Below are positions 1 to 47,830 of a DNA stretch of 47,830 nt, one piece after another. The notes below the pieces were generated by a model. That model was not told the DNA's origin and did no database searches. It saw nothing but the letters and a program-made list of their open reading frames with translations. Position 1 is the first letter of the stretch. Each line of letters starts with the position of its first letter. A program made the translations under genes and the position numbers. The DNA comes from an uncultured Bacteroidales bacterium (GTDB lineage Bacteria > Bacteroidota > Bacteroidia > Bacteroidales > Paludibacteraceae): positions 1 to 47,830 of the forward strand of contig CACWZZ010000015.1 in assembly GCA_902765485.1 (NCBI GenBank), read 5' to 3'.

Positions 1-1
1 A

Positions 2-319
2 GACCCGATTCATCACATCTCGGGCAAGATCGCGAAGAAATTTCGCACGATTTACAATTACATGAAAGCCACCGGACTGAAATATACTTCCGTCCACGGT
101 GAGCGCAGCACCCAGCCCTCCACCAAGGAGTTGAAGGCGCGTGAGCGTTTCGCCGGAGTGGCAGCGATGGTGACCGCACGTCGCGCCGATCTGACCAAGA
201 TCGTTGCCGACCAGCAGGCTTTCCTCGCGCAGAAAGACACCGCCGGTGGTGCAAAAACTATGCGCGCCTACCTGTGGAGGGTATGCGGACAAGAGTACGA
301 TGCGGAGCATCAAGGCTAG
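2..319 (+). CDS. Small hypothetical protein, 5' end cut by window
   Basis: The frame is open from base 2 and ends at a TAG at 317-319, so the gene begins upstream of the window; the ATG at 62 is internal. The visible 105 residues are basic, start with a DPIHHISGKIAKKF segment and continue with an Arg/Lys-rich helical stretch. I do not recognise a catalytic family. The opening DP-x3-I-x-GKI-x-K pattern and a later P-x-x-KEL...F...AAM segment resemble the protein encoded at 34712-35212 (DPFKGMRGKVQK, then QGAEL...F...KQM), so the two may be paralogues of a Bacteroidales small-protein family. A C-rich/G-rich palindrome and a terminator follow. Confidence 0.6.
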   Translation, partial: DPIHHISGKIAKKFRTIYNYMKATGLKYTSVHGERSTQPSTKELKARERFAGVAAMVTARRADLTKIVADQQAFLAQKDTAGGAKTMRAYLWRVCGQEYDAEHQG

Positions 320-350
320 CCCCCCAACCCCCTAAAGGGGGAGAGGATTG
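320..350. repeat. C-run/G-run palindromic intergenic repeat
   Basis: CCCCC-TAAA-GGGGG (328-341) directly follows the stop of the first gene. It is of the same type as the C-run/CTCAA/G-run repeats at 20103-20136 and, inside a gene, at 45898-45930. Confidence 0.6.
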
Positions 351-378
351 AAAAAATCGTCCTGCGGGGCGATTTTTT
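351..378 (+). terminator. Intrinsic terminator after the first gene
   Basis: AAAAAATCG (351-359) pairs with CGATTTTTT (370-378) around a 10-nt G-rich loop and is followed by a T-rich stretch. It ends the upstream unit about 10 bp before the mce promoter. Confidence 0.75.
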
Positions 379-387
379 CTGTTTTTA

Positions 388-419
388 TTTGCATAAATGC
401 AAAAAAAGTTGTAACTTTG
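388..419 (+). promoter_or_regulatory. Bacteroidetes-type promoter of the mce-decarboxylase operon
   Basis: TTTG (388-391, extended to TTTGCATAAAT) and TAACTTTG (412-419) are separated by 20 bp, matching the Bacteroidetes -33/-7 consensus. The start codon of mce lies about 50 bp downstream. Confidence 0.8.
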
Positions 420-470
420 CGCGGAATTTTGAAAAATCATTTTAATTAACACAAAATAACAAATTTCATT

Positions 471-884
471 ATGAAACCTACGCACATTGAGCATTTAGGT
501 ATCGCAGTTACTTCCATAGAAGAGGCTGCACCGTTCTTTGAGTTCCTTACCGGGAACAAGTGTTACTCCATCGAGGTCGTTGAGGATCAGAAAGTTCGTA
601 CCGCTTTCTTCAAAGTGGGTGAAGTGAAGATCGAACTATTGGAGCCGACGAGCCCGGAGTCCACAATCGCTAAATTTATTGAGAAAAACGGCGGTCGCGG
701 TGGTGTTCACCACGTTGCTTTCAACGTAGAGAACGTAGCAGAAGCCCTCGCAGAATGCGAAGCAGCCGGCATCCAACTGATCGACAAAGTTCCGCGCAAA
801 GGCGCAGAGAACCTGATGATCGCGTTCCTGCACCCGAAGAGCACCAAGGGCGTTTTGACCGAGCTCTGCCAGCAACCAAAATAA
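471..884 (+). CDS. mce: Methylmalonyl-CoA epimerase
   Basis: The 137-residue protein is of the vicinal-oxygen-chelate (glyoxalase-like) fold. It opens with IEHLGIAVTSIEEAAPFFE, and the second repeat carries GGRGGVHHVAFNVENV; the metal ligands are expected to be the His of EHLGIAV, the His of HHVAF and a late Glu (near LTELCQ). It should interconvert (R)- and (S)-methylmalonyl-CoA in the cytoplasm, linking methylmalonyl-CoA mutase to the decarboxylase. Length is typical of the family. It is first in the operon, 50 bp after a clear promoter, and is followed by the carboxyltransferase gene that would use its product. Assignment is by remembered family features plus context, and both agree. Confidence 0.92.
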   Translation: MKPTHIEHLGIAVTSIEEAAPFFEFLTGNKCYSIEVVEDQKVRTAFFKVGEVKIELLEPTSPESTIAKFIEKNGGRGGVHHVAFNVENVAEALAECEAAGIQLIDKVPRKGAENLMIAFLHPKSTKGVLTELCQQPK

Positions 885-922
885 TTGAGAATTTAGAATT
901 GAGAATTGAGAATTCGAGAATT
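884..922. repeat. Period-7 micro-tandem array (ATTGAGA)
   Basis: ATTGAGA, ATTTAGA, ATTGAGA, ATTGAGA and ATTCGAGA run head to tail from the last base of the mce stop codon up to the ATG of the next gene at 923. The whole intergenic gap is repeat. Confidence 0.8.
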
Positions 923-2479
923 ATGGATCAAGCAAAATTAGATAGATTAGTAGAGAACCGCGAGAAGGCGATGGCAGGCGGCGGTGAAGCAGCCGTAGAG
1001 AAACACCACGCCAAGGGTTCTTATACCGCTCGTGAGCGTATCAATATGCTGCTGGACGAGGGTTCGTTTGAGGAAGTGAACATGTTCCTGACCCACCGCT
1101 GCCACGATTTCGGCATGGAGAAGAAAGTGTTCCTCGGTGACGGTGTAGCCGTAGGATCGGGTACTATTGACGGTCGTCTGGTGTTCGTTTTTGCGCAGGA
1201 CGCAACGGTCATCGGCGGTTCGCTGAGCGAGACGATGGCGCAGAAGATATGCAATGTGATGGATCAAGCCATGAAACTGGGTGCTCCGATCATCGGTCTG
1301 AACGATTCGGGTGGTGCCCGTATTCAAGAAGGAGCGTGCGCGCTCGCGGGATACGCAGAGATTTTTGAGCGTAATATCCTTGCTTCCGGCGTTGTGCCGC
1401 AGATCAGTGTGATCTTCGGTCCGTGCGCGGGTGGAGCAGTATATAGCCCGGCTCTGACTGACTTTATCATGATGACCGAGCAGAACAGTTATATGTTCAT
1501 CACCGGTCCGAAGGTAGTGAAATCCGTTACGGGTGAGGACGTGACCGTAGAGCAGCTCGGCGGCGCAAAGATCCACGCTACCAAATCGGGTGTGACCCAT
1601 TTCGTGGCTGCGACTGAGGAAGAGGCATTGGCAGAAGTACGCCGTCTCGTTTCCTTCATTCCGCAGAACAACATGGAGGAGGCTCCGCTGGTAGAGTGCA
1701 CCGATGATATCACGCGTGTGGACGACAACCTGAACGACATCGTTCCGGCTGATCCGAACAAACCGTACGACATGCACGAGATCATCAACACGATCGTTGA
1801 CAACGGCGATTTCATGGAGGTTCACAAGGATTTTGCCAAGAACGTGATCTGCGGTTTCGCTCGTTTCAACGGCCGTTCGACAGGTATCATCGCGAACCAA
1901 CCGAGTTGGCTGGCAGGCGTGCTGGACTGCGACGCGAGCCGCAAAGCCGCGCGTTTCGTACGTTTCTGCGACGCATTCAATATCCAGATTCTGACGCTTG
2001 TGGACGTACCGGGCTTCCTGTGCGGCACGGGACAAGAGTACGCAGGTATCATTGACCACGGAGCAAAGTTGATGTTCGCTTACGGCGAAGCGACCGTTCC
2101 GAAGGTAACGATCACCGTTCGTAAGTCGTACGGCGGAAGCCATATCGTGATGAGCTGCAAGCAGTTACGCGGCGATATGTGCTACGCATGGCCGAACGCA
2201 GAGATCGCAGTAATGGGTGCCAGCGGTGCCGTAGGTGTGCTGCAAGCCAAAGCGATCAAAGCCATCGAGGATCCGGAGGAGAAGAAGAAATTTATCGCCG
2301 AGAAAGAGGCGGAATACAAAGACCTCTTCGCTTCTCCGTATCAGGCAGCCAACCGCGGTTATATCGACGACGTGATCGAGCCGCGCTACACCCGTAGCCG
2401 TATCATCCGTGCGTTCGAGATGCTGCAGACCAAGCGTCTGACAAATCCGCTGAAGAAACACTCTAATATACCGTTGTAA
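923..2479 (+). CDS. mmdA: Acyl-CoA carboxylase/methylmalonyl-CoA decarboxylase carboxyltransferase subunit
   Basis: The 518-residue carboxyltransferase has two crotonase-like halves. The first contains GLNDSGGARIQEG and GPCAGGAVYSPAL, the second VDVPGFLCGTGQE and YGGSHIVMSCKQL; the C-terminus, NPLKKHSNIPL, is characteristic of this subunit. It should move the carboxyl group of (S)-methylmalonyl-CoA onto the biotin carrier encoded just downstream, releasing propionyl-CoA. An open frame extends upstream to 755, but ATG 923 gives the family-typical start (DQAKLDRLVENREKAM). The neighbouring Na+-pump subunits favour the decarboxylase role over propionyl-CoA carboxylase. Stop and next start are separated by 2 bp. 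Confidence 0.95.
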   Translation: MDQAKLDRLVENREKAMAGGGEAAVEKHHAKGSYTARERINMLLDEGSFEEVNMFLTHRCHDFGMEKKVFLGDGVAVGSGTIDGRLVFVFAQDATVIGGSLSETMAQKICNVMDQAMKLGAPIIGLNDSGGARIQEGACALAGYAEIFERNILASGVVPQISVIFGPCAGGAVYSPALTDFIMMTEQNSYMFITGPKVVKSVTGEDVTVEQLGGAKIHATKSGVTHFVAATEEEALAEVRRLVSFIPQNNMEEAPLVECTDDITRVDDNLNDIVPADPNKPYDMHEIINTIVDNGDFMEVHKDFAKNVICGFARFNGRSTGIIANQPSWLAGVLDCDASRKAARFVRFCDAFNIQILTLVDVPGFLCGTGQEYAGIIDHGAKLMFAYGEATVPKVTITVRKSYGGSHIVMSCKQLRGDMCYAWPNAEIAVMGASGAVGVLQAKAIKAIEDPEEKKKFIAEKEAEYKDLFASPYQAANRGYIDDVIEPRYTRSRIIRAFEMLQTKRLTNPLKKHSNIPL

Positions 2480-2481
2480 TT

Positions 2482-2880
2482 ATGATACTATTAGCAGTAA
2501 CAGCAGAGACATGGATCGTGACCGGACTGGGCTTCGGCATCGTGCTGGTGTTGCTTTTCTGTTTGGTTTATATCCTCCAATTCTTCGGATGGATCATGCA
2601 GAAAGCGACCGCTCCTCGCGCGCCGAAAGCCGAGAAACCGGCTGCGAAACCGGTAGAGAAACCGGCTCAAAAAGCTGTGGGTGAACCTACAGACGGAGAG
2701 AAGGCAGCTATCGCCATGGCAATCTCTGAGGCAAGCAATGATGATGTCGTTGCTGTCGCATACGCGCTCTATCTGGCGCAAAACAGAACACATGATATTC
2801 CGACCGCAATGATCTCGCTGCATAAGCACGAGACGGCATGGAATACCAAATCAGTAGGAATGAACAACGTGGGTTTTTAA
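2482..2880 (+). CDS. OadG-family gamma subunit of sodium-pump decarboxylase
   Basis: The 132-residue protein has one N-terminal membrane helix (about residues 11-40), an Ala/Pro/Lys-rich linker (residues 44-66) and a compact C-terminal region. This is the layout of OadG/MmdD subunits, which anchor the carboxyltransferase and biotin carrier to the membrane beta subunit. The C-terminal part contains AVAYALYLAQ and, 16 residues later, HETAWNTK. A very similar pair, [10 protein letters not shown] and HKTAWNNK, ends the PycB-like protein at 22010-23683, which points to a shared docking tail. It lies between the carboxyltransferase and the biotin carrier in a compact operon. Confidence 0.88.
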   Translation: MILLAVTAETWIVTGLGFGIVLVLLFCLVYILQFFGWIMQKATAPRAPKAEKPAAKPVEKPAQKAVGEPTDGEKAAIAMAISEASNDDVVAVAYALYLAQNRTHDIPTAMISLHKHETAWNTKSVGMNNVGF

Positions 2881-2903
2881 GAAACCGAATTAATAAAAAT
2901 TTT

Positions 2904-3350
2904 ATGAAAGAGTTCACATTCAAAATTAACGGCGTGGAGTACAAATGCGCCGTAGAAGAAGTAGAAGCCGGCAAAACGAACGTAACCGTTAACGGCAAAG
3001 TATATACCGTAGAGACCGAGGTAGCCGCTCCGAAAGCCGCACCGGTTCCCAAAGCAGCTCCTGCACCGGCACCGAAACCGGCTGCTGCTCCCGCTCCGAA
3101 AGCAGAAGCACCGAAACCCGCTGCTCCCGCTGCAGGCGGCGTACAAGTAAAAAGCCCGCTGCCCGGAAGCGTAATCAAAGTGCTGGTATCGGAAGGACAG
3201 GCAGTCAAACGCGGAGACACGCTGCTGACACTGGAGTCCATGAAAATGGAGAACGCCATCATGGCAGAGCAGGACGGTACCGTTAAACAGGTTGCCGTTA
3301 CTCCGGGACAAAACGTAATGCAGGACGATCTGCTCATCGTGCTTGGTTAA
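2904..3350 (+). CDS. Biotin carboxyl carrier protein of the decarboxylase
   Basis: The 148-residue protein has an N-terminal beta-rich segment (1-40), an Ala/Pro/Lys swinging arm (41-78) and a C-terminal biotinyl domain with ESMKMEN; Lys114 is the predicted biotinylation site, with Ser replacing the usual Ala of AMKM. It carries the carboxyl group from the carboxyltransferase to the membrane beta subunit. The frame is open from 2838, but ATG 2904 after an A/T-rich leader gives the normal family start (KEFTFKINGVEY). No second biotin-carrier gene is seen in this window, so it may also serve the PycB-like protein. Confidence 0.93.
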   Translation: MKEFTFKINGVEYKCAVEEVEAGKTNVTVNGKVYTVETEVAAPKAAPVPKAAPAPAPKPAAAPAPKAEAPKPAAPAAGGVQVKSPLPGSVIKVLVSEGQAVKRGDTLLTLESMKMENAIMAEQDGTVKQVAVTPGQNVMQDDLLIVLG

Positions 3351-3351
3351 T

Positions 3352-3391
3352 CTAGTCATCTAGTCAACTGGTTAACTAGTCAACTAGACGA
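3352..3391. repeat. Period-8 micro-tandem array (CTAGTCAA)
   Basis: CTAGTCAT, CTAGTCAA, CTGGTTAA, CTAGTCAA and CTAGACGA are five head-to-tail 8-mers. They start two bases after the biotin-carrier stop and fill most of the gap before the beta-subunit gene. Confidence 0.8.
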
Positions 3392-3409
3392 TTATCAAAC
3401 GAACAGATT

Positions 3410-4585
3410 ATGAACATTCTGGAATTTTTTCAAGGCATGGGCTTCATGCAGATGACATGGCAACAAGGCGTAATGCTGTTGGTGTCGTTCTTCCTGCTGT
3501 ACCTTGCTATTCATAAGAAATACGAGCCGCTGCTGTTGCTTCCGATCGCATTCGGAATGCTGCTGACGAACTTGCCGGGAGCAGGTATGTTCCACGACGA
3601 GTTATGGACGGCATTCCTCGATCCGAGCAGCCCTGCGTACCACTCGTACGGCGCGATCCTGAAAGGTGCCGGACTGCTGGATGTGCTCTATATCGGCGTC
3701 AAAGCCGGAGTCTATCCCTGTCTGATCTTCATCGGCGTGGGAGCGATGACGGATTTCGGACCGCTGATTGCGAACCCGAAATCGCTGATCCTCGGAGCTG
3801 CTGCGCAGATCGGTATTTTCGTTACGTTCCTATGCGCTAACTGGATGGGCTTTACGCCTGCAGAAGCCGGTTCTATCGGTATCATCGGTGGCGCAGACGG
3901 ACCTACGTCTATCTTCCTGACCTCCAAGTTAGCACCTCATCTCTTGGGTCCGATCGCTATTGCGGCATACAGCTACATGGCGCTCGTTCCGGTTATTCAG
4001 CCGCCGATCATGCGCGCGCTGACGACCAAGAAAGAGCGTGCGATCAAGATGGGTCAGCTGCGTCCTGTTTCCAAGACAGAGAAGATCGTTTTCCCGATTA
4101 TCATTACCGCTATCGTAGCCCTCATTCTGCCGGACGCAGCTCCGCTGATCGGCTGTCTGATGCTCGGTAACCTGATGAAAGAGTGCGGGGTAGTGGAGCG
4201 TCTGTCGAAGACCGCACAGAACGAGTTGATGAATATTGTGGTCATCTTCCTTGGTCTGTCTGTGGGTGCTACGGCTACTGCCGGCAGTTTCCTGACGCTC
4301 AAGACCCTTGGTATTCTGACGATGGGTATTGTAGCCTTCGGAATGGGTACCGCAGGCGGTGTGCTGCTGGCTAAATTCATGAACCTCTTCCTGAAGGAGA
4401 AGATCAACCCGCTGATCGGTTCAGCCGGTGTTTCGGCAGTTCCGATGGCAGCTCGTGTGAGCCAGACCGTAGGACAAGAAGAGAACCCGTCGAACTTCCT
4501 TCTCATGCACGCCATGGGTCCGAATGTAGCCGGTGTGATCGGTTCTGCTGTCGCAGCAGGTGTGCTCCTGACGATGCTTGGATAA
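3410..4585 (+). CDS. oadB: Sodium ion-translocating decarboxylase beta subunit
   Basis: The 391-residue polytopic membrane protein is of the OadB/MmdB/GcdB family. It decarboxylates carboxybiotin and couples this to Na+ export. The hallmark [20 protein letters not shown] lies at about residues 157-176; Asp163 corresponds to the conserved Na+/H+-relay aspartate of this family. A second membrane half has [12 protein letters not shown] and [14 protein letters not shown]. Length and topology are normal. It completes the carboxyltransferase, gamma, biotin-carrier and beta set, and the histidine kinase gene starts 6 bp after its stop. Confidence 0.95.
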
Positions 4586-4591
4586 CAGCTT

Positions 4592-5725
4592 ATGTCCAAC
4601 AGACAAATAGGTACATTAATACTGGTAATAGCCATGGTTATCGTGGCTATTTCCGTATTATTTACCAATAATCTGGCGCGTTCGCTCCAAGTGGAAGAGC
4701 GGAAGAATATGTCCGTTTGGGTTGCAGCTACCCAGCAGTTGATCATCGCGGAGGACGACGCCGATATAGATTTCGTATCTACGATCATCGAGAATAATAC
4801 GACGATCCCGGTGTATATATGCGACGAGGACGGACGTATCTTAGCGAGCCGTAATGTGGAAGACAAGAAACAGGCAGCGAACGATGTTTTGCTGACGGGT
4901 TCGCATCACGGACCGATCGAGCTGAAGATCGACGAGACTACAACGCAATATATCTATTGGGACGACAGCCGCCTGCTGACCAGCCTGCGCTATGTGCCTT
5001 ACGCTCAGTTCGCGCTGATCTTCATCTTTATTGCGATCGCGGTCATCACGATGCTTACGGGTCAGAATAGCGAGGAGAACCGGCTATGGGTGGGACTTTC
5101 CAAAGAGACAGCACACCAATTAGGAACTCCGATCTCATCGCTCAATGCTTGGCAGCAACTGCTGGCGGACAAATATCCGGAGGATGAGTACGTGCCGCAG
5201 ATGAAGCGGGACATCGACCGTTTGCAGATGATCGCAGACCGCTTCCAGAAAATCGGTTCAGAGCCGTCTTTGCAACCGGAAGATATAGTGCCGGTGATAC
5301 AGAATGCGGTGTCTTACATGCGCGCTCGGACAAGCAGCCGAGTAAAGATCGATGATTCATCGCTTGCAGGGATTCAACGGATCGTGATGCTCAATGCACC
5401 GCTGATGCAATGGGTGATTGAGAATCTGCTTAAGAATGCCGTGGACGCGATCTCCGGAGACGGTCAGATTACGCTACAACTGCATGAGAATGAACGCGAA
5501 ATAATGCTGGATATAGCGGACAGTGGCAAAGGCATGGACGCGCTGACCCAAAGAAGAATCTTCGAGCCGGGTTATACGACCAAAGAGAGAGGGTGGGGCT
5601 TAGGCCTGCCACTCGCCAAACGTGTCGTCGAGCAGTATCATGGAGGCAAACTCCTCCTTAAGAGCTCGCAAGTTGGCGTCGGTACGACTTTCCGCATCGT
5701 TCTGAAAAAGACCGAAGACGGTTGA
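4592..5725 (+). CDS. Membrane sensor histidine kinase in the decarboxylase operon
   Basis: The 377-residue kinase has two membrane helices (about 5-24 and 138-156) around a roughly 110-residue extracytoplasmic sensor with VYICDEDGRILASRN, then a catalytic core. The phospho-acceptor is His175 in KETAHQLGTPISSL. The ATPase domain has the N-box (ENLLKNAVDAI), the G1 box (DSGKGMD), the F-box (FEPGYTTKERGWG) and the G2 box (GLGLPL). No response regulator lies nearby. Placement 6 bp after the Na+-pump beta subunit suggests co-transcription and perhaps sensing of pump activity or dicarboxylates, but this is inference. Its last 126 bp overlap ispE in antisense orientation. Confidence 0.9.
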   Translation: MSNRQIGTLILVIAMVIVAISVLFTNNLARSLQVEERKNMSVWVAATQQLIIAEDDADIDFVSTIIENNTTIPVYICDEDGRILASRNVEDKKQAANDVLLTGSHHGPIELKIDETTTQYIYWDDSRLLTSLRYVPYAQFALIFIFIAIAVITMLTGQNSEENRLWVGLSKETAHQLGTPISSLNAWQQLLADKYPEDEYVPQMKRDIDRLQMIADRFQKIGSEPSLQPEDIVPVIQNAVSYMRARTSSRVKIDDSSLAGIQRIVMLNAPLMQWVIENLLKNAVDAISGDGQITLQLHENEREIMLDIADSGKGMDALTQRRIFEPGYTTKERGWGLGLPLAKRVVEQYHGGKLLLKSSQVGVGTTFRIVLKKTEDG

Positions 5726-6469
5726 GCCGCTACCGCTCATACTTGCATAGAAAGCGCCTGCGTCCTGTAGGCGCTTTTTGATTGCCGCAATCTGCGGATG
5801 AAGAGGAAAGACCGTCGCTTCAAAATCATTGACAAAGAGACCGCTTTCGCACAAAGCGCAAAGATCGCTTCGCTGACGGAGCAACGACTTGATTTGTCCT
5901 GCCGCTTCCGGATGTTTTGTGATGCCGGAGTATGCTTCCTTGGTGCTTACCCCTTCGTTGGGTTTAATCATGACGATACGAATCCCTTTGAGATCCAGAT
6001 CAATCGGCGTTAAGACATCTCCGATACCTTCTGCATAGCAGGGCGTGTTGTAGATAAAGAACGGACAATCTGCTCCGAGCGGACGCACTTCTTGCGCCAG
6101 CTGCTCTCGGGTTAACCCCAGATGGAACAACTCATTCAGCGCGATCGCCATGTGTGCCGCATCGCTGCTGCCGCCTCCTAAACCTGCTCCGAAGGGGATG
6201 TTCTTTTTGAACCGGATAGCGACTTTCCCTATTTGAGGGTATTTCGCCGCCATCCGTTGGTAACATTGGATGATCAGATTGTCCTCCGGTTTGCAATCGA
6301 CCGCGATACCTTCTTGCGTAAAGGAAAACTGACGGCTGACGGCTACTTCCAGCTCATCGTGCAGCGGATAAATAGGCAAGAAGACGGTCTCCAGATCATG
6401 GTAGCCGTCTTCGCGCTTACGTGTTACTCGTAGCCCAAAATTGATTTTACAATTCGGATAAAGTATCAT
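5600..6469 (-). CDS. ispE: 4-diphosphocytidyl-2-C-methyl-D-erythritol kinase
   Basis: The 289-residue GHMP kinase acts in the non-mevalonate isoprenoid pathway, phosphorylating CDP-methylerythritol. Landmarks are YPNCKINFGL at the start, REDGYHDLETVF, the ATP-binding glycine loop PFGAGLGGGSSDAA, the catalytic Asp in LGADCPFF and the third GHMP motif MSGSGSTVFGLF. A start at 6469 is preferred over the upstream ATG at 6505 because homologues begin with the Y-x-N-x-KINFGL segment and because 6505 lies within a stable hairpin. Its 3' end overlaps the histidine kinase by 126 bp. Both overlapping ends encode conserved motifs, so neither is a miscalled extension. Confidence 0.93.
   Translation of the reverse strand: MILYPNCKINFGLRVTRKREDGYHDLETVFLPIYPLHDELEVAVSRQFSFTQEGIAVDCKPEDNLIIQCYQRMAAKYPQIGKVAIRFKKNIPFGAGLGGGSSDAAHMAIALNELFHLGLTREQLAQEVRPLGADCPFFIYNTPCYAEGIGDVLTPIDLDLKGIRIVMIKPNEGVSTKEAYSGITKHPEAAGQIKSLLRQRSDLCALCESGLFVNDFEATVFPLHPQIAAIKKRLQDAGAFYASMSGSGSTVFGLFQNDAESRTDANLRALKEEFASMILLDDTFGEWQA
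5751..5779 (+). terminator. Terminator of the decarboxylase operon, inside ispE
   Basis: AAAGCGCCT (5751-5759) pairs with AGGCGCTTT (5769-5777) and runs into a T tract. It lies 25 bp after the histidine kinase stop and entirely inside the coding region of the convergent ispE gene. Confidence 0.85.
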
Positions 6470-6483
6470 GTTCTGCTCTTTAA

Positions 6484-6516
6484 AAACGAAAACAGTCGTC
6501 ATCACGACGCCTGTTT
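6484..6516. promoter_or_regulatory. Hairpin with T-run in the ispE leader
   Basis: AAAACAG-t-CGTC-atcac-GACG-c-CTGTTTT forms a stem with A/T tracts on both sides, so it reads as an intrinsic terminator on either strand. It lies between the ispE promoter and its start codon, so it could attenuate ispE or stop antisense read-through. Confidence 0.5.
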
Positions 6517-6598
6517 TTCTAAGGTATTAGTCTGTTTATTTAAGGTACAAAAAAGATTGGTCTTGTTCGTAGGATTTGTTTGTTTCTCAAATCCGGTG

Positions 6599-6630
6599 CA
6601 AAAGTACTGCTTTTTTTTGACATGACCAAA
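6599..6630 (-). promoter_or_regulatory. Promoter of ispE
   Basis: On the minus strand, TTTG (6630-6627) and TACTTTTG (6606-6599) are 20 bp apart. The leader to the ispE ATG is about 125 nt and contains the hairpin at 6484-6516. Confidence 0.7.
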
Positions 6631-6645
6631 TTTTTTATTATGTTT

Positions 6646-6686
6646 TATAGCATATTTTGCTAAATTGACTTTGCAAAATGGCTATA
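6646..6686 (-). terminator. Long hairpin at the end of the yfcE unit
   Basis: TATAGC...ATTTTGC pairs with GCAAAAT...GCTATA, giving a 13-bp stem with a small bulge. It overlaps the last codon and stop of the phosphoesterase gene. There is no strong T run, so it may be an RNA end-protecting structure rather than a classical terminator. Confidence 0.45.
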
Positions 6687-7203
6687 TTCGTTCTAACTCG
6701 ATCACTTCCAGGTCTTTTATTGCGCTTCCGTCGATGGTAAAACGCAGCAAAGTCTGGCAGGGTTGCCATCCTTGTTTGCCTGCTGCTCCCGGGTTCATGG
6801 TCAGGAATTTATAGTGCGAATCATATTGTACTTTCAGTATATGGCTGTGTCCGCAAACGAATAAATCAATTCGTTGATTTGGGTCGTCGTAGTGCTCCAG
6901 CGCTTTGCGAAACATAGGAAGAAGCCAAGGATTGTATTTCCCGGGATAGCCGCCGATATGGGTCATCAGTACATTTACATCCTCTACCCGAAAGCGATAA
7001 AATTCCGAGAGGGTATAACGCACATCTCCGCTGTCCATATTGCCATACACTGCACGGGTGGGTTTGAACTCCCGCAGTTTGCGCAGCACTTCCTCGGAAC
7101 CGATATCTCCTGCATGCCAGATCTCGTCCACATCTTTGAAGTGGACCAGAACTCGCGGATCTAACAGTCCGTGTGTGTCGCTAAGTACTCCGATGCGTGT
7201 CAT
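6682..7203 (-). CDS. YfcE/MJ0936-family metallophosphoesterase
   Basis: The 173-residue calcineurin-like phosphoesterase shows the ordered metal-binding motifs LSDTHG (8-13), HAGDIG (36-41), YGNMD, THIGGYPG and CGHSH. Small proteins of this type hydrolyse phosphodiesters in the cytoplasm; the physiological substrate is usually unknown. Its ATG overlaps the TGA of the gldF-like gene (ATGA), so the two are translationally coupled. Confidence 0.9.
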   Translation of the reverse strand: MTRIGVLSDTHGLLDPRVLVHFKDVDEIWHAGDIGSEEVLRKLREFKPTRAVYGNMDSGDVRYTLSEFYRFRVEDVNVLMTHIGGYPGKYNPWLLPMFRKALEHYDDPNQRIDLFVCGHSHILKVQYDSHYKFLTMNPGAAGKQGWQPCQTLLRFTIDGSAIKDLEVIELERI

Positions 7204-7865
7204 TTTCGGGTCAGATGATTGATTAGTAGAATAGCCGCAATAATCGCTACGGCGGAAACCGTGATAAACACAGCCACGTCGCGCAGATCAATCACGCCGC
7301 GTGAGATAGATGAGTAGTGGTCCTGCAGCAAAGTCCAAAAGAGCACGAAACAACTCAGTGCGCCGGAGATGAAACAGACGATCTGGCTTTTGCTGAACGT
7401 GGCGCACAGAAGACCGATTGCCATGAATGTACCACTTAATAAGATCAGACCGAGGAACGAACCGATAAAAGCACCGCTATCTAAATTGCCCATCGGTTCC
7501 GCCATATAGGCTACGACAAAATAATGTACGAAGCACGGCAGCAGACCGATTAGCACTAATGTCCATGCGGCAAAATACTTGCCGAGCATGATTCGGGTTA
7601 AGGAAATCGGTTTGGTACGAATGAGATCCCAGATTCCGGATTGCCTTTCTTCCGACAGCAAACGCATCGTCAGGGCAGGGCAGAGCAGCATAAACAGCCA
7701 CGGACTGAGTTGAAAAAGTCCGTCCACTTGGGCGTATCCCGAATCAATGATATTCCATTGACCCGGAATCACCCAGAGGAAAAGACTGATCGCCAATTGG
7801 TATAGCCCGATCACGATATAAGCAATCGGCGTAGAGAAATAATATCGGAGTTCCTTGCGGTACAT
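7200..7865 (-). CDS. gldF: GldF-like ABC-2 transporter permease
   Basis: The 221-residue inner-membrane protein has about six membrane segments. It starts MYRKELRYYFSTPIAYIVIG, matching the opening of gliding-motility permease GldF (KE...FFSSPIAY). It also contains PALTMRLLSEERQSGIWDLI, the conserved ABC-2 loop. GldF normally works with GldA (ATPase) and GldG; neither gene is adjacent here. The T9SS cargo domain at 25703-26956 is consistent with a gliding/T9SS-type lineage. It lies between a nucleoside transporter and a phosphoesterase on one transcript. Confidence 0.82.
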   Translation of the reverse strand: MYRKELRYYFSTPIAYIVIGLYQLAISLFLWVIPGQWNIIDSGYAQVDGLFQLSPWLFMLLCPALTMRLLSEERQSGIWDLIRTKPISLTRIMLGKYFAAWTLVLIGLLPCFVHYFVVAYMAEPMGNLDSGAFIGSFLGLILLSGTFMAIGLLCATFSKSQIVCFISGALSCFVLFWTLLQDHYSSISRGVIDLRDVAVFITVSAVAIIAAILLINHLTRK

Positions 7866-7868
7866 AGC

Positions 7869-7903
7869 GTTCAGCCGTCAGCATTCAGCATTCAGCCGTC
7901 AGA
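7869..7903. repeat. Period-7 micro-tandem array (ATTCAGC/CGTCAGC)
   Basis: GTTCAGC, CGTCAGC, ATTCAGC, ATTCAGC and CGTCAGA are five perfect-register 7-mers. They occupy essentially the whole gap between the transporter stop (7904) and the gldF ATG (7865). Three units of the same family occur in coding sequence at 17004-17024. Confidence 0.85.
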
Positions 7904-9202
7904 TTAGTGTTTTACTTCGATGTTTTTGTTCACCGGCGTTTTTGGGAAGAAAATCCAGAAGGAGACAGCCACCAGGAGGGCAAAGCCTGCAAAGATGTAC
8001 CATGCTTCTTTCCATCCATCCCAGATCGCCATCGGACCTTGCGCAGTAACCTCTTCCGCCATAACCAGTTTATTGACAATCGCTTGTGCGGAGAGCGTGC
8101 CGATCGTAGCGCCTAATCCGTTGGTCATCATCATAAACAGACCTTGCGCAGACGAACGCTGTGCCGGTTCCGTCTCTTGGTCCACATAGAGTGCGCCGGA
8201 GATATTGAAGAAATCAAACGCAAAGCCATAAACGATGCAGCTCAGAATGAACAGCAGCACACCGGGGAAGCCGGGGTTTCCTGCTCCGAAGAAACCGAAA
8301 CGGAGTACCCAAGCGAACATCGCCATCAGCATCACATTCTTGATTCCAAAGCGTTTCAGGAAGAACGGAATGGTGAGGATACAGAGTGCTTCGCAGATCT
8401 GGCTGATCGAAATCAGGATATTCGCGTGCTGTACACCGAACGTATTTGCAAACTCCTCAATCGCGCCAAACGAAGTGATGAACGGGTTGGCATACGAGTT
8501 CGTGACCTGCAGACACATACCCAGCATCATTGAGAAGATGAAGAAAAGCGCCATTTTCTTTTGTTTGAAGAGCGCAAAGGCTTTGAGTCCCAGCGCTTCG
8601 ACGAGGTCGACATCGCCTTCGGTTGCTTTGATTTCGCAAGCCGGCAGGGTCAGCGAATAAGCCGCCAAGAGCAGCGACAGACAGCCGCTGACAACAAACT
8701 GCCAAGGCGTAGCCTGGAAGCCCAACAGATCAATACACCACATCGTGGCGATAAATCCCACTGTACCGAACACACGAATAGGCGGGAAATCTTTTACTGT
8801 ATCCATTCCGGCTTTGATCAATGCATTGAAAGCCACTGAGTTAGTCAGTGCGATCGTCGGCATGAAGAATGCCACCGAAATTGTGTACAGCGAGAAAAGG
8901 GTAGCGAATTGCACCTCTGCTGCCGTGTACGCATAGATACCTGCGGCGCACATGAAGAGACCTGCCAAGGCGTGGCAGAGGCTCAATGTCTTTTGCGCCT
9001 GAATCCAGCGGTCGGCTACGATACCCATCAAAGCCGGCATAAAAAGGCTCACAATACCTTGGATGGAGTAGAACCATCCGATGTTCTGACCCATTCCCTG
9101 TTTGAACAGGTAAGTACCCATTGAGGTTAAGTACGCACCCCATACCGCGAACTCCAGAAAGTTCATCACAATGAGGCGAATTTGTAGTGATCTGTTTTTC
9201 AT
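7904..9202 (-). CDS. Nucleoside:H+ symporter family MFS transporter
   Basis: The 432-residue major-facilitator protein has about 12 membrane helices. The N-terminus (RLIVMNFLEFAVWGAYLTSMGTYLF) and the IVADRW loop are typical of the NupG/XapB nucleoside symporter branch. It is predicted to import nucleosides across the inner membrane. The C-terminal half has YVDQETEPAQRSSAQGLFMMMTNGLGA, a segment conserved in Bacteroidota members. It lies 82 bp after prfC, a gap filled with period-11 repeats, and 38 bp before gldF. No promoter of the local consensus is visible, so it is probably transcribed from the pheT-prfC side. Confidence 0.87.
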   Translation of the reverse strand: MKNRSLQIRLIVMNFLEFAVWGAYLTSMGTYLFKQGMGQNIGWFYSIQGIVSLFMPALMGIVADRWIQAQKTLSLCHALAGLFMCAAGIYAYTAAEVQFATLFSLYTISVAFFMPTIALTNSVAFNALIKAGMDTVKDFPPIRVFGTVGFIATMWCIDLLGFQATPWQFVVSGCLSLLLAAYSLTLPACEIKATEGDVDLVEALGLKAFALFKQKKMALFFIFSMMLGMCLQVTNSYANPFITSFGAIEEFANTFGVQHANILISISQICEALCILTIPFFLKRFGIKNVMLMAMFAWVLRFGFFGAGNPGFPGVLLFILSCIVYGFAFDFFNISGALYVDQETEPAQRSSAQGLFMMMTNGLGATIGTLSAQAIVNKLVMAEEVTAQGPMAIWDGWKEAWYIFAGFALLVAVSFWIFFPKTPVNKNIEVKH

Positions 9203-9227
9203 AATAGTATTGTTTTATAAATTACGG

Positions 9228-9283
9228 TATCTCGTCGGTATCCCGTCGGTGTTTCAGAGCAGCGCGACGTCGGCGCGACGTCG
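9228..9283. repeat. Two period-11 micro-tandem pairs
   Basis: TATCTCGTCGG then TATCCCGTCGG (9228-9249), and GCGCGACGTCG twice in exact register (9262-9283). Together they fill the gap between the transporter and prfC. Confidence 0.75.
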
Positions 9284-9284
9284 G

Positions 9285-10781
9285 CTAAAACTCTGACGTG
9301 AAATGGAAGGCTATATGTTTGTAATCCTGTTGCGCCATGGACAGCACATAGGCACTATCCGCCATGAACACATCGCGTCCTTCTTTGTCGGTAGCCATGT
9401 ATTGCGCTTTGCGTTTCTTGAACATATCCAGTTCCGCGGCATCGTCGCTTTCAATCCAGCAGGCTTTGTACATCTGCAAGGGCGTCCAGCGGCATTTGGC
9501 TTGGTACTCATGCTCCAAACGGTATTGGATCACCTCAAACTGCAACTGTCCCACCGTTCCAATGATCTTACGACCGTTCAGTTGGCTCACAAACAGCTGT
9601 GCGACACCTTCGTCCATCAACTGATTGATACCTTTTTCCAGCTGTTTCTGCTTCATCGGATCGGCATTGTCAATGTATTTGAACATCTCCGGCGAGAAAG
9701 AAGGCAGTCCTTTGAAATGCAAGTGTTCTCCGGCTGTCAGCGTGTCTCCGATCTTGAAGTTTCCGGTGTCCGGCAGACCCACTATATCGCCCGCAAAGGC
9801 TTCATCTACGGTCTCTTTCTTTTGCGCCATGAAGCATGTCGGAGCCGCGAAACGCATCTGCTGGTCCTTGCGCACGTGATAATAATAGGTGTTGCGCAGG
9901 AACTTACCGGAGCAGATCTTGAAGAACGCGATGCACGAACGGTGATTCGGGTCCATGTTGGCATGGATTTTAAAGCAGAAGGCGGTGAACTTGTCCTCCA
10001 TCGGCTCCACTTCCCGCTCTTCCGCCATAACGGGGCGAGGGGAGGGTGCATTTTTGACAAAGAAATTCAGCAGTTCCTGCACGCCGATGGTCTTGTAAGC
10101 CGAGCCGAAGAACACAGGCGCAAGGTCTCCGCGGAGATACGCGTCTCGGTCAAACTCCGGGTACACACCGTCTATCATCTCCAAGTCTTCTTGCAGTTTC
10201 TCGGACAGTTCCGCAGGGCGGTTGTTGAGCGCGAAGACGGACTCGAATTTCAGCCCTTGTCCGTTCGCCCATGTCACGGGCGTGCAATGAATGCCTAATT
10301 CTTTTTCCGCTTCGTCCATCAGATCGAACGGATCTTTGCCCTCGCGGTCCATCTTGTTCATAAACACCATGACGGGCGTTTTTCTCATCCGGCAGACCTC
10401 CATCAGTCGCCGTGTCTGGGTCTCGACGCCCTTTGCGCTATCAATTACCACGATCGCACTGTCAACAGCTGTCAGCGTGCGGAAAGTGTCTTCCGCGAAG
10501 TCCTGGTGCCCCGGCGTGTCGAGGATGTTGATATGGTATCCGTCGTAGTCAAATCCCATGACGGAAGTAGCGACGGAGATACCACGTTGCTTCTCTATCT
10601 CCATCCAGTCGGAGGTAGCGGTCTTGCGGATCTTGTTGCTCTTTACCGCTCCGGCAACATGGATTGCGCCGCCGTAGAGCAGCAGTTTCTCGGTCAGCGT
10701 CGTTTTACCGGCATCCGGGTGCGAGATAATCGCAAACGTCCGGCGTCTTAATATCTCTTGTTGATCAGCGGAGGGTAGCAT
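9285..10781 (-). CDS. prfC: Peptide chain release factor 3
   Basis: The 498-residue translational GTPase recycles RF1/RF2 after termination. G1 is ISHPDAGKTTLTEK, G2 lies in the RGISVATSVM segment, G3 is DTPGHQDFAEDT and G4 is MNKMDREGKDP; the C-terminal RF3 domain has VGQLQFEVIQYRLEHEY. ATG 10781 is the first true ATG (the frame also opens with TTG at 10796) and overlaps the pheT stop by 17 bp, suggesting coupling. Length is slightly below the E. coli protein, as expected for the phylum. Confidence 0.95.
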   Translation of the reverse strand: MLPSADQQEILRRRTFAIISHPDAGKTTLTEKLLLYGGAIHVAGAVKSNKIRKTATSDWMEIEKQRGISVATSVMGFDYDGYHINILDTPGHQDFAEDTFRTLTAVDSAIVVIDSAKGVETQTRRLMEVCRMRKTPVMVFMNKMDREGKDPFDLMDEAEKELGIHCTPVTWANGQGLKFESVFALNNRPAELSEKLQEDLEMIDGVYPEFDRDAYLRGDLAPVFFGSAYKTIGVQELLNFFVKNAPSPRPVMAEEREVEPMEDKFTAFCFKIHANMDPNHRSCIAFFKICSGKFLRNTYYYHVRKDQQMRFAAPTCFMAQKKETVDEAFAGDIVGLPDTGNFKIGDTLTAGEHLHFKGLPSFSPEMFKYIDNADPMKQKQLEKGINQLMDEGVAQLFVSQLNGRKIIGTVGQLQFEVIQYRLEHEYQAKCRWTPLQMYKACWIESDDAAELDMFKKRKAQYMATDKEGRDVFMADSAYVLSMAQQDYKHIAFHFTSEF

Positions 10782-13230
10782 TGAATTTCTCTTCAAATGT
10801 TGCCTTAAGGCGGTTCATAACTGCTTCAATCTGGGTATCTTTGAGGGTGTTCTCCGGATCCTGCAGGATGAAGGAGAGCGCGTACGATTTCTTGCCTGCC
10901 TCCAAGTTCTTACCCTCATATACATCGAACAGGAACACATGCTTCAGCAGTTTGTGCTCCACAGCGAAAGCTGCGCGTGCAAGGTCTGCAAACTCTACGG
11001 ATTTGTCCACCAGCAGCGCAAAATCGCGTTTCACCTCCGGATATTTCGGAAGATCATTGATGACTGCTTTGTATTGCTTGTTCAGCTTCAGCAGCTGGTT
11101 CCATTCCAAGTCGGCGTAATAGACCTCTTGGTCAATGTCGAAACTCTTGAGCACTTTCGGAGCTACGATGCCGATGTATCCGACGGCTTTGCCGTTAGCG
11201 GCTTTCAGCTCCAGTCCGTCTTGGAAAAGTTCGTTCACCAGCGGCTCGATATTCAGCGTGTCCACGTTCACGCCCAGACGGGTAAGAATATTGTTCACGT
11301 ACGCGCGAAGCTGGAAGAACGAGGTCTTCTCCTCTTTGCGCACCCAACTTTGCGCGGTTTTGTTTCCGGTGAGCCAAAGTCCCATGTGCGGTTCCTCGGT
11401 GTAAGCCCGCAGCGGGTTCTCATCATTTCCTTCGCGTACCGAAGCGGAGTAGTGGTAGCAGTTACCGAACTCATAGAACATCAGATCCGAGTTCCGTCTG
11501 TTCACATTGCGGGCGATGGACTCCAGTCCGCCGAAGAGCAGAGTCTGACGCAGCACGCCCAGATCCGAACTCAGCGGGTTCATAATCTTCACACATTTGT
11601 CCAGCGTCAGCTCGGTGAGCGGTGCATAATACGCCACTTTGGTCAGCGAGTTATTGAGAATCTCGTTGAATCCCTGTGCGGTCAGTTGCTCCGCAATGCG
11701 GCGGCGCAACTGCTCCGGATTCGGCTTCACGCCGTATGCAAGGCTGGTATTCAGTTTCTCCGGGAACTCGATATTGTCGTATCCGTAGATACGCAGGATA
11801 TCTTCGACCACGTCGCACTCGCGCTGCACGTCCACGCGGTAGCGCGGCACTGCGAGTTGCCATACATCGCCGTTCTTGGACACGATCTCTATCTCCAGCG
11901 CGCGGAGGATACGCTCTATCGTCTCTTCGCCGATGGCTTTGCCGATCAGGCTGTTAACGCGGCTGATCTTAATGGTCACTGACCACGGTTCAAACTTAGT
12001 TTGTCCGCAATCGCTGACCTCCATTGCTACTTTGCCTCCGGCTACTTCCTGGATCAGCAACGCTGCGCGTTGGAGCACGTAGAGCGTGTTATTCGGATCA
12101 CACCCGCGCTCGTAACGGAAAGAAGCATCGGTCTGCAGTTGATGGCGACGGCTGGTCTTGCGGATCGTCACGGGGTCGAAATAAGCGGACTCAAGGAACA
12201 CATTCTTGGTATTCTCCGTCACGCCGCTCTCCAAGCCTCCGAAGACGCCGGCAATACACATTGCTTCGCTCTCGTTGGCAATCATCAAATCGCGGCTGTC
12301 CATCTCGCGCTCCACGCCGTCCAAGGTAGTGAATTTCTCACCTTGTGCAGCATAGCGCACATGGATCTGACGTCCCTTGATCTTGTCCGCATCAAAGGCG
12401 TGCAGCGCTTGTCCGCACTCATGCAGCACAAAATTGGTGACGTCCACTACATTGTTAATCGGTCTGAGACCGATGGCGCTCAGGCTGTTCTTCAGCCAAT
12501 CGGGGCTCTCTTTGATCTCCACACCTTGGATGCTGACGCCCGTATAGCGCGGACAAGCGTCTGGCGCATCGATATGGACTTGGATCTCCAGATCGTGGCT
12601 ATCTACTTTGAACGCTTCTACGGATGGTTTGGTCAACGTGACATTCTGTCCGTGCGCCGTGTAGTACGCATACAGATCGCGCGCCACGCCGAAATGCGAA
12701 GCTGCGTCCGAGCGATTCGGAGTAATATCCACCTCAATGATCGTGTCGTTCTCCAGATGATAGTAGTCCGAGGCTTTCATACCCACAGGAGTATCGCCCG
12801 GCAGCACGATGATTCCTGCGTGATCTGTTCCTACGCCGATCTCGTCCTCTGCGCAGAGCATACCGAACGAATCCTCGCCGCGCAATTTGCCTTTCTTGAT
12901 CGTGAAGCTCTGATCGCCGTCATACAGCACGGTTCCGATCGTAGCCACAATCACTTTCTGTCCTTCCGCCACATTCGGCGCACCGCAAACGATCGGCAGC
13001 GGTTCACCCTCGCCGATATTCACTTTGGTCAGATGCAAATGATCCGAATTAGGGTGGGGCACACAACTCAGCACTTCACCCACTACGAGCCCTTTCAATC
13101 CTCCACGGATACTCTCTACCGTCTCTACGGTTCCCACCTCCAAACCGATGGAAGTCAAGATTTTCGCTACTTGCTCTGCATCGTCCGGCAGATTGATGTA
13201 GCGCTTCAACCAATTATACGAAATATTCAT
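10765..13230 (-). CDS. pheT: Phenylalanine-tRNA ligase beta subunit
   Basis: The 821-residue PheRS beta chain begins MNISYNWLKRYINLP. It has an EMAP/OB-type tRNA-binding domain (about 40-155, with VGEVLSCVPHPNSDHLHLTKVNIG), then B3/B4 editing domains (EVDITPNRSDAASHFGVARDL), B5, the catalytic-like core (DVVEDILRIYGYDNIEF) and a C-terminal anticodon-binding FDX domain (YPEVKRDFALLVD). It joins PheS to charge tRNA-Phe. pheS is not in the window. It has its own promoter at 13259-13289 and overlaps prfC. Confidence 0.97.
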   Translation of the reverse strand: MNISYNWLKRYINLPDDAEQVAKILTSIGLEVGTVETVESIRGGLKGLVVGEVLSCVPHPNSDHLHLTKVNIGEGEPLPIVCGAPNVAEGQKVIVATIGTVLYDGDQSFTIKKGKLRGEDSFGMLCAEDEIGVGTDHAGIIVLPGDTPVGMKASDYYHLENDTIIEVDITPNRSDAASHFGVARDLYAYYTAHGQNVTLTKPSVEAFKVDSHDLEIQVHIDAPDACPRYTGVSIQGVEIKESPDWLKNSLSAIGLRPINNVVDVTNFVLHECGQALHAFDADKIKGRQIHVRYAAQGEKFTTLDGVEREMDSRDLMIANESEAMCIAGVFGGLESGVTENTKNVFLESAYFDPVTIRKTSRRHQLQTDASFRYERGCDPNNTLYVLQRAALLIQEVAGGKVAMEVSDCGQTKFEPWSVTIKISRVNSLIGKAIGEETIERILRALEIEIVSKNGDVWQLAVPRYRVDVQRECDVVEDILRIYGYDNIEFPEKLNTSLAYGVKPNPEQLRRRIAEQLTAQGFNEILNNSLTKVAYYAPLTELTLDKCVKIMNPLSSDLGVLRQTLLFGGLESIARNVNRRNSDLMFYEFGNCYHYSASVREGNDENPLRAYTEEPHMGLWLTGNKTAQSWVRKEEKTSFFQLRAYVNNILTRLGVNVDTLNIEPLVNELFQDGLELKAANGKAVGYIGIVAPKVLKSFDIDQEVYYADLEWNQLLKLNKQYKAVINDLPKYPEVKRDFALLVDKSVEFADLARAAFAVEHKLLKHVFLFDVYEGKNLEAGKKSYALSFILQDPENTLKDTQIEAVMNRLKATFEEKFNATLR

Positions 13231-13258
13231 GTTTTATATGTATTTTGCAATTTGGCTG

Positions 13259-13289
13259 CAAAATTAGTAAAAAAAAATGACATATGCAA
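13259..13289 (-). promoter_or_regulatory. Promoter of pheT
   Basis: Minus strand: TTGCATATG (-33 element, TTG at 13289-13287) and TAATTTTG (13266-13259), 20 bp apart. The -33 element is also the 3' arm of the terminator hairpin at 13279-13298. Confidence 0.75.
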
Positions 13290-13298
13290 GCATATGCC
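13268..13298 (-). terminator. Terminator of the SDR/Omp28 operon, fused to the pheT promoter
   Basis: On the minus strand GGCATATG-CTTG-CATATGTC forms an 8-bp stem (one G-U pair) followed by A and nine T. It stops the upstream operon, and its 3' arm and T tract serve as the -33 box and spacer of the pheT promoter. Confidence 0.75.
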
Positions 13299-13331
13299 AT
13301 TCTTTTCTCAAATTTATTTTGTTTGCGCGTC

Positions 13332-14768
13332 TTATAGGCGTGTCTTAGCCGGTACTTTTGCCGCTACTTTAGCCGGAGCGCTCATCGTCCCCTGAATCGT
13401 CAGCGGACCCGTTCCCGCCATGTTAATAGCAGCTCCGTTCCGTGCCTTGCCTGCTACGCTCCATCCGTTGGCTGTGATGGTCAGTTTGCCGGAGACAATC
13501 AACCATTGCGCGGAAGGAACAAGATAGTTTTGTTGCAGATAGGACTGGGAGACGAAATAGAACATACTGCCGTCTACCACAAACTCCTCGTCATCGCGGA
13601 AGCCTGCATAAGCGGTGTTCGGCTGCATTGTAGTGGCAAACTCATATTCTCCCACAGGTACTTCCGTGGTGGAAGCATCCAGATCGGTGAAGAAATAGAT
13701 GTTGGCAAAAGGAACAGAGGGTGTTCTGTTGATCGTAACCGCATTGGAAGGGTCATAAGCCTGAATGCACCAATATGTAAAGCCATAAGAAGGATATTTC
13801 TCATAATACAGCCCTGCATTTGTCAGAGTCTCGCTCTTGTTTCCGCTGAAATCGCCCGGTCCTTTTGTAGCGTCCGGTTCCGGATAGTAGTCTGCCACTT
13901 CTACCTTTTTAATACCTTCATGGGAGATGTCCGCTCCTCCTTTGGATCCCGCCACAACCGGCTCTTGCTCCGCTTGTACAACAGGTTGGAAAGCTTCGCT
14001 GAGGAAGGCAACAACCATACAATTTTCCGGTATCCATTTGTCATCCAAAGTTGCTGTATAAGTCATTTCATACCGCTTTTCCGCTACCTCTACGGACTCG
14101 CCTTTGGCTTCCGTCAGATATTTGCGTGCTGCGTTGGCATGGCGGAATTCCTCCCAGCCTTCGAATGTGTTGTAGTAATCCGCTTGCGTGTCAATCATTC
14201 CTGATTCCTTGATGAGGACGGTCAGTTTGAGGTTTGAAGCCTCTTCATTGAGTACAATACCTGAAACCTTCACATTCAGTTCGCGGGTCGCAGCGTCATA
14301 CGTATTTTCGATGTTTACAGAGGCATACGTCTCCGTCTCGAACTGCGATTTGGCAACTGTTGGCAGATAGCCGGGATGGAAAACAACGGTGTTCTTGGAA
14401 GCATTGTTTGCCTTGTAGCTTGTTTTCGCGCGGTTGACAGTTATATTGGGGGCTCCATTCACTCTCAGCGTAGTAGCAGTTGTTTTGTCTTCAGCGATCG
14501 TGAAATGGTCGTCCGCATAACCGGCATGGTGGAGCACAAGCACCCAATTGGTGTCGTTGGCGATAAACTCATGCACGGCGTCCATGCCTCCCGGGCAATA
14601 TCCGCAACTTTGTCCCGTGAATTCCTCAATGAGATGTTTCTTAGGGAAAGACGAGGGGATAGTGTCTTGTTTGTCCGGTGTTGCGGGAGTGTCCGGTTTG
14701 TTCGGCTCGCAAGCAGTAAAAGCTACTGCTAATAGCCCTGTGAGGGCGAATAAAAAGAACTTTTTCAT
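13332..14768 (-). CDS. Omp28-like lipoprotein with thioredoxin-type CxxC
   Basis: The 478-residue protein has a lipoprotein signal (LLAVAFTAC, acylated Cys20), a low-complexity Pro/Asp/Thr linker and an Omp28-like region starting HLIEEFTGQSCGYCPGG. Cys55 and Cys58 form a thioredoxin-like CGYC site. The C-terminal half (about 290-478) looks beta-rich and ends in an Ala/Val/Lys-rich stretch (APAKVAAKVPAKTRL). It is likely anchored in the outer membrane, possibly surface-exposed. It is last in a six-gene operon with a TlpA-like thioredoxin and a second CxxC lipoprotein, which suggests thiol exchange. Omp28 proteins have no firmly assigned reaction. Confidence 0.8.
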   Translation of the reverse strand: MKKFFLFALTGLLAVAFTACEPNKPDTPATPDKQDTIPSSFPKKHLIEEFTGQSCGYCPGGMDAVHEFIANDTNWVLVLHHAGYADDHFTIAEDKTTATTLRVNGAPNITVNRAKTSYKANNASKNTVVFHPGYLPTVAKSQFETETYASVNIENTYDAATRELNVKVSGIVLNEEASNLKLTVLIKESGMIDTQADYYNTFEGWEEFRHANAARKYLTEAKGESVEVAEKRYEMTYTATLDDKWIPENCMVVAFLSEAFQPVVQAEQEPVVAGSKGGADISHEGIKKVEVADYYPEPDATKGPGDFSGNKSETLTNAGLYYEKYPSYGFTYWCIQAYDPSNAVTINRTPSVPFANIYFFTDLDASTTEVPVGEYEFATTMQPNTAYAGFRDDEEFVVDGSMFYFVSQSYLQQNYLVPSAQWLIVSGKLTITANGWSVAGKARNGAAINMAGTGPLTIQGTMSAPAKVAAKVPAKTRL

Positions 14769-14779
14769 ACTTGTGTTAA

Positions 14780-15316
14780 TTATAAATTATATACTTTATT
14801 ATCTTTGATAATATAGATGATGCCGTTTTTGAGCACTTTCTGCACGCCGGCTTCGGATGCCGGAGCACTCTCAATGTCCTGCGAGTCGAAATCAAAACGG
14901 ACTTCCAGCGTCAAAGTTTGGTTGCCGTCTGAGAATGTATAAGTGGTTGTCGCGTGAGTCGCTTTTCCCCATTGTGGAGTGAAATGAGCATACCATGCGA
15001 CAACGCCTTGCGGCGAGAAACTCAGGCTTTCTTCTTTTTGTCCGTTTCCGCTCGTGCATTGGCCTGCACAGCAGAACTCATCGGTCATTTTTTCTTCGGA
15101 ACGTGCTATTTGAACGCTCAAAGGACCATTGGCAAGCAACGTGCCGCTTACTTTGAACATCCGTGCTCCCGTGAGCGGATCTTCCGGTGCTTCGGTCAGA
15201 CTAATCTTCATGCCTTCCGAAACGATGTCTCCTTGCCCGTCCACGCTGACAATCAGGGCGTTAGCGTTACTCATTCCCAGCAGACATAGTGCTGCTAAAA
15301 TCAATTTTCTTTTCAT
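14780..15316 (-). CDS. Secreted cysteine-containing protein of the Omp28 operon
   Basis: The 178-residue protein has a Sec signal peptide (residues 1-20, ending SNANA). The mature part is beta-rich, with a cysteine cluster CCAGQC (Cys82, 83, 87). It ends with GVQKVLKNGIIYIIKDNKVYNL, resembling the C-terminal NG-x-Y/I-I-x-x-x-x-x-Y-N motif seen on many secreted Bacteroidales proteins. I do not recognise a family for the body. Its start overlaps the preceding CxxC lipoprotein gene by 50 bp, and the next gene starts 11 bp after its stop, so it is firmly in the operon. It may be a substrate or partner of the redox proteins beside it. Confidence 0.72.
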   Translation of the reverse strand: MKRKLILAALCLLGMSNANALIVSVDGQGDIVSEGMKISLTEAPEDPLTGARMFKVSGTLLANGPLSVQIARSEEKMTDEFCCAGQCTSGNGQKEESLSFSPQGVVAWYAHFTPQWGKATHATTTYTFSDGNQTLTLEVRFDFDSQDIESAPASEAGVQKVLKNGIIYIIKDNKVYNL

Positions 15317-15974
15317 ATACTTGTAAAATCTGTTTGTTATCGGGGTCGGAGAGGATTTTCAGTACAGTCAGGTGCGTGCTGTCCCATCCGGATTGTATCT
15401 CAAAATGCTCCTCCTGTGCGACGGCGCGCAAGACATGGCGGTGGTAATACTCCATATTCACGCTGTTATCCGGCATCGCTTGAACGCCTTTCACGCTGTC
15501 CTCTATCAGCCAGTAGGAAACGGTTGCGTCCGACAAAGGCGTTGTGTTGACAGAATCGCGTATCGCTTGGAAAAGCGCGGTTGCCCATTCGCTGGGGTCA
15601 ATGAAATAGGAGTCTTTGTATTTCGTCATATTGATGTTTCCTGTCGGGAAAGGCGTTGAGGCGTCGCCACCCATCAGACGGTAAATGCTGTCCGCTGCAG
15701 GGCAAGTGTAGTCGTATCTGCCTTGCGTGAAGGGATTGGAGGCAGGATGCATACTCACAACCACCAGTTCCTCGCCGTATTGCTCTTGGAGGGATTGCGC
15801 TTGCTTTGCCGCATCCGGACAGTTCACGCAGCGGAAGCCCGTGAACTCAATCAGCACATGCTTGCGTGCACCGCCTGTTTCCCGTTCGAAGGGAATGAGA
15901 CGATCGCTCTCCTGTATCACTTCGCAACCGGCGCAGACAAGCAATATTACCATGTAAATGAATAACTTACGCAT
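15267..15974 (-). CDS. Omp28-like thioredoxin-fold lipoprotein
   Basis: The 235-residue protein has a lipoprotein signal peptide (ILLVCAGC, acylated Cys17), then HVLIEFTGFRCVNCPDAAKQAQ, where Cys49-Val-Asn-Cys52 is the predicted redox site. The following YGEELVVVSMHPASNPF and the later FPTGNINM (cis-Pro-like loop region) fit a thioredoxin fold like the N-terminal half of the longer Omp28 protein downstream, which suggests the two arose by duplication. It overlaps the barrel gene by 28 bp and the small secreted gene by 50 bp. Confidence 0.78.
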   Translation of the reverse strand: MRKLFIYMVILLVCAGCEVIQESDRLIPFERETGGARKHVLIEFTGFRCVNCPDAAKQAQSLQEQYGEELVVVSMHPASNPFTQGRYDYTCPAADSIYRLMGGDASTPFPTGNINMTKYKDSYFIDPSEWATALFQAIRDSVNTTPLSDATVSYWLIEDSVKGVQAMPDNSVNMEYYHRHVLRAVAQEEHFEIQSGWDSTHLTVLKILSDPDNKQILQVYEKKIDFSSTMSAGNE

Positions 15975-17596
15975 ACTCCTTCCATTTTAGGTACATATCG
16001 GCATACACCTCCGGAACAGTTAAATCCTTCGCGGGTCTTGGTGTAGCCTAAATTAGCGCGATGGGAACCGTAATTGAAGGTCAATCCGGCTGTGTAATAG
16101 TGTTCATTATTGGCTTCTGCGGCATGTCCGATATTGTACATCCATTGACCGCTGAGGGTCCAATGTTTGTACAGACTCAGTTCATAGAGCGCGAAGATCC
16201 ATTGCCCTTGGTAATGCGGCGTGTAGAGGTATTGTATCTCGCCGCGCATGGACACATTATTATTTACTTGCACGCGCGTGTCTATGACCGCAATACCCGA
16301 ACGCACCAACTCGCCGTGACCTTCCATGATCTCGCGGTTGTAGGTCTGGTACATCAGCATCGCATTGAGCCACCAGTGTTTGGTGATCCGTTTGTTCAGT
16401 TCTATATTGACGTCCGTGTAGTATTCGCCTTTCTCGCCGGTGTTGATCGCCCAACTGCCTTCTGCAGCCAAGCCGCGGATGTGTGCAGCGGATAGTTTGA
16501 GCGAAGTGCCGTATTTGCCTCCCATCTTCGTTTTGCGGGCAAACGTGTAACGCAACTCCGCCTGAAAAGCCCATTCGCCTCCGGCATATTGCGTAGCGTA
16601 AGGGTAGAGTGCTGCCAACGCGTATGTGTGTTGCTGCGCAAAAGCCGGCATGTGGTTCAGCCGTCCGGCAAGTCCGGTTCGAAGTCTCTCCGAACGAAAA
16701 GACATATTGTCGCTTCGTTTGATTTGAGCGAGTACCGCCAAACCTTTGCGGCTGTATCCTGCGCTTACTAATAACGCCTCGCCGTCGCGGTAAGAATAGT
16801 TGTTTTCCGTCGTCGGATCATTGGCTTTGCGCGCATATTCGACGAGCAGATCAAACCCTTTTACCCGCAGTTGGGTACGCACGTCTCCGGCTCCAACCCA
16901 TTTCGGAAAACGGTATCGATAATCGCTCTCATCAACGCGTACCAAGATTGTGTCATCTGCTTCGTATTTGGAGACATAACTGCCGCCGATGGTCCAACTG
17001 ATGTCTGACGGCTGACGGCTGAATGCTTCAAACAGGTCTATCTCAAAGTCTCCACCGAGTGCGGCGTCTCTGCCGTAGTTCCATCCGAAAGCGCGATCTC
17101 GGTAGCAATTCCAATACCTTCTTTGCTTACCTCCAAGGGCTGTAAGACGTATTCCGCGGTATGGTTCGACGCTGATTTTTGCGCCACGAAGAGCGCCGTC
17201 AATTCCCAACGCACGGTCTTCGTGCAGATTAAGAATCAAACCACTACCAAATTGACCATACACGTCTCCCACTGTTATTTCGCCCCAAGTGAAGGAAGCA
17301 GCCACGCTCAAATGGCTCATTCCGTAGCCACCGAAATCGTGTTCGTAACCCGGCATAGGCCATTTGGTTAGTTCCAAACGGGTTGTGGCTCGCAGTTCAC
17401 GGAACGTGCTTTTTTCCGCCTGCCAATGGACGCTCAAGTCCATGTAACTGTTGCTATGATACATTACCGGCGTCCAGTCCAAGAGACCGTCGTGTTGCAA
17501 CGCGCCGGAGACAAAGACCGTGTCGTTTGACCAAGCCGTAGTGCATAGCGCACAGGCAAGGAGACTAACGCAAATATTTCTCAATCTCCGTTTCAC
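15947..17596 (-). CDS. DUF6029-like outer-membrane beta-barrel protein
   Basis: The 549-residue protein has a signal peptide (about 1-23, ending TTAWS). The body consists of alternating aromatic beta strands rich in Tyr/Trp/Gly (for example GGYGMSHLSVAASFTWG and HWWLNAMLMYQTYNR), and the C-terminal strand ends in GVCVSYSFTW with an aromatic last residue, as in outer-membrane barrels. I assign it to the DUF6029 type from remembered family features. The start codon is GTG at 17596, chosen for the signal peptide; it overlaps the TlpA-like gene by 32 bp. An internal stretch EAFSRQPSDISW (encoded around 17000-17028) is made of the period-7 repeat found at 7869-7903. A transport role for the barrel is inference. 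Confidence 0.72.
   Translation of the reverse strand: MKRRLRNICVSLLACALCTTAWSNDTVFVSGALQHDGLLDWTPVMYHSNSYMDLSVHWQAEKSTFRELRATTRLELTKWPMPGYEHDFGGYGMSHLSVAASFTWGEITVGDVYGQFGSGLILNLHEDRALGIDGALRGAKISVEPYRGIRLTALGGKQRRYWNCYRDRAFGWNYGRDAALGGDFEIDLFEAFSRQPSDISWTIGGSYVSKYEADDTILVRVDESDYRYRFPKWVGAGDVRTQLRVKGFDLLVEYARKANDPTTENNYSYRDGEALLVSAGYSRKGLAVLAQIKRSDNMSFRSERLRTGLAGRLNHMPAFAQQHTYALAALYPYATQYAGGEWAFQAELRYTFARKTKMGGKYGTSLKLSAAHIRGLAAEGSWAINTGEKGEYYTDVNIELNKRITKHWWLNAMLMYQTYNREIMEGHGELVRSGIAVIDTRVQVNNNVSMRGEIQYLYTPHYQGQWIFALYELSLYKHWTLSGQWMYNIGHAAEANNEHYYTAGLTFNYGSHRANLGYTKTREGFNCSGGVCRYVPKMEGVCVSYSFTW
17004..17024. repeat. Period-7 repeat units inside a coding sequence
   Basis: TCTGACG, GCTGACG and GCTGAAT (reverse complements of CGTCAGA, CGTCAGC and ATTCAGC) lie in frame inside the barrel gene. 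They have the same sequence and period as the intergenic array at 7869-7903. Confidence 0.75.
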
Positions 17597-18035
17597 CTCC
17601 GTCTGTATAGCCTACATGGTTATAGACCGTTTTGCCTTTGCTGTCGATCACGAACAGGTGTGGTATGTTCTGGACGTTCATCGCGCGTTTGAATGTTCCG
17701 TTGGGGTCGAGCAGCACCTTGTATTCCCATCCGAAACCGTTCACCATCGGCGCTACGCGTTGCACGTCCTGACCTTCGTCTATGGAAACGATATACATCT
17801 CCACACCCGTTTCGTCCTGCCAGTCCGGATAGAGTTCGTGGATCGCTTTCAGCTCACGGATACAGGGTTTGCACCATGTCGCAAAAAACGAAATGATAAT
17901 AGGTTTTCCGCTGCGCGAGAGGTCAGCGATCTTCACTTCTTTACCGTTGATGTCTTTCAGCGTCACATCCGGCAACGCTGCATAAGTGCTTAGCATAAAT
18001 AGCGCCAGCAGAATGGTTATAATACCTCTTTTCAT
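17565..18035 (-). CDS. TlpA/ResA-like periplasmic thioredoxin
   Basis: The 156-residue protein has a signal peptide (about 1-19), then LPDVTLKDINGKEVKIADL and the active site ISFFATWCKPCIREL (Cys55 and Cys58). The cis-Pro segment is QNIPHLFVIDSKGKTVYNHVG. It is expected to reduce or exchange disulfides in the periplasm or at the membrane. It starts 9 bp after the SDR stop and overlaps the barrel gene by 32 bp, so it belongs to the operon of CxxC lipoproteins and may pass electrons to them; the partner relation is inference. Confidence 0.9.
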   Translation of the reverse strand: MKRGIITILLALFMLSTYAALPDVTLKDINGKEVKIADLSRSGKPIIISFFATWCKPCIRELKAIHELYPDWQDETGVEMYIVSIDEGQDVQRVAPMVNGFGWEYKVLLDPNGTFKRAMNVQNIPHLFVIDSKGKTVYNHVGYTDGGETEIEKYLR

Positions 18036-18044
18036 TGTTGCAAT

Positions 18045-18884
18045 TTATTTATACAATTTGCGTTTTCCCATGAGGCGCATCATCGCATCCCAAAGGCGGG
18101 TGGGAAGGAGCCAATGGAAGAAGACGATTGCGCCGGAGAGACGTCCGATGCGGTAGCGTGTGCACGGACGGCGAGAATTGACGGCTCTGCAAATGGCTTT
18201 GCGGACTACGGCAGGATCCGAAAGCGGGTAGGAGAGATACATGTTTCGCAGGTTTTCCGCCATCATTTTGCCGGATTCGGCATAGGGTGTACCTTCAGAT
18301 GTCTCTGCCAAATGGTCTGCTGCGATAATTCCCCAGTTGGTTTTGATTGCTCCGGGTTCGATGATCACAACATCTATACCAAACGGCTTGAGTTCCATGC
18401 GAAGCGCATCGCTGAACGCTTCTACAGCATACTTCGATACATGATACCAGCCGCCATAATAGAGGACCGATTTGCCTGCAACAGAGGAAGTGTTGATGAT
18501 CCGTCCGGAATGCTGCGCACGCATAGTCGGGAGGACTAACTGGCAGAGGCGAGCGAGACCAAAGATATTGACTTCCAGTTGGTTACGGGCATCGTCCATG
18601 GGCACATTTTCGATTGCTCCGAAATAGCCATATCCGGCATTGTTGATGAGGACATCGATGTGTCCTTCGTTGGAGAGGATTGTTTGTACACATTCCTGCA
18701 TTGATTGTTCGTCCGTGACGTCCATCCGAAGGGGGGTAATTCCATATTGCCGAAGCGGTTCCATCCGTTCTACCCGACGTGCCGCTGCATACACTTTGTG
18801 TCCTTGTTTCGCCAAGGCGATTGCTGTGTCGTAACCAATTCCGCTACTGGCGCCGGTTAGGAGAATAACTTGAGGAGTTTTCAT
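18045..18884 (-). CDS. Short-chain dehydrogenase/reductase
   Basis: The 279-residue classical SDR has the Rossmann motif TGASSGIGYDTA, NNAGYGYFG, the catalytic Ser in INTSSVAGKS, and Tyr-x3-Lys in WYHVSKYAVEAF. It is cytoplasmic and uses NAD(P)(H); the substrate cannot be told. The C-terminal RIGRLSGAIVFFHWLLPTRLWDAMMRLM region resembles long-chain or retinol-type SDRs that contact membranes. The frame is open to 19001, but ATG 18884 lies 19 bp after the promoter -7 box and gives the normal SDR start. It is first in the redox/Omp28 operon. Confidence 0.9.
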   Translation of the reverse strand: MKTPQVILLTGASSGIGYDTAIALAKQGHKVYAAARRVERMEPLRQYGITPLRMDVTDEQSMQECVQTILSNEGHIDVLINNAGYGYFGAIENVPMDDARNQLEVNIFGLARLCQLVLPTMRAQHSGRIINTSSVAGKSVLYYGGWYHVSKYAVEAFSDALRMELKPFGIDVVIIEPGAIKTNWGIIAADHLAETSEGTPYAESGKMMAENLRNMYLSYPLSDPAVVRKAICRAVNSRRPCTRYRIGRLSGAIVFFHWLLPTRLWDAMMRLMGKRKLYK

Positions 18885-18903
18885 AACTATGCAAATTTGG
18901 GTG

Positions 18904-18934
18904 CAAAGGTAGTAAAAAAAGTTGACATGTGCAA
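18904..18934 (-). promoter_or_regulatory. Promoter of the SDR/TlpA/Omp28 operon
   Basis: Minus strand: CTTGCACATG (TTG at 18934-18932) and TACCTTTG (18911-18904), 20 bp apart. It is the only promoter of this type found for the six-gene unit. Confidence 0.8.
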
Positions 18935-18987
18935 GCGGGGAGTGCAAAAAAACATTCAGGTTATAGTGACCTACCCCGATTATGACA

Positions 18988-19031
18988 CACTTATCTCGCA
19001 CTTATCACGCACTTATCACACACTTATCACG
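18988..19031. repeat. Period-11 tandem array (CACTTATCACG)
   Basis: Four head-to-tail 11-mers (CACTTATCTCG, CACTTATCACG, CACTTATCACA, CACTTATCACG) lie between the divergent SDR and small-membrane-protein promoters. In reverse complement the unit is GTGCGTGATAA, two substitutions from the GGGGGTGATAA unit at 35464-35512. Confidence 0.8.
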
Positions 19032-19058
19032 CACTACGCACATTTTCAGACATTTACT

Positions 19059-19081
19059 GTATATATACGTAGTATATATAC
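19059..19081. promoter_or_regulatory. Paired 10-bp palindromes
   Basis: GTATATATAC occurs twice, 3 bp apart, and each copy is a perfect palindrome. It sits upstream of the promoter at 19152, so it could be an operator or an AT-rich structural element. No binding protein is known. Confidence 0.4.
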
Positions 19082-19151
19082 ACTTTTTGAGGTAGTTTTT
19101 GGGGATAAAAATGCGAAAAAATGCTTTTTTAATAAAAAAGTTCGCGCGCGC

Positions 19152-19182
19152 TTGCATATATGAAAAAAAAGTTGTAAATTTG
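19152..19182 (+). promoter_or_regulatory. Promoter of the small membrane protein/ompH unit
   Basis: TTGCATATAT (TTG at 19152-19154) and TAAATTTG (19175-19182) with a 20-bp gap, 24 bp before ATG 19207. Confidence 0.8.
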
Positions 19183-19206
19183 CAGCCAATTTGGAAAGAA
19201 AGAAGT

Positions 19207-19416
19207 ATGAAAGAGATTTTAATAGCCATAATTTTTTTGTTGGTGGCGATGGCGCTACTGAGTGTGGGTGTGATATTTCGCAAAGATCATAGTTTCCGGT
19301 CGCAGCATATTCACGCCAACGAACGGATGAAAAAAGACGGCATCCATTGCTCGACCGCGCAGGACAGAGAGATGCGGAGGGCGAAAAAACATAAGATAGA
19401 GGTTGGGGAATTGTAA
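19207..19416 (+). CDS. Small single-pass membrane protein
   Basis: The 69-residue protein has an N-terminal hydrophobic helix (KEILIAIIFLLVAMALLSVG, about residues 2-21), then a short basic tail with FRKDHSFRS, KKDGIHCSTAQDREMRR and a single Cys. It resembles small Bacteroidota membrane proteins of unknown function with a KxGIHC-type motif. ATG 19207, 24 bp after the promoter, is chosen over an upstream frame opening at 19099 that would run through the promoter. The ompH-like gene follows after 59 bp. Confidence 0.75.
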   Translation: MKEILIAIIFLLVAMALLSVGVIFRKDHSFRSQHIHANERMKKDGIHCSTAQDREMRRAKKHKIEVGEL

Positions 19417-19475
19417 GAGAGCTGATCAAATTTAGAGAAAATTTAAGAAAATAAATTTAAACACATTATAACATT

Positions 19476-20102
19476 ATGAACAAAATTAGTATTATTGTTG
19501 AGTCGATTTTGGCAGCAGCTGTTGTTGCCTTGTTTATTCTTTTCTTTACTGTGACACCGGGCAAGAAGAAGCCGGTAAGCCAGGATGTGGAGGCAGCCGG
19601 AGAAATGCTGCCGATCGCAATCATCAACACCGATTCGATCCTGAAACACTACACGCTGGCTGTTGAGGCGCAAGACCGATTGATGTCTCAATATGAGGAA
19701 TCCACCGTTAAACTGGACACCAAAGCTAAAGCTTTGCAGAAAGAGGCAGAGACGTTCCAGAAAGATGTGCTGGATTTCCAACGCAAAGTAGAGGCAGGTG
19801 CATTCTTGAGCCGTGAGCGCGCAGAGAGCGAGCAAGCCAAGCTGCAAAAGAAAGAGCAACAGTTGATGGCAAAACAACAGGATCTGGAGAATCTGCGTCA
19901 GAAGCTGAGCAACGATTTTATGAACCAGCAGGCAGAATTGACCCAGCAGTTGCAGGATTCCGTTCAGGCTTATCTGCGTATTTTGAATGCAGACGGACAT
20001 TACCACCTGATTTTGAACGACGCTGTGGTGATGAACAAGACTGCAGGATACGATATTACCGATGAGGTGATTGAGGCGTTGAATAAACGGTATAATAAAT
20101 AA
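19476..20102 (+). CDS. OmpH/Skp-family periplasmic chaperone-like protein
   Basis: The 208-residue protein has an N-terminal membrane anchor or uncleaved signal (about 5-27), then IAIINTDSILKHY, the conserved opening beta strand of OmpH/Skp. A long Lys/Gln/Glu-rich coiled coil (about 75-160) forms the tentacles, and the closing strand is HYHLILNDAVVMNKTAGYDITDEVI. Skp proteins hold unfolded outer-membrane proteins in the periplasm. It sits just before a beta-barrel gene, a plausible client. Confidence 0.88.
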   Translation: MNKISIIVESILAAAVVALFILFFTVTPGKKKPVSQDVEAAGEMLPIAIINTDSILKHYTLAVEAQDRLMSQYEESTVKLDTKAKALQKEAETFQKDVLDFQRKVEAGAFLSRERAESEQAKLQKKEQQLMAKQQDLENLRQKLSNDFMNQQAELTQQLQDSVQAYLRILNADGHYHLILNDAVVMNKTAGYDITDEVIEALNKRYNK

Positions 20103-20136
20103 CCCCCCTCCGGCTCCTCCCTCAAGGGGGAGGGAG
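20103..20136. repeat. C-rich/G-rich palindromic repeat
   Basis: A CCTCCC-TCAA-GGGGGAGG type palindrome starts right after the ompH stop. It is the same family as 320-350 and the in-gene copy at 45898-45930, and may form a transcript-end hairpin. Confidence 0.65.
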
Positions 20137-20150
20137 AAGTAAACGTAGAA

Positions 20151-20171
20151 AGTTGAGAGTAGAGAGAAGAC
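20151..20171. repeat. Period-7 micro-tandem units (AGTTGAG)
   Basis: AGTTGAG, AGTAGAG and AGAAGAC lie in 7-bp register just before the Wzi-family start codon. Confidence 0.5.
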
Positions 20172-20176
20172 ATAGA

Positions 20177-21976
20177 ATGAGTTGGATGAGAGGATGGTTG
20201 GTCCTTGCGATACTCAGTTTTCATTTTTCCATATCATACGCACAGCGGATTCCGGAGGCGATTGAGTACACGGAAGTGTATGATTTCATCGAGGAGCTGA
20301 CGACGGATGGCGTTATTTCGTCGAATGCGGCGATCAAGCCTTATACACGGGACGCGATCGCGCGCATGTTGGCGGAAGCGCAGCGCAAGGATTCGTTGCT
20401 GAACAAACGGCAGAAAGCGGATTTGCAGTTTTTTATGCAAGATTACGCGCTGGAGCTGGACACGCTGCCGACGTATTATTCGTACGGACACAGGCACGTG
20501 ACGCAATGGATTACAAAAGTGTCTAACTTGTCTTTGGCGGATCCGAGTTTGCATATTCTGACGAAAGACAAGATTTTCAAGATGCGGCTTCGTCCGATTT
20601 TGGGAATGGATCTGAGTTACAACAAACGCGGGTTGCTGATGCACCGTGTTTATGGAGCTGAGATTCAGATGGATATTGCGCACCACCTCTCTATCTGGGG
20701 TTCGATCCGCGATAACAGCTGGAGCGGGCAGGGTATAGACGGCTCGAAAATAACGAAGCCGGGTTTCCTGAACAACCTCCCCGGCGTGCAATACAAAGAG
20801 GCGAATTACGGAGGTGATTTCTCAGATTCGCGCGGCGGTCTGTCGCTCTATATGTGGTGGGGCAGCATTGGTGTACAGCGCGAACGGATCCAATGGGGCG
20901 ACGCGCAACATGCTTCGAATATCCTTTCCGCCCACAATCCGGCTGTGCCGATGGTGACGCTTCAATTGACGCCGTGCAAATGGTTTCAATTCGATTATTT
21001 CCACGCATGGCTGCCGTCGAACGTAATGGATTCGACCTATTATTACTCCGAGCGCGAGAAAGAAGGCGTGACCGGAAGAGAGTATCGTCCGGCGAACAAA
21101 TTTATGGCGGCGAACATGTTTACGTTCATGCCGATCAAGTATATTCAATTCTCGTTCGGAAACTCGATTGTTTATGCGGAGCGCAATGTGCAAGCGGCTT
21201 ATTTTATTCCGATTGCATTCTTCAAATCGCTGGATCACTTGTTGACGAAAGGACTTGGATCGGAGAACCAGAACTCGCAGGCATTTGCGACGATAACTGT
21301 GCGTCCGACTGACCATTTGCGGCTGTACGGATCGTTCTTTTTGGACGAGTTCAAGTTCGCACGACTGAAAAAATCTAATCCGGAGCATAACCCGGTTTCG
21401 TATCTGGTGGGTTTCAACTGGAGCGGTTGGCCGGTGAAAGGTTTGGCGCTACGGGGCGAGTTCATGCGAAGCTATATTGCGTGCTACACACACTCAATCA
21501 AAGTGTTGGATTACACGTCCAACAGTTACAATATGGGACATTATATGGGGGACAATGCGCAGAGTATTTTTGTGCAGCTGTCTTATCGTCCGACACGCAG
21601 TCTGCGACTGATGCTGGATTACACCTGCGATACAAAATATAATTCCTATGACTACATTCGTCGTAACATAAGCTCTATCATTGCGCAGAAGCCATTTTCG
21701 GAGAAGATTTGGCGGAATGATGTGGTGAATTTCCGTGCGGTTTATGAGGTGTTCAACAACTGTTACGCGCATGTGGATGTGACCTATAATAACGCGCGCG
21801 CGTTTGTTCCGACTTCCGCGCGGGCTATAGGTGAAGACCGCGGATGGAATGCCGATGGCACTTCGATGGAGTTAGCCGGAGACGAGCTGAAGAACTATTA
21901 CCTGAATAAATACACACCGGTCTATCTGCAGGGCGCGAACGTGACGTTCTCCTGCGGACTGAGTTTCGGATTTTGA
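20177..21976 (+). CDS. Wzi-family capsule assembly beta-barrel protein
   Basis: The approximately 599-residue protein has a signal peptide (about 5-23, ending SISYA), then RIPEAIEYTEVYDFIEELTTDGVI and a long strand-rich barrel with WGSIRDNSWSG, YHGH-free periplasmic turns and aromatic strands. The overall pattern, including FLNNLPGVQYKEANYGGDF, IQWGDAQHASNILSAHNP and YFIPIAFFKSLDH, is that of Bacteroidota capsule-assembly Wzi proteins, outer-membrane barrels that hold surface polysaccharide. ATG 20177 is preferred over 20153, which lies inside the repeat. No other capsule gene is adjacent; the glycan cluster at 36-43 kb is a possible partner. Confidence 0.8.
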   Translation: MSWMRGWLVLAILSFHFSISYAQRIPEAIEYTEVYDFIEELTTDGVISSNAAIKPYTRDAIARMLAEAQRKDSLLNKRQKADLQFFMQDYALELDTLPTYYSYGHRHVTQWITKVSNLSLADPSLHILTKDKIFKMRLRPILGMDLSYNKRGLLMHRVYGAEIQMDIAHHLSIWGSIRDNSWSGQGIDGSKITKPGFLNNLPGVQYKEANYGGDFSDSRGGLSLYMWWGSIGVQRERIQWGDAQHASNILSAHNPAVPMVTLQLTPCKWFQFDYFHAWLPSNVMDSTYYYSEREKEGVTGREYRPANKFMAANMFTFMPIKYIQFSFGNSIVYAERNVQAAYFIPIAFFKSLDHLLTKGLGSENQNSQAFATITVRPTDHLRLYGSFFLDEFKFARLKKSNPEHNPVSYLVGFNWSGWPVKGLALRGEFMRSYIACYTHSIKVLDYTSNSYNMGHYMGDNAQSIFVQLSYRPTRSLRLMLDYTCDTKYNSYDYIRRNISSIIAQKPFSEKIWRNDVVNFRAVYEVFNNCYAHVDVTYNNARAFVPTSARAIGEDRGWNADGTSMELAGDELKNYYLNKYTPVYLQGANVTFSCGLSFGF

Positions 21977-22009
21977 CGACATAACGAAATAACGAAAAAA
22001 ACAATCATA

Positions 22010-23683
22010 ATGAAGAAAGAAATTCAATTCTCCCTTGTCTATCGCGACATGTGGCAGAGTAGCGGAAAGTACGTTCCGCGCAGAGACCAGTTGGCGAAGA
22101 TCGCTCCCGTGATCATTGACATGGGCTGTTTCGATCGCGTGGAGACCAACGGCGGTGCGTCGGAGCAAGTGAACTTATTATACGGCGAGAACCCGAATCT
22201 GGCTGTTCGTACCTTCACCAAACCATTCCACGAGGCAGGTATCAAGACTCACATGCTGGATCGCGGACTGAACGCGTTGCGTATGAATCCAGTTCCGGCA
22301 GATGTGCGTCAGTTGATGTACAAAGTGAAGCACGCGCAGGGAACCGACATCACCCGTATCTTCTGCGGTCTGAACGACCCGCGTAATATCATCCCGTCCA
22401 TCAAATGGGCAAAAGCAGCCGGCATGACCGCACAAGCGACCATGTGTATCACGTATTCGAAAGTACACACGGCGGAGTATTATATCAACCTCGCGGAGCA
22501 ACTGATCGAGGGTGGAGCGCAAGAGATCTGTCTCAAAGACATGGCCGGAATCGGACGTCCGCACATGCTGGGCGTTATTGTAGCTGCCATCAAAGAGAAA
22601 CACCCTGATATCATCATTCAATATCACGGTCATACGGGACCCGGTTTCTCGGTGGCTTCGATGCTGGAGGTAGCCAAAGCCGGAGGCGATGTGCTGGACG
22701 TAGCGATGGAACCGCTTTCTTGGGGAAAAGTACACCCGGATGTGATTACGATTCAGGCGATGCTGAAAGATGCCGGATTCCTGGTGAAAGACATTAACAT
22801 GAAGGCATACATGGAGGCTCGCAGTCTGACGCAGTCGTTCATCGATGATTTCCTGGGTTACTGGATTGATCCGAAGAACGCGCTGATGACGTCTCTGCTG
22901 GTGGGTTGCGGTCTGCCCGGCGGAATGATGGGATCGCTGATGGCGGATCTCAAAGGCATGCACGCGGCAATCAATGCCAACCTGCGTAAGAAAGGCGAGA
23001 AAGAGTTGAGCGAGGATGAGCTGCTGGTACAACTATTCGACGAAGTGCAACGTATTTGGCCGATGCTCGGTACACCGTGTCTCGTTACGCCGTTCAGCCA
23101 ATACGTCAAGAACGCTGCGCTGATGAACCTGTTCAGCCGTTCGATGGGCGAAAAAGACTTCACACGTATGGATCCGGCTATGTGGGGTATGATCCTCGGT
23201 AAGAGCGGTAAACTGCCGGGTGAGTTAGCACCGGAGATCATTGAGTTGGCAAAAGAGAAAGGATATGAGTTCTACACCGACGATCCGCAGAAACTGTATC
23301 CGGATGTGCTGCCGCAATATATCAAAGAGATGAAAGAACTGGGTTGGGATCGCGGACAAGACGATGAAGAGTTGTTCGAGTTCGCTATGCACGACAAGCA
23401 ATACCGCGAGTTCAAATCGGGTATCGCCAAAGAGCAGTTCAACAAGGATCTGGCGGAAAGAATGCAGAAAGCCGGAAAAGAAGTGCCGGAGGAGCTGCGG
23501 AAATACCTGGCTAAGGGACAAAGTGACCAAGTACCAAGTACCAAGGGAGCTTCCGAGGATGAGATGGCAGCGGTTGCTATGGCTCTTCATCTGGCGCAAG
23601 GCAAGCAGCAAAAAGAGGGCATCATCGAACTGCCGTTCGTGCACAAAACGGCTTGGAACAACAAATATTTTGTATTGAAATAA
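22010..23683 (+). CDS. PycB/OadA-type carboxyltransferase without biotin domain
   Basis: The 557-residue protein has a TIM-barrel carboxyltransferase domain: [22 protein letters not shown] (an RD-x-x-Q-S-like loop), the catalytic Lys in [11 protein letters not shown] (about residue 180) and the metal ligands [16 protein letters not shown] association domain follows (to about 500). The usual C-terminal biotinyl domain is absent. The last 45 residues carry [10 protein letters not shown] and HKTAWNNK, closely matching the tail of the OadG-like protein at 2482-2880. It likely uses the biotin carrier of that operon in trans to decarboxylate oxaloacetate or carboxylate pyruvate. A QVPSTK linker is encoded by a period-7 repeat. 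Confidence 0.9.
23521..23549. repeat. Period-7 repeat (AAGTACC) inside the PycB-like gene
   Basis: AAGTGACC, AAGTACC, AAGTACC and AAGGGAGC in near-perfect 7-bp register encode the linker between the catalytic part and the OadG-like tail. Confidence 0.75.
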
Positions 23684-23703
23684 ACCATAAAAAACACATT
23701 GAT

Positions 23704-24783
23704 ATGAAGAAGTATAATTTTAATGCAGGACCGAGCATCCTGCCACAAGAAGTAATCAAACAAACGGCTGATGCTGTGATTGATTTTCAGGGAGAAGGGC
23801 TTTCTATTCTGGAGATTTCGCACCGCGCGAAGTATTTCCAACCCGTGATGGACGAGGCGGAAGCGCTGATGAAAGAGTTGTTGAACGTGCCGGAGGGCTA
23901 CCGTGTGCTTTTCCTCGGCGGCGGTGCAAGTCTGCAATTCTGCATGGTTCCGTTTAATATGCTGGAGAAAAAAGCCGCTTACCTCAACACCGGCGTGTGG
24001 AGCAAGAAAGCACTCAAAGAAGCCAAAGGTTTCGGCGAAGCAGTCGAAGTAGCAGCCAGCACAGACTCCATTCCGACGGATTACGAGATTCCGCAAGATG
24101 CCGATTATTTCCATATCACCACCAATAACACCATTTTCGGAACCGAGATCAACGATGAGAAACTGGCGGAGATTTACAAGAAAAAAGGCAATGTACCTTT
24201 GGTAGCCGACATGAGTTCGGATATTCTGAGCCGTCCGATTGATGTCAGCCAATACGACATCATCTACGGCGGTGCGCAGAAGAACCTGGCTCCCGCCGGT
24301 GTGACTTTCGTGATCATCAAAGAGAGCTGCCTTGGCAAAGTGAGCCGTTATATTCCGACGATGCTGAATTATCAGACCCATATCGACGGCGGTTCGATGT
24401 TCAATACGCCTCCTGTACTGCCTGTTTATACTGCGCTGCTGACCCTGCGTTGGCTCAAAGCGAACGGCGGCGTCAAATGGATCGAGGCACGCAACAAAGC
24501 TAAAGCGGATCTGCTGTATAAATGCCTCGACGAGAGCAAACTGTTCACGCCGACGATTCTGAAGAAAGAGGATCGCAGCCGCATGAATATCTGCTTTGTT
24601 CTCAAACCCGAATACGCTGAACTTCAGGACGATTTCTTCCAATTTGCGACCAAACGCGGTATGGTGGGAATCAAGGGACACCGTCTGGTAGGCGGTTTCC
24701 GCGCAAGCTGCTACAACGCAATGGACCTTGAAGGCGTTCAGGCACTTGTGGATTGTATTAAAGAATACGAGAAATTACATTGA
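23704..24783 (+). CDS. serC: Phosphoserine aminotransferase
   Basis: The 359-residue class V aminotransferase makes 3-phosphoserine from 3-phosphohydroxypyruvate and glutamate. It opens [16 protein letters not shown]; the PLP lysine is in [13 protein letters not shown] (about residue 197), and [10 protein letters not shown] contributes to phosphate and PLP binding. The frame is open upstream to 23653, overlapping the PycB-like gene, but ATG 23704 gives the family start. serA begins 2 bp after its stop. Confidence 0.96.
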
Positions 24784-24785
24784 TT

Positions 24786-25706
24786 ATGAAAGTACTTGTT
24801 GCAACAGAGAAGCCCTTTGCGAAAGTAGCCGTGGACGGCATTCGCGAAGTGGTAGAAGGAGCGGGGTATGAACTCGCGCTCCTGGAGAAATACACCGACA
24901 AACAGCAGTTGTTGGACGCAGTGGCAGATGCAGACGCCCTCATCATCCGTTCGGATATTGTGGATGAGGCGGTGCTGGACGCTGCAAAACAGTTGAAGAT
25001 CGTCGTTCGTGCCGGAGCAGGGTATGATAATATAGACCTCGACGCCGCTACGGCGCACAAAGTGGTAGCAATGAACACACCGGGTCAGAACAGCAACGCT
25101 GTGGCTGAATTGGCTCTCGGTCTCATGGTGTATGCCGTGCGTAACCTCTACAACGGCACAAGCGGAACTGAGTTGAAGGGCAAGAAACTGGGTATTCATG
25201 CCTTTGGTAATGTGGGTCGCAATGTGGCACGTATCGCGCAGGGATTCGGCATGGACGTGTATGCCTATGACGCGTATTGTCCGGACGAGGTGATGACGGC
25301 AGCTAACGTACATCCGCTACATTCCGCGGAGGAGTTATACAAGACCTGCGACATCGTTTCGCTGCATATTCCGGCTACGGCAGAGACCAAGGGTTCGATC
25401 AACCATGATCTTGTCAACCTCATGCCGAAGGGCGCTATTCTGGTGAATACCGCGCGCAAGGAAGTGATCGACGAAGAAGGTTTGATCGCGCTGATGCAGG
25501 AGCGTCCGGATCTCAAATACATGACCGATATTATGCCCGTGGCTGATGCGAAGTTCCGTACGCTTTTCGAAGGACGCTACTTCGCAACACCCAAGAAGAT
25601 GGGTGCACAAACGGCAGAGGCTAATATCAATGCCGGAATAGCGGCGGCTAAACAGATCGTGGATTTCATCCAAAACGGCAACACACGTTTCCAAGTGAAT
25701 AAATGA
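24786..25706 (+). CDS. serA: D-3-phosphoglycerate dehydrogenase, short lysine-type
   Basis: The 306-residue D-2-hydroxyacid dehydrogenase catalyses the first step of serine synthesis. The NAD motif is GIHAFGNVGRNVARIAQ, with Asp as the likely ribose ligand in YAYDAY; Arg in NTARKEVID is the substrate arginine. There is no ACT or regulatory domain. Where most family members have a catalytic His (TPH-x-GAST), this protein reads TPKKMGAQT, so Lys replaces His, as known for the Bacteroides/Entamoeba type. ATG 24786 is 2 bp after serC; its TGA overlaps the next ATG (ATGA). Confidence 0.94.
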   Translation: MKVLVATEKPFAKVAVDGIREVVEGAGYELALLEKYTDKQQLLDAVADADALIIRSDIVDEAVLDAAKQLKIVVRAGAGYDNIDLDAATAHKVVAMNTPGQNSNAVAELALGLMVYAVRNLYNGTSGTELKGKKLGIHAFGNVGRNVARIAQGFGMDVYAYDAYCPDEVMTAANVHPLHSAEELYKTCDIVSLHIPATAETKGSINHDLVNLMPKGAILVNTARKEVIDEEGLIALMQERPDLKYMTDIMPVADAKFRTLFEGRYFATPKKMGAQTAEANINAGIAAAKQIVDFIQNGNTRFQVNK

Positions 25707-26956
25707 AACGACTATTTAGCATAGTATTTTTATCGCTTGCGGCGGCTGTTTCCTATGCGCTCCCCGTTGAGTGCGTGGGAACAGCTACGCAAGTAGTAGA
25801 TGGTAAAGACACGGTATTAATTTTCAGGGACGAGATCCATCTGAAGACTTCCGATGGTCAGCCCACCGACTGGTACAAAGGCGACGGTTCGCTCTATGCC
25901 TCCGGCGTGGATGAAATCTATCCGGACGAAGGATGTTATCGGGTGGGCGGCAGTCATTTCTGTGTGCAGTTGTACAAAGGTATTGACGATCTGGCTTTTA
26001 CGGTAGAGACCGGTTGCGAGAACACCATCGTTCGCGTGACGGGTGACATAGGCTCGCGCGCGCACACGTATTCCTTATCTTATAATGCACTCGCGTGGAA
26101 TACAGAAGCATGGGTGGACTCCGCGGCGCAAGAGACGGGCGATCTGATGAACACGATCTTGTTGCCGCCGCTCTATGGACCCACACCTATTCGGCTTTGC
26201 TATGATACAGAGGTGCGTTCCGCGCTGGGGTTGGACTCGGCTTGCGTAGAAGTGGACCTGCCGCTGGATAGCATCAAAGCGGTCAAAATGGAGTTGACTT
26301 CTTTGGCTACGGCACGCGAGGACGATCCTGCCGGTAATAACGAGCGCAACCGACCCACTAGCCAGACGCTCATCGCCGGCTCGGAATACAGCGGACCGCT
26401 GGAGATTGCTTTCTATTCGAACCCGACGCCCGGAGCGCAGTATTATTTCTGGGCGGTCTATAAATCGACAGAGCGTATCGCTACTCGTAACGACCGCGAT
26501 ATGCGCTATACTTTCTATGAACCCGGTGCGTACAGGGTGGTGTGCGCTGTGAATAACGCCTCTTGTTCTTCCGATTCGTCGGAGGTGAATGTGCAGATTT
26601 CCGAATCGTATCTGGCGGTTCCGAATGTGTTTACGCCCAACGGCGATGGTAAGAACGACGAGTTCCGCGTGGCGTACAGATCGCTTAAAGAGTTCCATTG
26701 CTGGGTCTATAACCGCTGGGGCAAGTTGATATATGAATGGACAGATCCGTCAAAAGGATGGGATGGTACGATCAATGGTCGTCCGGCAGCCGAAGGAGCG
26801 TATTACTATGTAATACGTGCGCTCGGAACAGATGCCGCCAAGAATGCCGGATATATGTCAAAAATTTCTTACACGAAGAAGAAACTGGGAGCCGACGAGT
26901 CGGTCATCGGAATCTACCAGATGAGCGGAGATATCAACTTGATTCGAGGCAAATAA
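25703..26956 (+). CDS. Secreted protein with T9SS type B C-terminal domain
   Basis: The 417-residue protein has a signal peptide (about 1-19, ending VSYA), a beta-rich body of unknown function, a PKD-like segment (ALEIAFYSNPTPGAQYYFWAVY region, about 225-300) and a C-terminal gliding-motility-associated domain. That domain contains VPNVFTPNGDGKNDEFRV, YNRWGKLIYE, KGWDGTINGRPAAEGAYYYVI and the closing GDINLIRGK. Type B domains of this kind direct cargo through the type IX secretion system. Its start overlaps the serA stop by 4 bp, an odd pairing of a surface protein with serine synthesis. Confidence 0.85.
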   Translation: MKRLFSIVFLSLAAAVSYALPVECVGTATQVVDGKDTVLIFRDEIHLKTSDGQPTDWYKGDGSLYASGVDEIYPDEGCYRVGGSHFCVQLYKGIDDLAFTVETGCENTIVRVTGDIGSRAHTYSLSYNALAWNTEAWVDSAAQETGDLMNTILLPPLYGPTPIRLCYDTEVRSALGLDSACVEVDLPLDSIKAVKMELTSLATAREDDPAGNNERNRPTSQTLIAGSEYSGPLEIAFYSNPTPGAQYYFWAVYKSTERIATRNDRDMRYTFYEPGAYRVVCAVNNASCSSDSSEVNVQISESYLAVPNVFTPNGDGKNDEFRVAYRSLKEFHCWVYNRWGKLIYEWTDPSKGWDGTINGRPAAEGAYYYVIRALGTDAAKNAGYMSKISYTKKKLGADESVIGIYQMSGDINLIRGK

Positions 26957-26975
26957 ATATTAATCTCCATAACAA

Positions 26976-29132
26976 ATGAAACATCACAAATTATTTTTAT
27001 CCATGGCTTTAGCCACAACCGTAATGGCAGCTACTGCTGCCACAAATCCGTTCTTCGACTACAAGAACTGGAAAACGCCGCATGGCACGTACCCATTCAA
27101 CGAGATCCATGCGGAGCATTATATGCCTGCTTTTGAGGAGGCAATGAAACAAGGTCTGAAAGAGATCGATGACATCGTCAATAATCCGGCTGCTCCGACG
27201 TTTGCAAACACGATCGAAGCCTATGAGGCTTCCGGCGAAATGCTCTCAATCGTAGCCGGCTGTTTCTATAACCTGACGAACTCGGAGACCAACGACACGC
27301 TCCAACAGATCGAAATGGAGCTGAGTCCGAAGATGTCGGAATATTCGGCTTCTATCCGTCTCAACGAGGGACTCTTCCAACGTATCAAAACGGTTTATGA
27401 CCAGCGCGCGAAACTCAAACTGAACAAAGCGCAAGTCAAACTGCTGGAAGATATCTACGAATCGTTCGCCAATAACGGCGCTAACCTCTCGCCGGAAGAC
27501 AAACAAACTTACCGCGAGTTGTCCGCCAAACTAAGCAAACTGACCCTCCAATATGGTCAGAACGTGCTCAAAGCGACCAATGCTTGGACCATGCTCGTGA
27601 CCGACGAAGCGCTTTTATCCGGTCTGAATGACGACACCAAAGCAATGTTGCATGCCAATGCGGAGAAGAAAGGTCTCGAGGGCTGGCTGCTGAACCTCAA
27701 GCCGACGACCACGATTCCTGTGATGCAGGATCTCGACAATCGTGACATCCGCCGCGAACTCTATATGGCGAACGCCGGCAAATGTGTGGGCGGAGAGTTT
27801 GACAATACTGCGATTATTGTGGAGATCGTCAACACCCGTCTGGCACTTGCGAACCTCTTCGGAAAGAAGACTTACGCGGAGAAATCGCTCTATAAGACGA
27901 TGGCGGAGACTCCTCAAACGGTGTATAGCCTTTTGGACCAACTGCGCGATGCGTACATGCCTGCTGCGCGCGAGGAGGTCAAAGAAGTAGAGGATTATGC
28001 GCACGCGCATGGCTTCTATGCTGCGCACATCCAGCCTTGGGATTTCAGCTATTATTCCAAGAAACTCAAACAGGAGAAATATGCTATCTCGGATGACGAC
28101 CTCCGTCCGTATTTCGAACTGGAGAATGTCAAGAAGGGTGTCTTCGGCTTGGCGGAGCGTCTCTATGGCTTGAAATTCAAGGAGAACAAGAAGATTCAGG
28201 TCTATAATCCGGAAGTGACAGCCTATGAGGTATTCGACGAAAAAGGCAAGTTCCTCGCTGTGTATTATGCGGACTTCCATCCGCGGGATGGCAAACGTGG
28301 CGGTGCGTGGATGAATGATTTCCAGCCGCAATATATCAAAGGCAAGAAAGATCACCGTCCGCATATCGTCAATGTGATGAATTTCACTCGTCCGACAGCG
28401 GACAAACCGGCGCTCTTCACGTATGACGAGGTCCGCACGTTCCTGCATGAGTTCGGACATGGTCTCCATGGTATGCTCACGCGCTGCCAGTATGCCTCGC
28501 AGAGCGGAACCAACGTACCGCGCGATTTTGTGGAACTGCCTTCCCAATTCAACGAGAATTTCATAGACGAGAAAGAGTTTCTCGATACCTTTGCCAAACA
28601 TTATATCACGGGCGAGCCGCTGCCGCAAGACCTGCTGGACAAGATGCACGCTTCGCAGACTTATCATGCAGCCTATTCTTGCGTACGCCAACTGAGCTTC
28701 GGCTATCTCGATATGGCTTGGCACACGCTGGAGAAACCCTTTGATATCAACGAAGCCATCGGCACTATTGAGTCGGTTACTCGCTTCAGCGACCAAGCGA
28801 TGGAGCAGGTACAAGTGCTGCCGAACGTACCGGGCACACAGATGTGCTGCGCGTTCACCCATATCTTCTCCGGTGGATACGCTGCCGGCTATTACAGCTA
28901 TAAGTGGTCTGAACTCCTGGACGCTGATGCGTTCTCCGTGTTCAAAGAGGCACAACAGAAGAAAGGCGGAACGATCTTCGATAAGAAAGCCGCTAAGCGC
29001 TTCCGCGAGAACATCTTGGAAAAGGGTGGAACCGAGAAAGCAATGGATCTGTATAAACGCTTCCGTGGCGGCGAACCGACCATCAACGCGCTGCTCGAAC
29101 GCGATGGCATCAAAGCACGTGAGATCAAGTAA
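26976..29132 (+). CDS. dcp: M3-family peptidyl-dipeptidase, secreted
   Basis: The 718-residue zinc metallopeptidase is of the Dcp/oligopeptidase type. It has an N-terminal signal peptide (about 1-22), a long helical domain and the zinc motif FLHEFGHGLHGM (HEFGH, about residues 489-493). The third ligand, a Glu about 25 residues further on, lies in VPRDFVELPSQFNENF. The substrate-binding segment SGGYAAGYYSYKWSE is near the C-terminus. It should clip dipeptides from peptide C-termini, probably in the periplasm. It sits 19 bp after the T9SS cargo gene and 5 bp before the flavoprotein gene. Confidence 0.93.
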   Translation: MKHHKLFLSMALATTVMAATAATNPFFDYKNWKTPHGTYPFNEIHAEHYMPAFEEAMKQGLKEIDDIVNNPAAPTFANTIEAYEASGEMLSIVAGCFYNLTNSETNDTLQQIEMELSPKMSEYSASIRLNEGLFQRIKTVYDQRAKLKLNKAQVKLLEDIYESFANNGANLSPEDKQTYRELSAKLSKLTLQYGQNVLKATNAWTMLVTDEALLSGLNDDTKAMLHANAEKKGLEGWLLNLKPTTTIPVMQDLDNRDIRRELYMANAGKCVGGEFDNTAIIVEIVNTRLALANLFGKKTYAEKSLYKTMAETPQTVYSLLDQLRDAYMPAAREEVKEVEDYAHAHGFYAAHIQPWDFSYYSKKLKQEKYAISDDDLRPYFELENVKKGVFGLAERLYGLKFKENKKIQVYNPEVTAYEVFDEKGKFLAVYYADFHPRDGKRGGAWMNDFQPQYIKGKKDHRPHIVNVMNFTRPTADKPALFTYDEVRTFLHEFGHGLHGMLTRCQYASQSGTNVPRDFVELPSQFNENFIDEKEFLDTFAKHYITGEPLPQDLLDKMHASQTYHAAYSCVRQLSFGYLDMAWHTLEKPFDINEAIGTIESVTRFSDQAMEQVQVLPNVPGTQMCCAFTHIFSGGYAAGYYSYKWSELLDADAFSVFKEAQQKKGGTIFDKKAAKRFRENILEKGGTEKAMDLYKRFRGGEPTINALLERDGIKAREIK

Positions 29133-29137
29133 ATCCA

Positions 29138-29758
29138 ATGAATATGAAAGTATTACTAATCAATGGTAGCGCAAGGAAGGGTGGCAACACCTTCCTTGCG
29201 CTTTCTGAAATAGCTCAGCAACTCGCGAAACACGACATCGAGTCTGAGATCGTTCAAATAGGCAACCGTCCGATGCGCGGATGTATTGCGTGCGGGCAAT
29301 GCAAAGTCAAAAACAACAACCGATGCGTCTTCGATGACGATTTGTGCAACCGCATCAACGAGAAAATGGCTTCGGCAGATGCGCTCATCGTCGGTTCGCC
29401 TGTTTATTATGGGCAACCCAACGGATCTGTGTTAGCACTCGTGCAGCGGATGTTCTTCTCCGCAGGAGAGTATTATCGCAATAAACCGGCGACGGCTGTA
29501 GCTGTTTGCCGTAGAGGTGGCGCCACAGCGGCGTTCCAGACGCTGAATATGCCGTTTATGATGATGAATATGCCGGTGGTAACATCCCAATATTGGAATA
29601 TCGTTTACGGACGCGAGGAAGGACAAGCAGCCTTGGATACCGAAGGAATGCAGACGATGCGTACGCTGGCGGATAATATGGCGTTCTTGCTCCGGAATAT
29701 AAATGGAAAGCCACTCCCCGAAAGAGAAGAGTGGCAACCGATGCATTTCATCCGATAA
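29138..29758 (+). CDS. Iron-sulfur flavoprotein-like NAD(P)H reductase
   Basis: The 206-residue flavodoxin-like protein starts with VLLINGSARKGGNT (the FMN phosphate loop). It has the compact cysteine motif GCIACGQCKVKNNNRC (Cys49, 52, 55, 63; C-x2-C-x2-C-x7-C), as in iron-sulfur flavoproteins that bind a [4Fe-4S] cluster. VGSPVYYGQPNGSVLALVQR forms part of the flavin site. It probably reduces small electron acceptors in the cytoplasm. The start could also be the second Met (29144). It follows the M3 peptidase gene by 5 bp. Confidence 0.88.
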   Translation: MNMKVLLINGSARKGGNTFLALSEIAQQLAKHDIESEIVQIGNRPMRGCIACGQCKVKNNNRCVFDDDLCNRINEKMASADALIVGSPVYYGQPNGSVLALVQRMFFSAGEYYRNKPATAVAVCRRGGATAAFQTLNMPFMMMNMPVVTSQYWNIVYGREEGQAALDTEGMQTMRTLADNMAFLLRNINGKPLPEREEWQPMHFIR

Positions 29759-29770
29759 ACAATAAACGCT

Positions 29771-29891
29771 GATTATTGATGCAGACGCGCATGTGTACCA
29801 ACATGCGAACAGATACAATAATCAGATGAGGACAGAGTAGAACCTCCGCCCGAATCAACGAACAAACGCAGGACAAAATCCTGCGTTTGTT
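29771..29891. other. Two strong hairpins in the 29.8-kb unit
   Basis: AACAAACGCAGGA (29861-29873) pairs perfectly with TCCTGCGTTTGTT (29879-29891). GATTATTG (29771-29778) pairs with CAATAATC (29818-29825) around an inner CGCATGT/ACATGCG stem. Both overlap the 48-codon frame and may also end the flavoprotein transcript. Confidence 0.6.
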
Positions 29892-29919
29892 GTTTCAATG
29901 TGTGTACATCAATCTTCAT
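29773..29919 (-). CDS. Candidate 48-residue peptide with its own promoter
   Basis: An ATG at 29919 opens a 48-codon frame ending TAA at 29773, 67 bp downstream of a strong promoter on the same strand. The peptide has a charged N-terminal half (KIDVHTLKQQTQDFVLRLF), a VDSGGGS hinge and a C-terminal half rich in Ser/Thr/Cys/His (TLSSSDYCICSHVGTH). A leader, Gly-Gly hinge and Cys/Ser/Thr core is the layout of many modified-peptide precursors, but no modification enzyme lies nearby. Two strong hairpins overlap the frame, so the unit could instead be a structured small RNA. I recognise no homologue. Confidence 0.4.
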   Translation of the reverse strand: MKIDVHTLKQQTQDFVLRLFVDSGGGSTLSSSDYCICSHVGTHARLHQ

Positions 29920-29986
29920 AAGTTAAATTGGTTTTTAGGTTTAATGGCAATAGCCGCTGATTTTTCTCTTTGTCTTAAATTCGATG

Positions 29987-30017
29987 CAAAGGTAGTACAT
30001 TTTTGTGAACTGTGCAA
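29987..30017 (-). promoter_or_regulatory. Promoter reading toward the 48-codon frame
   Basis: Minus strand: CTTGCACAG (TTG at 30017-30015) and TACCTTTG (29994-29987), 20 bp apart, nearly the same as the SDR promoter at 18904-18934. No other minus-strand gene lies downstream before the convergent flavoprotein. Confidence 0.75.
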
Positions 30018-30559
30018 GTAAAAAATCATAATTGTATGCGCAATAAATGTGAACACTAAATGTAGTGATTCTGTACATAAATCTATTATTCACAAAGCAA
30101 AACAAATAGCTTCTTTTCGGATATGTTCACATAATTAACCAACCGGAGTGGAGTAGAAACACCTTAGATCTATTCACTTTCTTTTGCCCTCAGATAGAGA
30201 AGGGTAGAGACCTTTATTTTACACATATAACAATACTATAACTAATTGATTATCAGCATCAGCCAATTTTACTTAAAATTCTACTTTAAGTTGTTTTCTT
30301 TATTAGGGCACAATGAAGCAATAATACTACACTTTACGTTACGTAAATTATATAAATCGCTTAAAATGTTCATGTTACGTTATTTGCTTATTGTATGATA
30401 ACAGGACAAAAATCCCTCACGGACAATCCAAGGCGCAGTTCCCGTCTGATTGTCTGACAAAAATGTTCCACGGCGATTCTATAAATAATTGTGTTCACGA
30501 CCTTAAATCTGCGCTATTCACAAATGTGCAAAAATAATTCACAAAAAGTTATGTACATA
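30018..30559. other. AT-rich intergenic region
   Basis: About 540 bp with no supportable gene on either strand. It contains a TTACGTTACGTAA dyad (30334-30346) and a related TTACGTTA at 30374-30381, possible binding sites. I see nothing else of note. Confidence 0.5.
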
Positions 30560-30591
30560 TTTGTGTATTTCGTTTATTTTTTGTACCTTTG
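30560..30591 (+). promoter_or_regulatory. Promoter of the XRE regulator
   Basis: TTTG (30560-30563) and TACCTTTG (30584-30591), 20 bp apart, 17 bp before the ATG at 30609. Confidence 0.8.
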
Positions 30592-30608
30592 CAGCAAATT
30601 TGAAAACT

Positions 30609-30998
30609 ATGAATGAAAGAGAACGTATTGATGCGGTTAGAAAATCGATGAATTTGTCCGCACGGCAGTTTGCACAAGAAATTCACGTTCGTCCCGGAAC
30701 GATCAGTAATATGATGGCTGGACGCAATAATCCCAGCCTGGATGTGATGCGGCGTATTATGGAGCGCTATCCCACACTCAATCCCGAATGGCTCATTCTC
30801 GGCGTGGGAAAGATGTGGCGCACGGCTCCGGGGCAAGAAGCAGGCTTGTTTGATAGCTTAGCGCCGGAGGGAATGAATGCTGTGGTACGTAATACAACAA
30901 AAGAAGAGCCGCAGGCTCCTGCAGCTCCTCCTAAACAGATCCGGAATATAGTCGTCTATTATACGGACGGCACGTATGAAGAGTTTCTACGGAACTAA
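30609..30998 (+). CDS. XRE-family helix-turn-helix protein
   Basis: The 129-residue protein has an N-terminal Cro/CI-like helix-turn-helix (about 5-60): RIDAVRKSMNLSARQFAQEI, VRPGTISNMMAGRNNPSLDV and a Bacteroidota-typical ERYPTLNPEWLILGVGKMW. A Pro/Ala-rich linker and a short C-terminal strand segment (IRNIVVYYTDGTYEEF) follow. It is likely a DNA-binding regulator; the target is unknown. The ATG lies 17 bp after a clear promoter. It converges on lon with a shared terminator hairpin. Confidence 0.88.
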   Translation: MNERERIDAVRKSMNLSARQFAQEIHVRPGTISNMMAGRNNPSLDVMRRIMERYPTLNPEWLILGVGKMWRTAPGQEAGLFDSLAPEGMNAVVRNTTKEEPQAPAAPPKQIRNIVVYYTDGTYEEFLRN

Positions 30999-31013
30999 AA
31001 CTCCGCAAAACAC

Positions 31014-31044
31014 AAAAGAAGCGCCCTATTGTAGCGCTTCTTTT
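31014..31044. terminator. Bidirectional terminator formed partly by lon codons
   Basis: AAAAGAAGCGC (31014-31024) pairs with GCGCTTCTTTT (31034-31044). The right arm encodes Lys-Glu-Ala near the C-terminus of Lon. The hairpin reads as a terminator for both convergent genes. Confidence 0.8.
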
Positions 31045-33413
31045 AGTACCTCGCTGATGTCATGCACGTAGTGCAGATCAAGCCCGTTCAGATAAATCGG
31101 AGCGATCTCGGCTACATCTTTGCGATTATCTTCACAAAGAATAATATCCGTTATTCCTGCTCGTTTTGCTGCGAGCAGTTTTTCTTTCACGCCGCCGATC
31201 GGCAGCACTTTGCCGCGCAGCGTCATTTCGCCGGTCATAGCGACACGTGGTTTGACAAGCCGCTTGGTAAATGCACTCACAAGCGCCGTAGTCATCGTGA
31301 TTCCCGCAGAAGGACCATCCTTCGGAATAGCGCCTTCCGGCACGTGGATATGAACAGCGGTGGTCTCAAAAACCTCCGGATTGATGCCTAATTCCTCTGC
31401 GTGAGCCTTGACGTAACCCAACGCCAGCGTCGCGCTCTCTTTCATCACGTCGCCTAAGTTTCCGGTCAGCGTCAGACTCGGATTCTTCGACGCAGAGAGG
31501 CTGGTCTCGATGAACAAGATCTCGCCGCCCACTTGTGTCCAAGCCAAACCGGTCACGACACCCACATATTTGTTGGTCTCCCAACTGTCGCGGCTGAATC
31601 GCGCCTGACCGAGATATTCGCGCACGTCATCCAGCGTCACGGACACGTTGTATTCCTCGCCCAGAGCCAGCTTGGTGTCGATCTTGCGGCAAATCGTGGC
31701 GATCTGTCGTTCCAAGGAACGCACGCCCGACTCGCGGGTGTAATCATCGATAATATGACCGATAATATCCTTCTTGAATTTCAGCTGCGATGCCTTCAGA
31801 CCATGGTTCGCCAACTCTTTCGGGATCAAATGCCGTTTGGCGATCTCCTCTTTCTCTTCCTGCAGGTATCCGGTCATCTCGATCAGCTCCATTCGGTCCA
31901 GCAACGGACGCGGAATCGTCTCCAGACTGTTTGCCGTTGCGATAAAGAGCACATTGCTCAGATCGTAATCCACATCCAGATAATTGTCATGGAAAGCGCT
32001 GTTCTGTTCCGGATCCAAAACCTCCAGCAGCGCAGAAGTCGGATCGCCTTTGTAATCGGACCCGATTTTGTCGATTTCATCGAGTACAAACACGGGGTTG
32101 GACGTCCCGCATTTCTTGATACTGTCAATGATTCGACCGGGCATCGCGCCGATGTACGTGCGCCTGTGTCCGCGAATCTCCGCTTCGTCGTGCAGACCGC
32201 CTAAAGAAACACGCGCGTACTTGCGTCCAAGAGCCTCTGCGATGCTCTTTCCAAGACTCGTTTTGCCCACACCCGGAGGACCATAAAGGCACAAAATCGG
32301 CGATTTCACCGGATGATTTTCTTTCTCTTTGGCGCTTCGAAGTCCTAATTGACGCTGCACAGCCAAGTATTCCACAATCCGCTCTTTCACTTTGTCCAGC
32401 CCGTAATGATCGCGGTTTAGCACATCCTGCGCGTGCTGCATGTCGTAATTATCTTCGGAATAAACGGACCAAGGCAGATCCAGCATAGTCTCCAAATAAT
32501 CCAGTTGGGTGGAGTAGTCCGGCGAGTGCGTCGGCATGTGCTCCAGACGCTGCAACTCACGCTGAAAAACATCCGCAACGGCCTGAGTCCATTTCTTTTC
32601 TGCCGCGCGATCGCGCAGTTCTTGCAATTTCTGTGCACCCGTATCCGTGTCACCCAGGTCTTTTTTAATGGTCTCGATCTCTTGTTGCAGGAAATACTCA
32701 CGCTGCTGTTTGTCCATTTTCTCCATGGTCCGACGGCGAATATCTGCCTTGATATTCAGCATTTCCAGCTCTTTCTGCAGGGTCGCCAACAATGCCGACG
32801 CGCGTTCGTCTAGCGAATCGATTCCCAGCAATTCTTGCTTGTATTCAACGGGGAAATGATATATTGCGCACACATAGTTCAGCAGCGAAGGACTGCTTTT
32901 GATGCTCTTGATGGTGATCAGCGCGCCGTTCGATTCCGCCTGTTCTTTTTCCTCCAGCAGTTTCATCACAACTTCCTTGATCGAATCCACTTTGACCTTG
33001 AATTCTTTGTTGCTGGTCAGCGGCATTTCCTCGTCGCAAACGGTCATGTTAGCAAGCAGGGTAGAAGACGAAGACTTTTGAAAATCAGTCACTTGCACAC
33101 GATGTTCGCCTTCTAAAATCGCCATTACGGTCTCTTGTCCCATTTCCGGAACAGGAATGATCTGCAGCACATGTGCGTATGTGCCCATCTCGAAAAGTTC
33201 ATCTTTTCCTGCCGGTTCGGAGGAATGTGGATCTCGCTGCGACAGAACGATAAGTGGTTTATTGTTGCGTTCTGCGGATCGCACTAATTTCAAACTGTTC
33301 TTGCTGGAAACTGCCACCGGCATCATGATTCCGGGGAAGAGCACCGTCTTTTTAATAGGCAGTACTTCGATCCAGCTTTCTTCAATTTCTTTTATCTCTT
33401 TTGTCTTTCTCAT
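31026..33413 (-). CDS. lon: ATP-dependent protease Lon
   Basis: The 795-residue Lon has an N-terminal substrate-binding domain (about 20-215, starting [17 protein letters not shown]), a coiled linker, an AAA+ module with Walker [10 protein letters not shown] and Walker [12 protein letters not shown], and a C-terminal serine protease domain with the Ser in [10 protein letters not shown] and the Lys in [14 protein letters not shown]. It degrades misfolded and regulatory proteins. Length is normal. No promoter of the local consensus is visible; a palindromic element lies 130 bp upstream. Confidence 0.97.
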
Positions 33414-33542
33414 TTTTTCTTCCCATATTTCTCTAATTACTATTGTTGCGATATTTTAAGTTCCGCATGAAGTAAATTCGTTTAATTCGCGTAATTCGCC
33501 GTTTAATAAATTGTTGGTAATAAATTTTATTTATGTTTATTG

Positions 33543-33663
33543 CTTTTGAAGGCTTTTTACTCGTAGAGTTGCGGAGTTTGTTGGTAAAAACTATCCGAAA
33601 GCTTGCTTGCGAGGAGTTTTTATCAGCAAAGTACGCAAGAGCAAAGCTCAAAGCCTTCAAAAG
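33543..33663. repeat. 121-bp near-palindromic element
   Basis: CTTTTGAAGGCTTT (33543-33556) and AAAGCCTTCAAAAG (33650-33663) are perfect inverted ends, and the inner arms stay complementary with mismatches (GGTAAAAACT against AGTTTTTATC, and AAGC against GCTTGCG near the centre). It would fold into one long hairpin. It resembles a miniature inverted-repeat element or palindromic repeat between lon and the kinase gene. Open frames on both strands here are products of the palindrome. Confidence 0.7.
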
Positions 33664-33723
33664 GGTTTATCTTTGTTTATTTTCTTATAATATTATGCTA
33701 TTTTACATAATGCCGATTAGGTT

Positions 33724-34632
33724 TCAAACTGCCTCATTTCTTTCTAACCCCAGATTTCTCACCAATTCATCGCTGATATTATTGCCGAATTGTTGGCAGA
33801 CATCCTGGCTCCAGCGTTGAGCCATTTGAACTCGGCGCTTTTGATCTTTGACACCTTGCAGCATCGCATAAATATATCCGGCGTTGAAATTATCTCCGGC
33901 TCCAACGGTACTAATCGTTTCTATGGCTTTGACCTCAAAAGTCTCGATTTCATCGCCGCTAAATATCCGGATTTCCTTGGATCCATCGGTCAAAATCAGC
34001 GTTTGACAGAACGGTCTCACGCGTTGATAAATGGCTTTGCCATCGTTCAGCCCGTATAAATTGCCAAAATCCTCAATGGAACCGCGCACAATATCCGCCA
34101 AACCCATGTTTTCCTCTATATTTGACATAACTTCCGGCAAATCGGCGATGTGAGATTTCCGGAAATTGATGTCATAATACAGCCATGCGCCGGCATTTTT
34201 TGCCTCTTTCAGCAACCGTCTCACAACACTCCGAATCGCCGGATTGATCGAGAAAAACGACCCGAAAAGTACCACGTCATCCTTTGTAAATTCAGGCATC
34301 GGACCTTCCAGCGTCACAGCTCTGTGATCCTTGTAAAAGATATACTGCGCGTCGTTGTTTTCGTCCAAAAATGCCAGCGTGACATGTGATTTCTCCTTTG
34401 CATGACGGCACACATACGCCGTTGAAACGCCGTTTTCTTGCATAAATCGGCAGATCATATCGCCTATATGGTCTCCGCCCACATCGGTCACCATCGCGCA
34501 GGGCACCCCTGCCCTACCCAGCGACACGATACTGTTGTACGTCGAGCCGCCCGGAACGGCTTTCTGAGGCTGGTCATTCTTAAAAAGAATGTCCAACACC
34601 GTCTCGCCTATGCCGATTACACGTCTGCGCAT
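33724..34632 (-). CDS. PfkB-family carbohydrate kinase
   Basis: The 302-residue ribokinase/fructokinase-type sugar kinase has the N-terminal GIGETVLDILFK, the substrate/PfkB-1 region VPGGSTYNSIVSLGRAGVPCAMVTDVGGDHIG and the PfkB-2 signature STVGAGDNFNAGYIYAML with the catalytic Asp in GAGD. It probably phosphorylates fructose or another monosaccharide; specificity cannot be read. The promoter is 29 bp upstream of the ATG. Confidence 0.9.
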   Translation of the reverse strand: MRRRVIGIGETVLDILFKNDQPQKAVPGGSTYNSIVSLGRAGVPCAMVTDVGGDHIGDMICRFMQENGVSTAYVCRHAKEKSHVTLAFLDENNDAQYIFYKDHRAVTLEGPMPEFTKDDVVLFGSFFSINPAIRSVVRRLLKEAKNAGAWLYYDINFRKSHIADLPEVMSNIEENMGLADIVRGSIEDFGNLYGLNDGKAIYQRVRPFCQTLILTDGSKEIRIFSGDEIETFEVKAIETISTVGAGDNFNAGYIYAMLQGVKDQKRRVQMAQRWSQDVCQQFGNNISDELVRNLGLERNEAV

Positions 34633-34660
34633 AATGAATCCATTTATTCAATATTCGCCG

Positions 34661-34692
34661 CAAAGTTACTGCTTTTTTATGAAACAGCCAAA
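34661..34692 (-). promoter_or_regulatory. Promoter of the PfkB kinase
   Basis: Minus strand: TTTG (34692-34689) and TAACTTTG (34668-34661), 20 bp apart. It lies within 50 bp of the end of the 34712-35212 gene. Confidence 0.75.
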
Positions 34693-34711
34693 TTTTTACT
34701 GCAAAATGTGG

Positions 34712-35212
34712 TTAAACTCCCTGATTTTGCTTCAGTTTTTCACGAATTATCGCCTGTATGAAGTTATCAAGCTTGGAATATTGCTTTCTCGCGAGCTTGT
34801 TTGAACCGGGTCTGGGCTTCTTCTCAAAAGGAGCTTCCGGATCCGGGCGCTTGAACTGTGCGTAGAAACGCTCGCGGTAATCTTCCAGTATTTCACGCAA
34901 TTCCTCCACATGCGCACGTTCCTCAGCCGGCATGCCGGCTAATTCTTCCTCCGTGTACCGCTCGGAGCGGATAATTTCAGACGCCATTTGTTTGCTTTGC
35001 CCGAAAATGGTAATGTTGGCGAGTTCGGCGCCTTGAGGCGGATTTGCCTCGTAATTACGAGGATGAACGATCTTGTAACTCTCCTGAACGCCTTCGCGCA
35101 TCACTTTGCCGCTGGGCGCACGGAATGTCTTTTTGCGCATGATAAATCCGCTGTCTTTCTGTACTTTGCCCCGCATTCCTTTGAACGGGTCCTGTAATGT
35201 TACTTGTGACAT
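34712..35212 (-). CDS. Hypothetical charged protein, possible paralogue of the first gene
   Basis: The 166-residue, strongly charged soluble protein has no signal peptide. It begins SQVTLQDPFKGMRGKVQK, with a central helix rich in Glu/Arg (about 85-125) and a basic C-terminus (KKPRPGSNKLARKQYSK). I do not recognise a named domain. The DP-x3-M-x-GKV-x-K opening and later segments resemble the partial protein at 2-319, hinting at a Bacteroidales family. No promoter of the local consensus is visible upstream. Confidence 0.65.
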   Translation of the reverse strand: MSQVTLQDPFKGMRGKVQKDSGFIMRKKTFRAPSGKVMREGVQESYKIVHPRNYEANPPQGAELANITIFGQSKQMASEIIRSERYTEEELAGMPAEERAHVEELREILEDYRERFYAQFKRPDPEAPFEKKPRPGSNKLARKQYSKLDNFIQAIIREKLKQNQGV

Positions 35213-35282
35213 AGTCTGTTTAGATTAAATGTTATTAATGATATTAAATATTATTTCTTATTTATGTTTTCTTATTTATATG

Positions 35283-35395
35283 CTTTCTTTTACATTTTGC
35301 ATTTCTGTCGCATATTTGCGACAGCCCTATATCCTTATTTATGTTTTTCTTTCTTTTACGTTTTGCATTTCTGTCGCATATTTGCGACAGCCCTA
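35283..35395. repeat. Tandem 66-bp repeat with identical hairpins
   Basis: Two copies of a segment with TTTCTTTTAC(A/G)TTTTGCATTT followed by CTGTCGCA-TATT-TGCGACAG (hairpins at 35305-35324 and 35371-35390) and GCCCTA. The hairpins are identical perfect 8-bp stems, 66 bp apart. They could be protein-binding sites or RNA hairpins; this is not a CRISPR. Confidence 0.75.
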
Positions 35396-35463
35396 ATTAC
35401 CTGTGATTTATTTCCCTTCCTTTTCATTCCCTACCCTCCTTTCCTGATTTTTTCCTCTCAAAA

Positions 35464-35512
35464 GGGGGTGATAAGGGGGTGATAAGGGGGTGATTAGGGG
35501 GTGATTAGGGGG
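35464..35512 (+). repeat. G5 tandem array, possible G-quadruplex
   Basis: Five GGGGG runs (35464, 35475, 35486, 35497 and 35508), each separated by TGATAA or TGATTA, give an 11-bp period. The plus strand meets the sequence rule for an intramolecular G-quadruplex with 6-nt loops. Confidence 0.75.
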
Positions 35513-35557
35513 TTATTCAGCATACGCTGCTATGAGACAAACATGCTTTTTGAGACC

Positions 35558-35671
35558 TCAATGTCCTCGAACGAACTGACATTCCGGCGTGTCGATCAGG
35601 AAGCACGACTCATCGTTGTGTTCTTCCTCTATGGCTTGTTGTGTTTGTGCTATGTATTCGTCGTAGGTCAT
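35558..35671 (-). CDS. Candidate 37-residue acidic protein with its own promoter
   Basis: ATG 35671 lies 30 bp after a consensus promoter and opens a 37-codon frame ending TGA at 35558. The peptide begins MTYDEYIAQTQQAIEEEH and ends with two cysteines in DESCFLIDTPECQFVRGH. It has no signal peptide. No family is recognised; the promoter and the A/T-rich pre-ATG context are the main support. It may be a truncated or very small regulatory protein. Confidence 0.45.
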   Translation of the reverse strand: MTYDEYIAQTQQAIEEEHNDESCFLIDTPECQFVRGH

Positions 35672-35701
35672 AATTATCCGTAATATCTCAAAAAACTTGT
35701 G

Positions 35702-35733
35702 CAAAGGTACAAAAAATATTTGATATATGCAAA
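35702..35733 (-). promoter_or_regulatory. Promoter reading toward the 37-codon frame
   Basis: Minus strand: TTTGCATATATC (TTTG at 35733-35730) and TACCTTTG (35709-35702), 20 bp apart. Confidence 0.75.
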
Positions 35734-35739
35734 TTTCCC

Positions 35740-35930
35740 GATGAAATCGGTCATTATTTGCCTATTCGTTCTTCTATGGAGAATTTTTCTCAATTAGAGA
35801 ATGATGGAATAGACATTCTTCCATTATACGCACTATCAAATCTTTAGGCAGTTGAGATTCAAGGTGTCACTCCTGCCCAGATGCAACAAATTCTGGGCAG
35901 GAACGTTAATCATGCATCTCAACCAATTAG
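35740..35930 (+). pseudogene. Possible decayed gene remnant
   Basis: One plus frame reads SSMENFSQLENDGIDILPLY, then a stop, then continues in the same frame as AVEIQGVTPAQMQQILGRN. The composition looks protein-like across the stop, but no start, promoter or family is seen. A CCTGCCCAG/CTGGGCAGG hairpin (35872-35901) falls inside it. Confidence 0.25.
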
Positions 35931-35960
35931 GGTGAGGCTACTGCCCCACCCTGTGTTTTC
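35928..35960 (+). terminator. Terminator-like hairpin after the remnant
   Basis: AGGGTG-a-GG pairs with CC-c-CACCCT and is followed on the plus strand by T-rich sequence. It faces the end of the glycan operon. Confidence 0.45.
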
Positions 35961-35965
35961 GTTTT

Positions 35966-36193
35966 TTATTTTATTGTATCTCGCTCCTCTTCGTGAAGGC
36001 GTTTGCGTTCCGTGCGGTTGCGCTTCATCTGTTGATAATAGACAAAGCCTCTCATCGTCTCATGACCTCCGAATCCTTCTTGGAAGGTAATATCTGAAAT
36101 GCGGTCAAGCTCCGCCTCTTCCTCCCTGCGGAGTTTTATTTCCCGACACCAGAAACGAATGTCAGAGATTATTCGTTTTGTGTATTTGAACAT
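35966..36193 (-). CDS. Small charged protein at the end of the glycan operon
   Basis: The 75-residue protein is rich in Arg/Lys/Glu (MFKYTKRIISDIRFWCREIKL, then REEEAELDRI and KRNRTERKRLHEEE). It is predicted helical, with no signal or membrane segment. It starts 5 bp after the stop of the terminal GT2 gene, so it is probably co-transcribed. I recognise no family; as it is short, it could be a chance frame, but its spacing matches the rest of the operon. Confidence 0.5.
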   Translation of the reverse strand: MFKYTKRIISDIRFWCREIKLRREEEAELDRISDITFQEGFGGHETMRGFVYYQQMKRNRTERKRLHEEERDTIK

Positions 36194-36198
36194 AATGG

Positions 36199-37146
36199 TT
36201 AGTGTTTAATGATCATATTTTTAAGTTTTTTCGCTAATCTAAATAGTTGGAAGGTAAGCCATGTCGAAGCAAACCATTTCTTCTTATTGCGTCTATCGCA
36301 ATGTTTGGCGAACTCATGCGCGGATTTGTAGTCATTACGATTATATGCCATCCCAAGCAATATTCCATATCGGTAACGATCATCGCCCGGACCATCATAC
36401 TCTCGCCTTAATTGCCCATACAAGTATTCGTTCATCACTTTCTCTTGCGTGTATTTTCTAATAACCGTTTCGTACTCTTTGGGTTTTGACATAGAGCCGG
36501 AGTAACTGCGATAAACGACAGTTGGAGTCTCTACATAATGAAAATCGCAATGAGGAGCAATCAGTATTGCTGTCGGAAAGTCTTGAATTGGGAATCTCAG
36601 TCGTATAAATGCATCCAAATCAACATATTGATCCATCAGTGATTTCCGAATCATAGAAGCACTAAATAGAATCGGATAGCCTTTATGAAGCATATATTCT
36701 AATTTGTCTTCGTCATCCGGTAATTTGTTATTAGCCAGAGTTTTTTGTTTTGTCTCAACTTCCAGATTCCAGTGGTTTGCATAGACCAAACCGCAATTTT
36801 CGTGTGCGTCTAAGTAATCCGCAAGCGTTTGCATGTGGTTTGTCTCACACCAATAATCGTCATCGTCACAGAATGCGATATATTTGCCGCGCGCTAATTT
36901 GCAAGTAGATGCCCAATTGGGACCGAACCCCACATTTTTCTCTTGCAAATTAAGTACAATGATGCCGGGGTATTTTTCCTGGTATGATTGCAGCAACTCG
37001 CGCGAATTATCTGTAGAACAGTCATCTCCAATGATAATCTCAAACGGGAACTCACACTCTTGCGCAAGAATGCAATCTATCGCCTGCCCGATATAATGCC
37101 CGCGGTTATAACTGGTCATTACGACCGATACATAAGGAGTTTTCAT
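36199..37146 (-). CDS. Family 2 glycosyltransferase
   Basis: The 315-residue GT-A enzyme has the nucleotide-sugar fold opening VSVVMTSYNRGHYIGQAID, IIIGDDCSTDNS and the metal-binding acidic motif FCDDDDYW. It probably adds one sugar of a surface glycan at the cytoplasmic face; donor and acceptor are unknown. It starts 9 bp after the GT8 gene. A C-terminal basic-aromatic helix (LFRLAKKLKNMII) may contact the membrane. Confidence 0.88.
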   Translation of the reverse strand: MKTPYVSVVMTSYNRGHYIGQAIDCILAQECEFPFEIIIGDDCSTDNSRELLQSYQEKYPGIIVLNLQEKNVGFGPNWASTCKLARGKYIAFCDDDDYWCETNHMQTLADYLDAHENCGLVYANHWNLEVETKQKTLANNKLPDDEDKLEYMLHKGYPILFSASMIRKSLMDQYVDLDAFIRLRFPIQDFPTAILIAPHCDFHYVETPTVVYRSYSGSMSKPKEYETVIRKYTQEKVMNEYLYGQLRREYDGPGDDRYRYGILLGMAYNRNDYKSAHEFAKHCDRRNKKKWFASTWLTFQLFRLAKKLKNMIIKH

Positions 37147-37155
37147 AGGCGTAGT

Positions 37156-38091
37156 TTATTGAATCCGAATGTAATCTTCTTTAAAATAGATATTCAAGGG
37201 CCACAATATATATCTCTTTATCAACCAATTTAAGACCTTTGTTTTCGGCAATAGGTCAGGAGTTTTCTTCCACATTGATATATCTCGATACCTCCTCCAT
37301 AATCCCAGATACGGCATCTTGTAGTATTTAATCATCCACGGTTTGGTGGAAGCTGAATAATGCATTATCAAAGGATTAGTTGTAGCAAGAATATCCTTTT
37401 TCTGCTCATCCGTCATTTCGTCGAATAAAGATTTTTTCAGGAATAATACTTGGAAATTATAGGTTACCGGCAACATTAACTTTTGGTCGAATAAAACGCC
37501 ATTCAGCGTGTCCTGGTCATTAAACCATAATTTCTCAAAATTATCTTTAATATACGTCATGTATTTTTTACTAAGATCATGTACTCTCCAATATTTGAGA
37601 TTAAGAATCATTGAGCCGGAATTGAAATAGCACTTATCATTCTCCAAACCTAAGCGATCATAAACTTGTTGGTTTGGAGCCCATATGTCTTGCACTACTC
37701 CTAATGCATATTTCTTTATGTCAATCTTCCACATCTCGCGAATGGAACGCGTAACAATAATATCAGCATCCAAATATATAATCTTATCTACAGAATCCGG
37801 CAACAATTCCGCAGCCAATAGGCGGTAATAAATAGAGTTTGTCCATTGCTTGTTATAGACAGGATATTTCTCAAACGTAGAGGCATCTACTTGAATTATC
37901 TGTATTGATTGCTTGTACTGCTCTGCTAAAAAGAGATACTTGCTCTTATCTTGTTCTTTTACCGTATCATCCACTAAAAGATATACGACTATATGCTCAT
38001 CTTTATTATTCTCGAATAAGGATGTCAGCATTATACCGCAATAAGGGACGAAGTTCTTATCTGTCGCGCAAAGGATGTTAATAGTTTCCAT
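37156..38091 (-). CDS. Family 8 glycosyltransferase
   Basis: The 311-residue protein begins METINILCATDKNFVPYCG. It has the GT8 donor-site motif IIYLDADIIVTRS and the late metal-binding His in MHYSASTKPW. GT8 enzymes transfer glucose or galactose with retention, as in lipopolysaccharide core or capsule synthesis. The frame is open to 38205, but ATG 38091 fits the family start and overlaps the previous gene's stop by one base (TAATG). Confidence 0.9.
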   Translation of the reverse strand: METINILCATDKNFVPYCGIMLTSLFENNKDEHIVVYLLVDDTVKEQDKSKYLFLAEQYKQSIQIIQVDASTFEKYPVYNKQWTNSIYYRLLAAELLPDSVDKIIYLDADIIVTRSIREMWKIDIKKYALGVVQDIWAPNQQVYDRLGLENDKCYFNSGSMILNLKYWRVHDLSKKYMTYIKDNFEKLWFNDQDTLNGVLFDQKLMLPVTYNFQVLFLKKSLFDEMTDEQKKDILATTNPLIMHYSASTKPWMIKYYKMPYLGLWRRYRDISMWKKTPDLLPKTKVLNWLIKRYILWPLNIYFKEDYIRIQ

Positions 38092-39104
38092 TAGTGTAAT
38101 CGGCGAATAATAGTTAATATAAAACGAATTGATGAGGCCATAGGGCATATTACAACCAAAAGAATTTTTGCCAAAATAGGATGCCGCAAATAATTTTTTT
38201 CCCATTTAGAGTACGCATAATCATAGAGGATAATTCTATCTTCCTCTAATAATGCGTTACTGACTTTGAAATTATCAGATACGGAATATTTGCTTAAATT
38301 CCTCATACGAATAACGTCATGGACATATCTATGTTGCACATCAGATAGTATTATCTCTGCTCCTTTGCTAAGGTTATCTTTATTATCCTTTACAAACGCA
38401 ATCATTCTTAACCCAAGTTTTAACCTAGCGATTAGTGCTGAATATGATGGTGAAAAATTAGTAGATTTCTCGTTTCTTTTATAGACATAGCCAATGTTGC
38501 TAATATTGCCTATACTATTAGCATAGCTATATAATTTAAGACAAAAATCCCCGTCCTCCCATTGTATGTTTTCTACAAATGTCAAATGATTGTCCTTAAT
38601 CATTTTTCTTCTAAATACACCTTTGGTAGGACCATTAACATCCATATCCAAATATGTATTTAGGAATTGAAAGCCGGTAACAACAATATCTGTAGGCATG
38701 TCATATCTAACTTCACGATACGTGCCGTCTGCTTTCTCATGCTTCATTCCGTAAAAACATATATCCAATTCCTCTTTTAATGCCCTTTCTAATGCAATCG
38801 CAACTCCATTTTCAACAACATCATCCGCATCAATAAAAGCAACATATTCTCCTTTTGCGATTTCCAATCCTCTGTTGCGAGCTGCTCCTTGTTTATGGTT
38901 TTCGCTTTGGCAAATAAGATGCACAAAAGGATATTTAATAGTATATGAGTTTACTATTTCTCGCGTGCTGTCTGTAGAGCAATCATCTATGACAATGATT
39001 TCATAGCCGTTTTTAATCGGTAAGGCCAATATACTATCTATGCAGCGATCGATGTATGAAGCTGCATTATACGCAGGAATAATGTATGATAAATTATAGT
39101 CCAT
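38091..39104 (-). CDS. Family 2 glycosyltransferase
   Basis: The 337-residue protein has an N-terminal GT-A domain (LSYIIPAYNAASYIDRCID, IVIDDCSTDSTRE, YVAFIDADDVVENG). The C-terminal end is hydrophobic (ILAKILLVVICPMASSIRFIL), suggesting a membrane anchor. Sequence is visibly AT-rich, like the rest of the cluster. It lies 1 bp after the preceding GT2 gene. Confidence 0.88.
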   Translation of the reverse strand: MDYNLSYIIPAYNAASYIDRCIDSILALPIKNGYEIIVIDDCSTDSTREIVNSYTIKYPFVHLICQSENHKQGAARNRGLEIAKGEYVAFIDADDVVENGVAIALERALKEELDICFYGMKHEKADGTYREVRYDMPTDIVVTGFQFLNTYLDMDVNGPTKGVFRRKMIKDNHLTFVENIQWEDGDFCLKLYSYANSIGNISNIGYVYKRNEKSTNFSPSYSALIARLKLGLRMIAFVKDNKDNLSKGAEIILSDVQHRYVHDVIRMRNLSKYSVSDNFKVSNALLEEDRIILYDYAYSKWEKNYLRHPILAKILLVVICPMASSIRFILTIIRRLH

Positions 39105-39105
39105 T

Positions 39106-40152
39106 CTATATTGATATTATAAGTTTTATAAATCGGCCTAATGGAGAACATGCAAAGCGATAGACCCTAAAGAAATCGGTTCTGTCATGTTCCCTGTTTT
39201 TCAATAATAGATACATCAATCTTGCATTTCGACCATGTAAACATTTAAGAGACGGGATAAATTTCATGCAATTGTGCTCCACTTGGTATACATCTGAGAA
39301 TTGTTTTGAATCCAAGTCTAATTGTTCATACATAAAGAAATAGCGCATTAGATTAGCAAAATATAAGTCATACACACCATCAACATGTCCGAATTCATGA
39401 TGAATCATACCTTTTACTTTGACCAGTATATCCGCGGTAGTTCTTAATGTTTGCGTCATTTTCTCACTATTGTTCCATAGTGTATCCATGATAGATCCGC
39501 TTCGCTCATTATAATACAGAGTAATGTCCGATATAGTCGCTATTTTCTTAGACAAGACCTTTGCGCGAAAATCAGGAATAACATCTTCCATGATTCTATG
39601 GACACAATACATATCTGCTTTCTTCAAAAACTCCAAGAGGAATAACTTATTCCAATATGCGACAAGCGGAGTAATTCCCTGATGTACATTCAAATAAGTT
39701 CCGGCTGCATCATGCTCTACAATCGTATTGGGATATATAAACTTTTCTTCTTGACTTGAATTCTCATAGACCTTCAATGTAGATCCAATAGTAATCTCCG
39801 TATCATATTTGGAACTGGTGGCATACAGTAGTGACAAAGCCTTTTTATCTAACCAATCATCCGAATCTAGAAACAACAGATATTTTCCGAATGCATTATC
39901 TATCGCCGTGTTCCTCGCAGCTCCCAAACCTTTATTGTGTTCATGTTGAATAATACGAATAATATTTCCTTTTGGGTGAGTAGTTTGTAAGCGATGGATA
40001 ATAGCCATGCTGTTATCTGTACCACAATCATCTATAACAATAATTTCATATGGTAGTTGAAAGTCTTGATCTAATGCTGAAAGCAGAGATTTTTCTACGT
40101 ATTTTTCAACATTATATACAGGAAATCCTATGGTAATAATCGGCGATGTCAT
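39106..40152 (-). CDS. Family 2 glycosyltransferase
   Basis: The 348-residue GT-A enzyme shows ITIGFPVYNVEKYVEKSLL, IVIDDCGTDNSMA, GLGAARNTAIDNAFGKYL and the acidic motif FLDSDDWLD. It is likely to act on a lipid-linked glycan of the cell surface. It is preceded by the GT32 gene (16-bp gap) and followed 1 bp later by another GT2. Confidence 0.9.
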   Translation of the reverse strand: MTSPIITIGFPVYNVEKYVEKSLLSALDQDFQLPYEIIVIDDCGTDNSMAIIHRLQTTHPKGNIIRIIQHEHNKGLGAARNTAIDNAFGKYLLFLDSDDWLDKKALSLLYATSSKYDTEITIGSTLKVYENSSQEEKFIYPNTIVEHDAAGTYLNVHQGITPLVAYWNKLFLLEFLKKADMYCVHRIMEDVIPDFRAKVLSKKIATISDITLYYNERSGSIMDTLWNNSEKMTQTLRTTADILVKVKGMIHHEFGHVDGVYDLYFANLMRYFFMYEQLDLDSKQFSDVYQVEHNCMKFIPSLKCLHGRNARLMYLLLKNREHDRTDFFRVYRFACSPLGRFIKLIISI

Positions 40153-40168
40153 AGTACTTTAATTTGCT

Positions 40169-40918
40169 TTACTCTCTACTAAGAATTCTATTAATTTTTT
40201 TAATTAGCCATCTCCAACAACGTCGCAAAAAGAACAAAATACTTTGTGAAATAGTACGCCTGTAATCACAAGAATTAACTAACCAAGATCCTGAAAAATG
40301 ATGAATGCAATATGTACTTTGTGTAACATTCAGTTCTAACGTATCATACCTTTTGGGGCTAAACCAATCAACAGGGAATCGGCATATAGTGTCATCTGCA
40401 TAGTACCATTGATGAATAGCCAAGCAATCCGATATTTTATATTTCTTCGTTAGATTATTATTCATTATTCTAGGAAGTGGAATCGTTTGAAAATCACCGA
40501 ACGCGTTAATAAACTTGCGTCCTTTGTAGTAATCCAAACAATCTTTGACCCAAGACATGTGAGGCTCTGCGCCTATAATAGCGGCTTCCCAATTACTTGT
40601 AGAATTTTCTTTGCCAATGAAATAGCGCAAATCGAGCAAGTCATTAAACGACTTTAACACTTCCACGTCTGAATCCAGATATATTCCTCCGTAGTTATAC
40701 AGGGCATAAAAACGAATATAATCCGCGACAAAGGCATACTTTTTAGTTGCAATAGCTTGATCAACCCATTTAGAGCCAATAGCATGTGCTTTCGCATAGT
40801 CCCACACAACGATTTCGTAATCCGGCAGAACTTGTTTCCATGAATCATAACATTTTTGGATTTTCTCGGGAAAAGGATCACCACTAATCCAACAATAATG
40901 AATAACTTTTGGTATCAT
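40169..40918 (-). CDS. GT32/OCH1-like glycosyltransferase
   Basis: The 249-residue protein begins IPKVIHYCWISGDPFPEKIQ, typical of capsular-polysaccharide GT32 enzymes. It has YEIVVWD and the DXD motif GGIYLDSDVEVLKSF, and ends with a short basic helix. The family transfers mannose or galactose-type sugars. It is 3 bp after the preceding GT2 gene. Confidence 0.9.
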   Translation of the reverse strand: MIPKVIHYCWISGDPFPEKIQKCYDSWKQVLPDYEIVVWDYAKAHAIGSKWVDQAIATKKYAFVADYIRFYALYNYGGIYLDSDVEVLKSFNDLLDLRYFIGKENSTSNWEAAIIGAEPHMSWVKDCLDYYKGRKFINAFGDFQTIPLPRIMNNNLTKKYKISDCLAIHQWYYADDTICRFPVDWFSPKRYDTLELNVTQSTYCIHHFSGSWLVNSCDYRRTISQSILFFLRRCWRWLIKKINRILSRE

Positions 40919-40921
40919 AGA

Positions 40922-41902
40922 CTAATTTTTATTTTGAGAAACCATTTGTTTTGCATAATGTACAGGGAATAGCACATGTTTCAGCATAGACCACTTTTGG
41001 CGGTTACTATAGTTTCCATGAGTTATGATTGAGGGTAACATCCAGACTAACATGAAACGGCATGAGAGGTATTCGCGCCAATATTTCCGATACGTTTTTG
41101 TTCCTACTATCTGACGCAACAAGAAATTATAGTTGAACCAAATGTGCCATTCTACTGTATGAAGAAATGCCGGTGTTCGAACAACAGATACTTTATAAAT
41201 GTTCTTGATATTCCACAAACCATTGATTCCATTTTGTACATTGTAAGTTTTGGTACTACTCTTCAGGTTGTCCGTCCGGTAATTATATATTCGGCGGTGT
41301 CCTTTGGCAATGTAATTGCTGTATTGCGCTGCCATTGTACAAAAGTACATACCCTCGCCAAACCAAGGAATTGAAAAAGTTAGATTGTTTCGTCGTATCA
41401 TTTCTGTTTTATACAACTTATTCCAACACCCCATAGGGAAATGTAATGCAATTATCTCTGTCGCAGCTTTTTCTCCTGACCATTTTTCTATACAATCTTT
41501 CTCATTTTGCACTTGGTTTTCTGATGTAAAGACACTATCTGTCATTGCCATTTCCGCGCCCATCTTTACCGCATTACACAGAAGATACTCTACAAAATCA
41601 GGCTCTAACCAATCATCTCCATCTACAATAGTAAACCATTCTCCTGTCATCACCTCCATGCCTCTGTTTCTCGCTTCGCATCCTCCACCATTAGGCTTGT
41701 GTATAACGATTATGCGGGAGTCTAATGCCGCATATTTATCACATATTTCTCCACATTCATCAGGAGAGCCGTCATCCACTAAGATTATTTCAAGGTTCTG
41801 ATGAGTCTGATGCAAGACAGACTGAATTAACTTGTCTAAATACGGGGCAACTTTATATATAGCCACAATTACAGATACTTTTATTCCTTCAATATCTTTC
41901 AT
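40922..41902 (-). CDS. Family 2 glycosyltransferase
   Basis: The 326-residue enzyme has VSVIVAIYKVAPYLDKLIQ, IILVDDGSPDECGEICD, GGGCEARNRGMEVMTGEW and FTIVDGDDWLE, the usual GT2 landmarks. The C-terminal part carries an aromatic, partly hydrophobic segment typical of cell-wall GT2 enzymes. It starts 1 bp after the pyruvyltransferase gene. Confidence 0.9.
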   Translation of the reverse strand: MKDIEGIKVSVIVAIYKVAPYLDKLIQSVLHQTHQNLEIILVDDGSPDECGEICDKYAALDSRIIVIHKPNGGGCEARNRGMEVMTGEWFTIVDGDDWLEPDFVEYLLCNAVKMGAEMAMTDSVFTSENQVQNEKDCIEKWSGEKAATEIIALHFPMGCWNKLYKTEMIRRNNLTFSIPWFGEGMYFCTMAAQYSNYIAKGHRRIYNYRTDNLKSSTKTYNVQNGINGLWNIKNIYKVSVVRTPAFLHTVEWHIWFNYNFLLRQIVGTKTYRKYWREYLSCRFMLVWMLPSIITHGNYSNRQKWSMLKHVLFPVHYAKQMVSQNKN

Positions 41903-41903
41903 A

Positions 41904-43016
41904 CTATTCTATATTTTTCATTAAATATTTGTTCGCTTTTTGTTGCAAATCAGGCAGTCGTTCTTCAAACTTAGAGAAGGGATAAACTGGCAAATCAGGA
42001 ATCTTTGTGTCAACCAAATAATCAGCGATATCAAAATAGGAATTCAATTGTTCTAATCGCGCATTTTGACTTTTCTTACTTCTTGCATCAAAGCGCAAAA
42101 ATGTGAAAAACGGAGTGTGAAGAATTAGTGATAAAATGGTTGCATGATAAGAGTTTGTAAGAACAACTTCAGCGTTATCTATCAACCAAAGCCACTCTAA
42201 AGGACCCATGATATCAACTTTTTTCATCCATATATAGTCTTCATGGTCAGCTGAAAAGCCTATTGCTTCTAAATGATGTTTTTTTACGTATTCTTGAACC
42301 TGCATTTTATACTCCTGATCTGTTGAAAGAAAGTAACAAAATGCAAATGGTTTCTTAATGTATAGTGCAGGTTTGGCAATAGCGCGGTAGTGAGATGCAT
42401 CTATAAGCAATGTTGGATCTATATGAATTGCTGCCGAGTATCCGAGTTGATTTATCAACTCTCTTCCGTCATTTTCGCGAACAGAAATAGCACTAAATGA
42501 TTTTAAACTCTCTTTGTATAGCGGAATTAGCTCTTCCGGCATAGTCTTCCCTCCTAAACTGGCAGCATAGGAAATCTTGTTGAGGGGGTGTGTTTGGAAG
42601 TTTTGCAAGAATATAGGGTCAATATGATTCGGATTCCAAATTTGGTCACTCCCACTTATGATAGTGGTAAAAGACTTGCATATATCCTCAATATTCTCTT
42701 CCGTACAGGGTTCAGTCATTTTACAATGCTGATTATAGAACGGAAAGAACGGACTGACTTTTTTCTGAAGAGAGTATGGTATAATAGTATAAAATAGAAG
42801 TAAACATTCTTTGAATAAGCGCTTTATTATTTGTTTTAAAGAAAGCATTCTCCAAGGCATTTGCATATAATCGCCACGACACCATTGAGGAACATAACGA
42901 ATAATTCTTGCGTCAATTCCATTTTGGCGCAAGTAATAATGCAACGCATATGCTTGCAAAGCGCTCCCGCAATTTGTCGGGTCATGCCATGTTAATATTC
43001 CTACTTTTGGTGCCAT
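41904..43016 (-). CDS. Polysaccharide pyruvyl transferase family protein
   Basis: The 370-residue protein begins APKVGILTWHDPTNCGSALQAYAL. It has ISGSDQIWNP, ISYAASLGG and a late VVLTNSYHATILSLI segment with the His typical of the family. It adds ketal pyruvate to a sugar from PEP, giving the glycan a negative charge. The true ATG is 43016 (a TTG codon precedes it). It is the first gene of the glycan operon; no consensus promoter is visible upstream, where a CGTGA/TCACG dyad lies at about 43059-43073. Confidence 0.88.
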   Translation of the reverse strand: MAPKVGILTWHDPTNCGSALQAYALHYYLRQNGIDARIIRYVPQWCRGDYMQMPWRMLSLKQIIKRLFKECLLLFYTIIPYSLQKKVSPFFPFYNQHCKMTEPCTEENIEDICKSFTTIISGSDQIWNPNHIDPIFLQNFQTHPLNKISYAASLGGKTMPEELIPLYKESLKSFSAISVRENDGRELINQLGYSAAIHIDPTLLIDASHYRAIAKPALYIKKPFAFCYFLSTDQEYKMQVQEYVKKHHLEAIGFSADHEDYIWMKKVDIMGPLEWLWLIDNAEVVLTNSYHATILSLILHTPFFTFLRFDARSKKSQNARLEQLNSYFDIADYLVDTKIPDLPVYPFSKFEERLPDLQQKANKYLMKNIE

Positions 43017-43113
43017 CAACCTTTCATTTACTCTCTATTTACCCTTCTTGTCTCGTGACTATCTCACGATCATCGTGTACGTCTCTGATGGGTGTTTGAT
43101 ATTTTGATAAAAA

Positions 43114-43245
43114 CTTGTTTTGGTGCGATCATACAGCATAAATAATCTTGTTTTGGTGCGATCATACAGCATAAATAATCTTGTTTTAGTGCAAAAATAT
43201 GCAATAAATAATCTTGTTTTGGTGCAAACTATTGCATAATTCATT
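43114..43245. repeat. Four-copy 33-bp tandem repeat upstream of the ATPase gene
   Basis: CTTGTTTTGGTGC begins at 43114, 43147, 43180 (with one change, TTTTAGTGC) and 43213, so the period is exactly 33 bp. Copies 1 and 2 share an identical GATCATACAGCATAAATAAT tail; copies 3 and 4 diverge after TGC. The array ends inside the promoter of the gene at 43281. The minus-strand open frame here is repeat translation. Confidence 0.85.
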
Positions 43246-43262
43246 TATTTTTTGTAACTTTG
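43232..43262 (+). promoter_or_regulatory. Promoter of the AAA ATPase gene
   Basis: TTGCATAAT (TTG at 43232-43234) and TAACTTTG (43255-43262) with a 20-bp gap. The -33 element lies in the fourth 33-bp repeat copy. Confidence 0.8.
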
Positions 43263-43280
43263 CAGCGGTTTTCAAAATAC

Positions 43281-44636
43281 ATGATTATGAAACGGAAGAT
43301 CTATCAGCAGTTATTGCAATGGAAAGAGCAAGAAAAGGGGCGTGTAGCTATCCTTATCGAAGGTGCCAGACGTGTCGGGAAAAGTTACATTGCTGAGGAG
43401 TTCGCAAGAAACGAGTATCGCTCGTATATTCTCATTGACTTCGCCCACATTACCAAAACCATGAAGCGCGTCTTTGATGACTACCTGGAAGACACTACTA
43501 CTTTCTTTCGATACCTGCAGACAGTTGCCGGAGTGACACTATATGAACGTGAGTCAATCATTATTTTTGACGAGATTCAGAAATATCCAAGAGCACGGCA
43601 GGCAATCAAACATCTAGTGGCTGATGGTAGATACGATTATATTGAAACCGGTTCGTTGGTTAGCATCAATAGCATGGCAGAGGATATCCTTGTTCCTTCT
43701 GAAGAACGATCCATGCAAATGTTCCCTATGGATTTTGAGGAATTCCTTTGGGCTTTGGGAGATGAACTGACTATGCCGTTTATTCGCGATTGTTTTGAGC
43801 GTAAACGTTCTTTAGGTCCGATGCATCGCAAAGCGATGGATATGTTCCGTCAATACCTCATCGTGGGAGGAATGCCACAAGCTGTGAACGCATACGCAGA
43901 TACGCACGATTTCCAAGTTACAGATAAACAGAAGCGTGACATCCTTTCTCTTTACCGCAAAAGCATCGGTAAATATGCCAAAGGATACGCAGAAAAAGTG
44001 CGTGGCATTTTTGACCAGATACCCGGCGAACTACAGAAACACGAAAGACGATTCATGTTGTCATCCATTGAGAAAGGAGCCCGCTATAGGAGCTATGAAA
44101 CGGCATTCCTTTGGTTACAGGATGCACAGATTACCAACACTTGCTATGGAGTTACCGAACCAACTGTGGGGATGCGTTTGCGTCGGGACGACGAGACATT
44201 CAAATGTTATATGATGGACACAGGATTACTGCTGTCACATGCATTTGATGAAAAAGCCATCCAAGGCGAGGAGCTATACCAGAAACTGCTACTGGACAAA
44301 TTGGAAATCAATTCAGGAATGCTGATTGAAAACATTGTAGCACAGATGTTAAGCACCTCGGGGCATAAACTCTATTTCTACTCATGTCTGTCACGAGAAG
44401 ATGCATCTTCACGAATGGAGATAGATTTCTTGGTAGAAAAGCCAACTTTAACTAACCGACATAATATATGCCCCATAGAAGTGAAATCCGGACAGCGCTA
44501 TACAACCAACTCACTGGATAAATTTCAAGCAAAATTTACCGAACAACTGGCGACACCGTATATCATCCACACCGCGGATTATCAAGAGAAAAATGGCATT
44601 ATTTATTTGCCGTTCTATATGGTTCCATTGCTTTAG
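43281..44636 (+). CDS. AAA-type ATPase with DUF4143-like C-terminus
   Basis: The approximately 451-residue protein has an N-terminal ATPase domain with Walker A EGARRVGKSYIAEE, Walker B IIIFDEIQKYPRARQAI and the sensor-like YIETGSLVSI. The C-terminal region has the DUF4143-like arrangement RMEIDFLVEK and PIEVKSGQRY, reminiscent of a PD-(D/E)xK nuclease fold core. Such ATPases are widespread and mobile in Bacteroidota and archaea, with no settled function. The ATG at 43287 is an alternative start. An array of 33-bp repeats covers the promoter, suggesting self-regulation. Confidence 0.88.
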   Translation: MIMKRKIYQQLLQWKEQEKGRVAILIEGARRVGKSYIAEEFARNEYRSYILIDFAHITKTMKRVFDDYLEDTTTFFRYLQTVAGVTLYERESIIIFDEIQKYPRARQAIKHLVADGRYDYIETGSLVSINSMAEDILVPSEERSMQMFPMDFEEFLWALGDELTMPFIRDCFERKRSLGPMHRKAMDMFRQYLIVGGMPQAVNAYADTHDFQVTDKQKRDILSLYRKSIGKYAKGYAEKVRGIFDQIPGELQKHERRFMLSSIEKGARYRSYETAFLWLQDAQITNTCYGVTEPTVGMRLRRDDETFKCYMMDTGLLLSHAFDEKAIQGEELYQKLLLDKLEINSGMLIENIVAQMLSTSGHKLYFYSCLSREDASSRMEIDFLVEKPTLTNRHNICPIEVKSGQRYTTNSLDKFQAKFTEQLATPYIIHTADYQEKNGIIYLPFYMVPLL

Positions 44637-44656
44637 TTTTTATCAATATATCAAAG

Positions 44657-44692
44657 ATCGCTTTCGTCATACATATCAATGGCGAAAGCGAT
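44657..44692 (+). terminator. Terminator after the AAA ATPase gene
   Basis: ATCGCTTTCG (44657-44666) pairs with CGAAAGCGAT (44683-44692). It faces the terminator of the opposing RNA at 44704-44736. Confidence 0.7.
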
Positions 44693-44702
44693 TTGTTGAA
44701 TA

Positions 44703-44997
44703 CAAAAAACGCGGATCTCTTCTCTTGCTTATCCGCTTTCTGAGGTCCTAGGAAAACCTTAAGTCTCGAATAAGCAATGCAGAAACCCACGCTGTGTATA
44801 TACGCGCACATACGCACCTAGATATGGTACGCACGGGTATAGATACACCCATGGGCATCTACCACTACTTGTTTTCGAAGACTTTTTATTGAAATTTCCT
44901 AGGTTTCAGAAAGTCAAAAACAAGCGTTAGTAAACGCCATTAAATATGTCTGCTCCCTCACTCCGAAATATCACGCAGACGTCCCAGCGTGAGTTTG
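44703..44997 (-). ncRNA. Structured non-coding RNA candidate, about 295 nt
   Basis: The unit lies between a consensus promoter (45003-45034) and a terminator (44704-44736), both on the minus strand, and has no good reading frame apart from an 8-codon one (MAFTNACF). Helices seen in RNA order: CUCAC (44993-44989) with GUGAG (44961-44957), crossed by GUCUGC (44980-44975) with GCAGAC (44953-44948), forming an H-type pseudoknot; a GCGUU-UACU-AACGC hairpin; CUUGUUUU with AAAACAAG around a hairpin loop; and a 9-bp long-range pairing of that loop (CCUAGGAAA, 44903-44895) with UUUCCUAGG (44755-44747). It does not match RNase P, tmRNA, SRP or 6S RNA signatures that I know. Confidence 0.7.
44704..44736 (-). 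terminator. Terminator of the structured RNA
   Basis: Minus strand: GCGGAT (44736-44731) pairs with ATCCGC (44716-44711), followed by GTTTTTT. The loop and 5' arm contain ATAAGCAA, which can also pair with TTGCTTAT upstream in the RNA (44777-44770). Confidence 0.8.
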
Positions 44998-45002
44998 CGC
45001 TG

Positions 45003-45034
45003 CAAAGGTACTACATTTTTCTGATATATGCAAA
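45003..45034 (-). promoter_or_regulatory. Promoter of the structured RNA
   Basis: Minus strand: TTTGCATATATC (TTTG at 45034-45031) and TACCTTTG (45010-45003), 20 bp apart. The TTTG is the end of the T tract of the preceding terminator. Confidence 0.8.
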
Positions 45035-45063
45035 AAAAATCGCAACTGAGTGCGATTTTTTTT
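45032..45063 (-). terminator. Terminator of the V-ATPase/fabD/DUF1295 unit
   Basis: Two 13-nt arms, each eight A or T plus TCGCA/TGCGA (45032-45044 and 45051-45063), form a perfect stem that reads as a terminator in both directions. On the minus strand its T tract runs straight into the promoter of the structured RNA. Confidence 0.85.
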
Positions 45064-45093
45064 GTTTGGGGATGAATGATGCTGCGTGCGTGT

Positions 45094-45120
45094 GCATACA
45101 TACATGCATACATGCATACA
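45094..45120. repeat. CATACATG micro-repeat
   Basis: CATACATACATGCATACATGCATACA is an 8-bp-period repeat between the DUF1295 stop and its terminator. It would be transcribed in the 3' untranslated region. Confidence 0.55.
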
Positions 45121-45164
45121 CGATGTGGAATACATTGATTATTTTATCCGTAGAAAGAAGGACT

Positions 45165-46034
45165 TTAAATCAATAGGCGTGTATTCTTTTTATACTCGGC
45201 ATAATCGGGTTTGTTTGCCAGCTGGCGGTGCTCCATGAGCGGAACAGAGATACAGAGGAAAAGCGCGGTCATGGCTATCGGCCCCAGAATGAACCAATCG
45301 AACCCATTCAACGCAGCATACATGATCCAAATACCCCACCAGAACTGAATCTCACCGAAATAATTAGGATGCCTCCCGTGCTTCCAAAGTCCCACATTAC
45401 AAACTTTCCCCGGGTTCGCTGCGCGGAAATCATGGCTCTGCTTATCTGCAATAAGTTGGATCGTAGCCGATGCGATACAAACTATACAGCCGAAGAAGAG
45501 AGCAAAGGAGGGAGTATCGTTAACGGGGATTTCATACAACTTCAAGCCCGGTAACATAGCGGCAAACACAACCAGCGTGGGAACCATGTTCAGACCAAAG
45601 AAATTGATCAGATGGAACAAGACCGGATGAAGACTTCTATATTTCGTATAGCGCCAATCCTCATGCGCAATGCCCTTGAAGGTAATTACCCAGTTACGCG
45701 TCAACCGCCATCCCCAATACCATGAAGCGATCAGCAGCAGGATAACAGGAAGCGACCATACTCCTGTATAAAACGCCCATGCAAGAAAAGCCACCGGCGG
45801 GAAGACACTCCAGTATGGGTCGTACACCGATACATTTTCATAGATCAATCCAAATACCCAAACTACAATAGTAGCTGCTACATCGGCGAGGAATAATCCC
45901 ACCTCAGCCTTCCCCTCAAGGGAAGGAGATATTTGCATAACAAAATGAAACACCCACCAGCCGATTATACCGGCAAGGAGGTAAATGGCGGTTATCAGCG
46001 CAATGCTGACCCATTTGGAGCAAGTACGTTTCAT
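45165..46034 (-). CDS. DUF1295-family membrane protein
   Basis: The 289-residue polytopic membrane protein (about 7 helices) is related to steroid 5-alpha-reductase C-terminal proteins. Its conserved end reads WKHGRHPNYFGEIQFWWGIW, PLMEHRQLANKPDYAEYKKNT. Members are thought to be lipid or isoprenoid reductases or methyltransferases; the reaction is not established. The loop after helix 1 (ISPSLEGKAEVG, residues 35-46) is encoded by a palindromic repeat otherwise found between genes. It follows fabD by 12 bp. Confidence 0.85.
   Translation of the reverse strand: MKRTCSKWVSIALITAIYLLAGIIGWWVFHFVMQISPSLEGKAEVGLFLADVAATIVVWVFGLIYENVSVYDPYWSVFPPVAFLAWAFYTGVWSLPVILLLIASWYWGWRLTRNWVITFKGIAHEDWRYTKYRSLHPVLFHLINFFGLNMVPTLVVFAAMLPGLKLYEIPVNDTPSFALFFGCIVCIASATIQLIADKQSHDFRAANPGKVCNVGLWKHGRHPNYFGEIQFWWGIWIMYAALNGFDWFILGPIAMTALFLCISVPLMEHRQLANKPDYAEYKKNTRLLI
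45898..45930. repeat. Palindromic C-run/G-run repeat inside the DUF1295 gene
   Basis: CCTTCCC-CTCAA-GGGAAGG (45908-45926) flanked by CCCACCTCAG and AGAT matches the layout of the intergenic repeat at 20103-20136. It adds a loop in frame. Confidence 0.65.
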
Positions 46035-46046
46035 AGAATAGTATTT

Positions 46047-46919
46047 TTAGCCGACGATTGCCTCCGGGTTGATCTTTCGGATAAGTCCTTTAAGGACGTC
46101 TCCCGGACCAAACTCATAGAACTCTGTAGCGCCATCCGCAATCATATTCTGGACGGACTGCGTCCAGCGAACGGGGGCTGTGAGTTGTTTCAAGAGGTTT
46201 TCGCGGATAATCTCGGGTTCTGTTTCTGCCTTTGCAGACACATTCTGATAGATCGGGCAGAAAGGTTTTCTGAACTCCGTTTTCAGTATAGCGACCTTCA
46301 GATCCTCTGCCGCTGGAGCCATAAGGGGCGAGTGGAACGCACCGCCGACAGGCAGACGCAAGGCTCTCCGTGCTCCGGCTTCTTTCATTGCCACACACGC
46401 AGCCTCGACCGCTTCGATGTCGCCGGAGATCACTACTTGCCCCGGACAGTTGAAGTTCGCCGCAACGACTACCCCACCCGCTTGAACCTTGCATATCTCC
46501 ACCACTTTCTCATCTTCCAAGCCAAGGACAGCTGCCATCGTGCCGGGGTTTTGCTCGCAGGCAGCTTGCATCGCCTGCGCACGCGCGGACACTAATAATA
46601 AGGCGTCCTCAAAACGAAGTGCGCCGCACGCCACAAGAGCCGAGAATTCGCCAAGGCTATGTCCGGCTACCATGTCCGGTTTCTCAATCGTCATCAGCCG
46701 TTGGGACACTACAGAATGGAGAAAGACTGCGGGTTGGGTCACTTTGGTCTGTTTGAGGTCGTCCGCAGAGCCCTCAAACATCACATCGGTGAGCGAGAAG
46801 CCAAGCAGCCTATTGGCTGCCTGACACATCTCGCGCGCCTCTTCATGCGCATCGTACAAGTCTTTGCACATGCCGGGGAATTGGCTTCCCTGCCCCGGAA
46901 AAACAAATGCTTTGCTCAT
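46047..46919 (-). CDS. fabD: Malonyl-CoA:ACP transacylase
   Basis: The 290-residue FabD begins SKAFVFPGQGSQFPGM. It has the nucleophile motif VAGHSLGEFSAL (Ser about residue 91), the substrate Arg in LLLVSARAQAMQ and the catalytic His in GGAFHSPLM. It loads malonate onto acyl carrier protein for fatty-acid synthesis. It is 2 bp after the V-ATPase K subunit gene, an unexpected but tight pairing. Confidence 0.96.
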   Translation of the reverse strand: MSKAFVFPGQGSQFPGMCKDLYDAHEEAREMCQAANRLLGFSLTDVMFEGSADDLKQTKVTQPAVFLHSVVSQRLMTIEKPDMVAGHSLGEFSALVACGALRFEDALLLVSARAQAMQAACEQNPGTMAAVLGLEDEKVVEICKVQAGGVVVAANFNCPGQVVISGDIEAVEAACVAMKEAGARRALRLPVGGAFHSPLMAPAAEDLKVAILKTEFRKPFCPIYQNVSAKAETEPEIIRENLLKQLTAPVRWTQSVQNMIADGATEFYEFGPGDVLKGLIRKINPEAIVG

Positions 46920-46921
46920 GA

Positions 46922-47395
<474 letters not shown>

Positions 47396-47424
47396 TTATT
47401 ATTTAAATGATTAATATGTACAAG

Positions 47425-47830
47425 TTATTTTTTGAATGGTTTATACTCTTTTCCGCCACCTTCGAAGCCTGCATTTTTGTAGAACTCCACAAAGGTAAGA
47501 CGCATCGGGTGAACCACGGATGAGATCAAGCAGAGCGCGAAATTAAGCGCGTGGCCAAAGACCATGATCAGCAAGGTCGGCAGCCATCCTATCCATCCGG
47601 GCAATGCCCCTCCGGCTTGAAGCGCCAAGGCATTGAACACATTGCCTAAAATACCTCCGGCGAGACCCAGTGCGAACAAACGGATATACGACAGCACATC
47701 GCCCAGCAGGCCGCTGACCATATTATACGTGCCCCATAAACCGCCACCGATATTCACCAGCAGAATCTTGCGATCCGGATTGCTGTAGAACAGGATGAAC
47801 AGCGCGCATATACCCAAAATCGCATAAATG
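47425..47830 (-). CDS. ntpI: V-type ATPase subunit I, C-terminal part
   Basis: The frame is open to the window end, so only the last 135 or so residues of this large stator membrane subunit are visible; the first codon lies outside. It contains GDVLSYIRLFALGLAGGILGNVFN, with the essential Arg of the ion half-channel, and FGHALNFALCLISSVVHPMRLTFVEFYKN, typical of subunits a and I. It works with the K rotor encoded next. Confidence 0.93.
   Translation of the reverse strand, partial: IYAILGICALFILFYSNPDRKILLVNIGGGLWGTYNMVSGLLGDVLSYIRLFALGLAGGILGNVFNALALQAGGALPGWIGWLPTLLIMVFGHALNFALCLISSVVHPMRLTFVEFYKNAGFEGGGKEYKPFKK

Follow-up and report, generated by a model that had tools for sequence, protein, structure and literature searches.

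EAR/epsC RNA and JUMPstart are structured leader elements of exopolysaccharide or O-antigen operons. Both are smaller than the RNA described here, and we know of no two-state network comparable to it in either. Bacteroidales capsule loci are controlled by the Bacteroides UpxY/UpxZ system via transcription elongation past a leader, and UpxY, RfaH/ops, and LoaP are all examples of processive antitermination. Cobalamin and purine riboswitches contain kissing loops, and in their transcriptional forms a helix of the expression platform excludes the terminator. Bacteroidales-1 RNA (RF01693) has a promoter and a terminator. The names, taxa (Bacillales and gamma-proteobacteria), and Rfam numbers of EAR/epsC (RF01735) and JUMPstart (RF01707) follow PMC2864571.

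The locus compared with these systems lies on contig CACWZZ010000015.1 (GCA_902765485.1) of an uncultured Bacteroidales bacterium of the Paludibacteraceae; the whole stretch of DNA analysed, 47,830 nt, is referred to as the window. Like EAR/epsC and JUMPstart, its RNA appears to be a structured leader tied to polysaccharide genes, but the taxa differ and cmscan gave no hit to either here. UpxY/UpxZ control is protein-based, whereas the RNA family found here appears to serve single surface proteins as well. A predicted loop-loop contact and a predicted expression-platform helix excluding the terminator recall the kissing-loop transcriptional riboswitches; unlike in those, the loop sequences change freely while remaining complementary, and no Rfam riboswitch hit fell on the window copy or over 20 further copies. 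With Bacteroidales-1 it shares its order and the possession of a promoter and a terminator. A first-pass annotation had allowed that this could be a known Bacteroidales RNA, a suggestion that the Rfam scans do not support: no Rfam 15 family matches, and RF01693 is absent among the 19 matches obtained over 44600-45130 at E<=10, all of them far below gathering scores. We read the RNA as a cis-acting, bistable leader (attenuator) with two conserved folds that share strands, a reading drawn from sequence comparison to which we give roughly two chances in three.

Promoter, terminator, and paired segments in the window

All parts of the RNA lie on the minus strand. The promoter is predicted from TTTG at 45031..45034 (the -33 element) and TACCTTTG at 45003..45010 (the -7 element), separated by a gap of 20 nt, an arrangement that we take to be the Bacteroides-type promoter consensus. 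Boxes resembling both elements stand at the same place in aligned relatives carrying the same 5' domain. The leader RNA itself, about 295 nt (44704..44997), has ends that are placed by the promoter and by an intrinsic terminator (44704..44736), which is evident from the sequence and from family alignments as a hairpin of Y2 (GCGGAU, 44736-44731) and X2 (AUCCGC, 44716-44711) followed by a U-tract. No ORF of at least 80 aa with an ATG, GTG, or TTG start overlaps 44703-45034, in a listing that begins at that length. The first-pass annotation had reported a consensus promoter, a terminator, and no usable reading frame, all of which stand, the last for frames of at least 80 aa. The MFE of the leader RNA has a z of -6.93, and 0 of 200 shuffles are as stable.

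Two observations concern the surrounding DNA. The terminator-plus-promoter segment 45045-44994 (minus strand) has about 42 short matches elsewhere in the genome without the RNA, 77-94% identical, and looks like a common promoter context of the genus. A short simple repeat of the GTATGCAT type occupies 45085-45125, between a DUF1295 gene and the promoter.

Near the 5' end, the two crossing stems described earlier are present. CUCAC (44993-44989) pairs with GUGAG (44961-44957), and GUCUGC (44975..44980) pairs with GCAGAC (44953-44948); in relatives the latter pairing reads AUUAUGUCU/AGACAUAAU, as judged by eye and uncounted. The CUCAC strand belongs to a segment X1 (CUCACGC, 44987..44993) that could pair with segment C/Y1 instead of locally. 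The X1 motif, as searched, occurs in 46 of 184 copies (127 from the genus and 57 from a search of the order), and all 46 can pair over at least 6 bp with Y1, a count favoured by the selection on the motif. At one X1:Y1 position 41 genus copies show T-A (25), C-G (8), T-G (6), C-A (1), and T-T (1). X1:Y1 pairs appear in the MFE structure of no prefix of the window RNA. X1 may be a further partner for C.

The remaining segments can be ordered as a chain of strands, A' - A - B - C - X2 - Y2 - S7, from which two states are predicted. State I comprises A:B, C:X2, and Y2:S7, and state II comprises A':A, B:C, and the terminator X2:Y2. Segment A (GGCGUUUACUAACGCU, 44923..44938) would fold on itself as a hairpin in state II or pair with B in state I. 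Segment B (UGGUAGAUGCCCAUG, 44850..44864) would pair with A in state I or with C in state II, and segment C/Y1 (AGCGUGGGUUUCUG, 44780..44793) with the terminator 3' arm X2 in state I or with B in state II. The 5' strand of S7 (UUGCUUAUUCG, 44767..44777) pairs with 44735-44725, and this 3' strand overlaps the terminator 5' arm. The overlap had been pointed out before; it is real and conserved, and would permit two forms of the 3' end. A first loop hairpin (44890..44912) carries the loop CCUAGGAAA at 44903-44895 and a flank at 44912-44906, and a second (44737..44759) carries the loop UUUCCUAGG at 44755-44747 and a flank at 44743-44737. The two loops together form the 9-bp helix between a hairpin loop and a downstream segment that had been noticed from the start.

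An RNA family and its covarying pairs

The segment is one copy of a large Bacteroidales RNA family that is absent from Rfam 15. A cmscan of the whole window gave 0 matches at gathering thresholds, so that the lack of tmRNA, RNase P, SRP, and 6S signatures remarked on earlier is confirmed by the Rfam covariance models. Over 20 loci with other copies the matches were RNase P, one tRNA, and one SAM-II riboswitch only, all outside the copies, and a known Rfam family is ruled out by the scans of the window and of these loci. Locus L193, which carries another copy, has a separate canonical RNase P; the SAM-II riboswitch lies at L258:2053-2112, a locus that also holds an order-search copy. The literature compared, which extended to PMC8040213, PMC2864571, and PMC7366714 apart from their supplements, yielded no account of an RNA of this kind; a published candidate may match in part, e.g. 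HMP2_1881, which is 108 bp long, comes from Bacteroidetes, and is located near radical SAM genes.

DNA similarity reveals three long copies in the genome of the window and more in the same genus, with differing flanks. A conserved core pattern is found in at least 119 stretches of GTDB contigs, and the records among the matches listed belong to Paludibacteraceae, Bacteroidales, Bacteroidia, or Porphyromonadaceae, many being from rumen, horse, or pig. A covariance model, R1, built from 127 distinct genus copies, finds the RNA in 147 of 151 genus genomes when no more than 14 candidates are scored per genome; in several genomes of the genus besides that of the window, all 14 of the 14 candidates scored are matches. 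The window's genome has eight copies of at least 70 bits and ten further matches of at most 41 bits, the latter including antisense matches to the same places. In a sample of the order, with at most five candidates scored per genome, 129 of 393 genomes match at E<=0.01 and 62 at E<=1e-10, the latter from 35 genera and 24 families, own genus included. Only E<=1e-10 is counted within the order because five genomes of the phylum outside Bacteroidales (L328-L332) match with 33-38 bits, down to 2.1e-6; these are either noise or very distant relatives. Two leader-core copies lie in one locus at L184:284-990 and at L159:450-2458.

Among the 127 genus copies, a pair set that includes the 9-bp helix is 90.4% formed, vs 79.0% when shuffled and 46-51% when slid, with 722 doubly changed cells vs 246 in shuffles that ignore the relatedness of the copies. 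One helix of this test, S10 (helix 7), is poorly aligned and scores badly (46.0%). The first-pass annotation had judged the paired design unlikely by chance; chance structure is ruled out by the MFE z-score and by the doubly changed cells vs shuffles, and the 9-bp helix in particular covaries strongly. Among the genus copies, individual positions of the loop-loop helix are occupied by CG (43), GC (42), UA (21), and AU (16), so that what is kept is complementarity and not sequence.

The two states can be assessed separately in the alignment of the 57 order-search copies. Only A:B, S4, S7, and the loop stems guided the fitting of this alignment, the loop-loop and C:X2 pairs being absent from the covariance model. 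For state I the paired cells amount to 94.6% (A:B), 94.3% (S7), and 98.1% (C:X2). For state II they amount to 91.6% in the A hairpin, 94.3, 75.1, and 83.5% in the parts of B:C, and 76.0% in the local terminator. The loop-loop helix (seven pairs) reaches 99.5% and the flanking S9 93.6%. State I alone (A:B, C:X2, and S7) has 95.4% of cells paired vs 89.9% shuffled and 40-46% slid, with 92 doubly changed cells vs 28.9 shuffled. When state II is taken together with its rod (A hairpin, loop-loop, S9, B:C, and terminator), the figure is 89.1% vs 78.5% shuffled and 34-45% slid, with 252 doubly changed cells vs 79.2 shuffled. In both cases 0 of 500 shuffles reach the observed number of doubly changed cells. 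Taken without loop-loop and S9, state II is much weaker (84.0% vs 81.1% shuffled; 62 doubly changed cells vs 27.6). State I counted jointly with loop-loop and S9 gives 95.9% and 287 doubly changed cells, 195 of them from loop-loop and S9.

Loop-loop, S9, and S10 cannot be nested with S4 and S7, so these pairs would belong either to a kissing contact within state I or to the state II rod; the copies compared fit both, and either may apply. RNAalifold, run without a given structure, predicts A:B, S4, C:X2, and S7 on a MAFFT alignment (A2), and the same helices plus the second loop stem on alignment A5, which had been fitted to the model with A:B, S4, S7, and the loop stems. A C:X2 helix of 6 bp or more is possible in 117 of 122 genus copies and in 57 of 63 others, a group to which copies from the window's genome belong. 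Because this segment varies so little, the contrast with pairing between copies (90% and 82%) is small. In the local terminator Y2:X2, a length of 6 bp is reached by only 42 of 122 genus and 40 of 63 other copies. Comparison shows that two conserved, mutually exclusive sets of predicted covarying pairs exist in the family. The terminator is involved, as would be expected of an attenuator, and state II depends largely on loop-loop and S9.

The explicit energies of the window RNA are -108.6 kcal/mol for state I and -107.9 kcal/mol for state II. Prefixes of 255-290 nt have MFE structures of the state II type: the A hairpin, loop-loop, and B:C are already there at 255 nt, S9 joins them at 262 nt and the terminator at 290 nt, and from 293 nt the MFE is that of state I (A:B, S4, C:X2, and S7); such prefix MFEs are not kinetics and leave pseudoknots unscored. 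In 31 window-type copies the signed difference between the best terminator fold and the best S7 fold has a median of 1.2 kcal/mol, and for 26 of the 31 the two lie within 5 kcal/mol of each other. As a control, a quarter of 33 comparable conflicting 6-bp stems in the window RNA cost at most 0.7 kcal/mol, and of these cheap stems six belong to state II and the others to a variable hairpin. Since cheap alternative stems are common in the window RNA, the near-equal energies are suggestive and not proof.

Neighbouring genes and rival explanations

Comparison shows that the predicted targets include many capsule or cell-surface products, among them polysaccharide clusters and surface proteins. In Pfam, 94 genus downstream proteins gave 23 BspA-type LRR_5, 6 Glycos_transf_2, 5 GtrA, 3 DegT, 2 GLF, and 2 MBOAT matches; they make up 49 families, and for the first member there was no match. 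A second set of 61 downstream proteins, seven of them from the window's genome, gave six LRR_5 and three NusG matches, and single members were outer-membrane, PEGA, glycosyltransferase, and kinase proteins. By family tallies and resemblance, the N-termini of proteins starting 0-2 nt past the RNA look like DegT, MBOAT, GLF, GtrA-like, and glycosyltransferase proteins. Signal peptides, called by a home-made rule, are found in 40 of 84 downstream genes vs 117 of 444 other genes in the genus (p=2e-4), and in 33 of 56 vs 43 of 92 in the order search (not significant). Around the first 34 loci, no cluster of a shared neighbour gene family exceeded four ORFs.

Two recurrent sequence types were seen beside the leaders. 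Target ORFs at L103, L139, L164, L186, L209, L258, and L273 have N-termini with ..(S)RR(E/T)FFK.. and related motifs, which we presume to be TAT-like or RiPP-precursor-like. At L100 and L178 (and L181 by sequence) the leader follows small proteins ending in ..LVLAAYGHY.., which we take to resemble RelE/YoeB-type toxins.

Since several copies head polysaccharide genes, the RNA could instead be a processive antitermination leader, bound by a NusG-like or other protein so that polymerase passes terminators in polysaccharide operons; the three NusG matches would be expected if the first genes were of UpxY type. We consider this unlikely. The UpxY model scores above its cut-off in 1 of 31 genus genomes, with two more within 5 bits below, although nearly all genus genomes carry the RNA, and it finds no match in the window's genome (82.8% complete). 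Most of its other hits, at 53-76 bits and one per genome, behave as ordinary NusG presumably would. Many targets are, moreover, single surface-protein genes, and antitermination has no need of two conserved alternative folds. UpxY as a partner is unsupported by these genome counts.

Position argues for the leader reading. The downstream gene is co-oriented with the RNA at 84 of 89 genus loci, vs 388 of 498 other gene pairs (p=1.2e-4), and at 56 of 56 order-search loci, vs 86 of 118 (p=1.2e-6). These counts are based on 100 genus cores and 57 order-search cores with neighbours called. Among the latter, one locus is from the window's own genus and three are from its family, and the near-identical L272 is left out; other filters give 95 vs 6 for the genus and 57 of 57 for the order search. 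The upstream gene is co-oriented at 64 of 88 genus and 29 of 54 order-search loci. Between RNA and start codon there is a gap whose median is about 60 nt. Of 27 small-gap rows, 18, representing 15 distinct loci, have an ATG 0-2 nt past the U-tract, which leaves no room for another promoter, so that expression would be possible only by read-through. At least 12 genus copies without the 5' promoter domain begin just past the stop codon of another gene, as seen by eye. Downstream co-orientation, tiny gaps, and starts behind stop codons together point to a leader or intercistronic element, and in position the family is that of a co-oriented 5' UTR. The window copy itself faces a convergent gene, as do 5 of the 89 genus loci.

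The same three features weigh against a stand-alone, trans-acting non-coding RNA, protein-binding or base-pairing, that lies upstream of genes by happenstance. Its own promoter and terminator, the convergent gene faced by the window copy, and the eight strong copies in the genome would all suit such an RNA, which we nevertheless regard as quite improbable. The first-pass annotation had described a pseudoknot-rich, independently transcribed RNA; the pseudoknots, the promoter, and the terminator stand, but the notion of a lone gene does not. As one of eight strong copies in its genome, from a family mostly located upstream of co-oriented genes, the window RNA makes more sense as a structured 5' leader.

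In the window this position is hidden because a convergent AAA_14/DUF4143 ATPase gene (43260..44636, plus strand, by Pfam) separates the RNA from a polysaccharide cluster, a putative operon of a pyruvyl transferase and six glycosyltransferase/capsule genes (36199..43019, minus strand, by Pfam). At the orthologous locus L165 the pair of genes upstream shares 99% and 98% identity with that of the window, and the RNA 86%. There, a co-oriented gene resembling an ABC transporter follows 110 nt past the RNA, and the 8-kb stretch of L165 contains no AAA_14/DUF4143 ATPase match. The AAA_14/DUF4143 gene may be a lineage-specific insertion.

A mobile or recombinogenic element (MITE-like, attC-like, or phage satellite) spreading through genomes, as a dispersed multicopy family with different flanks and two copies per locus in L184 and L159 might suggest, is highly improbable given the compensatory changes between distant strands, the fixed orientation to genes, the variable 5' domain, and the count of 0 for the exact core pattern among viral contigs. 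An early 15-base pattern did occur in 34 viral contigs, which is taken as chance, and with the specific core pattern at 0 a phage origin is rejected.

A possible switch and its output

Two conserved, mutually exclusive folds in front of genes probably constitute an on/off switch for those genes. For the bistable leader the following course can be proposed. Transcription would start at the leader's own promoter or arrive from an upstream gene, and the nascent RNA would settle in one of the two conserved folds. The first domain (A:B, S4, and first loop) would form early. In state I there would be two hairpin domains, one of A:B, S4, and the first loop hairpin, the other of C:X2, S7, and the second loop hairpin; S7 and C:X2 would occupy both terminator arms, and the complementary loops could kiss. 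Alternatively the second loop, once emerged, may kiss and then zip with the first, kissing being the presumed start, to give a rod. In the resulting state II, segment A would fold on itself, the loop regions and B:C would zip into one long rod, and the freed Y2/X2 arms would form the terminator, presumably turning the downstream gene off. A cell signal, be it a ligand, a protein, or elongation rate, might hold the first domain and so favour S7 and read-through.

The C:X2 helix, like the terminator, ends at the U-tract, so termination might occur in state I as well, and the regulated step would then not be the choice of terminator. Start-codon occlusion or RNA stability are possible as alternative outputs.

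More tentatively, the family might represent a new, order-level Bacteroidales class of riboswitch that senses a ligand. Two complementary loop regions of about 35 nt would zip together and thereby refold the entire leader, and the class would coordinate genes for capsule, O-antigen, and surface proteins in answer to one signal, e.g. an envelope precursor or nucleotide sugar. This goes beyond the bistable leader and on the sequences compared is a doubtful though possible extension of it. In many gut and rumen communities the Bacteroidales are dominant, and the polysaccharides and proteins on their surface influence how they meet phages, hosts, and competitors. A shared RNA switch before surface genes, if true, would be a new layer of control, and the two folds of the leader family make clear, testable predictions. 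As a minority of the sampled Bacteroidales genomes carry the RNA at E<=1e-10, its presence or absence can also be compared with lifestyle.

The 5' domain is itself variable. In many genus copies (e.g. at L161, L091, L136, L173, L208, and L178) the place of the promoter and single pseudoknot is taken by tandem units, each about 33 nt long and one to three per copy. By eye these units resemble H-type pseudoknots, with, e.g., GCUG..CAGC stems and a loop that pairs 3' of them, and they often stand directly behind a stop codon.
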